A DNA stretch of 64,000 nt, taken from NCBI GenBank assembly GCA_033065855.1, contig JAVXUO010001228.1, positions 248,001 through 312,000 on the forward strand, read 5' to 3'. This DNA comes from Escallonia rubra. Its lineage: Eukaryota > Streptophyta > Magnoliopsida > Escalloniales > Escalloniaceae. The notes under the pieces were generated by a model that saw nothing but the letters and a program-made list of their open reading frames with translations, was not told the DNA's origin and searched no databases. Below are positions 1 through 64,000 of this stretch, in pieces. Position 1 is the first letter of the stretch. Every line of letters begins with the position of its first letter. Made by a program: the position numbers and the translations under genes.

Positions 1-1029
1 TTTTTCATTTCTGTTCTGAAAATCGCATCTCAAAATGTATTTTGCTACATGATACTCTTTCAGAACCATTTTTGAATGCAGTTGAGCGCAACTAGTCCAG
101 AGAGTTTGTCAAAGAACCATTTTTGAAAAACAAAGGACCACACCAGCCACCCTATGCATATTGTTTTTGTCTTGCGACCCCCCCGTCCCCCCTCCCCCGG
201 TGCCTTCCTCCCCACCACCCAACCCAAACCAAGTAAATCCTCAAAGGTAGTTTCAATTTCTCAAAGAACCTTTTTCTTTGGTACTTGTCCAGTAAAGCTG
301 GATGCTGATGAGGAGAGGAACACCCAAGTATCTCACAGGAAATTAAAACCATTTGGTGCGAGAGACTTACCTGCCATGTTAGGTGAAGCAACAGCTCTTT
401 ATTCAATACCGCTGATGGCCCTGCCTAACTTCATGCTCTGGACCCGTCATCTGGACTTCATCACATACCTAACAGCAATCCCTCCCGTAATATCATCAAG
501 TCATCCAGCCACTTCTTCTATTCAAGGCTAGAATCCTGTCTCTTGAGTCTAGACCTACAAACATTAAACTGGACATGGAGAAATCTGGTATTCTGAAGTC
601 TGAACCCTCTTCGAATCAAGTATTCCTAAATCTCTACCTAAAGAAACAACCTCCTCTGCTGCAGCCTGCAGCAATAGCATTCTATTTAAGGTGAGTTTTC
701 CGTAACTGTATCTACAAGAATCCCAACTGTCAGCTGTCTCCCCTTTCTAAAACTCCCTTAAAATGAACCACCTTAACACTGGACAGCCATCAAGAAGCAA
801 CCATCAGCCAAAAAGATATCTCAAGCAGTCCAAAGGTTAAAAAATTCAAACGGAGCAGCCTTCCTACGAAGAATTATGACGCATGCCGTCCAAGACTCCA
901 ACAGGTAGCAAAGACGCCTCCACATCCTGATAAGAAGGGCAAGGATTGTAGCTAAGAAATTCATAATTTCTCCAGCTCGTATGGGATTTGGCAACCAATA
1001 CAGAACTGGATATGTGCCCGAATCTCTTC
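1..1029. other. No gene recognised
   Basis: About 1 kb with only short, unconserved reading frames. A C-rich stretch near 178-230 produces a proline-rich frame that looks like composition and not a gene. I looked here on the minus strand for the C-terminal coiled-coil exon expected for an FRS9-type gene and found nothing convincing. Confidence 0.4.
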
Positions 1030-1905
1030 CAACTACATTGAGGACATGATTAAGGTTTCTTCCACTTCTAAAGTTATCAGGCAAGGTATGATAGATCGGA
1101 CGTGGCTGGTGGCTTTTTGGAGGGCTTTGTGGTTGGGTGTAAGAGGAGCCACCAATATCATTTGACAACTTCTTTTCGCAGATGACACAATTTTGTCCTG
1201 TGGGGCAGAGGTGTTACATTTGACATATTGAGAAAGGGAGTTCCTTGTAGTGTCGGGGTTGAAGACCAATCTAAAACAATGTGATATTTTGGTGTCTAAA
1301 TTGGCTGATATTGGGTTGAGCATCGTGGAATGCAAGATCTATTTGTGTAGCTAAAAGTCCAGAGCAAAGAATGTGGTTGTTCACTCAGGTTTTCTATCTA
1401 CGCTTAGGACATTAATAATAAAACTAGCCAAAACCTATCCTATCAGTCAACTTTGTAGGGTCCTTTATTTGGCTCTTCCTTTGGGAACGCGACAAAGGCC
1501 CAAAGCTGTTTGGCACCCTATTGCGTGCTTAGTGTACGCCTTGAAGAGGCAATCTCGCTAGAGGAGGGAGGCTTTCTCTTATTAAGAGCACTTTATTTCA
1601 TCTCTTTTCCTATAACTGTTTTGTGTTACAGATAAGGTTGCTTTTCTTGAGTGTATGGTGATTCAAGATGCTGCTTTTGACTATTGACAACCCTAGGTTG
1701 TTGCAATAATACCTTCACTAGTTGGTTCTTTATCTGTAAGACAAATGGGAAACATTGACCATTTTGTTCCTGCATTGTGATTTGTGCGGAGTTTGTTGGT
1801 TGCATTACTCGGAGTTTTAGGGGACAAGAGCTCAACGAGATTATGGGAAAGGTAAAGGTTAGCATCTCTTCGCTTTATGTTGGCCATCGGACGGGAGAGG
1901 AACAT
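1030..1905 (+). mobile_element. Decayed LINE (non-LTR retrotransposon) reverse transcriptase remnant
   Basis: Several broken plus-strand segments, in different frames, read like consecutive parts of a plant L1-type LINE. Near 1165-1200 a reverse transcriptase core motif (LLFADDTILSCG) can be read. Near 1450-1530 there is a thumb-like segment resembling LPLGxRxxxxxVWxPI. Near 1560-1600 a GGRLSLIKSTL segment follows. Near 1725-1800 there is a zinc-binding zf-RVT-like segment (CKTNG, then DHF and LHCDLC). Stops and frameshifts separate the pieces, so nothing intact is encoded. Ends and target duplication are not visible. Confidence 0.65.
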
Positions 1906-2632
1906 GCAGATTTTTTATGATGTTGAGCTTCACTTTACAGCTTTCATTCTCCCTTTTTCAATCTCCTGATTTTCTGGCTTCAGGAGTATGGTCAGAGATC
2001 ATGCAAGGCTATATATATTTGGTGGTTGATTTTGGTTCAAGAGTGGCTATATAATTTCTTTTTGGTGGCTCTTTTTTTGTGGGGGTCTTCTCCGGGCTTT
2101 CTTTATCTTGGGAGGTATCTAGAGCACTTTTTTGATGCTGGACTAGTCCCTTTTGCCGGCATTTGGTGATTTTATTTTTTATTTTTGAAATATTACATGA
2201 GTAGATTATGGTGCCTAAAAATAACCTCTTTATAGGTGTTCTTTTGTGACATCACAGTGTTGACTCTGGGGGTTATTATTGCTCTCTGTATTAACTCCAT
2301 TTTTCTGGTATAAAAGCACAAATTCTTAGCAAGCAAAAAAGACCTTTATGTACTTATCAGAAGAGCTACATTTGGGTTGCTTCCCGTCTGGACCCTTCTT
2401 GTTAAAAACTTTATGTTACTTATCGTAAGAGCTGTCCACAAGAAAATTTTAAAACTATCTCATCCAAACATATATCTTCTGGTTATTTTTTTAGGGTTCA
2501 TTTATAGTATGAATGATGATAAAACCCTACTTCGCAACTTAGATTTAAGTAAACAATCAGGAGAATAGTCACTAAAAAGTAAGAGGGCGGAAGCTCTAAG
2601 ATAAAGAAGAGAGAGAATTTTGTGAAAAGATC
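1906..2632. other. Downstream flank of the FRS9-like gene
   Basis: No reading frame of note. This AT-rich stretch lies 3' of the minus-strand FRS9-like gene and may include its 3' UTR or an intron leading to a further exon. No polyadenylation site could be fixed by eye. Confidence 0.35.
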
Positions 2633-4162
2633 TCAAAAATTATTATTTGCTTTATAGGAAGATAACGGCAGTGCATGTCTAACCGCAGATTGACGTGGTG
2701 CTGTTCGATTTTCTTCAGAACTATGCATCTCTGGATTACCTCCATTGGCTAGAATGCCTCCCTGTGTGGCTCCAGAATTTTGCTTCTTTGCAGCCGCAAC
2801 CTTCTTTGTAGCTTCTTGCAGAGCATCCATTGCCACATTATATATATGTATAGATTTTGCCCCTTCTTCCACAAATTTGATGGCTTCCTGGCGTAAATTG
2901 TTATACCGAACAGTTAAAGTCTCTCGAGAACTGCTTGGCATTTCTGGAGCACTTTCATCCCTGATTCCACTCTTGGCGTTCCTTGTCCATCGTTTCAGAA
3001 CGTAATGAGAAGGTAGTGTTAGAACATTTTTTGCTCTAAACACAGCTAGAACATGTCTACAAATGATACCTGAAAATTCAAACATTTGGCAGCTACAATT
3101 AGCTTTCATCTCAAATGCATTGAACCTAACAGTGTGTGCTTTATGCTCTTCCCCAAATTTGGCCACCCGATATGATGTGATGGTTCCTGAATCCTCAATC
3201 TTAGTTGCAGGATTAGCAAGGGTCTCTACCAATTCCTCTTGGAATTTTATGAATATTTTTCTTGTAAATAAGTTGGCAGCTTGTTTTTCCATAGGAGATG
3301 GGGTCTTCAGAGCTGGCATAGTGTTAGCTGTATCAAAATCTGCCTTCAGCTCCTTTTCATGCCAACTTGTCATAGCTTTCTCATACTGCTTAATTAACAC
3401 CTGAATGGTAGTTGCTGCAGTCACGTGACCATCGAAGAAAGAGTTTGTACAGTCACTTCCTTTGGTTCTAGACAATTCCCCAAAGAATGTATCTCGCAAG
3501 TACACAGGGACCCACTGATGACGTGCATTGTGCATTGACTCAAGCCACTCATTATCCATGAGGTAGTATCGTTCTAGGAGTGATTTCCAACATGACTCAA
3601 ACTCGTCAATTGTCTCGGTCTCATTAATGCACTTCTTAAACTCAACCTCCAGACTAGGATGTGTTTGATATATATGAGCCAGTTTTTCCTGGGTTTCTCC
3701 AATGATGCTCCATTTGCAGAAACGATGACGAGTTTCAGGCAAAACTTGTGCGACAGCAATCTGTATGAGTCGATCTGGGTCGGTAGTAAATGAAACTGGG
3801 GAGTGACTGGACATGGCCTGAAGCCAAGTTTGGATTAGCCAGATGTAGGAGGTGTCAGATTCGTTGGGAAGTAATCCACAACCAAACAATACGGGTTGGC
3901 CGTGGTGATTTAGCCCAGTGAATGAGACAAAAGGTACCCTGTAACTGTTGACCCTGTAGGATGTTTCCAATTTGACGGTATCACCAAAGTACTTGTAGTT
4001 GATCCTGGAAGTAGCATCGACCCAAAACAAGTTACCAGTGGAAATCTCATCATCGCCTTGAATTGCGTAAAAGAAAGAAGGGTTCTCTGCCTGCATTCGC
4101 CTAAGATAGTCCAAAACATGCTGACCCCCGGCCCCAAGGGTTCTTTGTCTGCTGCTAGTCAT
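2633..4162 (-). CDS. FRS9: FAR1-related sequence protein, FRS9-like (domesticated MULE transposase)
   Basis: A 509-residue single-exon frame. FAR1-related proteins are transposase-derived nuclear factors linked to light and development. Residues 1-30 (TSSRQRTLG, then QHVLDYLRRMQAENPSFFYAIQ) match the start of Arabidopsis FRS9 as I remember it, a member without the N-terminal FAR1 DNA-binding domain; no such domain is seen upstream here. The MULE transposase core covers about residues 45-235 (NHHGQP at 85-90). A SWIM zinc finger is at 356-370, CxC then CxH (C356, C358, C368, H370). The position that is Asp in the usual FDTTY motif is Glu here (LETSY, E66). The start follows an in-frame TAG, so either this ATG is the start or the frame begins at a splice acceptor. 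The coiled-coil tail expected after about residue 480 is replaced by an unconserved end. A hAT-like element begins 81 bp upstream of the ATG. Confidence 0.88.
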   Translation of the reverse strand: MTSSRQRTLGAGGQHVLDYLRRMQAENPSFFYAIQGDDEISTGNLFWVDATSRINYKYFGDTVKLETSYRVNSYRVPFVSFTGLNHHGQPVLFGCGLLPNESDTSYIWLIQTWLQAMSSHSPVSFTTDPDRLIQIAVAQVLPETRHRFCKWSIIGETQEKLAHIYQTHPSLEVEFKKCINETETIDEFESCWKSLLERYYLMDNEWLESMHNARHQWVPVYLRDTFFGELSRTKGSDCTNSFFDGHVTAATTIQVLIKQYEKAMTSWHEKELKADFDTANTMPALKTPSPMEKQAANLFTRKIFIKFQEELVETLANPATKIEDSGTITSYRVAKFGEEHKAHTVRFNAFEMKANCSCQMFEFSGIICRHVLAVFRAKNVLTLPSHYVLKRWTRNAKSGIRDESAPEMPSSSRETLTVRYNNLRQEAIKFVEEGAKSIHIYNVAMDALQEATKKVAAAKKQNSGATQGGILANGGNPEMHSSEENRTAPRQSAVRHALPLSSYKANNNF

Positions 4163-4243
4163 CTATAAACTGTCAGACCACCTGGAGGTAACGGGAAGCA
4201 AAGGATGTCAATCATCCTTGAACTGAATGATACATATTTCTAG

Positions 4244-4357
4244 CTAAGTAGCACGGACACGGACACCGTGTCCGACACCGACCGGGACACCGTAGTTTCC
4301 AAAAAACCAGATTTTGGACACTGCAGGACACCGCTGAATTCTTTTATATATTTTTAT

Positions 4358-4412
<55 letters not shown>

Positions 4413-5442
4413 ATTAAATATCAAATACATTCTACATCTAAAATAGGAAACAATAATCAATAACAACAAAACAAGCAACTCAAATAAAAGTCATACTTAA
4501 AATTTAAATGCAATATAGTACAAAAAAACATGTTACATAACATAACAAAGTACTTCGTTACTCAACTCTTACTAAGTCATGCGAACAGGTAACAGAAACA
4601 GGGAAAGCGCCCTCTTCTTCACCGCCCAAATAGAAACAGGAACAGGGAACAGAAACAGGAAACAGCAACAGGGAACTCTTGCAAAGTCGTAAGAAATTAC
4701 TTCACTACTTAACTCTTACAAAGTCACACAACTTATATCCCTTTCCTTCGACCAAGGACTCAATCGACATCAATAGTGTCATCTTGGAATGTACGGAAAT
4801 GAGAGAGATGAGAGAGAAAGAAGGAGACCTCTGTAAAGAAGGAAAAAAGAAATACATGAGAGAGAAAGACAAAGGCACCTGTTGTCGGAATCCGGCGACG
4901 GCGGCGAGATCCTCCGGCGACCAGTTTGGGCGGGTCATCTGCTTCGTTCTCTTCTCTTGACGCCGCAAGAAGAAGACTCACCAGAAGACAACGGTAATGG
5001 GTCGATCTAATTAGAGCTTCTTAAAGTTTATTTCTAAAAGAGCTTCAAAATTGTCAAAAATTATTTCACACAAACCAAGTTTGAAATTTTGTTCTTTGGC
5101 TCCATACGTTTCGACACTTCTTCATTCAGACACGGACACTTACGAGGACACTTACGAGACGATGAATATGCAAGGTCTCCACAATGTTCATTAACTTCCT
5201 AAACATGCTTTGTGTACATAGGAGAACTTTATACTTATAACATCGCTTAGCCCGAGAGATAAGCTGACTTAGCGTACATGTGAGGCTTGATTTAGTTAAG
5301 TGTCACACGATCAACTTAAGAAAGTATTTAGTGTCGTGACAGGTGATATTTCAATACCCTAACAGGTGTCCGAAGGTGTCGGAGTGTCGGGAGGTATCAA
5401 ACACCATATCCCGCGCCCATATGAGGTGTCGGTGCTTCTTAG
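4244..5442. mobile_element. Non-autonomous hAT-like element, copy 1
   Basis: A 1199-bp element with ends CTAAGTAGCACGGACAC and, in reverse complement, CTAAGAAGCACCGACACC. It is flanked by a perfect 8-bp direct repeat ATTTCTAG (4236-4243 and 5443-5450); 8 bp is typical of hAT elements. Subterminal sequence is packed with GTGTCC/GGACAC motifs, likely transposase-binding repeats. The interior has a (TA)n tract (about 4365-4409) and no transposase frame. Copy 2 lies at 28892-30698. It sits directly upstream of the FRS9-like start codon. Confidence 0.85.
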
Positions 5443-6908
5443 ATTTCTAGCAATCTATCTTTCTCTTCTTGTGTGTGCTCGTGTCAAGGCACATTATCAT
5501 ATAACCTTTTGAATATATCTACCCACTACACTTGATAGTGACAGACTGTGACTCCACACAATGTAAAAGGGGAAAACAAGTAAGGGGCGATTTAGGTTTA
5601 CTAGTCATTATGCGTGTGTATTTTTTTACAGGCCTCAAAAGTCACATAAATTAAAGCGTTCTGAGAGATATATGGCAGTTAGATTACTTAATTGACAAAT
5701 GAAAAAGAAAAACAAGTCAGAGAGCGGAGCTCACCTTCGTGGTGGTCAGTGGCGTCTTCTCGAATGAAGAGTTGCCAAAATTTGGAGTGAGAGTTGAGTA
5801 TATCATCGGTACACCAGCTAGAGGTGCCGATAGGGGTAGAGAGATGGTGGTCGACGTTGTTTTAAGTGGTGCTGTTGGCGGCGATTGCAACAGTGCATAT
5901 ATTATATAAAAGTATGTTTGGCCAAAACTTGATAAATAAATAGTAATTAAAATCATGTGTTACGCACCGGAAGAAAAGTAGTTGATTATGAAGTAGGGGA
6001 ATGGAGGTCATGAAGTTGGAGGTTACTTTCTGACCAATTATACATATCTAATTGTATTTTAAAACTGGAAATTTTTAGAAGAAAAAAAAAGAATTAGAGG
6101 TTTAGAAGGTAAAGACCCTATCAATTCAATTTTTAATAGCGAGGGTGTTTTTGGTGCTTAAGTACCGGATGTAGTGTTTAGGCGTGTCCGCACTTTTGTG
6201 ATAAAATGCAAATGGCCCCATAATTTCTACCGTTGTCTCGCTTAACCTCTTAGGTTGTGTTTAGCCCACCAGAGATGAGATGATAGGTTAAACGGATAGG
6301 ATAACGGAGTTTAAAGAATGCGTGTGCAATACATTAAGATTTTTTATTTTTATTTTACATTTATACTGGCATTCCGTGATGATAAAAATTTAAGATTTTT
6401 TTAAATTTTGTCATATTTTTAATCCATCAGCAATCCTCCTCCCCCCTTTCTCGAGATCCACTACTGTCCCACTTTATACAAAACCCACTACCACTTTCTT
6501 GAGTTAGCTACCGCCACTTTTAAGGCAAAAAAACAACACTATTTTTTCCACTTAAGAATTCCACAACACAACACCCCCCACCCCCACAACCACGGTTGTC
6601 GATGTGTTAGGGGGTTGGCTTGGAAGTGCTTGGAGTGCAATGATGTGGCTTTCATATTGACTTTTGTTTGTCACAAATTGTTTACTTTTTTCTTTAAAAT
6701 AAAATGAAAAAATAATCAAAATTATTTACTTATTTCGGCATCACTTGAGAAGTCATGGATGCAAGAAAGAGAAGAAAAAGATAATTAGAGTAAGTATAAA
6801 TCAATCCTTTTTTTATTACTTTTTTTAGCTCTCTTTTTTAGGTTAATGTCGAAATATATACGATGACTAAAGTAAACATTTACATGAAAATTGAAAGGAT
6901 TTATAAAA
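5443..6908. other. Divergent intergenic region between FRS9-like and PPR genes
   Basis: No protein-coding exon recognised. On the minus strand around 5733-5950 a C-rich segment ends in CACGAAG followed by GTGAGC, a good splice donor, so a non-coding first exon of the FRS9-like gene is possible but unproven. The rest is AT-rich. A FAR1 DNA-binding domain exon was searched for here and not found. Confidence 0.4.
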
Positions 6909-7182
6909 GGGTTAATTACACACGATACCCCTGAGGTTTACCCAAAACTACACACGGACCCCCCTATATTTGAAAATTACACTCCGCTCCATTTCTTTGA
7001 CGGTGTTAACGGTGGGACGCAAAAATACATTTTTGCCCTCGTATATTAACTACACAGTGTCGTCTTGGATTTTGGAGGGACTGAGAATATTTCTAATATA
7101 ATTAGCATATTTTTTTTTTATCTTCATTGCCGTTTTACACAGCTCGAAATTTTAGGGTTAAGGTTTCAGGCGAGGTTCAAGT

Positions 7183-8047
7183 ATGGAAGCAACAGCCGAA
7201 GCTGCAGCGGGCTTGTTGGAAAAGATCCGGCCATCGCGACTAGAAGATGCGGGCTTCGAGGACTGCGCACTGCCGCCGGAGTCCATCAAAGAGGCCTTCC
7301 TACTAGCAAGACACAATTCCTAGAACACCATTCATTCTCTGGCTGGCTTGTCATAAGAGGCTCGGAATCGAAAATAAATTCAACAGATGGGCAAAATTAC
7401 AGAGGACACTGCGTCCTCTGTCAACAGCACCAGAAATCTCTCGATCATCTCTTTTATACTTGCCTTTACTCCTCTGTTTGGACAACTGTCCTCATTTGTA
7501 ACCAGCTTCCTTGTGTGCTTTGGAATTAAGAGGATGAGTCTTCACAGATTGTCCAGAACTATCAAGGAGCTAACCTTTTAGCTTAGCTAAGAAGGGTCGC
7601 TTGCCGCCACAATTTATGTCTTTGATGTGAAAGAAATGATAGGATCTTTCAAAGCTTGTCTCAAAAAACCCTTGGCACATTGTCACTACCATTTGCAGCA
7701 TGATCCGAGTTAAAGTCATGAAGTGCAGATTCAAGAACACAGAAGCACGGGGATTTTTGTATGGCTTGGGGTTTACCTGATTTTGTTCTCAAATAAATTG
7801 GAGTTGTAGCTTAGTTACTGTCGTCAAATCCACCATTTTCTCACCATCGGAGGACGACGAAGAAGAGCCCCAAGGCAAATGCGTAAACAACCCGTGGTCG
7901 ACCCTCGAGGATCCGCATGATGTGCTGCTGGGTATCACGCCGGAAAGCAAGCCCCAGGGGTTGTGCGCCGTCGAGAAAGGCTGCTTGCTGGAGGATGTTG
8001 GCGACGAGGTAGCGGTCGACAGGGAAGAGGCGGCGACGAAGGCGTAG
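7183..8047 (+). pseudogene. Captured gene fragments inside Pack-MULE 1 (unidentified plant protein)
   Basis: Two plus-strand segments read like exons of one gene. Segment A (7183-7323) starts at an ATG and encodes MEATAEAAAGLLEKIRPSR followed by LEDAGFEDCALPPESIKEAF, then stops after a short tail. Segment B (about 7808-8047) encodes KSTIFSPSEDDEEEPQGKC, then CVNNPWSTLEDPHDVLLGIT, an acidic low-complexity tail, and a stop. I recall a plant family of unknown function with similar LEDCALPP and CVNDPWP motifs, but cannot name it. The pieces are not joined in one frame and a LINE scrap lies between them, so this is a captured, broken copy. Base composition is far more GC-rich than the flanks. Confidence 0.65.
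7339..7560 (+). mobile_element. LINE zf-RVT fragment inside Pack-MULE 1
   Basis: One frame gives CVLCQQHQKSLDHLFYTC followed by a YSSVW motif. This is the zinc-binding domain at the end of plant LINE reverse transcriptases (CxxC, then HLFxxC). The preceding residues (KRLGIENKFNRW) fit the usual linker but lie in another frame. It interrupts the two captured gene segments. Confidence 0.7.
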
Positions 8048-8526
8048 GAGGTGTCGTTGCCGCCGGTAGTTGGAATTAGAGAGAGAGATAGAGAGAGAAT
8101 TGGAGTCTGATTTGTTCTGATCGAATTTTGTAGAGAGAGAATTGATGAGTTCTTTGTTATAGATCCTTGACATTTTTTGGTTATAATGGAAATAATGAAG
8201 TGAATGAAGAAAGGGAGGAAGAAAGAGAAAGAAATGGGTCTGCAGAAGAGAAAGAAAATGAAGAAGAAGAAAAACCCTAAAGGGGCAAGAGGGGTTTTAT
8301 TCAAGAAAGGGAAGGTAATTTGGGGATGAAAAAAATTCAAAAAGTAAGGTGTCAGGGAATCTTTAGACGGAATTAGGGTCCCCGTCAATTTTGTGGGGCT
8401 CCGTGAAATGCGGGTACAAACCTAAGGGAGCGGAGTGTAATTTTCAAAGATAGGGGTGCCGTGTGTAATTAACCCATTATAAAATCAATCTAATAAGTGT
8501 TTTTGCGTGCACAGCCCAAACCCATT

Positions 8527-8535
8527 AAACCCTAA
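8527..8535 (+). promoter_or_regulatory. Telo-box AAACCCTAA upstream of the PPR gene
   Basis: An AAACCCTAA motif lies 55 bp before the PPR start codon, in the short host-derived stretch between Pack-MULE 1 and the gene. Such telo-boxes are common near the transcription start of plant genes for organelle and ribosome biogenesis. Function here is inferred from motif and position only. Confidence 0.45.
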
Positions 8536-8589
8536 AAATCTCCGATTTGACAAAATTGCGGTGAATAGCAGACCTCGGTGGTGATAGCC

Positions 8590-9747
8590 ATGATTCAAGC
8601 AGCGTCAAGACGTAGTAGGGTTTCTAAGATTACATCCCTCGTCAATCCTCCCGGCTACCGTCCAACGGTAGTTCCCCAGTTGATGATGAGATTTGTACGA
8701 CGCTCATCTAGCTCCATTGATGCAGCTGGTGGTTCGTCAAGACAAGAACAACAACTCTCCAGCGGAGGCAGCCAGAATCCTCCAGATCCCATTCCTAATA
8801 GGCCCTTGAGGGCTGTCTCCCACCATAGAGGCAACAACAACAAGGATTTTGACTTTGAAGAAAAAAAGAATTACACTAAGCAGCAGCAGCCACAGCCCAC
8901 TAGAGGTGGAGCTGGAGGAGGATACAAAAGTGTTGGGCAGTCCCATACCATATTTGGCGGCTACGATAAGACGGCTTCCCCCCCACCTCCTCGTCAACCC
9001 TCCTCCTTTGCCAACGACAAGCAAGGAAGCGATTTCCTTGCACAATTCAGGCTTGAATTAGACAAAAAAGGAGACACGCCTCTTTCAAAGCAGCAGCAGC
9101 AGCCCCTCCATATCAGCAAAGAGGACAGCAAGCCAAAGGCTGAAGAAGCGGCGCATCCTGAGCCGCTGGCACCACCTCAGGCTCAAGATGCCGACGAGAT
9201 ATTCAAGAAAATGAAGGAAACTGGCCTCATTCCAAACGCCGTGGCAATGCTCGACGGCCTCTGCAAGGATGGCCTGGTCCAAGAAGCCATGAAGCTTTTC
9301 GGTCTGATGCGTGACAAGGGTACCATCCCTGAAGTCGTCATATATACAGCCGTGGTCGACGGCTTCTGCAAGGCTCACAAACTCGACGATGCCAAGAGGA
9401 TTTTTAGGAAAATGCAAAACAACGGCATCGTACCTAACGCCTTCAGTTACACCGTCTTGATACAGGGACTCTGTAAAGGTAAAAGCCTGGACGATGCCCT
9501 TGACCTGTGTGTGGAGATGCTGGAGGCCGGTCATTCCCCCAACTTGGCTACCTTCACGGGTTTGGTAGATGGGTTTTGTAGGGACAAGGGTCTGGAGGAT
9601 GCTCAGAGTATGATTGGAACATTGAGGAACAAAGGCTTCTACTTCGATGATAAAGCTGTCAGAGAACATTTGGACAAGAAAGGGCCATTCTTGCCGTTGG
9701 TTTGGGAGGCAATCCTGGGAAAGAAAAGCTCCAAAAAATCCTTTTGA
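8590..9747 (+). CDS. Pentatricopeptide repeat protein (At4g38150-like), probably organellar
   Basis: A 385-residue single-exon protein starting at the first ATG; the two codons GTG GTG just upstream are not plausible starts. The N-terminus (MIQAASRRSRVSK, rich in R and S) looks like a mitochondrial presequence. Residues up to about 195 are low-complexity Q/P/S/G sequence. From about 198 to 345 come four to five P-type PPR motifs of roughly 35 residues, with typical helix pairs such as YTAVVDGFCKAHKLDDAKRI and YTVLIQGLCKGKSLDDAL. The C-terminal segment ends KKGPFLPLVWEAIL. As remembered, Arabidopsis At4g38150 has the same layout. PPR proteins bind organellar RNA. With so few repeats the target cannot be read from the sequence. 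Confidence 0.9.
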   Translation: MIQAASRRSRVSKITSLVNPPGYRPTVVPQLMMRFVRRSSSSIDAAGGSSRQEQQLSSGGSQNPPDPIPNRPLRAVSHHRGNNNKDFDFEEKKNYTKQQQPQPTRGGAGGGYKSVGQSHTIFGGYDKTASPPPPRQPSSFANDKQGSDFLAQFRLELDKKGDTPLSKQQQQPLHISKEDSKPKAEEAAHPEPLAPPQAQDADEIFKKMKETGLIPNAVAMLDGLCKDGLVQEAMKLFGLMRDKGTIPEVVIYTAVVDGFCKAHKLDDAKRIFRKMQNNGIVPNAFSYTVLIQGLCKGKSLDDALDLCVEMLEAGHSPNLATFTGLVDGFCRDKGLEDAQSMIGTLRNKGFYFDDKAVREHLDKKGPFLPLVWEAILGKKSSKKSF

Positions 9748-12409
9748 TCTTTCCTTTCTTAATCTCAATCCTGTAAGTTCTTAAAACTCTTAGTTTAACT
9801 CCAATTTCCATCTTCTGCTTTTTCCTTTTTATCCCATTTGTATATGACTATAGTTGACCTACGTTTCTAAAATTTACTTATGCATCTCCATTCTCAAGGA
9901 GACAACAGAACCGTACTTACTTATTAGTTTTGTTTGTTGGTCTATTAAGAATTTATGTCCACTCTTAGGTCAACCAGTATATTCATTCTATGTGAACCAA
10001 TCCTTGGAATTCGTCTCTCATGATAGATGGAACTAGTTTTTGGTTTTATCTAACCGAATCCTCCTAGACATCCTTAAGGTTGAACTGCTAAAATTTTTGG
10101 GAGGTTCTCAGATATAGACTTCCTGCAGTCCCTGACGAAGCTTATTTCTGAACATGCCTTTGCGTTTCGGGTTGCAATCAAAACATTGCCTAAGTTGTCC
10201 AACTATGGAAGTTACATTTCGGCTGGGTAAGCAAAACGTGTTTCAAATGCTATTGCTGGGCTATGTAGTATGAGCAGTTGCTTGTAGTGTTGCAAGAGGC
10301 AGTAAAATGGTTTGTGAAAATGCAAGAGGAAAGTCCTTTGAAGTCTCATTTTCAGGTAAATGCACAGGCGTACTTAGGCGCTTGTTGTGGAAATTATACA
10401 TGATAATGGGAGTAGGATAGCCAAGATGATTAGCTTATGAAGCATCTTCGATGTTAGAATAACTAGGATGGGCACGCATATATACTTAGTGGTTTCTTTC
10501 ATGTTTGTTATGTTTGGTGAAGTGGGTGGTACCTTTGAGTTGATTGTGCTAGAAGCTTTGAGTTGGTTGTTCTTGAAGCTCTAAGTTTCCCAAACTAAAA
10601 AGAAAAGAAGAAGTTACTGAGACTTGTACAAATCCGTCCAATGCTCATTCCTGGTCATGTAATTTTTACTCTGGCTTATTGGCCCTTTGGTAGGACCACA
10701 AGGAGCATTTTCTTTTTCTTTTATCTCCATGCATAGACCAAACATAGACTCTAAGATTTTATTCCTAGTGGTGCTGGTGGTCATCATGGGGAGGACCTAT
10801 GGGTGGAGGCACTGGTGGTGCTTATTTAGCAAGTACAGGTGATGACGCCAATAGTGGTGTTGTGATCTTCGAGGTTGTGGTGGTGGTGGTGGAGGCAGTA
10901 GTGGCAGCAGGTGGTCATGAAGAATTCTTGACTAAAACTGGTAAGAATATCCCAGATGGCCAAATCCACTTACCAAAAAGTTCATTGCAAATAATCCAGA
11001 AGTGTCAGAGGCTCAGAACAAGAACCACTCCATTGGGTGATCTTCGTGACATCGTAAGATGGCACGACTAGATATTTTCTTGTATAATAATATCTATGCA
11101 AAACCGAGTAATTTGGTACACGATTTTCTCGTGACTCCAACACACACACACAGTGGTGGAGTTGAGAAGATCATATGAGAAACTCGAGTTACTGGACTCT
11201 TGATGTTTCGTTCGAGGCTAAAACACCTAAAAGAATAAGGAGGAAAAGGGAGAGAGGGAGAGGGAGCGAGGTAGGCACCTGACACCTTACACTGTGCTTT
11301 CTCTTTCTTTATTTTCTTCAAACTGGTGGTTTTTTTATGTGCTAAGAGGGGGACCCTTTGAGGGTTTTCGAATCCTAGCTCCGCTAGGACTTTAGGTCTC
11401 GGTTTAGGGACTGCAGAAGCTTGGAGGTGGAATGAGGAAGTCAGAGCTAAAGTAATTAGAAATAAACTTTGTTATAGCACTCAGCAATAGCGTAAAAATG
11501 AGGAAATTTTTGGAAGAAAAAGACTTTTGTGCAAAAAAGAGAAATGAAGTGAACTCGCTGATGTGAAGCAGAAAATTGATCTTTATATCAAGTGCAAACG
11601 ATAGTGACAATGTTTGCTCAACTAAGAGAAAAAAAATATAGATGTTTAAATCGTATGAAGTATGTATGTATATATATCTTGGAGAGAAACTGATTGAAAT
11701 ATTTTTTTAGGAGTATAAAGAGGAGGTCTTTTTTTCTTTTTCACTTTTCTTAATGGTTTAGAATAGAGCAAGTAGTCAGATGTCAGAAATTCTCAAGGAA
11801 TTTCCATCTTAAAATTTGGAATATATTGCTGTCTATATATTCCTTTTCTTATTGCCAAGAAATATTTGTTGCCAGCCGTGCACAATGTTTCGTTGCACAT
11901 TGTCCAATTCTGAAGGTTATGAATATGGTGCTTGATGTTTGAAAGCCATAAACGGCGAAATCTTCCTTCTTGCTTATAAGCGCATCGTATGAGTTGCCAC
12001 ATCGCAGAAACAGGCCGTACTATTTCGAGAAGAAACACCCATGAACTAACGACCAGAGTTCCTTATGATTTCCCAAATAATCGATCTTCTGCCAAACAAT
12101 TGCCACGTCAAGTTGCTTATCAGAAACAAAGAATTCCCTCGTCGAATTGATTTTGTAACACCAAGCTGCCTGAGGAATATTGTAGCAACAGCAACAATTC
12201 CTTTGTCATCTTTCTCGTTCATGATGAAATTTCTCCCAACGGCCCATTTCAATAGAGCAGCATACTCTTTGAATAAGATCAAGTTAGTTGAGTCGTTGCT
12301 TTGACAGTTCAAATTACCATCGATTAAGAAATCAATGATAAATCGAAATGCTTTACTTTGAGTAGTAATTGAGTGTTAACAATGCCAGAAGCTTTTGGAT
12401 AGACGGATA
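9748..12409. other. Downstream region of the PPR gene, no gene recognised
   Basis: Only short unconserved frames. A GTG-rich run near 10770-10930 yields a valine/glycine frame that is composition-driven. Minus-strand frames at 11793-12312 resemble no family I know, although the style (W/R-rich, broken) fits decayed transposon sequence. Confidence 0.4.
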
Positions 12410-12805
12410 TCGGACCTTAGGGAGGTAGTGAAGGTTAAGAACGCGTAAAGAATATCGAAGAATTTAAACTAAATGCAATCCTATCTAGGTAAAGTGTTTT
12501 GGACCAGGTTTTGGTTAGGACAATTTTTCTAAGTTTAACTATTAAAGTCCCTATGGTAGGGAAAGAGTGCTTGATATGTGTAGTAGTAAAGGAAAAAATT
12601 AGCTTATGGTGGCCTCAGGGACATAGTGAAGGTTAAGAACGCCTAAAGAATATGAAAGAGATCTAGACAATATGGCCACCCTATCTAGGTATTGGAAGTG
12701 TTCTGGATTGGGTTTTGGTTAAACATATTTTTCTTATTTCAAGTTTTAATGACTAGTAAAGTCTCTATGGTAGGGAAATAGTGCTCTGATTACTATAGTA
12801 GTAAA
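12410..12805 (+). repeat. Tandem duplication, unit about 198 bp
   Basis: Two adjacent diverged copies share GTGAAGGTTAAGAACGC (starting at 12428 and 12626), CCTATCTAGGTA and a block containing CTATGGTAGGGAAA. Spacing of matching blocks is about 198 bp. No coding capacity. Confidence 0.8.
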
Positions 12806-13059
12806 AGGGGTGCATAGTTTTATTAACTCTTATGGTGAATCTATCGAGTACATACTGTGTAGTGTGTACTTACGAAGGAAGCTGATGGAAAGGCGTAGCG
12901 AGACGAGAAAGATCTTCCTCTGATCATACATTTGGTGAAAGCTGATAATGGAAGAGGGTGTGGTTTCCAGCTGAGATAGGTGGCCACTGGCTCAGGGTTT
13001 TACAGTTCAGGTATGCTTTACTGTGCATAATCATAGAGATTTCTTAGGAGGAGAGGTCA

Positions 13060-13280
13060 TTGTGGAGCTAGGTAGTTGATGGTAGGTGTGGCTCGACTGG
13101 GTAGTTTCCATGGAAGGTCATTTGCGGAAGATCATTAAAGGAATGAAGAAATGGTTAATCACTTGTTTTTTCATGTAAAGGCTGCCAGACTTTATGGTTT
13201 TTGTTACTTGCCTTTTCTTGGTCTAATGGTCATATTTTTACAGAATTTTTTTGGATGTGGGCAAGGTGCCTAAAGGTGCT
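13060..13280 (+). mobile_element. Possible LINE zf-RVT remnant
   Basis: A short frame reads EEMVNHLFFHVKAARLYGF followed by a hydrophobic stretch and FFWMW. This resembles the ExVxHLFLHC region of LINE zinc-binding domains but lacks the key cysteine. Weak, unsupported by neighbouring domains. Confidence 0.3.
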
Positions 13281-15299
13281 AAAGGATATGAGAAAGAGGT
13301 GAGGTCATATTAATGGACACAGAGAACCTCTATATTTATGATCTTGCACATATATATATTTTTTCCCCAGGGGGGCGGGCGGTGGGTGTCCCTTGCATAC
13401 GTCACCTTTTGTTTTGTTCTCGAACCTTGTCTATTTCCTGGCTCAAAAGAGGTAGGCTTGGGTCTGATGCCTTAATCGTTTACTTTGTAGACGAGCTATT
13501 CTTTATGCAGTAGTTAATATTTTCTTGTTCCATTCTTCTTGTCACGGCTCTATCTTCACAACTGGCCATTGCACGATTGACCTGCTTTGGATGCATATTG
13601 ATATTTTTTACTGTGATATTTAGATCACATTGCAACATTGGAGGTAGATACATTACAGAGGTACGCCTTGTCTGAACAATGGTGTATTTAAGCTATTCTG
13701 GATGTACCATCCTGATGTTGACTATCTAAGATGGGAGCTGTGGCAAGGCAGGGTTTCTCGTGTATATGATGTCTCATGATGTGGGGATGAGGACATTCGT
13801 AATGTTAGGGTATAGGTCGATGATAAGGGATGCTTTATTTAGCAGAGCAACCATTTGACCAGATTTTAGCGGATAAGCTTGTTGAGTCTCTTCCTCAATG
13901 GCCCTTTGCTAGACCATAGACAGGGTCTTTGTCAATATAGGTAATTTACCAGTTATATGTCTCAACAAATTGGAAGAGGCCTTCTTGAATATGTCTCAGT
14001 TGTGCCTCCTAGAAGCTATATAAAACTGGTTTCCTATTCTTGTGGGTATGGGGATAGGTACTCGCTTGCACTCATATGAAATTTCCTCCCAAAGAAATAT
14101 AATAATGAAATAGAACTTTGGTAGTGCTGCTATGGATTGAGTTTTGTAGGTTATTACTTGTCTACTGCATGTTTTGTGAGGGAGCCTGTTTTGTGAAGGT
14201 TGTGCCATTTCTGTATTTCTTCTTGACCCTTTCTCTGCAATTGTTACTTTCAGCCTGTACAAACCTAGAGGAGTAGACACGACAGAGACCGTCAAACAAA
14301 AGGAAGCCCCTTCTGGATTCTTGACCTTTCTCACCATAGCTTGGTCTGATACTTCAAAAAGGTTGTTTGATTGTCGTCAACAGGGCTCAGCATTTACCAT
14401 CTCGTTGCAAGTACTATGAGCTTAGGATTCACCAAGATCGTAGATGCGGACTCAAATTCAGAGTTGGTGCGGATCTATGATGCTAGTGGAGGTATTCTTC
14501 TATCAGCTTAATGGTTCCTGATCGTCTTCTGTTTTCTTTAATTTCATCCCTCTTTTTTGTAGTGATCTTTGTTTTTGGCAACAAGATTGTTGGCAAAGCT
14601 GGTGTCAATTTTTGAAGTATCTTTTGCAACTGGACATGATACCTATCCTTTTTTGGTGTTAATACAGGTTGACAGGTTGTTGAAGCCAATTCTGGTTTAT
14701 GAACATCGCTTATTTTGAATTGCTGAGCGGATACCTTGGCCGTTGGAAAAACACTTTTCTGAATATGCAATTTGAATGCATGTTTGTTCGATTAAGAATT
14801 GAGAGCGCGCTGGTTTATCTAAATTTAAAGTTGCATTAGGCTTCATTAGAATAATCTTCTCCTTTGAGAATAATAAAAAATGGAGTAAATGACCCCGCCT
14901 TCTTGTACTGTTGTCATCAATATTCGATTGTTTGGTCTGAGGTTCCTCTTAGAAAAAGTTGAATGGAATTACCAACCACTTAGTGAGTGTATGAAAAAAA
15001 AACTTTCGTTTTTTTAAATAGGGCCACTAGACTATAGTTTTTTTTTTTTTTTTTTAATAATTTGGAAAGGGGTAATAACCCTACCATTGATATTAAAGAT
15101 AGCAATCGGATTACATTCCCATCCATAGGAATTGCAGTTAAACTAAATAATATGGTTATTGCTTGTTGCAGTAAATACAAGCAAAAACTAATTAAAACAG
15201 AAAAAGAAAGCCTAAAATTGGATAAAAGATAATGAAACCAATAAAATAACCCTAGAGGAAAGGGGGGGGGGGGGGAAAAGGGTTTTAAGACTACTTTAA
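13281..15299. other. No gene recognised
   Basis: AT-rich sequence with short frames only. Contains a T-run near 15039-15056 and a run of about 14 G at 15262-15275. No domain or repeat structure that I can name. Confidence 0.35.
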
Positions 15300-16400
15300 A
15301 ATTTAACAACCAACAAACCCCAATCCCAAAAACTCAAGTAAAAAAACAACCAATCTTAACACAATATGTAAAACAATAATGTAAAGAGAGAAGGGTTTAG
15401 AGATACTTGACAAGAAGAATTAAATGGTTCGGCTTGATATACCCACAAGCCTACGTCCACCCCTTCAAGGAAGTACCTTGAAAGGCCATAGAATCCACTA
15501 GTATGATCTTCCTTACGGGTCAAGATCGAACCTCTTACAATCCCTTGATGCTATGCCCACATCAAGAACAAGCTTTGACAAACCCAAAGCTCCAAAGCTT
15601 GACAACCCCAAGCTTTGATACAATAACCTTTTTATGAGGTAATGAGTACAAGAGTTCACTCTTAATAAGTAGATGAGTACAAGTTGAAGTACTAGAACAA
15701 GAGAGATGAGTGTATGATGACTTATGAAAGTGTATCTCTCTCTAATGTAAGCTCACAATAAATGCTCTCTTGAAAGGGATGAGAAATTAATGACATCAAG
15801 AGAGATTTGAACAATTGCTTTGATCTTTGAGAATATGAAAGATATGAGAGCTTTGAATGCAATTGATGAATGAAAACAATGCCCAAAATGAGTATTTATA
15901 GAGCTGGGAATAAATATGACCGTTTGGGGTTAGGTAGGGCATTAAATGTGCCAAACGGTAAATGCAGTCGACTGCATTGCCCATTACAGTCGACTGTAAC
16001 CCAAAAAGTAGCCGTTGGAAATTCAAATTTCCAACTTGCAGTCGACTGCAATGCAATGCAGTCGACTGTAATGGGCTACTGGAAGTTTTGCAGTCGACTC
16101 CCTACTGCCCAACATGCAGTCGACCGCATCCCTGAAAATGCAGTTTCCTGTTTTTAAAGCATGAAAAACTTTTTATGCATGCAAGGGAAACCTATGGGCA
16201 AGTTCTAGGTATACAGTCATCGTAACGATCATCTCTCTATGTCTAGTTTACAAAGACGGAAATAAAAGCATGAAAACTTCAATCGTCGAATTTCCTCTTT
16301 GATGCGTTCCGTTGAGAGTCTTTGATCGTGTTGCTCGTCTAATAATCCGTTTGCATGAGTATGAGATTGTTCATATTGCTTCATCAACTCAATGCATGTT
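15300..16400 (-). mobile_element. LTR of a SIRE/Maximus-like Copia retrotransposon (solo or fragment)
   Basis: Read on the minus strand, 15420-15480 contains GGACGTAGGCTTGTGGG then GCCGAACCATTTAATTC. This is a hallmark of the downstream part of SIRE/Maximus-type Copia LTRs (GGACGTAGGC ... CCGAACCA). The CAGTCGACTG cluster at 15964-16125 would then lie in the U3 side. No gag or pol frame adjoins it, so it is probably a solo LTR. Exact ends and a 5-bp target duplication were not resolved. Confidence 0.6.
15964..16125. repeat. Cluster of CAGTCGACTG palindromes
   Basis: Within about 160 bp the core CAGTCGAC occurs six times (near 15965, 15987, 16039, 16059, 16091 and 16117). Four copies extend to a full CAGTCGACTG palindrome; the last two are degenerate. 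Spacing is irregular. Probably part of the LTR U3 region. Confidence 0.85.
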
Positions 16401-16980
16401 AGACAACATAATTATCAATGTTAGTTATCATCAAAATCAAATATAATCCTAGGTTAGATAACCGTAGGGTTAACAGATAATTAAGCAACCGATCAAAAGC
16501 TAAACAAAAGCCAAAGAGATAATTACACACGCACGTAACGAGATACCCATTCCATTTATAGCCAGCTGTCATCCACAGCCATATGAAGACAAGCCGCGTG
16601 CTAGACACCAGGACAGCTCACCCCCATGTGCATCTCCACGCGTCAGCTTTAGGCACCTTTAGTGCATGCAACACCTGAAGCTGACACCTGTCAATCATCC
16701 TCCAGCCACCAAGATCCGGCATCGAAAATGGATCGGGAAATGGGCGTTCCCCCTGTCAATCCACATATCGCCACCGCAACCGCATCACATCCCTAAAACC
16801 CAACCGTCGGATCATCCTTCCAAATCCCGACCACAGCCACCACCACCACGAACACCCACCATCGGAGCACCCTGACATCTCGAATCACCTCGATAACCAC
16901 CAACGACAGCAAGCCCACCAACCTCGATAACCACCAACAGGGGGGGGGGGGGGGATACAAACCTTAGAAGGATAATAACC
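16401..16980. other. No gene recognised; C-rich low-complexity tract
   Basis: The sequence turns C- and CCACC-rich from about 16680, with a G-run at 16940-16953. Frames here are biased in composition and resemble no family. Confidence 0.4.
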
Positions 16981-17170
16981 CATCCACAAACTCCCCTTCT
17001 CTGGCCACCACTTCGAAAACCCACATATCATGTCTTTGGCCACCACGCCCTAAACCCACATATTCCTTTCTCCGGTCACCACACCCAAAACACGAAGACG
17101 CCCTTCTCCGGCTACCACGCTCAAAACCCACAAACTCCCTTCTTCGGCCACTAAGCCCAAAACCCACTGA
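16981..17170. repeat. Minisatellite of about 36 bp
   Basis: About five imperfect units built on CTCCGGCCACCACGCCC followed by AAAACCCACA and a variable CTCCCTT. The unit spacing is 35-39 bp. Copies have diverged, so the array is not recent. Confidence 0.75.
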
Positions 17171-17716
17171 GCAACTACCCACGATCCCCTACCCAGCAGC
17201 TTCCACCTTGCGACCCAACCAACCTTATCAACCCAAATCGAAACCCTTACCCACATATGCGACCAATCCCACAAGACGCCTTCCGTCGGTAAGTCAGTGC
17301 AGAGATTGATCGATGTCAGAGATTGAACGACGACTAACAATAGCAGCCATCACAGTCACAAAGATGAAACACACACAAAAACGACATTAAAAAAAAACCA
17401 CTCAGCATCAAAGACCTACTTTTCCACGCCACCATGGGCCGGATTAAGCCGGCGGTGGCGGTGGAGACGCAGAAACTGTGTGGGGTGGTGGGGGAGGGGG
17501 GGGAGAGATAGAGAAGTTCACAAAACTAAAATTGTTCACCTGATGGCTGATAGACGAGCTCTGAAAGAGTTGATTCGAGCTTGTTAGACGTTAGTGCTTA
17601 AGAATGTTTAAGCTTGATCTTAAGCTGCTCGGTTATTTGCAGCCACTAGTTGAGGTATACCTTTAAACTATTATCGCAACCTTAAAAGAAAAGTTTGATA
17701 TACTCGAGGTGGACTT

Positions 17717-18530
17717 GGATCCTCTGCTGTAGCTAGGGCTACAACAAAGGTGTTGTACCCATAATCCCAGCCGTTGGAACTTGGATCGCAATCGCATGGA
17801 TAGATGGAGAGCAGACAGGGTCTGTCCACTCACTTCGTCTCTTTCTCTCTTCTCTAAATTTCTCCCATTCTCTCTTCCCTTCTCTAATTTCTACCACTGT
17901 ACCTCTTCACCACTTTCTTACTCCATGATTTTGGATGTAACTATGTGCTTTTTCTCTGAAATTCTTCACAGCAAAGGATAATGATCGAATATCTAGAATT
18001 TGGCATTTTGGGGGCCTTGATGAAACCTAGACCCCCATTGGAGCCATGGAAGCACAAATTAATAGGAGTTCATTGTGAAACATATTTGTGAAAATAAGTT
18101 GAAAAATCTGTTCTTTTTCTCATTTAGCTCCATAAGTGGATAGCGAGGCCCGTAAAGGATGTTGTTATGGTAACTTCATGATCAGAATTTTGGACCGACA
18201 GAGACGGTAGGTGACTTGGGGACGGTGCAGTGGGAGTTCCATCGTGGTGATGAGCTTGAAATAACGACTAATAATGATCGCTATAATGATGAAGATTGCA
18301 ACGAGATGGCAAAGAATTTCAATTTCTGCCCCTTGAACCGAGGAGTGAAATTAGAAGGTAGAGAGATGAGATAGAAAATTACATAAGGAGAGAAAAAGGG
18401 GAACAAACGTCCTACTCCTCCCTGTCATCCTGTTGTTGACGTGGCGTGTAAATGTCTGTGGATATAAACCCATTGGCAGGAGTTAAAGGTACAACACCTC
18501 TGCTGTAGCCCTGGCTAGAGCAAAGGATCC
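17717..18530. mobile_element. Terminal-inverted-repeat element of unassigned superfamily
   Basis: The left end starts GGATCCTCTGCTGTAGC and continues GGGCTACAACAAAGG. The right end is its imperfect reverse complement (GGATCCTTTGCTCTAGC, then GGGCTACAGCAGAGG). The inverted repeats extend about 43 bp, through GTGTTGTACC. The 814-bp element has no transposase. No clear target duplication was found, so the superfamily is left open. Confidence 0.65.
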
Positions 18531-20744
18531 AGGCCCACTCGGGGCTCATCCTTACGGTTAGAACTGCCGATGTAGGCACATGTGGTTGATGTATTTGTAT
18601 GACTAGCATAGGCTCAGACAACTATTAAAAAATCAAAAAATTAAAGGTAAGTTAAAATATGGTGCAATGATATACCACGGGCAGGATCAGATCCCTAACT
18701 TTTTGGTTTCAATCCACTTTCAGTTGTCGTTAAATGGTTAAAAAGTGTTCCCAAGGCATCTTTTAGCGAACAAAGGCTGTAGATTTAGTAAAACAGGGTG
18801 TGATTTTATTCACACCTTATATCAATAGATGCTTATTTTACTCTCCTGGGACTTCTTCAATAGTCAACCTAAAACTTTAGCAACGAATGATCACTTGAAA
18901 ATGTGTAGCACATAGAGAGAACCAAAAAAAAAAGAAGAAAGAATGACATCATCTTTCTGTACGAGAACATTATATTAATGTGCTTATATTGTCATCATAG
19001 AAGCAAAATAAGTTATTTTTTACCCTTATATTCTCATTTGTATAAATAGAAAAAAATTTGACTGCTACTTGAATTGAAGGACTCTTCTTCCTACTCTCAT
19101 TTAGTGACAATAAATGGTCACGAAATATTTCTAATAGCTTTTATTTAGTGACTATAAAAAGAATGCTGCTAAGAATTTTCGTTGAAAGTATTAGAAGAAA
19201 AATCACAAAAAATATTTAGCGACTATTAATTGTCACTGTATACGAGATTAAAGAAAGATTCTCACAACCCAAAATTTGTTCGTATAAATATACTTATCCT
19301 TGAAAACTTGGTTTTCACATGTAATTCTTAGTTGCTATGTTCACTCCTCAATTATCCATCCACTGTCGAGTACTACGAATACAGCTATCATCGGAATCAG
19401 ATCAGATATTACCTAACAGAGCAAACAAATCTCAATAAATAGGTTATCAATATATAGAGGGCGGAATTGAGTGATTATGTTTCTGACTATAATATACGTA
19501 TGCGATTTTGGAGTTATACATACGAGTCACCGTGGCACACGCGATGTATGTGCAAAAATGAAATTAATAGTAAAAATTTTGTTATAAAAAAATCACGTAT
19601 ACGTGTTTATTAAATTACTGAAAAATAAGTTAGTTATACTTGTCCAAACATAAGTTAGCAAAATATTTTATTCTATCAAACTTGACCTTTAAATTTTACT
19701 TTAACTCTATTTTTTGATGAATTTTAATTTGTGAAAACTAAACATAATTATATAGGTAGTTACTTACCAATTCAAAATTTTATTTTGTGTCATTTCTTAA
19801 AATTTTGTTACAATGCCACTTGTCATCATTGTAGGTTTGTAGTTATGTAACACCAAAAAAATGTTACACCAAACAATGTTTTGACTTAATAAGTAGTATA
19901 GATGCTGACTAACAGAATTAAATTGAAGATACTCTTTTCTCTTACGATTTAAACTATATACAGTTCAAAGGTAAAAGCCATACTTGCCTTTGTTAACTCA
20001 TCCAAATAGCAATTGATTTGATATAAACAGAACATGCCTTTATCGAAATATATATATGGGTTGACTACTTAATAGACTTTTAAAGTCGCTAAAGCTGGAT
20101 TTTTTTTAATGGTAAATACTTTAATGATAAAAGTGGAGAGATATCCACACACTCCACTTTTATACACTTGCCCTCTACATTTCTTTAAAAGGAAACTAAG
20201 ATTTCACCCCTCTTCACCCTATATTTCATTGTAGCTTATAATATTACCCTTAGAAGTGATACTAAATTGTGTAATACGATTATCTGCAAAAAGCTCTTGA
20301 ATTAAGGGGGTGCTATCGTAATTCCTTCATCAAAAAGAGATGTGGAGCGTGGATTTCAAAAGCAAAGTGTGAATATCATTCTCCCAGAATAATCATGTAA
20401 GGCGATTGAATGATTGTGAAAACACTATAATTTTGCAAGTTATCAAGGCATACTAGGGTGAATCTTGACTTTCCCCAATAAACAGAGCAACTTGGTCCGC
20501 ACCTTTCCTGTGCTCATCTTATTCTGCACCGAATGCTTATACTTAGTATGCGTCTTGTCTAGCCTAGTCTTTACGTTGTCGTGTTAAAGTTATTTGTACA
20601 TTTTGTATTATCTCCAATAATAAGTTTCTTAATAAATGAGCAATAGACGTTGAGTGTCTTTAGACTATCTTGTGTTAGTTAAACCTCAAGATAATCTTCC
20701 TAGAAGCCTGCACTCGTAGGCACATTTTTTAAGTACTTGCTTTC
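18531..20744. other. AT-rich spacer, no gene recognised
   Basis: No frame of interest. Near 19100-19235 the motif TTTAGTGAC/TTTAGCGAC followed by a TATNAA-type block recurs three times, suggesting an eroded repeat element, but ends cannot be defined. Confidence 0.4.
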
Positions 20745-20747
20745 TTA

Positions 20748-21282
20748 GGGCCAGTTTGACAAAAAAAATTTGCTCTTTTTTTTCAGTTTTAAAAACTGAA
20801 AAAAAAGAGCGTTTGGTAACCATTTTTTTTTTCAATTTTAAAAACCAGTTTTTAAACTAAAGAGTAAAAAAACTCCAGAAACTGGTTTTTTTTTTCACTT
20901 TTGGTTTTTTTTTCTTAGACCACCACCACCACCTTCCCATCGCTGGCAGCCACCTCAGGCGACCACCGCCGGAGACTGCCGGCAATCGCCTCCGGCCGGC
21001 GACGACCACCTCCGGCCGCCGGCGACCACCGCAGGAGACTGTCGACAGCCACCTCCGGCCGCCGGCCACCACCACCGCTACACCCCACCACCGTCACCGC
21101 AAACCACAAAAAAAAAAGTCAAAATAAAAAGGGTTACCAAACACCAAAAAAAAAAAAACGAAAAAAAAAAGGGGTTATCAAACACCCACTTGTTATTATA
21201 TAAAAAAAAATTTAAGCTGCTCTTTAAAAAACTGCTATTTAAAAACTGAAAATCAAAATTTTTTTTTTTGTCAAACGAACCC
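20748..21282. mobile_element. PIF/Harbinger-type MITE
   Basis: A 535-bp element with ends GGGCCAGTTTGAC and, in reverse complement, GGGTTCGTTTGAC. It is flanked on both sides by TTA (20745-20747 and 21283-21285), the 3-bp target duplication of PIF/Harbinger elements. Further complementary stretches occur inside both ends (CTCTTT, AAAACTG, TTTGGTAACC). The centre (20920-21105) is an unusual GC-rich CCGCCGG/CCACC block. Confidence 0.85.
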
Positions 21283-21440
21283 TTAGACTGCCAGGACATT
21301 GACCAAGTTGTTACATTGTGGTGTGGAGACGCGGCGGGGAAGGGGGTGGGTTTGAATTTTAACCTTAAAGGATTGATAGCTCTGCATAATTTTTTTCCTC
21401 CTTGGATGGCCCTAGATTCTTTAGGTTACAAATTTTATTA

Positions 21441-21966
21441 CTTCATCCCACATAATTTGATCAACTTTCATTTTTGGGCCGTCCCACAAAAATTACTCAT
21501 TTCCAAATTAAGAAAGAGTATGTACGTACTTTTACACATTTGCTCTTTTTACACTTTCCTTATTCTTTTTTGGGTCAAAATGTCCTTTGTATTGCATTAT
21601 AAAACATTTACATCTCTATTTGTCAAACTTATGTTGACTTATCCCTCTATATGTACATATTCCTCACATATATTCTAATTGTCCAACGGTTTATCTTCAT
21701 CAAACTTCTGTTGACTTTCCCAATTCTATTTCTCTCTCTACATTTAATTTTCATTAACTAATTTTCTTTATTCTGGCTGACTTTCTAACATTTTTTTATT
21801 CATTCCTCTCTCTACATTTAATACTTCACTAATTCATTTTCTCTCTACTGACTCACTTTCTTCCTCTCATCTCTCTACATGCTAAAATAGAAAATACACA
21901 ATATATCACTTAAATTTTTAATCTGCGTGCAAAAAAAATTGATCAAATTACGTGGGACGAAGAGAG
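21441..21966. mobile_element. Stowaway/mariner-type MITE
   Basis: The left end CTTCATCCCACATAATTTGA is matched at the right by the reverse complement of CTCTCTTCGTCCCACGTAAT, continuing TTTGATCAA on both sides. Flanking TA dinucleotides at 21439-21440 and 21967-21968 fit the TA target duplication of this superfamily. 526 bp, no transposase. The second half is rich in CTCTCTCTACATTTAA-like blocks. Confidence 0.8.
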
Positions 21967-22401
21967 TATATATATATAAAACTAACAAACCTTAACCACA
22001 CAAGCCCGAGGTATCTACATCCAAAGAGAGGCTTTTGTAATCTTTGTTTAAGATAGTCGTGGCAGCCTAGATTTGACGACAAATTTAAAGCATTCTTAAA
22101 GTCAATTCTGGTTTGTTTATTATCCGCAATTTAATTATGCGGGTGGGGGGTGGGGTCGGCGCCGGCCTTGTGTTGTTTGCATAGTCAGAAGCCCCATACA
22201 CGAACTTGGACAAAAATTGAAACCCCTTCACACTGTTTTTTAGACTTTATCAGATGGTTTTCTATTCATGATAATGAAATTCCCTCCTCCAGCTGTAAAG
22301 TCAAAGGTTAGCTTTGTGTTGAGGAGTTAAAGAAAAATAGAGTGGAAAGTCGAGCAAATAGCAATTGATGAGTCCGTTATTGTGGTGTACCAGTACCTAC
22401 C

Positions 22402-22410
22402 TATAAAATA
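22402..22410 (+). promoter_or_regulatory. TATA box of the RING-H2 gene
   Basis: TATAAAATA lies 139 bp before the RING-H2 start codon, giving a predicted transcription start near 22435 and a short A/G-rich leader. The same-strand sequence immediately around it is unique and not part of a transposon. Confidence 0.55.
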
Positions 22411-22548
22411 CGGACTTGGAGTCCGTTATATGCTTTAGTTCCTGCATAAACCTGCGCCTCGTCTTCCTAATTACCAACTAACTTTGCATACGTAGTACAG
22501 AAAGGAGGGAGGGAATTGAGCTAAACAGAAGCAAAAAAACAAGGAAGC

Positions 22549-22959
22549 ATGATATGTCTAGTACATGATCATCACCACTCTCGCCTGTCCGCCGTTATGA
22601 TCATCTTGTTCTACACTTGTATATGGATCCCGTTCGTTGGACTCAAGCGCGCCCTTGTCAACATTTTGAGTTTCTTTATGCGCTTTTGCTCGCGTCACCA
22701 ACAAACCTGCAGCAGCTGGGCGTTCCATCTTCCGGCTGCTAGGTTTTTGGATCTTGAGGAGTTGACAAGTTGCAGCTCTCTAAGTGTGGATACGTGCTCC
22801 GTTTGTTTGGTGGACTTCGAGAGGGAGGATGTGGTGAGCCAGCTCCCGAAATGCCGTCACACCTTCCATATAGGCTGCATCCAGAGGTGGCTTGACCAGA
22901 ACCGCTTCACTTGCCCTCTCTGTAGGGGTTTGGTTTTCTTGCATCAAGTCGATGCTTGA
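22549..22959 (+). CDS. Small membrane-anchored RING-H2 protein (probable E3 ubiquitin ligase)
   Basis: A 136-residue single-exon protein. Residues about 14-40 form a hydrophobic segment (AVMIILFYTCIWIPFVGL), a likely membrane anchor. A complete RING-H2 finger spans 83-125, with C83, C86, C102, H104, H107, C110, C122 and C125 and a conserved W114. The size and layout (N-terminal anchor, C-terminal RING ending soon after CPLC) match the small RHA1/BRH1/XERICO-type RING proteins. These transfer ubiquitin from an E2 to membrane-proximal substrates. Arabidopsis has a RING gene (At4g38140, from memory) beside the At4g38150 PPR gene, as here. Substrate and exact subfamily cannot be told. Confidence 0.9.
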   Translation: MICLVHDHHHSRLSAVMIILFYTCIWIPFVGLKRALVNILSFFMRFCSRHQQTCSSWAFHLPAARFLDLEELTSCSSLSVDTCSVCLVDFEREDVVSQLPKCRHTFHIGCIQRWLDQNRFTCPLCRGLVFLHQVDA

Positions 22960-24617
22960 TCTGCGTCTAGCTATCACCTTTGCATAGATACGTGTCTGAT
23001 ACTTGTACCCGGCCTGACGATTGATGGCTGTAATATGTACTATGAATAAAGTTCATCCGAGTCTTCATGGACCTTACCCGTACCATTTAATGAGAGAGTC
23101 AACAATTGCTTTGACAACCAACAAACATGACACCGTCAATACTAATCGAAAGAACGGTTTCATCCCTCACTTGTAACACGTCATTGTACCCGGATCTTTT
23201 TTTCAAATTTAGCGCACAAGAGCCCTTTGGTGTCCATTAGTTCAACACCCTATGCCATGTATTCACACTTATGGCAGCGAAGGCAACTTCACGCAACCAG
23301 ATTTATAGGATGAAGGGTGGATCTTGTAATGCCAGAATTTTTTTTAAACAAAGCCCCAGTGAGTGGGTGACGATGCAAAGAAATAGACAGTTCGTTCCTT
23401 CTAGCCATTAAAGAGACCGAAGTGATAGGCAGTGGCCTACGAAAATTGTGTGGATTTCACCTCATTTTTAAGACGATGCATAGGGTGCACTCATGTTTAC
23501 AAACTCGATAAGGATTACTTCTCAGAAGTAAATTCTAGATTAAAAGAAGCAGAATTTGTTGCTATTTGACAAGAGTTGCTGAAAACTAGCTTAGAGCTGC
23601 AGAAGGTATTTGAACATAAAGTTCTGAAACCAATTTCAACGCGGCAAAACTCAAAACTACCAAGGAAATATTGAGTGGATAGGTGGTGGTCGCAAGAGGC
23701 GTGAGTGAGTGTTCGGATTGTAAATGGGATAGCAGGTTAATTGACTATGTATACTCACCGAGTAATGGCTTAGTTGCTGCCACTTACACGCCCTTCTTCT
23801 CATTCAAGACCCCTGGTAATCTGTCTTTAGACCATGATTACATATACAATCTATGTCGTCTCAAGTGAAAGAGCCCACGTACATTAGGAGAGTAGAAAAG
23901 AAAGCAAACAAAACAAAGAGAAATGTAAGCGCTGTAAGATGTAATCGCAGTTACACAAACATTTTTCAGCCTATAGCATCAGACTTCGAGAGGTTATCAC
24001 TGGTTCAAAGCTGTAGATGCCGGTTAGTGAGAAGGTTAGAAGCTGGCAGCAGTGTAGCACTGCCAACCCACACGAAACACAGCTCCTTTGATATTATTGG
24101 CACTCCAATAACTACAATAGGCACCCTCCGATTTGAATTATAACATTAGTCGAGCACAAATTGTGTGCATTATAGTACACCTTTGTAATCTGTTAGCTCT
24201 GTCCTAAAGCGACTTGAAACAATTTTTTAATCTTAAAGTATCAATGCAATTGGTCATTCATAGGTGGTGTACAATAAAGCTTTAACAGTAAGGATACACT
24301 AATCCAAGAAAAAAAAACTAAATACGATTCTCAACTGGTTAAATTGCTGAAGGTGATATCAGAGACTGATAACAATTCCTCGGTCAAACTCAATCAGCCC
24401 TTAGCTTTGTAATAATCTCTGAGTAGGGGCCTTCCTTGACCCTTGTGAGTAACGATGATGGTGAAATCTTAAACATCGGTCATGTAGTTGGCAATGAACG
24501 CAATCTACACTTTCTTGAGGCTAAATTTTACCAGAATAGCTGCCAAATTAATGTTGTCACAAAACAAGGAAGCAAGATTCTTCGAAAAATGACATGAACC
24601 AGAATCCTCATGCAAAC
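22960..24617. other. Convergent intergenic region, no gene recognised
   Basis: The plus-strand RING gene and the minus-strand CLC-e gene converge here. The right part should contain the CLC-e 3' UTR. No conserved frame is seen. Confidence 0.45.
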
Positions 24618-25753
24618 TTAGTTCTTGGGCTCTTCGAGTGTGGAAAACCAGCACAAGCATTCTTTGGTTGCTAAAGCTCTGTGTCATAGAAGTGAAAAAG
24701 TTTGAAAAAATAAGCATGCAAGAAACCACCTGAAAAACATTAGTTCAGTATCTGAAAATCGGGCTTATACCAAGGGCCATAGCACCATACAACACTCACC
24801 ATGGCAAACCGGTTATGTTCGAACACGGTATATACATATATGCAATGTTAATTTGATACGTTTGATGGACACCCCAATACCCAAAGGAAACTAAGATGCT
24901 AAGAAACTATTTAGAGATCCAATTCCTATATCTATTTCGAATAGTTTAAACCCACATAAATGGAACAGATCAGCGCGAGAATCCAGTCAGTCGACAGGCT
25001 AACCCAATATTAAACAAAAGGGAAGAAGCATACAAGACCAATTTAACAATATCCCCTTGTATTTAGTAGCGCAAGGAGTGGAAGCGCAAGAAATCAGCTA
25101 ACTCAACCCAGCCCATGTTTGACTTGTTTTATGTTAAAATTTTCACAAAACAAGTAGTCTTTTTGCCCAATTATCTATTTCTAAATGTTTCAGATGGCAA
25201 AAGCTGCAACCAAAAACTATTTTCTGACCTTAGCCATCAATGATTGTTATTTTGGAAAGTCAACCGTTTGAGAATGGTTCTGGACTTCTGGTGTATGAGA
25301 TAAAGAATCTGAGTTTACCAGACGAGGATAAACTGACCATTTTATAACCAAATTTGGCTTGTGCTTATATATACCAGATGTGGGATGGGTTGCAAGCGTC
25401 ATGTTCGATATAGGTATAGGCTTGGCCTAGCCTTTGATATCTTTAAGTAGTTAAAGAAACAACTACGCGAAGAGTAGAGAGCAGTAAAAAAGTGAACCTG
25501 CAGGCAAGGCTGATGCATTCTCTGTCTAATAGTCCAACGGGGAGGCCTCTGTGATCTTCAACGTGCTCCAAGATAACAGGTAGTTGACCCATATCATGTC
25601 TATTCATGATCAGCAGAGCAGAAAGGAGATCCGTGCTCGGCGTTACAGACCACAATACCCGAGAATTTCCCTTATTTGAACATACTTCAGAGACCATAAT
25701 TTTCTGCTACATTAAAACCAAGCAGTCATTTAAGTAGTTTGCGGGCAATACAT

Positions 25754-25799
<46 letters not shown>

Positions 25800-28700
25800 A
25801 TCAAGTAGACACTTTTGAAGTCCACCAATGTATTTCCCAGCAAAAACCTAACTCCCTTGTTTTTATTTTTCTCCTCCCTAATTTGGTTCTTGACCTCTAT
25901 TCTTGTTGACTTCTCACCAATCAGAACCGCGCACTGAAAAGGTTAAAAGTCGTAATCTGTAAGAAAAGCAAGAACTACCTCAGATCTTAGGCCTCTTTCT
26001 TTTAACGATTTTCCGAACTCATTAATGTCTAGAAGTGTCAGTAAACCAATCAAGAAACTGTCGTCATCAACTATGAGTGCACAAGGCTGCTTCTCTGCAA
26101 GCATCGACCCCACAGCTTCTGTTAGCAAAGTGCTCGTTAGGACAGTCACATATTGTGTTCTCATAGCCTGTGAAACAAGAATCCTCTTTGCCAACTCCTC
26201 TATGTCATCATCAGTACCATCTGCACAAAAAGAACTACCAATTTCAATGTGTTTCTAGTATATCATCATTAACCAGCAATTAGATAAGTAGATTAGAGCA
26301 CATTTGATTTACATGAAGATGCTTCACGTTGTTGAATATGGCTGTTTTCTTGTTTAAGTTTCTTAGAGTCCCCACCATCGCTTCTCCTTATTTGCCTTGA
26401 TGTAATCCACGAAGACAATCCCACGGCGCCTAGAAGTGGCAGTACTATCCGATAATCCTGTGTAAGCTCAAAGAGAAGCAGAACTGCAGTAAGAGGTACC
26501 TGACACACCCCAGCAAGAGTAGCAGCCATGCCAACCTGTGAAAGCAGCAGTCGCCATAATGTACTTCATTACATAGCAAATCCATAAAGAAGTCCAATGA
26601 CCAGCAAAGATGAAGAACAATTAGACTTACGACGGACAGCAAAAACATGGTGACAAGGAAATCACTATCCCGACTCGTTTTTCGTTAAACTATCTACTGA
26701 AGAAACTAACTCTAAAAGGCCATTCCTACTTTTGTCCCATTTCTGTAACTGAGTACGTACTTAATTTCAAACTCCAAGCTTCAGATGCAAACAATTCAAT
26801 ATTGCACCACGAACAGACCACATGAGGCCATTTGGGATTGATTCTGGAAAGTAGATATTTTATCAAATCATCAGTTCTCAAAATCAGCTTTAATCTATTT
26901 TAAGCATGATAATTAGAAGTTGTCGAAGGTGTCGGATAAGAAGTGCTGAAAGTAGGTTTAGTGTGGCAAAACGAACAAATAGTGTATTAAGATCTAAAGG
27001 GGGCATTTGATGTCTATTTATATGTTAGGATATTATAGTAATCCTTTTGATCAAACCTGATTCTCCAAAACTGATTAAATCAGAATCCAAGAAATTGAGG
27101 ATTCTGGATTTAATTAGTTTTAAGCATTTTGAAACAGATTCACTTCAATACTAGATTTGATTTGGATTTAATCAAGTACGACCATTCTAGAATCAATCCG
27201 AAATACCCTCTTACTATGTGTAAAAAAACCTGAACGACAAGATGCACTCAACGACTTGAGCTGCAGGAAAAATAAAGCAGCCCAACAGCATACGACTACA
27301 GGTTTAGGGATGTTTTTGAAAGGTTCAATGGACATAACCGTCCTTGAGAAAATGTAAAAAGATAGTTGCAAATTGACTGCATCTTTGATTCCATGGAGCA
27401 TATTTAAGAAAGTTTCTGTTGAAACAGACGATTAATACTAAGGTAGTATTATTAGCAGTCTCGATACAAGTTTGAGTCCAAGGCTGACTAGAAACCTCTG
27501 CGACGACAGGCGCATTTAATAGTGATGGGTCTGCAGAGACGATCCTTGAACCCTTAACCTAGTGAATGAGGGGGAGCAGGCCAAGGTATTATATCAGCCA
27601 GTCCCTGTCCGATTGATTGACCTTTTGTGGTAGCAAAGAGTGTGTTTATTGTTGTTAAAAATCTAGAAAAAAAGTTAGAACAAAACTGAGCAACTATTTC
27701 AACAAACGCTTCAGCATTATGTGTAACATGCAACGGCGTGCATCGGAAGAACATTAGTGTTTGAATCGCCATCTAATCGTTTGGTTAGTTATAATAATTT
27801 ACAAGAAAACTAAAAAACACAATTATTGATCCTAAATTCTAGTCCGCGTAGCAGTAAATTCGAATTCGGGCACTAAGTTATATGATGACAGGTGTTTGGC
27901 ACCCCCATCATATTAAAAGTCTCTACATGTTTAAGCTCATTCTCACACAAATCATAACTTATTTATCTAAACTGGTTTGAACTCAACAATCAAGGGTTTA
28001 GTGGCCTACGAACCCGATCGAACAAATCGGGATCAAAACCTTCGTAGTTCCAAACCCTAAGGAAGGAGACCTAAAGCCTAATCTTCAGCTTTATAAATGA
28101 AACTTAATGAAAACTGAAATCTGGAATTTAAAGATCTGACCTTTTTATCGTAAGTGTGCGAGTCTATACAAGTGTGTATATGAATATCCTAGCAAAATCA
28201 CTACAGCCACTCGGGAATATACTACTATATATTATGGAGAGACTAGGGGGTCTTGTATAGTTCTCTAGAGTCCTAGGGCTGAAGAAAAGCTGCAAAACGC
28301 AACCCTAAACCGCCAAAAAGGAAAATTCTAGAGTTCGAGAAAATGCTCAAACTACCTTTGCTGACCGATACACTTTAGCCACTGCAGTCATGCCGGTCGG
28401 TACGCACAAATACCAGCCTGTACACTTTTCCTTACAAAATTACCAATAAGCCCTTATTCTAGAACGAAAAATAGCCTACCTCGCATAAATGCGTGGACCA
28501 AACATTAGGAACCCAAAACCCAAATTAGAGGAGACCAGACTCACTGGACTGTGACTCGGGCTAAGTCCAATAAAAAAGGACTAAAAAGAAAAGACTGGAC
28601 AGGAATAAAGACCAAAACAACATATACAAAAAATCTGGGTATCTTCACAACAGCCTTGCTCGATTTACATGAATCTATACGCTGCCTGTTACAAGTGTAT

Positions 28701-28995
28701 TAGCAGCTGGTGCTTGATGATTAACTTATTCCGATACATCGAGATCATAAGCTGAGTCCCCAATAACAAAGCATACAGTGGGATGGAACTCTACGTGACT
28801 CATGAAGTACAATTTGCAGTTCACAACCAGATACCAAAACCACATCTCTGGTTGTCTCCATTCCCAACACAGTACCTAATAAACCCCTAACCTAGGTAGC
28901 ACGGACACCGTGTCCGACACCGACACCAACCGGGACACCGGACACCGCAATTTTCAAAAAATCAGATTTTGGACACCGCAGAACACCGCTGAATT

Positions 28996-29045
<50 letters not shown>

Positions 29046-32000
29046 TACACACATCTCAATTGGAGCAACTAAATTTTGTTCAAAATCGATGAGAAAGAAA
29101 GAAAGTACCATGAAATAGTCTCAACAGTAACAAGAAAAAGGGTTAATTACACTTATGTCCCTGAGGTTTAGGTGTAATTACAGTCAAGGACACAAAGTTT
29201 CAAAAGGTAACAAACCGTGTCCACAAACGTTAAAAAGATAACACTTATGTCCAGCCGTTAGGGATCCATCCAAAAAGTGTACTTTTTTGGTGATTTCATC
29301 AATATGTATTTTTAAAATGGCAATACTACCCCTATACTGAATAAATATATATATATATATCTCTCTCTCCCTCTCCCCCTCGACACAAGCATGCTCTGAT
29401 ACCAAATTAGGGCTCACCGTTCCTTTTCCGGTGTGCCGTGACTTTGGCCTGGCCCTTGGCGGTGCTGTCGGTGGGCGAATGAAGTTGACAACGCCTTTAC
29501 GGTGCGTCACGTCCACCACGGGTTCGGCGCCGCTGCAGCTGCCTTCTCCCGGGCCTCCTGCGGGACCAAGGACCAGAGGTGTTCGACGTTGACGACGGGG
29601 TAGTGGAACTTGTTGCAGAGGCGGTGGAAGTAGCCCATGCCGACCTTGCCGAAGTAGCCCAGATGGTTCTTGTCGAAGAGGATGCGGTGATGGTGCATAC
29701 CATCGGCGTTTTTCCGCCCGTCAGGATGCTTCAGACGAACGCCTAAATGGGTTTGCAGATTAAGAACATTTTGAAACCCTAATTTGTAGAGCATTTCAAA
29801 AAATTAAGAACCCTAATTTGCAGATTTAATTTTTAGATTTGCAGATTAATTTGCAAATTTGCAAATTTTGTAGAACATTTTGAATTTTAATTTACAGATT
29901 TAGAAAAATTAAGCTTGTGAACCCTAATTTGCAAATTTAGAAAAATTAAGGTTGGCAAATCAGGGATATCATTTTTAATTATGGGCAATAGGGTAATTTT
30001 AACCCTTCCGTTATGTCTTTGTGTATTCCGTTAGGTCCAAGGACATTAGTGCCTATTTTCTAAACTTATGGACACGAGTGTAATTACACCTAAACCTTAG
30101 GGACATAGGTGTAATTAACCCCAAGAAAAAAGGTCGGCAACAAGAAAGCAGTTGAATGTCTTAACAGTACCAAGATTAGAATCTCAACAATAACAAGGGA
30201 GAAGGAAAAAAAGACACGAGACCAAAGGCATGAAGGAAAGGTTTTATATAGTCAGATGGTCTGTAAATAAGGTCGGAGATGTTGACCTATCTTACTCTGG
30301 ACTGGCAAGCTTGGATGCTTTAGGCAACAAAAAGAAGAAAAATACAAAGAGATGAGAGAGAAAGAAAAAGGAACCTTTTGTTGGGTCGATTTGATTAGGG
30401 TTTGGCCTAAAAGTTTATTTCTAAAAAATCCCAGATTTATCCCTTGTATTTTGGCCCCATACGAGTGGACACTTCTTCATAAGGTGTCCGACACTACTTC
30501 AAGAGGTGTCCGACACTTCTTCATAAGGTGTCCGACACTACTTCAAGAGGTGTCCGACACGGTGTCCGGTAATTAATAAATTAATTAATTAATTCGGCCA
30601 CCGCTGAGAGGTGTCGGACACGTGTCCGGAGGTGTCGGTGAGGTGTCAAGGTGTCGGACAGCATACCTTGTCCTATAAGAGGTGTCCGTGCTTCCTAGCC
30701 CCTAACTATCTCCTAAAAGTGCTAATTATTCGTCATCATCATTGTCGTTAAGCTCTTTGTCCAAATCCATAACCCAATGACCTGAATCCCTGAAAGGAAA
30801 CTCATGATTAGAACACTTCTTACCACTGTTGTTGTGGGTTGGAGGGAGGCGCCCCGCGGGGCGGGGGGGGTGGGGGGTGGCGGGGTGGGGGTGTTGACCC
30901 TCCTAAGATTGCGCCTTTTGCTAGGTTGGCAGCCTTAGGTACCGTTCTTAACATTGATGAGAATGGAGCGTTCAAAGACTCGTGCAAATTGGTACTATTT
31001 TCGATATGTTAATGTTTGTACAATTTATTTTCTATATATGAATGTTTGGGTAATCAAGCCAAGAGACGTCATGGAGCTTCGAAGCTTGAGGCATGGAACT
31101 AAAGTTTGGATGTTGGACTCCCTGTGCCTTATGTAGACCATTTGGACTAGCAGCAAGGAACTATAGTTCGGACATTAAACTCTCTCGCTCTCTTGTTAGC
31201 ATGAATAGCTTCCCACTTTGCGCTTAAGATATAATCTCTTCTTAAGAGGTTGGCAAAGCAGGCTAATGTGATTTAAATTTGTCTAGTAATTTCAGCTAGG
31301 TTCAAGCACTTTTTAGTGAGCCTACTTCAATTGTAAAAATGCTATGCAAAAACTCTATTTCTAGCAACACTATAGCAGTCTAATATAAACATAGTTTTTT
31401 GCAATGCAATCTACAATTCGCAGTGAGCTATATTTGCTTTTAAATTTTTAGTACAACCGTCTAGTTTAGACGTTCAAATCCATCTAGTTTTTAGTGAGCC
31501 TCCTTCGATTTTTAGTGAACCATATTTCGTATTTGGCTCTGCACTATGGGCTTCACTCTATTTCATATTGATTGTGTTTGTGTAGAAAGCGTACATATAC
31601 TGATATACTTCATAGCCCTCACATAGAAAACCCGGTAACCACAACACTTGCATTTAAGACCTATGAGTTTACAATAGAAGACTCATATGGGAATATAAGC
31701 GTGAAATGGTAACTCGGGAACCACCATATATATATATAGACACGGATAGATAGGTTGATAGTTAAATAGGTAGATAGGGGACTGATACATATCTAATCTT
31801 GAAGAGATAAGGATCTCCAGAGCATCTTTCACCGTTGAAGAGTGCCACGCCGACAGATGGAAAGATCTCTCCCTTCTTTTAAAGTTTACGCATCAGAAGA
31901 TAAGAATAACGGATGGTACTGTTTTAAAGATTACGCCTGACTGTCGCCACTTTTTCATGCGGATGGTAGATGGACAACAGTCCTTCTCGTTCCTTCTCTA

Positions 32001-35000
32001 TCTTGTACCCAGGCTTCTTCTTTTTTTTTTGGGTATAAAGGGATTAAAATCTAGGAAGAAGTAGCTAACGAGCTCTTATACGGCAAGATGACGGCCTCCC
32101 GAATCCAACTCAAGAGAACTCTGGCGGAGAACTCGTTGATTTGCTAGCCTTGGCTAGTAAGTCAGCGCAAGTATTAATCTCTAGCCAAACAAATGACATG
32201 CAACACTCCATGGTTTATCCAAGAACGCATGAATGTGAGACAAAATGTTACCATCAGGGTCGAGCTCGGAGTTTTCCGAAATAGCTGCCAAAGCTTCCAA
32301 AGCATCCGATTCTACAACAACCTTACGGAATCTGCGTGTCCAAGCAACTCTAATCCACGCCAAATTGCCCATAATTCAGCTTGCCTACTATTTGTAGCTC
32401 CCAGCTTTTGCATAAACCCAAATATCCAATTGCCACAGTGATCACGACATAAACCTGCCGCCCCTTGTAAGCCTGCATTAGTTTGAGCAGCCTCATCAAC
32501 ATTTATCTTTACCCACCCTATGTTGGTGGACTCCAGTTAAATAAATAGGGAGCTTGTCCACCTTTCCCTAGTACTTGTGATTGAAAGCTGAAGTTCTCCC
32601 GATCACATTGCAAAATAATCTTCTATGTTAAATTTGGCGGGATAGTAGCTGTTCGCCCATTAGCAATCATGTTTCGCCAATACCAAATGGCGTGCATGAC
32701 TTCAAATATAAGAAAGACCACTCAGCCCATGCTATTGATGCTATTTCGCTGTATTGAAGGTTCAGATCAACCCATTCTTCCAGAATCAGTTTTAAAAAGG
32801 TGGCCCAATTACTAGGCTTGACCAAAGTTCTAGACAGTTCCTTCATATGAGCACAATATCTAAAGGCATGCAGTGTGGACTCAGAAGATAAAGTGCATAT
32901 GGGATAGTTATCATCATTAGCAATCCAACATTTTGCTTTCAACTCATTTGTAAGAATTCGGTTGTGCTGAACCAGCCAAGCCAATGTTTAACTCTAGGGT
33001 CGGCTGAAGAAGATCACAGTCGTTTTCAACCTATAGTCTCACCATTATTTAAGGTCTGGGTTACTATGTTATGAGCCGAACGGATGGAGAATTGCCATAA
33101 GAGGATGGCTTCCAAGCAACTCTATCAACATTACTTTCCTCGACACATAATATTATTGAACACAAAAGAGTTTCGATCGTACCTGGGAGATATTGTCGCA
33201 AAAAGTCCCAATTCCAGTCACAAAGATCCTCCAGTCAATAGTGCCGAACACTTTTAGTAAGCTGCTCAACGGGGACCTCAGCGGTGGCTGATTCGAGGAA
33301 AGGTTTCTCGGATACCCATGAGTCACACCAGAACTTTAACCACACACCATTGCCGTTCTTCCATCCTACCCCTTTTCTAAGCACCTCCACCCCATTTAAA
33401 ATGCTGCATTAGGTATATGAAGCACCTGCATTAGATAGATTCCAAAGACTCTTTCCATTCTTCAGATATTTAGCATAGAGAACCTAAGACCAAAGTGTAT
33501 CATTTTAGTTTAGAACACGCCCACCCAGTTTGGCCGACAAGGCACTATTCACATTGGCCATTTTACAAAAACCCAAACCATCTTCCCTTTTGTTCTGACA
33601 AACAAATGTCCTATTTTACAAGATGCAGCTTACCTTTATTTGGGTTCCGCCCCATAGAAACCGTTTGTTGCATCGATATAGCTTTACAGATGCTTCTAGG
33701 TATCTTGGTAGTCTGCATTAAATAGAGGGATGGTTGAAGTGACGGATCGTATAAGCGTCACTCTGCCCGCCAACAATAAGCATGATGCTTTCCAACCCAA
33801 TAGATGTTTCTGAACTTTTTCAAGTAGTTGTACGCGTCTTTTCGCACACTTCATGTAACAGCGGCACGCCAACATATTGGCCAAGATTGCAAGTGTGAGT
33901 TGGCCCGCACTGTACGGTGTGGGATGTTGGGTGAAATGTAAAGCTTAGATTTATTGAGATTGACATTTTGACCCGATGCTTCACAAAATATGTCCATAAC
34001 TTCCCTGATGACTAAGGCTTGCTCGGCAGAGGCCTCTACAAAATTTAACAGGTCGTCGGCGAAGAATAAATGAGAGATCGCTGGACCACCTCTTGCTGCC
34101 TTAGTAGGTTTCCAGTCATTCCTTGAGACACTTGCATTTATCAAATGCGTGAGCCGTTCCATACTTAACTCACAGAAGTATGGCGATAAAGGGTCACCCT
34201 GACGCAGGCCATGGTCGGAGTAAATGATTCAGTCGCTTGCCATTCCATAACAAAGAGAAATAGTTTGAGGTGGGGCAATGCATAATGAGAGAGATCCAAC
34301 TTTGAGGCAGTCCCATTGCTATTAGCGTGTCTTCCAAAAACCTCCAAGAAAAAGAGAGAAATCTAAATATCCCTTTGTAACCGTATAGTGCCACGGTGGC
34401 AAAATAGCGAAGCATGTAGTTTCGGGCTGCCATGGAGACAAACCAAGATTTAACTTACCAGAGAGTGGCTGCCAGTGTTCTCTTATCACCAGAGATGGCA
34501 GATTTCACCGAGGCCATCACCTCTTGGCCACCGGGAGCGTCTCTTGACGTGGGAACAGCCACGATATTTCTGGATTAAAGAGAGACGTTGAAGGAGAGAG
34601 GGATTTCTCTCTCTATCATTCACCAAAAAGAGGGGCAGATGGTTCTCAATAAACTTTTTACTTGTGCGGAAAAAGCCCCATCCACTGAAAAGATGAGGAT
34701 GTGGGAAAATAAAAAGAAAAGGACCGGATATGGCCATCCATGTGGGGCGCTTCGAGAGCAAAAGATGTGTTTCAGAGATCCTTATTTTGTATCGCGCGTA
34801 GACAGATTAAATTGAAATCAAATTTAAAATAGAAGATCAAGATTTATACCAGGCCATATGCTTGCGGCGATGCAACCTCCAAGAAGGACAGATTAAAATT
34901 TGGACTGGACTGAGTAATCGCAAGACTAACAAATTTCCCATATGCCATTCCTGTAGCTGCACCAATAAAGAGAGATGGAGCATAGTAGCCTCCCACTAAT

Positions 35001-38000
35001 CCAGAGGCCCGGCATAAGGAAGTTGCCACTATCTTGACTGCCACCAGCTGGAGCAATAGATCAGCAGGGAGGCTTTTCACAAATGGCCGAGATTCTAACA
35101 ATATGTCGACATTCTCAAAACCCCAGTATAGAATTTCAGGATAAGCCAAGGCCATGAGCCCAACAGCCATGCCACCCAATAGAGGGAGAGCCGCTTGTGG
35201 CACTCTGAGGGTCTTCTGTAAATTGTCAATGGTTACTCTCATAAATGATGTGCACCACGAAAAGGTTAATGAAACCAGACCACAGAGGATTCCCAGCAAA
35301 AGATACAACGGGAGTTCTGAAATAAGCAAAAAAGATTGAACAAAACAAAGCTTACCTCACAGATGGAAGCTTATGGTACATAACGATGATTATCTTGAAT
35401 AATACCAATAGCAAGAAATCTCAAAACATTGATAACCAAATCTCCTATCAAGCAAGCAGTCATAGAGTCATTCTCACTGTGAAGTCCAGAATGGGAGTCA
35501 AAAGACGATGCAAAGGCAGAATGTGTAATAGTTGTAGGTGATAAGTCACGGAGGCAGTTGTCAGTGGCTTGGTAAAATGTTCGAAAAATGACCTAGGTGC
35601 TTGATATCAGATTTCCCAAGGAACGACTTAAAGCCATTGTCCCGATGTCCAAATGGTAAAGAAATACTCATAAACAAACATCTGCATAATTTAGGGACTC
35701 AAAGTCAATAGCACTTATGGACTAAGTGACTGATGAACATCGCAAAATTGCTTGACCATCAGTTTCTGAATGAGATCAAACTTTAAGTGTGCCTAATTAG
35801 ATGTAGCTTACATTATGAAAGTCCATTGCATAGAAGGCGAGTAGGGGTTGTAGTCCCAAACATCAACATGTGTGCTTTTGTGTGTGTTTGAGCATGTTAG
35901 TTACACGGAGTAGGTTTCATCGCTAGAGAAAAGGGGTATGCCACCGCATCCTTGCTACCAAATGAACGTCCAATTTGAGACATGGAAGACCTTTTTACTG
36001 CAGAAGACAGCTTGACCAACACGTGCTTCCTCAAAGGTAAAGAGGATTACCATTAAAATTGCTACCGAGGACCACGAAAAACATTTTTCTATCAAGTACC
36101 ATGAAAGCTAACAAACGCACCAAATGGAGGACACTTGAGCATGAACTGAATACATCTCAACAACGGTTCCCAACTGCTCTACACAACTTCGAACACGAAA
36201 CAACACAGATAGCAAAAAGCATAAAGAAGCTATGAGGTTTAATGCCAAAGGAAGAGAAGGTGACTATGAACGTTTTTCCTTCGAGGGTGCGGTTGTTGCT
36301 GTAAATAAAGAAGTCGTGATAGGCAAGTTACCACTTGGCGAACGAAAATCATAGTCTGGCACTGTAAAGGCAGGTTCAGACCCCAAACCAATTTCTGAAA
36401 TTACAGAAGCTATTACAGCACTAAGAATGACCATTGAAGTTGCATTCGTCGGTGATAAGGACGAATCTGCTGGGGATGGCCATAAGACAGACTCTACGGC
36501 GAAAAAACAACCTGCGACAGCAGCATTGAACCCTGTAAAGCAGAAAAATAACAATTGTATTACAGAAGTAACTTGAAATACGTACACGGTGATGTACAAT
36601 TTAGTATAGTAATTTTTTTCTAAACTAAGCTATTGCAAGGAACAAATCTAACGTGCAACAATAAAAGCGCAGGCCATTTTCCTTCTTCAAATGTGGACGA
36701 AGCCAGCATCATGTAAAATTTGATATTTTAATATCCCACACCAGAAGTGCAAGAGTCCAAGATTGGCCATAAAAGACTTTGCCAAGGAACTCAAGAGTAC
36801 CTACCTGGTAGCCCTTTCGAGGGAGGCGATGACCTGTGGCCAAAAATCTGGGGCATTGGACAAAATGTCTTCAAGAGAGAGAAAAAAAAAAGGATAAATG
36901 ATCCGAAAAAGTTTTTCCTGTAATGCAACTTGCAACACTTTCATCAAATTTGGACAATTCTTTTTCATCAAATTGGGGCTGAAATTGGGAACATAACTAT
37001 AACGTAAAAAGTTGCAAACATGTTTAATTCATTAATCAACTTGGTGATTGCTTCTAAGACTTAGGATTACAAAAAAGAGGTAGAAAAACGGAGCAGATCA
37101 TATGCGTGCGCATGTAATTTGACAAATTATACAAGTACCAACCAGAAGAGATTCCCGCAGCTGATCCTGCAGCCCTAAGGGAGAGCTCTCTCTGAGCACC
37201 CCTATCGAAGATTGTACCTACACCCTTGGCTATGGATGCACCAATCTCAACACTTGGACCTTCAGGACCCAATGAATTCCCCGTTCCAAGGGTGACACAA
37301 GCAGCGATCGTCTTCAAAACTGATTCCAGTGCAACCTTGGCATTAAATGTATAAGTTCCTTCTGTAGGAACCTCTAGAGCATCTCGAAGCATGTTCAAAA
37401 GGCCAACAGCCAACCCTCCGCAAGCTGGTACCAGGATTACTCGCCCCCATATCACCTCAACAGGCCCCTCTCTTAACCACGAGGCACCTCGATAAGGGAT
37501 CCCATCCCAGCAGAGGTCACGTATTTCGTGAACCTAATAAACATTAGGACTATATATCAGCACCTGCATGCAAGAAACTGAGTCGAACACTGAGAAACTA
37601 AGGTGAATGCCAAATATACGGAGAGAAACCCGTGCACTCATTTATTCAAATCATGATTGATTTATATTATCTTACAAAGCCAAAGAAGGGTTCCCTTTAG
37701 GAATGTCACGATGGTAAACATGATTCAAGTATTTATTCAAGTTTGCTTAAATGGTAGGTACAAGGGTGCTTTGTATAGAACACCAAAAGTAATGCCCAAG
37801 TAATATGTGTGGGGAGCAAGCAAGCTAATGAGTGTGTTGGAGAAGATACAAGAGGTGCGATGAGGAGTATATACGATTTACATCAACACCCCCCCCCCCC
37901 CCCCAAACAAATTCGAGGTGGTGAATAGGAAGCCAACTTGAGTTTGAAAGTTATGTCTTGATGCCATGTTTGCAGTTAAAGTAGACCAAAATTTAGTTCT

Positions 38001-41000
38001 TGACAAAGTCGTCGGAGTGGAAATCTTAGCAGTAGTTTCTGGGGATCATAGATGAGAGGCCCAATGGCTTAGTGAATGAATCGGCTGATTACAGCAATCC
38101 CAAATGAGAGAGAACAGAAAAGAGATCTTAGTATCAAAGGAGGTTCAGCGACCAAGTGAGAAAGGTCCCAGTGTGTTTTCTAAATGTTCCAGGGGGGGAG
38201 AGGTCCGACGACCAAGAAAGTGAAGGTCTGGCGTGATTCTAGGTGGTAAAAAGCCTGAGAATAGCGATATCGATTCGACAAGTGAATAAAGATCGCGGCG
38301 AGCCATATGAAGGAACTGCTTCTGGGAAGTATCCGGCGACCTAAGTAAACACAGGACCTGGAGTGGTTTCTCGGTGATCCCAAAGGGAAGTTCTAGCGAC
38401 CCAAGGGAATGAAGGTCCCAAGCTGGTTTCTGGAAATCCCAATGGAAACGTCCTGCGACTCAAGTGTATAAATGGTCTCGGAGATATGTCTGATGGTCCC
38501 AGTCAAGAGGTTCCGACGACTAAAGAGAATGAAGGTCCTGGAGTGTATTCTGGCTATCCCAGTGGTGAGGTCCAATGAAAAGGCACGGTGGTGATTCATA
38601 CGAGAGGTCTCGACCTAAGTGAAAAACCAAAGTGATCTCCGGGCTGTGATTCAACAACCAATGCTCAATGGTGAGCAAAGTTGCATGAACAGACATAATC
38701 ATGAACAAGTGATGGCGATGGCTGCTGATGACGACGTTGCCATGACAATGCTGACGGACAAATCTCATCTTGATCTCAAGATGATTTCTAGAAATTCTAG
38801 AGAGTTTGGCTCATTTGGTGATGGGCTGAAATCAAATAACTAGCTCGAGATGTATTAAAAAGGCTAGATGGGCTTAAGGGTGAGATAAATAAAGATGGAT
38901 GTCTAGTAAAATAGAAGGAAAAACGGGCTAGAATATAATGACCGGCTGTTCTAATAATTGGTGGTTGGGTGATTGATGGTGAGATTGAGGCCTCGGTTCA
39001 TTGGTGGTGGCTGGAATCGGCAAATGGAAACAGGAACGATTCAACATGGTTTGATTCGAGATTTGAGTTTGGTGGTTGATGCTAAGGCTCGCGGCGGCAA
39101 GGTGAGTAAAGACCACGATGGCTTACGGCAGCAAAGAGATTGGCAAAAGGAGATGAGGCACATCGGTGTTGGTGGTGAGTCGTGACGGTGAGGTCAGTGT
39201 TACGATGGCTCACAGCTGCACATAGATCGATGAAAAGCGACTATGCATGAGGCAGTTGTGCGTCGGTGACTACGATATCGAGGCAAGGTTGTAGATCTGA
39301 TACCAGTTACTGTGTTGGTGGTTTGCGGTGTTTTAATTATCCTCCAATCAGTTTTCATTTTTTTGTGGCGATGTTGGTTGTGCTTGTAACTCTTGTGATG
39401 ATTGAGTGTGGAGGTGCCATCAATGGCGCAAGCGCACAAGTCTGATGACGACGGTGACAGGTGACAGAGTTGGGTGTTGGTTGTTTGCGGTGGTTTAATT
39501 ATCCTCCAATTGGTATTTCATTTTTTTGTGGCGATGTTGGTTGTGCTTGTAACTCCTGTGATGATTGAGTGTGGAGGTGCCATCAATGGCGCAAGCGCAC
39601 AAGTCTGATGACGGCGGTGACCAGTGACAGAGTTGGGTGATGGGAGATTAAGGTTTAAATGTTGTTCATACCATGCTGGTCGGTTCGCTGGAAGGCAATG
39701 GTAGTTGTTGACGGATAATGGAGGTGGTTAGGAGGAAATGGTGATAAAAGATTGTTGGTGACTATTTGATGTTGGTTTGCAGATGTAGGTTTTTTATGGT
39801 GATTGATTTGTGGTGATGAATTCTTTGTTGTTTCTTGGTAGTAGTACTATTGTATTTTTAGCAGATCATCTTCATGGTGGAGTTATTGCAGTGGTGGCGC
39901 TTTGATTGTGCTGGGTATGCAGTGGGGGTGGTGTAGTGGTAAGGGTGGGTGATTCAGTGATTGGTATTAGAGGTGGCGGTTTGGTCATGAGAAGTCATAA
40001 CAGCTGATGAGGTTGAAAATCCAGTAGCGAAAGGCACAAGTGATGTGCAGAGTGTTTTGCACAGGTGTGATGAGTTATTGGTGGTAGCAGAGATGTGATC
40101 AGTGGGGCAAAGTGACAAGTTAAGAGGGATGGAGGTGGCGGAATTTATGAGCAGGGATTGAGGTGATTGAGCCTTGGCGAGTGACATTATAGTGCAGCGC
40201 GGCGGTGGATGATTGCAGTCATAGAAAGTAGCAGGTTGAATCTTCAGGCTGCGCCAATGGTGGTCTGAGGCCAGTTGGTGAGTCAAAGTTCTGTTGATGG
40301 ACAACTGACAAGTGATGGCGTGGTGGTGCAGTGAGTAACAATTGGGTGAATAAGTGCAACACCAACGAGGCCTCTGATACCATGTTACTATGATAACTAC
40401 ATCATTCAAGTATATAATCACGTGTACTTAGATGGTGGGTACAAGGGTGCTTTACATAGAACACAAAATGTAACGCCCAAGTAATATGTTTCAGGAGCAA
40501 GCAAGCAAGGGAGTGTGTCGGACAGGATGCAAGAGGTGTGATGGGGAAACTTACGTGATGTACAGTAAAAAAGAAGATTATGTATGTTGCATGTCAAGGA
40601 ATCTGCTCACGCGGTAGCAGAGGTATAAAATTTTCAAATAAAAAATTGCATTTGAACATTAACCCGGTTGTTGTTGGAGAAATCTGCCTCAACATAATCT
40701 CTGCAGAAGAAATTATAAATAAATCTTGAATTGATTTATCCAGTAAGTTTCATCAGGTCAGGTATGCATTGCATGATTTTGAGAAAAGGGGTCTATTAAA
40801 ATAAGGTTACTGTCTCACAGCAAATAGAGTAGAGCAAACAGGAGTACAATTATCCCTGCTAATTCGATACATAGTTGTCCGCAGACGTGATAATTGACTT
40901 GAAAGAAATATGGGACGCACCAAATTGTTGAAGAGCACGACGGTGAGGCCAGTGAGAAGGCCAACTAAGCAGGCGGAGATGATGGCCGTATTGCCTTGGG

Positions 41001-41343
41001 GGTGCTTAGATTCTTCCACCAATCCTCTCTGCTGCTGGTTGTCAGTGTCGGCGGCACCCGATTGTGGTTGACAATTATCTTGGCCGTCGACGCATTCAAG
41101 ATGGTGAAATTGACTACTTCCAGTGCCAGGGCGCGTAGCTCCTGCAGCCACGGAGTTTGAACAAGGACGAGCAACATAATTAGCAGACCCATCCAGCTTA
41201 CGGCCGGTGTTAATGCTAGAGGATAAGTAGGATGATGTTGTTAATCTGTGGTTGAGGTTGCGGAACGTACGAGGAGAGGCCAAGGGAATGAGCAAAAGCC
41301 CACCACCACACCCAGGCGCCGTCAGTCTCATCGAAACACGCAT
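24618..41343 (-). CDS. CLC-E: CLC-e type chloride channel/transporter, eight coding exons
   Basis: Coding exons in transcript order: 41343-40921, 37533-37143, 36532-36332, 35316-34850, 26535-26313, 26220-25979, 25703-25498 and 24678-24618. All have GT/AG introns and consistent phase, giving 737 residues. The N-terminus ([11 protein letters not shown], then S/T/R-rich) looks like a chloroplast transit peptide; CLC-e acts in the thylakoid membrane. Signature motifs: [14 protein letters not shown] with the gating glutamate at about E232, [15 protein letters not shown] in exon 4, and [15 protein letters not shown] in exon 5. Two CBS domains lie near residues 575-645 and 655-715. Arabidopsis CLC-e is about 709 residues, so this is full length. 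Transposons fill intron 1 (3.4 kb) and intron 4 (8.3 kb). The short last exon ([11 protein letters not shown]) is the least certain. Confidence 0.92.
25755..25797. repeat. (TA)n microsatellite in CLC-e intron 6
   Basis: About 43 bp of uninterrupted TA dinucleotides in the intron between coding exons 6 and 7. Confidence 0.9.
26824..27210. mobile_element. MITE-like inverted-repeat element in CLC-e intron 4
   Basis: The left end GAGGCCATTTGGGATTGATT continues CTGGAA. The right end, in reverse complement, reads GAGGGTATTTCGGATTGATT then CTAGAA. The inverted repeats are about 26 bp with four mismatches. The AT-rich interior holds further GATTTAATC-type blocks and no protein. A target duplication is not visible, so the superfamily is unassigned. 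Confidence 0.6.
27211..28883. other. Intronic sequence of CLC-e, no further feature
   Basis: No conserved reading frame and no recognisable element ends. Part of intron 4. Confidence 0.4.
29140..30121. mobile_element. Pack-MULE 2, nested in the hAT-like element
   Basis: A 982-bp element with about 43-bp inverted repeats, starting GGGTTAATTACACTTATGTC on the left and GGGTTAATTACACCTATGTC in reverse complement on the right. Both continue with a GAGGTTTAGGTGTAATTACA-like block. A perfect 9-bp target duplication CAAGAAAAA flanks it (29131-29139 and 30122-30130). It carries a minus-strand ribosomal protein L27a fragment and no transposase. It also holds a TGGTATCAGAGC stretch (minus, near 29395), the usual tRNA-iMet primer-binding sequence of LTR retrotransposons, next to a GA/TA tract. 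Confidence 0.92.
29490..29735 (-). pseudogene. RPL27A: Captured 60S ribosomal protein L27a (uL15) fragment
   Basis: The minus strand encodes [20 protein letters not shown], then [18 protein letters not shown] and [18 protein letters not shown]. This is the central part of cytosolic L27a, whose usual sequence has [21 protein letters not shown] one-base frameshift follows the alanine run near 29515, after which [11 protein letters not shown] continues the family sequence (normally PxxDVTQxG). The N-terminal basic segment and the C-terminal region are missing. This is a captured, non-functional copy inside Pack-MULE 2. Confidence 0.9.
30471..30570. repeat. Short tandem array of GTGTCCGACAC motifs
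   Basis: A block of roughly 43 bp, CTTCATAAGGTGTCCGACAC then TACTTCAAGAGGTGTCCGAC, occurs twice in a row near the right end of hAT-like copy 2. Likely amplified subterminal transposase-binding repeats. Confidence 0.8.
30707..32015. other. Intronic sequence of CLC-e, no gene recognised
   Basis: Contains a G-rich low-complexity tract at 30845-30895 and a short TA tract near 31725. No conserved protein. Confidence 0.4.
32016..34440 (-). mobile_element. 5'-truncated L1-type LINE in CLC-e intron 4
   Basis: Read on the minus strand from high to low coordinates, domains appear in the expected order. There is a reverse transcriptase segment with [20 protein letters not shown] (about 34340), then [13 protein letters not shown] (34070) and [19 protein letters not shown] (33800). 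A linker follows (33700-33500). The zf-RVT domain has [18 protein letters not shown] and ALHAF-like HAFRYC residues (32980-32830). An RNase H piece with [14 protein letters not shown] lies near 32330-32280. A T-run at about 32020-32031 is the poly(A) tail in reverse. Frameshifts and stops break every domain. The endonuclease part and the 5' end are missing. No target duplication was found. Confidence 0.85.
37704..37888 (-). repeat. 3' LTR of the intron 1 element
   Basis: Shares with the 5' LTR blocks such as ACAAGGGTGCTTT, GCCCAAGTAATATGT and GGAGCAAGCAAGC in the same order and spacing. Confidence 0.82.
38155..38600. repeat. Degenerate minisatellite of about 60 bp
   Basis: Seven or so diverged units, each with a GTCCGACGACCAA-like block, then GAATGAAGGTCC, a TGGTTTCT block and a GATCCCA-like block. 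They lie inside the intron 1 LTR element. A related array with GAGGTCCGACGACC occurs at 42900-43230. Confidence 0.75.
39313..39634. repeat. Tandem duplication, unit about 161 bp
   Basis: Two nearly identical copies share TTTAATTATCCTCCAAT, TTTTTTGTGGCGATGTTGG and GTGCCATCAATGGCGCAAGC. The second copy starts near 39474. Few differences separate them, so the duplication is fairly recent. Inside the intron 1 LTR element. Confidence 0.9.
40383..40564 (-). repeat. 5' LTR of the intron 1 element
   Basis: Starts TGTTACTATG directly beside the primer-binding site complement and ends GATGTACA. Clearly diverged from the 3' LTR by substitutions and small indels, so the insertion is not recent. Confidence 0.82.
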
Positions 41344-41569
41344 GTCCCAAGCCACGCGCGGCAATGCATCGTCTTACAACGCTGGCTTTCTTTCTTTATG
41401 GGAAAAATAGGATGTGACCCCTGCAGTAGACATATCGAGAGATTTCCCCCCACTACTTTCCGATAATGTACTAAGCCCCCTTCTAGTTTCTAAAATATTG
41501 CACAAGGGACCACGTAAATGGTAAATCATGAATGGTAAAAACACTAGCTTGATCATATTTACGACTTCA

Positions 41570-41782
41570 TCCGTTCTACAAAAATTGATCATATTTCTTT
41601 TTTAAGATGTCCCGAAAAAATTGGTCACTTTTCAAATTAAAGAAAATTTTGTGGATGTTTTTCCATATTTACCCTTTTTACAAAAAATTTATTTTGTTTC
41701 TCTCTCCGCATTTAACTCTCTAGCAACTCATTTTCTCTCTTCAATCCCAATTTCATATATTTTTTATTATATTTCTCTCTCT

Positions 41783-41841
<59 letters not shown>

Positions 41842-41860
41842 TGGTTAAGAGTATAAATAT
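41570..41860. repeat. Eroded Stowaway-like end and (AT)n tract upstream of CLC-e
   Basis: CTTCATCCGTTCTACAAAAA followed by TTGATCATATT resembles the left end of the MITE at 21441. The matching right end is not seen. A perfect (AT)n run of about 54 bp covers 41785-41838. These lie about 230-500 bp upstream of the CLC-e start codon. Confidence 0.55.
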
Positions 41861-42192
41861 ATAACAAGGGTAAAGGAGAGATATACCATGCCCAAAGGCA
41901 AGTAACAAGACTCATGGATGACATCCCGAGTTTTTTCTCTAAATAATACAAATTAAAAACTTAATAACCTGTTTACCCCATTTCTAAACTTATTTACCCG
42001 CATACCACATTTTGGGAAATCGTGATTCCAAACCACGACTTCTCCTAGAAAAACGTGGTTTGCAAACACGTTTTCATGTTTTATATATGTTTCCCATTTA
42101 ATTTTTCTAATTTAAACAAAATTGAAAGAGAAAATTGGAAACAAAAATATATTCTGTTAGGAAATTAAAAAACGTTGTTCAGAACCACGTTT

Positions 42193-42229
42193 CCTCTAAA
42201 AACGTGGTTCAGAACCACGTTTTTAGAGG
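42193..42229. repeat. Perfect 18-bp hairpin palindrome with 1-nt centre
   Basis: CCTCTAAAAACGTGGTTC, then A, then the exact reverse complement. Partial copies of the arm (GAACCACGTTT, AAACGTGGTTTG) lie within 180 bp on the left. Confidence 0.95.
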
Positions 42230-42236
42230 ACTCCAT

Positions 42237-42332
42237 CAACATGTCGCCAGAACTACAACTGCATTTTATTACAGTTGTAGCCTTCTTCACTCACTGCGCC
42301 AACACGTCGCCAGAACTACAACTGCAGTTGTA
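42237..42332. repeat. Short direct repeat pair with palindromic end
   Basis: CAACATGTCGCCAGAACTAC followed by AACTGCA (from 42238) recurs from 42300 as CAACACGTCGCCAGAACTAC. The second copy ends in the palindrome TACAACTGCAGTTGTA. Confidence 0.8.
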
Positions 42333-42899
42333 AATAAATAATTTTCAGACATCTGTTTTTAGTTTACCAAACATGTTAACTTATTTTTCAGTAAAAATTC
42401 AGTCGCTTAAAATTTTCAGGTTTTACGAATTCAGCGCTTAACTTTTTCAGTACTTAAATTTCAATTTTATCAAACAGTTAGAAATAAAAACTGATGGAGA
42501 ATGTTGTGCTTCTCTGGACAATCGGAAAGATTCAAGAAATCTTAAGAATTGAGGGAATTGCAAATATATTAATTAAGTAGGACATGTTGACATGGAAGAG
42601 AGAAATGTAATATTGTATCTATTTCATTGGTTAAATTCCAAATGACGAAAAGGAATTCAAATCAAATTGAATAAGAGAGAGGGAGAGAAAAAAGGAGAAT
42701 CCAAATCATAATTATGAAGATGAGTAAATTCAAAATACTTTCAAAATTTCAAAATAGAAAAGTTCATATGACGAATTAAGTGAGTGTCCACGTAAACAGT
42801 AACTGGATAACATTATCTGAACTTTAGCTTTACTATATAGATAATATGATGTGGCATCATCCAACATAAACGGGTGTGTCATTTACCTTCTTGGAGGCT

Positions 42900-43230
42900 A
42901 AGGAAAAAGAGGTCTTGGGGCGAGGTTTGATGACTATCAAGGTGAGGTCCATCATTGATAGAAAAAAAATGGCATAAGAAAATGAGTCATGGGGAGAAGT
43001 CCGACGACCATGAAAGTCTCAGGGTGAGGTCCGACGACTAAAGACACAGCTGGAGTCCCCGAGAAAAGTCTGATAGTCATAAAGGTCTAGGAACGAGGTC
43101 GGTTGACCAAGGATAGGGTAGGTTTCCTCGGGCGAGGTTCATAGAGGTCTCGAAACGAGGTATGGCGACCAAAGGACAAGGCAAGAGTCCCATGGCGAAA
43201 TCCAACTGCGGTCTCATAAGAAGACTTTCA
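42900..43230. repeat. GAGGTCCGACGACC-type degenerate tandem repeat
   Basis: Six or seven diverged units with GGTCCGACGACC/A and GGTCTCGGG-type blocks at roughly 50-bp spacing, related to the array at 38155-38600. No LTRs were found around this copy. Confidence 0.65.
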
Positions 43231-44645
43231 CAAGAAGAAATTACTTTTCCTTGTTTTCAGGTGCTGAAAATCTTCAATCTCATCCTTTGAAGATCGAACG
43301 TGGATTGCGTACCTTGATGGGTGGTGGATGTCAATGGTATTAGCTGTCACCAAGCAACAAATGCCTTCCAGAGCAACATCTTTTAACTGTAAATACTTGG
43401 ATATTTTTTCAACCTCAGACTTTTTGCAACAACGATGAACGGAAGAGAGAGAAAATGAACTAGAGTGCATTCTTCTCGGATGTACACCATTGCATCTATT
43501 CTCATTTCTTAGGACCGGCTAAAAACCTATGTCCTTCGCATGTTGGGAGAGAGCAGCAGCCAAGTCTTATTGTGAACATCCATTCGGAATGACCCAACTT
43601 AGTGAACTTGTATGCTTAACCTAATAGGTCCGTCATGTTATTGTTCATTTTTACCAGATGTGGGAGTAACAACTCAGACTTGTACCTTAACAATTTCCTC
43701 CTTATGTGCGAGTCACCCGCAATCGAAGCTCCTCTTAGGTCAAGTCTCTACTCTGCTAAGAACCCCCACACTTTTTCTGAGTCCGAGACACGAGTGAGAC
43801 TGGATATCACTATGTAAAGGACGTCCGCAGCAGAAACTCCTTATAAGTTGATTACGGCCATAGATTTGACGATCACCTTGGATATTGACAACCACCTTGC
43901 ACATGATAGATTTCTCAGGCTAGCACGACACGCCACGCCACACGCAAACATATAGCAACTTCTATATTTATATTTGGACAATAGAAAGGAACACTACTCT
44001 TGCACTGCCGCTCAGAAATGCCTGAGCAACTGCCACTTACTGAGTTATTTGCTGCTAATGTGAATTCTAGCCCCTTGCTACAAACTCTAGCCGCAACAAT
44101 TATATATATTTATCTAAAAAACAATGAAAACACCAAGAACAACTATATGCTAGAGAATTTAGTCCTAGCAATAAGTCTTCTTTGCTACGATATTGGCTCA
44201 AACAACTACACATACTTGATTCAACTGCACAAATTTGAGTTTATTCAACTCTGGAATCAGAAGATAGTCTTCCGGAAAAAAAAAGGTCAATCACTTCAGA
44301 AGTTATTTGAAAACTTTCTACAATGAGGCTTAAGAAACTAAAACATTACATTATTGAGCATCCTAAACTATTCTACACACATTGAAAAGAAGGTATTTTG
44401 CAAAATTCATCTGTTTCTTCTGAAAGTTATATGAAGTATGGACACTTTCTAATAAACAAGGTTTTATAATTTCAATCTCAATAACTGAACAAGGGTTTAA
44501 CCTGGGGATGAAAAATTGATATATCAATGATTTTTATCTGGGAATGAACATTTTGTGAAAGTGTATGGAATGGTCATTTCATGCATGCACTCTCGCCGCC
44601 TCCTCGTTGCTGCAGCAAAGGGTCATGCCAGGATGATTCATTCTA
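43231..44645. other. Region between CLC-e and URGT genes, no gene recognised
   Basis: Several short unconserved frames. The right edge should hold the URGT 3' UTR. Confidence 0.4.
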
Positions 44646-47600
44646 TCATTTGGCCTCGCCACGTTCAATACTATGCATTGCAGTTTCCTCAATTCCCTCC
44701 TTCAACAGTTTAATATCCTCTTCCGACAGACTCTCTTTCATATAGGGGATTGTCTTTGGATCCGCTTGCTTCCCAACCTCCAGTGCCCAACTGTATATTA
44801 CCATTCCAATAACTGCAAGAGCCATTCCAAGAATGTTCTTGAGTGTTAGCTCTGAATCGAACAGCAGCCACCCTAATATCAGGACACAAACAGTTTTCAT
44901 GTGACCCAACACCTGGAAGGAAGTTGCTGAAAAGCGTCCAATGCAGAGGTACTGGCTCATATTACAAAATACTGCTAGCGAGCATGAAAGCAGCGTGAAT
45001 AACTGCAAATTTTTACATGAAACACACAGCATAGTTCCACGATCAACTCACAATCACTAGGTATAAATTGGCAGTAAGTGGAGTAATCAATCAGTACTTA
45101 CAACTGCACCCGAAGAGAACTTATAGTTTGATACAAATTGGCCACTGAGGTAGTAATCAATGAAAGGACCAAGCACAAGAAGGGAAAATGCTTGTATTGG
45201 AGCTGTCTTGCTGAGCAATTCAAAAGAGCCTATTGAGTACTTTGTCTGTAAGGAACCAATTGACTGTTTCACAACAGATCATGAGACAGTCAGATTTGTC
45301 ATCAAATGCTGTAAAAGTTCTTGTTAACCTGAGAGACCTTTTGCCTATTGTCAATCTAGAGACATAATAACCAGGAAGCAACGGTAAAACTTACGCAGAT
45401 TTCTTAAGAATTTTCTTTTACCGGACAAGTGATAGACATTACATGCTGCTAACATCTTCTTTTATTGACTACTAATGTTCTAACATACTTGATGCTCAAT
45501 TTGCATCTGCAACGAGTATATCTAGGAACTGTCTGGCAAAAATTCACAACAAATACATAATTCTACAGTGACGCAGAACCGGACTGTTCAGTTTTATAAA
45601 TAAGGGCAGAGGGTCAAGAACAAATAATTCGCATCACCCGCGCAGGGGATCTGCTAGCTCGCAAGCTAGACGCTGCTACTTCATCGCAAGGAGTATGGTG
45701 GGGATGCTCACAGCCCACAGCACTCTCGAATCACGTCACACTCCTCATTGAGAAAGCTATCACTTGTTGCCCACAGAGGTATGTGATTCTACAGTGGGCA
45801 ATGAGAATGCTGATGGTTTTTAGATTCAACAGGTGACCTTTTCTTATCGGTCTCTGCTTTTCAAAATTATGCCCTCCGAGAGGTTTTCATGTGAATCTTA
45901 CAAGATGTGTTTCGGAAGTGGAGGCAGACTATTTTAGAAAATGCCGCTCCCGGAATCTGGAGTACTTGATTATAGATAGTGGGTCCTAATATCTCCCCTA
46001 ACATGGACAATGGTGGTGTTTGTTATAGGGACAATGGTGGTTGGTATGATGGTGATTTGGATTTAGAGGAGTGGTGGTACCATGGCGGTACCAATGTAGA
46101 AGGTTTGGTGTTCGGCGGTATTGGTCAGTGGTGGTGGTGGTTGTGGTTATCAGTGACTATGGTGGTTGGCGGTGTTCATGTGTGTTGGTCACTAGTGGTG
46201 GTGGCGACGATTAGTGGCTATGGTAGTTGGCAGTGTTGGCAAGTTTGGGTGTGTTGATCAGTGGTGGTGGCAGCTCGAGGGTCAGTGGCTATGGTGGTTG
46301 GCAGTGTTTGTAGTTTGGGGTTCGGAGGTGTTAGTCATTGGTGGTGGTGGCGGTCAATGGTTATATAATGGTTGGCAATTTTGGTGTTCTTGAGTGATAG
46401 GTGTTGGTGATGAAGATTAAAGGGAAGAAGAGAGACATAAAATGCCAACGAAAGTTGAAAGGTATATCTTAAAGACAGAAAGGAAAAAAAACCACACTGA
46501 AAACTGCAAACTCCAAAATGAAGTTTTCAAAAACAGCCCCCTCATTTAAAAAAACAAACAAAAATTGTCGGTAAAATGGCGATATTTGAAAACTAAAATT
46601 GTTTCAAACGCTACCGAAGAGAGCCAATACAAATGCTAAGCTACTTGGAGGTGGCCCCCTTCAGCACAGAGGCTACTATTGGATCAAAGATAATGACAGC
46701 AAGGGCATTTAGGGAGAGAGAGCATGCTGGAGTTTCCTTGGGAAGAAAGGATAGCTATTTACTAACAATACTTCACCCAACATTACTTCTTTTCCAGGCT
46801 ACAAAAGATAACGAAGCTAGTTGTTTTTATAAATTATAACTCCGAAGTGATTTTTTGGTAGGGGACAGGATGGGTCTTCAATCTACTTTAGAGGTGAGCT
46901 TGACTCCCCCATCTCCCACCACCCAAAAACAAAACCATTTTTAACGTTTAAATGATCCAATAAAACATCGCCCATGACAACAATCTGTTGAGTAGGCCAA
47001 CAATAAATAGCACACTTTCACACTGCCTCACTTTAAGCTCCAGGTTCGACATCAACGCGACAAAAACAAAAGGCAACCTAGTGCACCGATATAATCAAGT
47101 GCCACGCTGCACTAAAAATAGTTTTTTGTTTTGGTGGGGTTGGGGGGGGGGGGGGAGACCTTGCGAAACTAAAGCTTTGATAACATGTTAATTACTATCT
47201 ACTTTAGCTCTTAGGCTATTAGAGAAGGGCCCAAGATATATATATATATATCATGGACAAAAATTACCAGCTCCCTGTTCAGCAGAAAAAACATAATGCT
47301 TAAGTTAGAGAATCTTAAGCTCTAATTAATGCGACAACAAAAGACTAAGAGCTAATGCCTAACCTACATCATGGTTTAACACAAACATTTTAAACTAAAT
47401 TAAATACCGATATGGGTTCAAGTATTAATAGCAGAAACAACTTGAGTTTCTTATTTCAAGTTGTTATACAAGATAGAAAGATAGTATGTCACATTCTTGA
47501 GTTTGTAACTTAAAATTCTTAAAAAAAATTCCCTGGCATTTTGGTTGAATGGATACAAGCAGCTATCAATAGCAACAATATATACAGGCTGAGAAACTCT

Positions 47601-50600
47601 GTCTACGATCTGAATTTCCTTCTAGATCTCACCGCTCCGTGAGTTACATTATTTTCCTCTCTTCTATCTCTCCGAGTTTTACCTGTTAAGGATTCACAAT
47701 ATTGGGCTCATTCTTTAACAACTTAAATTTTTAGGGCATATTAACATGGTATCAAAGTTCTGGTTTCGCGAAATCGTGGGTTCAAGTCTCCGAGCTTGCA
47801 CTTGGTCCTCGTTATATTAGGAGGAAAGTACGCTTTGACCCCCACTATATAGGGCCTCAAGAAATTTGACCCCCTCCGTTTCAACTTGATGTACTTAACA
47901 CCCCTCCCAGCTTATGAAATACTGGACATCTTCATTGAGTCCGTAACAGTACCATTTGATGCGCAGTCTTATCAAATTTTCGGTCAATGCCATCTTTCAA
48001 CCCTTCACTTCCATGCCGTCAACCACCCCTACCCCACAGTCACGCCCCCATCCCGCATCACCCCACCACCCACCCCCCTTCCTCGTCAGCACACGTGCAA
48101 ACGCACCCACAAACCCATACCCGCACCCTTTGTTCCCATCACCGCGCACACACTGCACCCACAACCCCATCCCCATCACCGTACACACACCATCGACTTT
48201 GCACGCACACACACAAACCCATCGCCCACCCCCAGCACACAAGTAAAACCACTCGATCATCTACCAATTGTCGCGTCAGCCACCCACCACACAAGCCACC
48301 TACTCTCTTTCCCTCTTTTTCTCCGCCTATCACCACCAATCACCTTTGTCAACATGCGATATCGACCTTCATCTGCACCTCCAGCTTCATCTACATAACC
48401 GTCATCTCCTCCACCTCTTCGATCTCTAGCCACACGACGAGATCTAGTTTAAATTGGTATGTAAGGAAAAAGAAATAGGTCGGGGATTGGGGGGGGGGGG
48501 GGGGGGTTGCATCTGTGTTTTTGTGTGGTGGTGGGTGATAGAGGATAGGGGCGGCAGTGATAGCAAGCGGGGTTGGTTGACGGGGTGGAAGTGAAGATAG
48601 GCGGTAATATTGTCATTTTCTGGAAAATGTCAATTTCAACTGTGTTGTTCACACGTGGTTAAGATTAACATTTTCTGTGAATTTAGCGGTACTTTCATAA
48701 CTGGAGGGGTGTTAAGTACCTCAAATTGATGTAAAGGGGGTCAAATTTCTCAGCATCCCATGTAGAGGGGGTCAAACTGTGCTTTCCCCTTATAAAAGGG
48801 CAATATGTACCGATGAATTGTGCATTAATTTGTCTCTCCACGACCAATCGCGGGCTTGCATGTGAGGGAGAGTAAGCATGATATGTGTTGTTGGACCCGC
48901 TCTCTAACAGCTTAAACTTTTAGAGCACATGATAACTTGAAATCCTCGTCTCACCCTAAAGGTTCCTCTCAACCTTGGCCGTGGGGGTAGGGAGTTGAGT
49001 ATGGGGTCTTCCGCTCTCAGAGAGGCTGTTCCCTAGGGTCTCTTAATAGATTTGAGTTTTGTCACATTCAGTCAAGTTTTCTCTTCCCTTCGCTTCTCTT
49101 GATTGATTCGGTAACTATTGTCTCTCAATCGTGTTCAAAATCTTGGTATGGCTAGCCAATGTAGTTACATGCTAGCTTGGAGGTTGCTAATGGGTGCGAT
49201 ATCTAAGAGGTGTGAGGGTGGAAGGGGTCAGAGTATGGCTCTGGTGCATTGGATCAAGATTCATCATGAGGCCAAGCTTAGTTCACCGTTATGAAAATGT
49301 TCATGGTTTGCCGAGGATATTGAAAGGTAAGGAGACCTCAGTCCATAGTTAAGGTTAGCTATAGAGGTTCACAGGGACAGTACTGAATGTTTATTCCGGG
49401 GGGCCCAAAACGGAACACTAGAACAAACTACTCAGCGGCAAATGAGTAAGAAAATAAGCATTTAGTGACATAAGTAGAATAAAAGGATCCTTTTGTCAAA
49501 AAGTGGAGGTGGCATTGGTCCCCTAAGCCCAACAAAGCATCCACCCTTGGAGGTTCATTCTTGGATCTGGCAGGGGAGGAGCGAGATTGTACTGAGGTGG
49601 TTTTGACTTCGAGAAAGTTTAGAAAAGGTAGTACTGTTACGGAAATAAGCGGTTCATGTAAGATTGGGAAGCCGCATGAAATTTAGATGCCTGGTTACCT
49701 TTTTGGGTTTAAGCTGAATCACTATCAGCTCAAGTGTCTTAGGCCTTTCTGACGATCTCTGCTAACAGGCTTTTTTGTGGACCTTTGTACTATTCAGTAG
49801 TACTAGGGATTAATGTTGCACCTATTTCACATTCTAAATATATAATATACACCTACCAAACAACAAAACTTTACAATAATAAAGGATATGGAAGAAGTAT
49901 CATCCAAATTAATGCTTTTATATGGAAACACAATTCACTGCAAATCATGAAAAGCAGTATAAAACAAGATCTCAGCATTACCAGATGCACATCCTAATTG
50001 TTCTTCGTCTCACTGTATAAACTTCCACTATGTCATAGAAGGTGTTGTAGTGATCATATATGAGGCGTAGCATTCTAATTATTATACAGAAACAGAGATT
50101 TACAAACTCCCACTTCTCGAAATGCAGCAAACCAGAGGCAAGGGTTGAATTCAGTGGGGAACAAGATATTAGGATCAGAAGAACAATAAAGTGAATACAC
50201 ATCTCTAGGTAAACCTAACTAGAATAGAGAAAAGTTTGATTTACTCTAAACAACAAGAAAATACTGGTCACTATTAGAGATTAGATCCTCGCGTTTTGCA
50301 CAAAGCCAAATAGATCTTCACACGAGACATTTTTCATTCCACATTTTGTGTGTATATTAAGATTGCTTTCCAATTTACTATTAGCATATCTGCAAATCAG
50401 GAGAGTAAAACAGTGATAAGGAGAATTTAGAGAACTCACAATTTGCTGTAACGATGTAGACAATATTGCTACAACGGCACACAAAAAACCTTTCCCATTT
50501 ACTTTGACATCAGTCACCGTGCAGACACCCACACCAACCACCACCACCACCACAGCCATCTTGACTTCCCGTGAGTAATGTTTGCTGTGAAGAATCCACT

Positions 50601-52323
50601 CCATAACACAAACCACTGGTATCATGCTTAACTTTGAAATCTGCACCAGGGAAACTGATGTTGAGTACTGAACCATATTTTAGGTGTCAGGTGTGGCCTA
50701 ACGGGAGTGGGAGTAAGCATACAACAAGACTTGGTGAATAGTTGGCACCTGATAAAATCCTACAGAGTTTAGCATAAGGCTGAGGTTCATTCCTGTGATT
50801 GATGTATTGGCAACAACAGAGAACCACAGAAGTTCCCATAAGGGCACGTGCTTTGATGCAGAATATCCAGCAGCATTTGAGAGCAAACCAACCAATGCAG
50901 TCAGAGAGAAATGGAGACCAGTTAAGGTTGTGGCTGAAAAGGTAACAGAGATAATAATCTTAGTACCTTTGCTTTCTATTTTCCCTTGCCCTTCTTCGCC
51001 GGGTGGGGGGGAGGACTTAGAAGAAGACAACTTCAAACTTTGTTGTATATATAATTAAAAGGCTCATCAGACTTCGAGAGTGCCATCACAAATGATAGTT
51101 TAGTTACAAATTATGTCGAAGCGAAACCATTATACAAACAGCAATATTCAATACAACAGAAATCCTTCTACCTGACCTCGTCATTCTTCTATCCACAACT
51201 GAGATGGATCACCCTGCACTCAATAAGTTAGTCATGACAACTATGCTTAGGGATTTCAATAATGCCAATACTGTTCATGACCTTCGTAGAAGCACTGTGT
51301 ACTAAGTACTACTAACCCTCAAAGATGCAAATAAAAAACTTCAATTCTTTTTTTCTTTTGTTATTTGCGCTTGATAATTATTTGCTTTCAAAGACATGTC
51401 TCACCCGCCCTGTCGTGTTTCATTGCTAGTTGCTACTTTTTCTCCCAATCTTGATCCATTTCTATTGCAGATTAACTTTTTAATTTTCGCTGTTCAAACT
51501 CTAGGCTTCTGCCAACCAGGAATCCAACTGTTTTGGTTTACTTAGTAAGGTACTGGTCTCATACATATCTCTCACATTTTCCATGTCAGTCAAACTCTAC
51601 TCTATGCATCACTCCTTCTCGGGACTTGGTACTAGCATTGTGATCACATCTAGGAGCTGGCGGCTCAATTGTGATGAAACAAGGCAAGATCTGCAATACT
51701 AGAGTTAGGGGTCTTGCGTGTCTAATTTATCAAATACCTCATTGTTTAGGGGTAGTGGTGATGCAATACAGGGAGGTGTACTCCTTTTTCCTAATCTGTT
51801 ACTTTGGAAATTCGAGAAGAAAACAGAAAGACAAAAGAGAGAGCATGTGAATTGCGGCCAAAAGAAAAGATTTATGTAACAAAAAAGAAATTGATTCGCT
51901 TCTTGCTTCTTGCTTCTTTTCATTTGGCATCCATTGCCCAATCAAAAAACACAAACACATCCACGTAATCACGCGTACATAAACAAACGAAGTACAATAA
52001 CTAAGACCATAAGAATATCAGCACTTGGATAAAGTCATCAAGCATGACGTTGATTTGACTGGTTAATTCAATAAGCGAAGAGCAGATGAGTGTAAAGTAA
52101 AGTTGTTCTCAATTAGCAACACCTAAAAGTAGGATTCTAATAGGCAACAAAACGGGAGATTGTAGATCTGAGGAAAAGGGGGAAGAAAGAGAATCTGACC
52201 GAAGCAGAAGGCATAGCCGGCGGGGGACATAAGCTGCTTGTTTGCCATGATAATGCCGACGGAGCTTACAACGTTCATAGCCCAGGCGCCTACATCCGAC
52301 ACACCCGCCGATTTCTTCTCCAT
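44646..52323 (-). CDS. URGT: UDP-rhamnose/UDP-galactose transporter (URGT family), five coding exons
   Basis: Coding exons in transcript order: 52323-52200, 50933-50749, 50640-50440, 45263-45102 and 45002-44646. GT/AG borders and phases agree and give 342 residues, the usual URGT length. It is a ten-helix-type nucleotide-sugar transporter of the TPT/DMT superfamily that imports UDP-rhamnose and UDP-galactose into the Golgi for cell-wall polysaccharide synthesis. Diagnostic stretches are [80 protein letters not shown] and [20 protein letters not shown]. The C-terminus is short and charged. A URGT4-type (At4g39390) identity fits the chromosome-4 context but is inferred. The 5.2-kb intron 3 is swollen by repeats. 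The promoter side is tandemly duplicated. Confidence 0.93.
46020..46400. repeat. GTGG-rich degenerate tandem repeat in URGT intron 3
   Basis: About four units of roughly 75-80 bp with GTGGTGGTGG, then TCAGTGGCTATGGTGGTTGG and CAGTGTT. Translated frames here (W/G/V-rich) are products of the repeat and not genes. Confidence 0.75.
47684..48936 (+). mobile_element. TRIM-like miniature LTR element split by a MULE
   Basis: The left LTR-like repeat of about 63 bp (47684-47746) starts TGTTAAGG, ends TTAACA, and is directly followed by TGGTATCAAAG, a tRNA-iMet primer-binding site with one change. The right repeat (about 48886-48936) carries CTCTAACAGCTTAAAC and TTTTAGAGCACAT, matching TTTAACAACTTAAA and TTTTTAGGGCAT of the left one. 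A GTGAGGGAGAG purine tract lies just before it. Removing the nested MULE leaves an element of only about 275 bp. Lies in URGT intron 3. Confidence 0.65.
47821..48789. mobile_element. Non-autonomous MULE with long inverted repeats, nested in the TRIM
   Basis: A 969-bp element. The left end GAGGAAAGTACGCTTTGACC matches the right end in reverse complement, GGGGAAAGCACAGTTTGACC. Similarity continues for about 95 bp, through AAATTTGACCCCCT and GTACTTAACACCCCTCC. Flanks TTATATTAG (47812-47820) and TTATAAAAG (48790-48798) are a 9-bp target duplication with two mismatches. The interior is C/A-rich (CACCCACA blocks, 48000-48300) and ends in a long G-run at about 48490-48506. The P/H/T-rich frames there look compositional; no captured gene is identifiable. 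Confidence 0.8.
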
Positions 52324-52330
52324 TACTGTA

Positions 52331-52660
52331 CTGCAATGCCCTGCCCTGTTAGCAGAGTAGTGATCAGTTATCAAAACCCCCCCTAACAGGATAACACACA
52401 CACACACACACACAGAGAGGGAGATTTGGGTTACAGTTGTTGTCGTAGTTGTAATTTAAGAGAAGAAATGAAAGGAGAAGAAAAGTCTTACTCCTGAATC
52501 CGGATGGACTGCAAAAGGGCACTGTGTGTGATCTACGGTAGTAGGAACTAGGAATAGATTAGCGCCGCGGATAGTCACACACACCTTTGGATTGGGGGAG
52601 GCTATTTTTAGTTACACAAAGTGAGAGGGGGAGGGGGAGGGGGAGGGGGAGGGGGAAGAT
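52331..52660 (-). promoter_or_regulatory. Putative 5' UTR intron, first exon and core promoter of URGT
   Basis: Minus-strand reading suggests an acceptor GCATTGCAG just before 52330 and a donor A|GTAAGA at 52492/52491, giving a 161-bp intron in the 5' UTR. The non-coding first exon would lie upstream of about 52493. An imperfect (CA)n tract (52395-52412) lies inside the intron. A (GAGGGG)n tract (52627-52657) lies upstream of the exon. The transcription start is not fixed by sequence alone. Confidence 0.5.
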
Positions 52661-54581
52661 TCCCCGAATAAAAAGTGTTTAATTACCTTGCTCTCTCAGC
52701 AACATGCCATGTTCCCCCATATGGATATTTTCCTTTCCCACCTTTACGTCTGCTCTTCGCATCTCCTTCCACCCACGTTGACCAGACCAGATCTCGGAAC
52801 TTCTAATATGCATAATTATTACATATTATTATTACATCATGTTCGATCATAGATATATTCTCCTTTCCTTTTTCTATTCTTTGTTGAGTGCACAGCTTTC
52901 TTACCTTTCCAGAGGCGAGGCTTGACTCGGTGTTTCCGGCACCGATTTGGCTTCTTTCCGTAACGCTGTAATTTATTTGTTTACTTTGTTAAGCAACATT
53001 ACTTAATTACATTAATAAGATAAGATTATAACCTCTTTGCCAGCCTTTACATTAGTTAGCCATACTTGTACCCTCCCTCATGACACCAAGAATATTCGGT
53101 ACGCATGAATGATCACGCACCGAATATGACGCTGGTAATTTTCACAAGTGTATTGTTTTCTCTTCATCTCCCAACTCTTCCTCTTTTTTTTTTTTTTTTT
53201 TTTTCCAAAACGTATAATGAAGAGAAACATATACTGCAATTTGTAAATAATAGGATTATTTGCAAACTAGACTGTGACTTAAACTCTGGCGAAAGAAAGT
53301 TACAAACATCGAGCCTTGATATTTCTAGTGCATGGAAGATTAAGATATAGCTTTCATTGTGTATCATTAAAGCCTAGTGTCCGGTCAAAAAACATGCATA
53401 GATGAGGAAACATTTACCATATATTAGAATTAATTACAAACCTTATGTATAGTTGATATGGGAATGTATGATCGATAAAGTGTTCATTCATCTCCGATCT
53501 CTTCTTTAATCCTCTCTTTATTGCACAATAGTTGACTAGTCACTGGTCTTGATTGATATTTTCTTTATTGCACAATATTTGACTAGGCACTTATCTTAAC
53601 TGATTCTTTCCTTATTGTAAAATAGTAAACTTTGTACCGATGTTGATTGATCATTTCCTTATTGTACAATAGTTTACTAGGCACTAATTTTATATAGTTG
53701 ACTGGGCATTGATTATGTAATTCATTCTTTATAAGGATTTGACACTAGTATATAAGATATATTTTGTGATTAATGAAATCATTCGACTTATGAATAGTTG
53801 ACTAGGCATTGATTATGGAATTTGTTCCTTATAAGAGTTATCGAATATGTGATCTTGAAGATAAACATATCTACATCGCTCAAGATGTGACCTTTTATGA
53901 AGATTATTCTCCATTTCAAGTGGTCAACCCCATTCAACTCCTTGGGACAGTCTATTCTGGAAACCGAGAACACGGAAGCGGCCAAGTTGATTCTTAGGGT
54001 TCATAAGCCATAGCTATCAGTGAGCCGCAAATATTTTGGGCGCCCAAATGAACTCGTCAAACAGCCAAGTGGATGCGTTAAAACCCACTTCCATGGACAA
54101 TAGCCACGATATACATGTGGACAACAAAAACGTGTAACAATGATTTTTGTCCAAATCCGAGTGTTTTAGACCAGCAATAATGGGTAACTCCTCAACTAGA
54201 TTCTCTTCCTCAAGTTTGGTCTACGGTCCCAACAAAGCGTGTTCGTCAGTTATCTCGGAATCTCACTGACTATGATTTTATTTTGCCCTCATCTCTCTCC
54301 TCTTCGCACTCTACTGCGCAATCAGTTAACTCAACGGTATTTCCTTTATCCCAAACAGTCTCATATTACGCTTTTTCTAACGATCATATTGTCTTCTTAG
54401 CGGCCATCTCATTCGCGATGAGCCAAAATCATTATCTCAGGCAATCAAACATAGTCATCAGCGCGAAGCTATGGCCAAGGAGATTTCAGCCCTTAAATAG
54501 AACAAAACATGGGTATTAATAACTCTTCTGCCAGGGAAACGCACTATTATTCAAAGTGGGTTTATAAAGGGAAATACAATC
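52478..54581. repeat. 2.1-kb tandem duplication, copy proximal to URGT
   Basis: Starts AAGAAAAGTCTTACTCC and runs through the URGT first exon and promoter region, the spacer and a Copia fragment to AATCCGG. The next base pairs restart the same sequence. Copies differ by few substitutions and small indels. Confidence 0.93.
53505..54581 (+). mobile_element. Truncated Copia fragment (copy 1)
   Basis: LTR-derived sequence (TTATTGCACAATAGTTGACT blocks, 53515-53835) runs straight into the end of integrase (YRICDLEDKHIYIAQDVTFY, from about 53832). The start of the reverse transcriptase region follows, and the segment ends at the duplication junction. The primer-binding site, gag and most of integrase are deleted. 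Confidence 0.75.
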
Positions 54582-56685
54582 CGGAAGAAAAGTCTTACTC
54601 CTGAATCCGGATGGACTGCAAAAGGCACTGTGATCTACGGTAGTAGGAACTAGGAATAGAATAGCGCGGCGGATAGTCACACCTTTGGATTGGGGGAGGC
54701 TATTTTTAGTTACACAAAGTGAGAGGGGAGGGGGAGGGGGAGGGGGAAGATTCCCCGAATATAAAGTGTTTAATTACCTTGCTCTCTCAGCAACAGGCCA
54801 TGTTCCCCCATATGGATATTTTCCTTACCCACCGTTACGTCTGCTCTTCGCATCTCCCTTCCACCCACGTTGACCAGACCAGATCTCGGAACTTCTAATA
54901 TGCATAATTATTACATATTATTATTACATCATGTTCGATCATAGATATATTCTCCTTTCCTTTTTCTATTCTTTGTTGAGTGCACAGCTTTCTTACCTTT
55001 CCAGAGGCGAGGCGAGGCGAGGCTTGGCTCGGCTCGGTGTTTCCGGCACCGATTTGGCTTCTTTCCGTAACACGCTGTAATTTGTTTGTTTACTTTGTTA
55101 AGCAACATTACTTAATTACATTAATAAGATAAGATTATAACCTCTTTGCCAGCCTTTACATTAGTTAGCCATACTTGTACCCTCCCTCATGACACCAAGA
55201 ATATTCGGCACGCATGAATGATCACGCACCGAATATGACGCTGGTAATTTTCACAAGTGTATTGTTTTCTCTTCATCTCCCATCTCTTCTTTTTTTTTTT
55301 TTTGCCAAAAAGTATAATGAAGAGAAACATGTACTGCAATTTGTAAATAATAGGATTATTTGCAAACTCGACTGTGACTTAAAAACTCTGGCGAAAGAAA
55401 GTTACAAACATCGAGCCTTGATATTTCTAGTGCATGGAAGATTAAGATATAGCTTTCATTGTGTATCATTAAAGCCTAGTGTCCGGTCAAAAAACATGCA
55501 TAGATGAGGAAACATTTACCGGATATTAGAATTAATTACAAACCTTATGTATAGTTGATATGGGAATGTATGATCGATAAAGTGTTCATTCATCTCCGAT
55601 CTCTGCTTTAATCCTCTCCTTATTGCACAATAGTTGACCAATCACTGGTCTTGATTGATCTTTTCTTTATTGCACAATATTTGACTAGGCACTGATCTTA
55701 ACTGATTCTTTCCTTATTGTAAAATAGTAAACTTTGTATTGATGTTGATTGATCATTTCCTTATTGTACAGTAATTTACTAGGCACTAATTTTATATAGT
55801 TGACTGGGCATTGATTATGTAATTCATTCCTTATAAGGATTTGGCACTAGTATATAAGATATATTTTGTGATTTAATGAAATCATTCCACTTATGAATAG
55901 TTGACTAGGCATTGATTATGGAATTTGTTCCTTATAAGAGTTATCAAATATGTGATCTTGAAGATAAACATATCTACATCGCTCAAGATGTGACCTTTTA
56001 TGAAGATTATTCTCCATTTCAAGTGGTCAACCCCATTCAACTCCTTGGGACAGACTATTCTGGAAACCGACAACAAGGAAGCGGCCAAGTTGATTCTCAT
56101 AAGCCATATCTATCAGTGAGCCGCAAATATTTTGGCCGCCCAGATGAACTCGTCAACAGCCAAGTGGATGCGTTAAAACCCACTTCCATGGACAATAGCC
56201 ACGATATACATGTGGACAACAAAAACGTGTAACAATGATTTTTGTCCAAATCCGAGTGTTTTAGACCAGCAATAATGGGTAACTCCTCAACTAGATTCTC
56301 TTCCTCAAGTTTGGTCTACGGTCCCAACAAAGCGTGTTCGTCAGTTATCTCGGAATCTCACTGACTATGATTTTATTTTGCCCTCATCTCTCTCCTCTTC
56401 GCACTCTACTGCGCAATCAGTTAACTCAACGGTATTTCCTTTATCCCAAACAGTCTCATATTACGCTTTTTCTAACGATCATATTGTCTTCTTAGCGGCC
56501 ATCTCATTCGCGATGAGCCAAAATCATTATCTCAGGCAATCAAACATAGTCATCAGCGCGAAGCTATGGCCAAGGAGATTTCAGCCCTTAAATAGAACAA
56601 AACATGGGTATTAATAACTCTTCTGCCAGGGAAACGCACTATTATTCAAAGTGGGTTTATAAAGGGAAATACAATCCGGATGACA
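54582..56685. repeat. 2.1-kb tandem duplication, distal copy
   Basis: Second copy of 52478-54581, including another copy of the URGT first exon with donor and of the GAGGGG tract. It continues without a break into Copia reverse transcriptase at 56686, so the pre-duplication order was URGT promoter, spacer, Copia. Confidence 0.93.
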
Positions 56686-58302
56686 GTATAAAATGCTTTA
56701 AGGCGATGTTGATTGCTAAAAGGTATACTCAAATTGAATGAGTGAATTTTCATGACACTTTCGCACCGGTGGCCAAATTAGTCGGGGTTCGTTGCTTGTT
56801 AGTTGTTGCTTCGGCTTACAACTGGGTATTACATCAATTGGACGTCAGTAATGCATTTCTTTGAGGCAATTTCCAAGAAGAAGTTTACATCAACATTCCA
56901 CAATGATTTTCTCAAAGGGGGAGCAACGTGTTTGCCATTTACGCAAGTCTCTTTATGGACTTCGACAGGTTTCACATAATTGGTATCAAAAGTTCACTTT
57001 CAGTCTTCTTAAAATTGGTTTTGAACACTCTCATGCGGATCATTCACTATTTATTTCGTGCCAAAAGAATCTATTTGTTGATGTTCTTATTTATGTCATC
57101 AATGTTGTAGTCATAGGGAATGACTCTATTTGAATAGCAGCTTTGTAGCAATATCTTGATACTCATTTTCAGATCAAAGATGTTGGGAAATTGAAATATT
57201 TTCTTGGTCTTAAAGTGGCACAATCATTTGCGGGCATAGTTTTGAACCAATGAAAATACGTCTTGGACATTTTAGCTGAAACTGGCATGCTGGGTATTAT
57301 ACCCTCTCCATTCCCAACGAAGCAACAACATAAATTGTCTAAAGACTCTGATACTCTTCTTGTTGATCCCCAATCGTTACCTTTGCATTGTCAGTTGCTT
57401 ATTATATTGTATTATAACTCAGCCAGATATTTGTTATGTTGTGCACATTTTGAGTCAATTTTTGTGCATACCTTGACAACCGCATTTGGATGTTGTTTTT
57501 CGAATTATGCGTTATCTAAAAAGTGCACCAGGACAAGGCATTCTATTTCCTTCATACAATTTTCTCACTCTTCGTGGATATTATGATGTGGATTAGGTGG
57601 GTGTCCGATCAGTCGTAGGATAACCACCGGCTATATTTTATTTTTGGGTTCTTCTCCCATATCTTGACGTGCCAAGGAACAATCAACTATACTACGTTCT
57701 TTAGCGAAGGTAGATTATAAAGCAGTGGCAACCACCACCAATGAAATCATTTGGATGGTTCGGCTTCTTCAGGACCTTCTTGTTCCATGTTCATCTCTTA
57801 TCTCTTTATTGCAAAAATCAAGCAGCTATACATATTGTAGCCAATTCGAACGTACCAAGCACATCGAGATCAATTGACATCATGTTCAAACTCAGATGCT
57901 TCTCCTTCGATCCATCTCCACCTAGCATCAATTAGCAGATATTTTCACTAAAGCACTTGGACGCGACCGGTTTCATGACTTGCTTTCCAAGTTTGGCACT
58001 TCCAATCTCCATGCTCCAGCTTGAGGGGGAGAATTGAAGGATATTTTGATTAATCCTTTCCTTATTGCACAATAGTTGACTAGTCACTGATCTTGATTGA
58101 TCTTTCCTTATTGTAGAATAGTTGACTTTGCACTGATCTTGATTGATCCTTTCTCTTATTGTGTAATGGTTTACTAAGATTAATTTTAGATAGTTGACTA
58201 GGCATTGATTACGGAACTCATTCCTTATAAGAATTCGGCACTAGTATATAAGATATACTTTTTGATTCAGTGAAATCATTCCAGAGCGGAATTTAATTCT
58301 TC
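55608..58302 (+). mobile_element. Decayed Ty1/Copia retrotransposon
   Basis: After LTR-like sequence (55608-55935) come broken pol domains. These are the integrase end (YQICDLEDKHIYIAQDVTFY), reverse transcriptase (HDTFAPVAKLVGVRCLLVVA at about 56755, HQLDVSNAFL, GLRQVSHNWYQKF) and the position of the YVDD box (VLIYVINVVVIGND, catalytic residues lost). KDVGKLKYFLGLKV and an RNase H end (DIFTKALGRDRFHDLLSKFG at about 57945) follow. The purine tract TTGAGGGGGAGAAT precedes the 3' LTR. Stops and frameshifts are frequent. Confidence 0.88.
58035..58302 (+). repeat. 3' LTR of the Copia element
   Basis: Begins TGAAGGATATTTTGATTAAT directly after the polypurine tract. It contains four short internal repeats of the type TTATTGCACAATAGTTGACT. 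The right border (near a TTCTTCA) is approximate. Confidence 0.75.
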
Positions 58303-58599
58303 AGTTTCTGTAGTGAATGGAGACTTAGAATATGATTTCCAGTGTGTGTGATGAAGGCCCAAATTTCTTTTATAGGTTAGATGTGATCAATAGCTATTAT
58401 CGAAAGATTTAGCATCAATTTTAGCAAAACTAGCCCTTTATACAATTTAATGATCATGACAACTATATGTTATGTCTGACTTATAGAGCTAAAAATTCTT
58501 TTGCTTGTGCTCTAATTCTCAATCGAGTCATTTTATGTAGCTGAGATATTGTTTAAGTCATCAATCAATTATACTTCTTTTATAATAGATCGACAATTT

Positions 58600-59575
58600 A
58601 TGGCCTACAAAACATGAAAAAATTTCAATTGTTTCCAATACTCGTTTTGTTAATATTATTAATGCCTTGAAACAACTAGAAAAAGATTTATTTAATGGTG
58701 ATCTTTTAAGATAGATAATCACGTCATTACTAATATCACCACAAAATTCAAGAGTTAAAGAATCTCTTACCTTCGTGTTGAATGAGTTGATTTGCTCATT
58801 AATGACGTATGAGATGCAACTCGAATCTGCTGAGCAAAAAGGTCCACAAAAGAAAAAGAATTGTATTGCTCCTCAAAGCTTAATCTTGACAATGTAGAGA
58901 TGCACATACTTGTAAATAAATTCAATGAATATCTTAAAATGAATCAAAGCTTAATCTTGACAATGTAGAGATGCACATACTTGTAAATAAATTCAATGTA
59001 TATCTTAAAATGAAGAAAGGTAGAATCTCACCAAAGAGCAAGAACGGCTCTAACATAGAAAGTACCTCAATGGTGAAGAAGAGGAATAAGAAGAAGAAGA
59101 AGAGAGAGTCAAGAAATGAGCACTTTATAAAGACATCAATTAAAGCCGCTGTATAGAGCGATAATGACTTAAGTGGAGATAAAGGTGGTGACTTTTATGA
59201 TGAAGAGGCAAATTCATGCCTTATGGCTCAAAAGAAAGACAAGGTATATTCTTCACTCAACGATACCGATAGCATTTGCTCTCATACTAATATATATGAT
59301 GCTTTTACTCTTCTATAGAAAAAAATCAAAAAAAATATCAGAGAGATATTGTGATTTGTCAAAACAGGTGCATGTGATTTTAAAAAGGACAAATGACTTT
59401 AAAAGTGAAAATTTTAAGTTACATGCCAAGAATGAATATCTATCTAATCAATTACACGTAATGAATGTGGATAGTGATATGATTGATGCAGTTGAGAACA
59501 ATCCTAATACAAGAGGAACATCGTGCAAACATCGGTTTTATAAAACAAGGTTTGATGATAAAACTATTCCCTGAA
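58600..59575 (+). mobile_element. SIRE-type Copia gag fragment
   Basis: Broken plus-strand frames read like the gag end of SIRE/Maximus elements. They include FVLNELICSLMTYEMQLES (about 58770-58830), then a lysine-rich zinc-knuckle-side region. NDLSGDKGGDFYDEEANSCL and MAQKKDKVYSSLNDTDSICS follow, ahead of a coiled-coil-like stretch. No zinc knuckle and no pol follow. Stops separate the pieces. Confidence 0.7.
58873..59012 (+). repeat. Exact 70-bp tandem duplication within gag remnant
   Basis: TCAAAGCTTAATCTTGACAA and the following 50 bases recur 70 bp later with a single visible difference (AATGAAT versus AATGTAT). Confidence 0.93.
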
Positions 59576-61078
59576 TAATATGTTGTTTTGCGCATCAGTC
59601 TCTGTAATTTCAAACTTAACAAATTGTTTTGACAAACGGTGGCAAATGGCTCCAAGATTCAATGTTCGTTCACTCTCGGGCATTAAATCTGCATGTGCAC
59701 ATCACGTGCCCTTTCCAATGAACACCCTTACCACATGACACTATCACAATATTACAACCGGGCAACGTCATAGCCACAACCTCACCCCAAAGATCGTAGC
59801 CACAACCCACCACCATCTCACCATAGCACTAACAACCGAGCACAACCATAGCCACCATCCACTATCACCGAAGCTACCACCCACCACCACCTACATTTCC
59901 TTAACCCACCACCATAACCCCAATAAACACTAGTATAGCCACAGCCAACCACAGCTTGTAACCATTGTAGACACCACTATACCACTTTTGGACCAATAGT
60001 CAGCGACCACAACAAACCATAACCCCCACCACTGTACTTATAACCAAATGTTAGATCTCCGAAGGCAGACAATGGCGAGATCCACTGTCGACGACGGTGT
60101 TGGCCATTGGTTATGACCACAGTTGAGAGAGAAATAGGAAAATTACAACACCACCATCTTCTAGTCAGTGCCTCCAGACTCGACTTGCCCTTTTCGACTC
60201 AGATGTAGTGAGTTTACAAATCCACTAAATTCGGATCGGTGGTTGAAAAATAATGCCCCATTGATGGCATCTCTGTTAAGATATAAACTTTTTGCACTAA
60301 TGAGTAGCCATGGCAGCACAAAGTATGGGGTGGCTGGGCGGCCGTGGGCAGCGAAGGTAGGTTATACAAAGAGCACTATGTACATCATTTTTGGGGGTAT
60401 TAATGCTAAATTACAGATTTACCCTTCACTGTGCCACAAACACATAGTTTACATGGAACTTTTTTTTTGAACATGAAATTATAGGAAGTGACGCGCAAAA
60501 TAAAGATTTAAAATATGAGGTTGTGATCTAAAGAAATCTCTGGATAAGTTTGTTGATAGTACAAATAATTTGGATGTCATGCTTGGACGTTAAAGAGTTG
60601 ACATAAATGAAGGTGGTGTAAGACTTAATCACTTTGCCTACCAATCTTTTTTGTAAAGCAAACAAGATCGAGTGTTTCCACGAGGCAAACAAATACCTAT
60701 TGCACATCCATTTACACACTACGGTTGGTGCAATAAAAAATAGCATACGACATTCATTGCATTTGTAAAATTATTGAAGTTAGAGAAGTAAAGAATGCGG
60801 GTTGTTGAAGAATTCTTAAATGTTGCTAGGACCACACTAATGGATGCAAAAACATATGTATACCACAATACATACCTAAATTGTGATTGTAGGTTTTCCA
60901 TAACAAAGACAAATAGCAAGAAGGAAAGGATCCAAGAAAAATTCTAAAAAGGAAGAGCAACAAGTTAGATATTAAAGATGATGAGGTATTCCAAGATTGG
61001 ATATGCTACTTCAAATGAGGAGTGTAAATATTGTAAAAAAGAATGGACTTCAAGAATAATATATCATGACATCATACT
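59576..61078. other. No gene recognised; CCACCA-rich tract
   Basis: 59740-60030 is a low-complexity CACCA/CCATAGCCAC stretch. The remaining short frames resemble no known family. Confidence 0.4.
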
Positions 61079-61434
61079 TGTAACAATCTAGTCCTTAGCC
61101 CCACCATAGGACAATGCTTCCTTTAAAATGGTTTGTTAAATATGTACTTATGAGTTCATACGCAGGGTCTTGGCCAATCATAAATTACCCCATATCCAAT
61201 GCGGAATATCACAATCTTCCCTCCTTGTACTTTAACGTCCTCACTAAGGCTTGATTGCACATAACCCAGAATCTTCATCTCTAGCCAATGTGGAATATAC
61301 TCGGCTTACCCTTCGTTTCTCCAACTATCCTCTCTTGATGTGGATATATCCGGGTTTGCCTTCGTTTTTTCCAACCATCGGCAACCCGACTAGATAGCTC
61401 AGCCCGAGTTTCTTAGAGTCAGCTCTGATACCAT
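61079..61434 (-). mobile_element. LTR-retrotransposon remnant with tRNA-iMet primer-binding site
   Basis: GCTCTGATACCA at 61422-61433 is the complement of the TGGTATCAGAGC primer-binding site. Two bases later an LTR-like sequence starts TGTAACGACTTGG (61436), so the element points to the minus strand. A diverged copy of the same LTR start, TGTAACAATCTAGTCC, begins at 61079. The short span between them (about 200 bp after the repeat) has no coding sequence. Confidence 0.65.
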
Positions 61435-61435
61435 C

Positions 61436-61945
61436 TGTAACGACTTGGTCCACGACCCCACCATCGGGCAATGCCTCCTCAAAAGGGCTAGTTAAATAAG
61501 TATTTTATGAGTTCATATGCAAGGTCTTATAAAGTCAATCATAAATTATGCCATATTCGATGTGGAATATCATAATATGTAACGCGTCAAATTTTCGGAG
61601 CGTTAATTTCAAATAAATAAAGGCATTAAACATCAAAATATCAAAAAGTCTTCCAAACTGATTATCCATAGCATCTACCAATCAGTCTCCTGACGACTTG
61701 GTCCACGACCCCACCATCAGGCAATGCCTCCTCAAAAGGGCTAGTCAAATAAGTATTTATGAGTTCATAGGTAAAGTCTTATAAAATCAATCATAAATTA
61801 TGCCATATTCGATGTGGAATATCATAATATGTAACGCGTCGAATTTTCAGAGCGTTAATTTCAAATAAATAAAGGCATAAAACATCAAAATATCAAAAAG
61901 TCTTCCAAATTGATTATTCATAGCATCTACCAATCAGTCTCCAAG
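61436..61945 (-). repeat. LTR-like unit tandemly repeated at 255 bp
   Basis: Two close copies (61436-61690 and 61691-61945) share GACTTGGTCCACGACCCCAC, GGCAATGCCTCCTCAAAAGG and TATGTAACGCGTC. Each contains an internal TGTAACGCG start, suggesting one LTR inserted into, or recombined with, another. Confidence 0.88.
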
Positions 61946-63133
61946 ATACATCAATAAATGCCATAGTGATCGAAAACAGTTATATAATCCCAAAATATTC
62001 CAACAAGGAGTTCCGAAATAAAATCTAAATAAATTCAAGTCGTCTTTATTATTACTTCTAAAAATGCTATTACTGACTCTAACATAAATTTGCTAGCTTT
62101 TAGTCACACAGTTAGGCCCGTAATCTGATCCCCTGTATTAATCACCTGAAAGTAAAAACAACAAGGGAGTGAACCAAATGCCCAGTAAGGTCACTCAGCG
62201 GACCAACTAAAAATGATACAAAAATGTCTGAGAAAACGAAATTACGGAGTTACATAATTCTTACGGAACAGATACTGGATAGAGTTCCAAGTTTGTAAAG
62301 CACATTTGTGTATAGATACGACACTAGAGGAGCCATTCAGAAATAAGGTCTTACATGCAATCACTGACACGTGCAATAAGGTTCAAAAAATAAGATCGCA
62401 ATCTCTACTCATCGTATTGAGTTATTCCACATTCCAATCCACGTAGGTAAGTCAGAAATAGAAGTGTCACATAGCTAGCGGTGTAACACCCCGAATTTTC
62501 AGAGCGTTAATTTCAAATAAATATAGACAGAAAACCTCAAATATCCAAAAGTCTCCCAAACTGTGTATTCAGAGCATCTACAAATTAATCTCCAAGAAAC
62601 ACCAATAACTGCCACATCGACTTAAAACAGTTACGTAGTCTCAAATAGTCCTACTTGGAGTTCCAAAATGAAATCAGAATCACAAATTTTCACTGTTATT
62701 ATAACTTTCTGAAATAGTCTTACTAACTCTGAAAATAAACTGCTAACTCTGGGTCACACAGCTAGCCCCGTTATCGAGTCCCCTCTATTGATCACCTGAA
62801 AGGAAAATAATAAGAGAGTGAGTCAAATCTCTAGTAAGGTCGCTCAAAGGACCAACCAAAAATGATACAAAATGTCTGAGAAAACAAAATTGCGGACATA
62901 CATAATTTTACGGAATAGATACACAAAAGAATTTTGAAATGCCAAAATATATTTTTATACATAAACAGACACTAGAGAGCCATTCAGAACAAGGTCACAC
63001 ATGCATCACTGACACATGGGACAAGGTTCAGAAAATAAGATTGCGATCTCTAACTCATCCCACTGAGCTAGCCCACGTTCTAATCCACGTGGGTAAGTCA
63101 GAAACAGATAGTCACATACACTGTGACATGGCT
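61830..63133. repeat. LTR-like unit tandemly repeated at 652 bp
   Basis: Two diverged copies starting TGTAAC (61830 and 62482) share AATTTTCAGAGCGTTAATTT, AATGATACAAAA with ATGTCTGAGAAAAC, and AGTAAGGTC. They run in the same order to AATCCACGT and GGTAAGTCAGAAA. TGTAACACCCCGAATTTTC is a common start for Ty3-type plant LTRs. Tandem LTRs without an interior suggest recombination products. Confidence 0.8.
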
Positions 63134-64000
63134 CATAGAGTTACCTATAAATGTGATCAATAAACTCGACCAGATAGCAAAGTAAAATTTTTCGATGTAA
63201 ACTAATGGTTCATATACACCTCGTGGCCCACGGCTCATAATAAATCACCCATAAGTTACACAAATAATGGATATTTACTAACAATTCAAGCAGAGTATTG
63301 AGATAATTTTAGAAGTCACTCAGAAATATAATTGTATCAAAAAGAACAAAATTATGAATTAAACGGAAGGTGAATCAACCAAATTAGAGTTTGTTTGAAT
63401 GAATTACGAAGTATAATCAACCAGGTGATGAAATACATGGCAATGACTTAGAATCAAATTCATGGTAATGAAAGAATCAACATGATGAATCATGTATGAT
63501 ACATAGAATTGAGTAAAGGTCATGTATGTAAAGAAAGGTCTGTTGGGCAGCTAGAGCATTAGAAGAATAATTCCCCAACATGCCTAAATGAAATTGTACA
63601 GAGTAGCATGAGGACTTCCAACTAGCATGCAAAACGGGACAAGACCTGTGACGTAACGAAAGGCTTCCAATTGAAACAAAAACAAAATTATCTAGAGGAG
63701 ATGGTGAACAATAGGGACTTATGCGTACAAGACCTTGGGCAGTTTCTAGGAGGCAACATAAAAGTGAGCAATTAACCAATACAATTAAAGAAACCGATCT
63801 GCAGTGCAACGAAAATCGAGGAAGAAAAAATTTGCACGGGAAAAAGATGAATTTCCAATTGATGCAAAAAGGAGAGTGCTATAAGGAGAAGCGCACCGAA
63901 CCACAACGTAAAAGAATTCAACTTCGAAACAATTTATCGAACTTAACGTAAATTAGGATCTTCAAAATCCTTACAAATATTGAATTGATCGGTCTAACGC
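63134..64000. other. No gene recognised
   Basis: AT-rich sequence with short frames only; possibly the interior or flank of the LTR-like repeats to the left. No domain seen. Confidence 0.4.

Follow-up and report, generated by a model that had tools for sequence, protein, structure and literature searches.

A 982-bp non-autonomous Mutator-like element at positions 29140-30121 of the window (the whole stretch of Escallonia rubra DNA that we analyzed, 64,000 nucleotides) is very probably a Pack-MULE of chimeric origin, in which a single capture of a piece of the ribosomal protein gene RPL27a by elements with one type of ends (family B) was followed by placement of the family B cargo block between ends of another type (type C). 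Judged from the comparison of its copies, the fragment appears to have been captured once and then passed between MULE families, once or possibly more often, and the capture was probably not made by the end type that bounds the copy in the window.

The element in the CLC intron and its likely donor gene

A sequence-only reading of this DNA had placed here inverted repeats of about 43 bp and a perfect 9-bp target duplication. The duplication is indeed identical on the two sides, and the repeats come close to the estimate, the arms measuring 46 nt, with weaker similarity beyond them that reaches 66 nt at 82%. The features of the element and of its immediate host are as follows:

28884-28891 and 30699-30706: exact 8-bp duplication CCCCTAAC of the outer element
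28892-30698: outer element with terminal inverted repeats (18-nt ends CTAGGTAGCACGGACACC, 94%), hosting the Pack-MULE
29131-29139: left target site duplication CAAGAAAAA, exact 9 bp
29140-29185, plus strand: left terminal inverted repeat arm (46 nt), which matches the right arm at 93%
29140-29353, plus strand: C-type left end, 98% to L045-L048 of family C
29360-29942: cargo block common to family B, inverted with respect to the homologous ends
29503-29731, minus strand: captured RPL27a (uL15) fragment, CDS nucleotides 79-308 of 441, lacking one base at about 29535/29536
29752-29942: A+T-rich direct repeats (AACCCTAATTTGCA...), part of the cargo block
29952-30121, minus strand: C-type right end, 98-99% to L045-L048 of family C
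30076-30121, minus strand: right terminal inverted repeat arm, 46 nt
30122-30130: right target site duplication CAAGAAAAA, exact 9 bp

When the 64-kb window was scanned for exact 13-nt inverted pairs with a spacing of 300-5000 nt and an exact 9-nt duplication at their flanks, 29140-30121 was the sole case recovered, and the same criterion returned none in 20 first-order Markov controls. The GC content of the gene fragment is 61.6% vs 35.9% in the ends. Five stop-to-stop frames of at least 70 aa lie in the element, all overlapping the RPL27a part, a length of 982 bp leaving little room for a transposase gene; a Pfam search with one of the five, the RPL27a frame, found no family, and in the intact gene the RPL27a family PF00828 spans only residues 72-143. 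A primer-binding-site-like string in the cargo (GCTCTGATACCA), considered as a sign of an LTR remnant, was dropped; the D element examined lacks it in that form.

The frame 29507-29803 matches plant RPL27a/uL15 chains with an E-value of about 1e-30 and contains the GYFGKVGM motif by which the minus-strand RPL27a segment had been recognized. The limits given for that segment, 29490-29735, do enclose the match, the measured extent of which is 29503-29731. In the genome that was searched (566 Mb in 3222 contigs), a Pfam search with PF00828 gave two full matches and one partial one. The closest donor is an intact RPL27a gene (L009 on contig C3181) with a single uninterrupted 147-codon frame, which is 91.3% identical in DNA to element positions 364-592; the runner-up is a second intact gene (L012, contig C1843) at 81.7% to the fragment, followed by a third locus (L013, contig C1676) at 75.6%, in which a motif scan showed no intact frame. 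Alignment with this donor bears out both the frameshift claimed earlier, a 1-nt deletion relative to the gene that is common to other copies, and the loss of both ends of the protein. The check for copied intron sequence proposed at the same time cannot tell a DNA from an RNA copying route because the donor CDS is intronless. Beyond 29503-29731, the rest of the 6-kb donor locus found no further match in the whole window, nor did the L012 locus match anything further there; RPL27a similarity is thus confined within the inverted ends.

The surrounding minus-strand gene encodes a CLC channel (Voltage_CLC in four tested frames, CBS in a fifth), and the Pack-MULE lies in its intron between the CLC frames 34844-35356 and 26293-26565. 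The RPL27a segment, likewise on the minus strand, runs in the same direction as this gene, in agreement with the sequence-only reading. Under the criterion applied, the outer element is the sole such case in the window (0/10 controls), and its 8-bp duplication is of the length typical of hAT elements. The same CLC intron also holds RVT_1 and RVT_3 pieces on the minus strand at 32312-34228, probably of a LINE-like element.

Copies of the fragment and relatives of its carriers

We found the RPL27a fragment at 30 examined loci between two types of ends, namely family A (n=11, window copy included) and family B (n=19); these counts are lower bounds, as the genome searches score the best candidates only. 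Exact 9-bp duplications flank 10 of the 11 A loci and 14 of the 19 B loci (24/30 together), and three further B loci have a duplication of 8 or 9 bp with one mismatch; the search at the flanks found none in one A and two B loci. Distinct exact duplications number 22 among the 30 loci, which marks the element as mobile in the manner expected of a Pack-MULE, and the segment accordingly recurs elsewhere between similar inverted repeats with 9-bp duplications of its own, as the sequence-only reading had required. The same duplication is found within the pair L038/L039 and within the pair L010/L011. Each pair may be one insertion on duplicate contigs, leaving 28 insertions; the shared element and duplication suggest that the assembly contains duplicated haplotypes or a segmental duplication.

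The match to the gene begins at CDS nucleotide 79 in 29/30 loci and stops at 308 in 26/30 (L019, L025 and L040 are a few nucleotides short; L034 and L044 are interrupted), and the junction letters are identical in the copies read out. Two family A copies are rearranged: L043 has part of the right half repeated and shows no target site duplication, and in L044 the RPL27a part is interrupted by about 1.26 kb of other sequence.

C-type ends are also found on three elements of 4952, 5122 and 5138 bp (L072, L078 and L079, respectively), 95-98% to the window element, whose target site duplications are exact in the first and have one mismatch each in the other two. Among the selected frames that were run, all three have the MULE domain PF10551, L072 and L079 have DBD_Tnp_Mut PF03108, and a SWIM domain occurs in L072 and, just above the cut-off, in L079; a GRF zinc finger occurs in a second frame of L078. 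The name Pack-MULE is right because MuDR-type transposase domains are present in these three 5-kb elements, which have the end type of the window copy, and the ends, target duplications, copies, gene match and coding relatives all agree with the earlier identification of a Pack-MULE carrying a captured RPL27a fragment. The putative transposase of the 5-kb elements would, given the shared ends, be what moves family A.

Other MULEs with B-like ends carry different interiors. One of them (L017, contig C907; element 981-2341) has a frame with the E3_binding domain PF02817 (E 3e-10), presumably a dihydrolipoamide acyltransferase gene fragment, and is likely another Pack-MULE cargo in related ends. 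Four further copies (L016, L018, L059 and L060) form a group with interiors that are 96-98% alike. Among other interiors, neither two frames of cargo C2 (L050) nor a single frame of D1 (L018) had a Pfam match.

Conflict between ends and cargo

By its ends, family A belongs with family C: the left ends of A are on average 97.2% identical to those of C (121 pairs) vs 81.5% to those of B (209 pairs), the left ends of B and C being 82.2% identical to each other. The ends of the window element (element positions 1-214 and 813-982) are 95-100% identical to those of the family C copies examined, with the exception of the right end of L056 (79%, with a gap). The family C interiors examined gave no RPL27a match and hold cargo C1, cargo C2 or transposase. 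In the tree of the ends, the bootstrap of which is not fully settled, A and C lie on one side of a 100/100 branch, and the test rejects a grouping of A and B (p-AU 5e-5). The cargo of A (element positions 221-803), by contrast, is the interior of B, and it stands in opposite orientation to the homologous left end in 11/11 A compared with 19/19 B. In the cargo tree, built from a block with few informative sites (27 rows; L010, L011 and L044, below the required length, were left out), a 100/100 branch splits 10 A and 10 B rows from seven other B rows. The 1-nt deletion is present in 11/11 A and 10/19 B loci; the base is retained in eight B loci and in the gene, and L034, a B locus, is unreadable there. 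The gene polarizes this frameshift, and therefore the A cargo is placed inside B, with the direction running from B to A. Family B includes the oldest copies of the RPL27a fragment.

The history that we propose begins, as the shared breakpoints show, with one capture of a 230-nt piece of the intronless RPL27a gene in a MULE lineage with B-type ends, which multiplied. The conflicting trees and the polarized frameshift show that, after the base had been lost, a B block of about 580 bp entered type C ends in inverted orientation. As the distinct target duplications show, the resulting chimera, family A, came to occupy at least nine other places, eight of them with an exact 9-bp duplication; it would be moved in trans by the MuDR-like transposase of the 5-kb elements with C-type ends. 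The junctions sit inside the ends, among simple repeats and short matches, which makes template switching or gap repair the most likely mode of transfer, a B element having served as template within a C element.

Three versions of the right junction occur in the 11 A copies. More of the C side is retained in the window copy and L043 and more of the B side in seven others; L038/L039 differ from both. In the cargo tree, the nine A rows other than the window copy lie together on one side (75/87), and a single A cargo clade including the window copy is marginally rejected (p-AU 0.042) because that copy stands apart from the other nine rows. These observations would fit two or more separate transfers, with the window copy, and perhaps L043, stemming from a different one than the rest. 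Against this, the 10 aligned A copies resemble one another at the left junction, the support is low, and such a pattern could also arise by gene conversion or by slippage in the repeats; we therefore regard separate transfers as possible but somewhat unlikely. The wider proposal, that MULE families repeatedly pass on host-gene cargo and that the RPL27a block moved from B to C-type ends at least twice, the window copy separately, is likewise put forward only tentatively; were it true, capture by MULEs would often be second-hand, and the distribution of a fragment would be uncoupled from the element family that first captured it.

An exchange of B and C ends by ordinary homologous recombination between related ends, in place of template switching, could draw on the 82.2% average identity of the left ends and on the capacity of element ends to recombine. 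However, a crossover would preserve the orientation of the cargo, which is opposite in all A vs all B examined, and the junctions are located inside the ends, at (AT)n/(CT)n tracts and short matches. We accordingly consider such an exchange improbable, and template switching or gap repair remains the preferred route.

The fate of the fragment after its capture can be judged from its coding sequence. Relative to the donor, the pooled pN/pS is 0.95 in A (single copies 0.64-1.55) and 0.65 in B (0.29-1.33), a value that includes change in the gene itself; for comparison, the second intact gene gives 0.17 and the L013 locus 0.52. Low values of 0.29-0.48 occur in some B copies (L033, L029, L032 and L031), and there may have been early coding constraint in family B. 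Neither the open frame nor the constraint expected of a functional gene was found, in view of the shared frameshift and the pooled value of 0.95 in A, and a protein from the window copy is argued against by this frameshift and a pN/pS near 1. The piece might nonetheless still work, whether spliced into the CLC transcript as an exon, present as sense RNA, or giving rise to small RNA that acts on RPL27a: it lies in sense direction in the intron of a same-strand gene, the inverted ends could form a hairpin, and the low pN/pS of some B copies could be read in the same way. Set against these points, the frame is broken by the deletion, the pooled values of both families exceed the 0.17 between the two intact genes, the RPL27a part would fall in the loop of the hairpin, outside its arms, and the element is nested in another transposon, so that we think a working piece very improbable. 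The frameshift and pN/pS suggest that in the window copy the RPL27a piece is most likely a dead passenger.

Ordinary direct capture, with one acquisition from the RPL27a gene by the end type of the window copy and an independent one by the B type, is the usual reading of a Pack-MULE and would suit the 91.3% match to the gene, yet it is hardly credible here, since independent captures would not share the roughly 350 bp of non-RPL27a flanking sequence (both sides) common to A and most B loci, the identical breakpoints, and the 1-nt deletion that A and 10 B loci have and the gene lacks.

Comparison with known systems

How MULEs acquire gene pieces is still unsettled, and here one genome contains the likely donor, the family that first carried its piece, the end type that received it and a coding relative. 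A polarized two-step case of this kind allows template-switching and end-exchange models to be compared on real junctions, and it warns that captures can be overcounted if their number is taken from the end families in which a gene fragment occurs. A survey of the open literature by title and start of abstract gave nothing pointing to an RPL27a Pack-MULE, which does not establish novelty.

Like the Pack-MULEs of rice, maize, tomato and Arabidopsis, family A is non-autonomous and multicopy, with inverted ends, a 9-bp duplication (about 8-11 bp being usual for the class), a GC-rich gene fragment and no sign of constraint on the cargo; traits of this sort are described in PMC8277862 and PMC4858842. 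Unlike in the usual Pack-MULEs, the same cargo here occurs in two end types and in opposite orientation, and for this reason the second end type apparently obtained it from another MULE. In maize Mu elements, one end type of about 220 bp is common to elements with unrelated interiors, much as the C-type ends here enclose the RPL27a block in some elements and C1, C2 or a transposase in others; no cargo common to different end types is described in the accessible part of that account (PMC3276141). The tomato PM-ZIBP family has 14 copies of a Pack-MULE with one gene fragment in two end arrangements, the extra ends being tandem copies of one TIR family (PMC3310237), whereas the ends here come from another subfamily and the cargo is flipped.

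Mosaic elements as such have precedents: rice MULE genes assembled from several parental sequences are reported in PMC4858842, and hybrid Pack-type elements in a gene-capture review, the available extract of which describes no hand-over of cargo between MULE families (PMC13317346). The FoSTeST model, in which template switching into a TIR element is followed by transposition, fits the transfer proposed here; it and the multicopy Pack-TIRs concern animal elements and direct capture, and its authors regard its use for plant Pack-MULEs as still to be explored (PMC8277862). Set beside these systems, the Pack-MULE in the CLC intron is a known kind of element, the two-step history of whose cargo is unusually clear.
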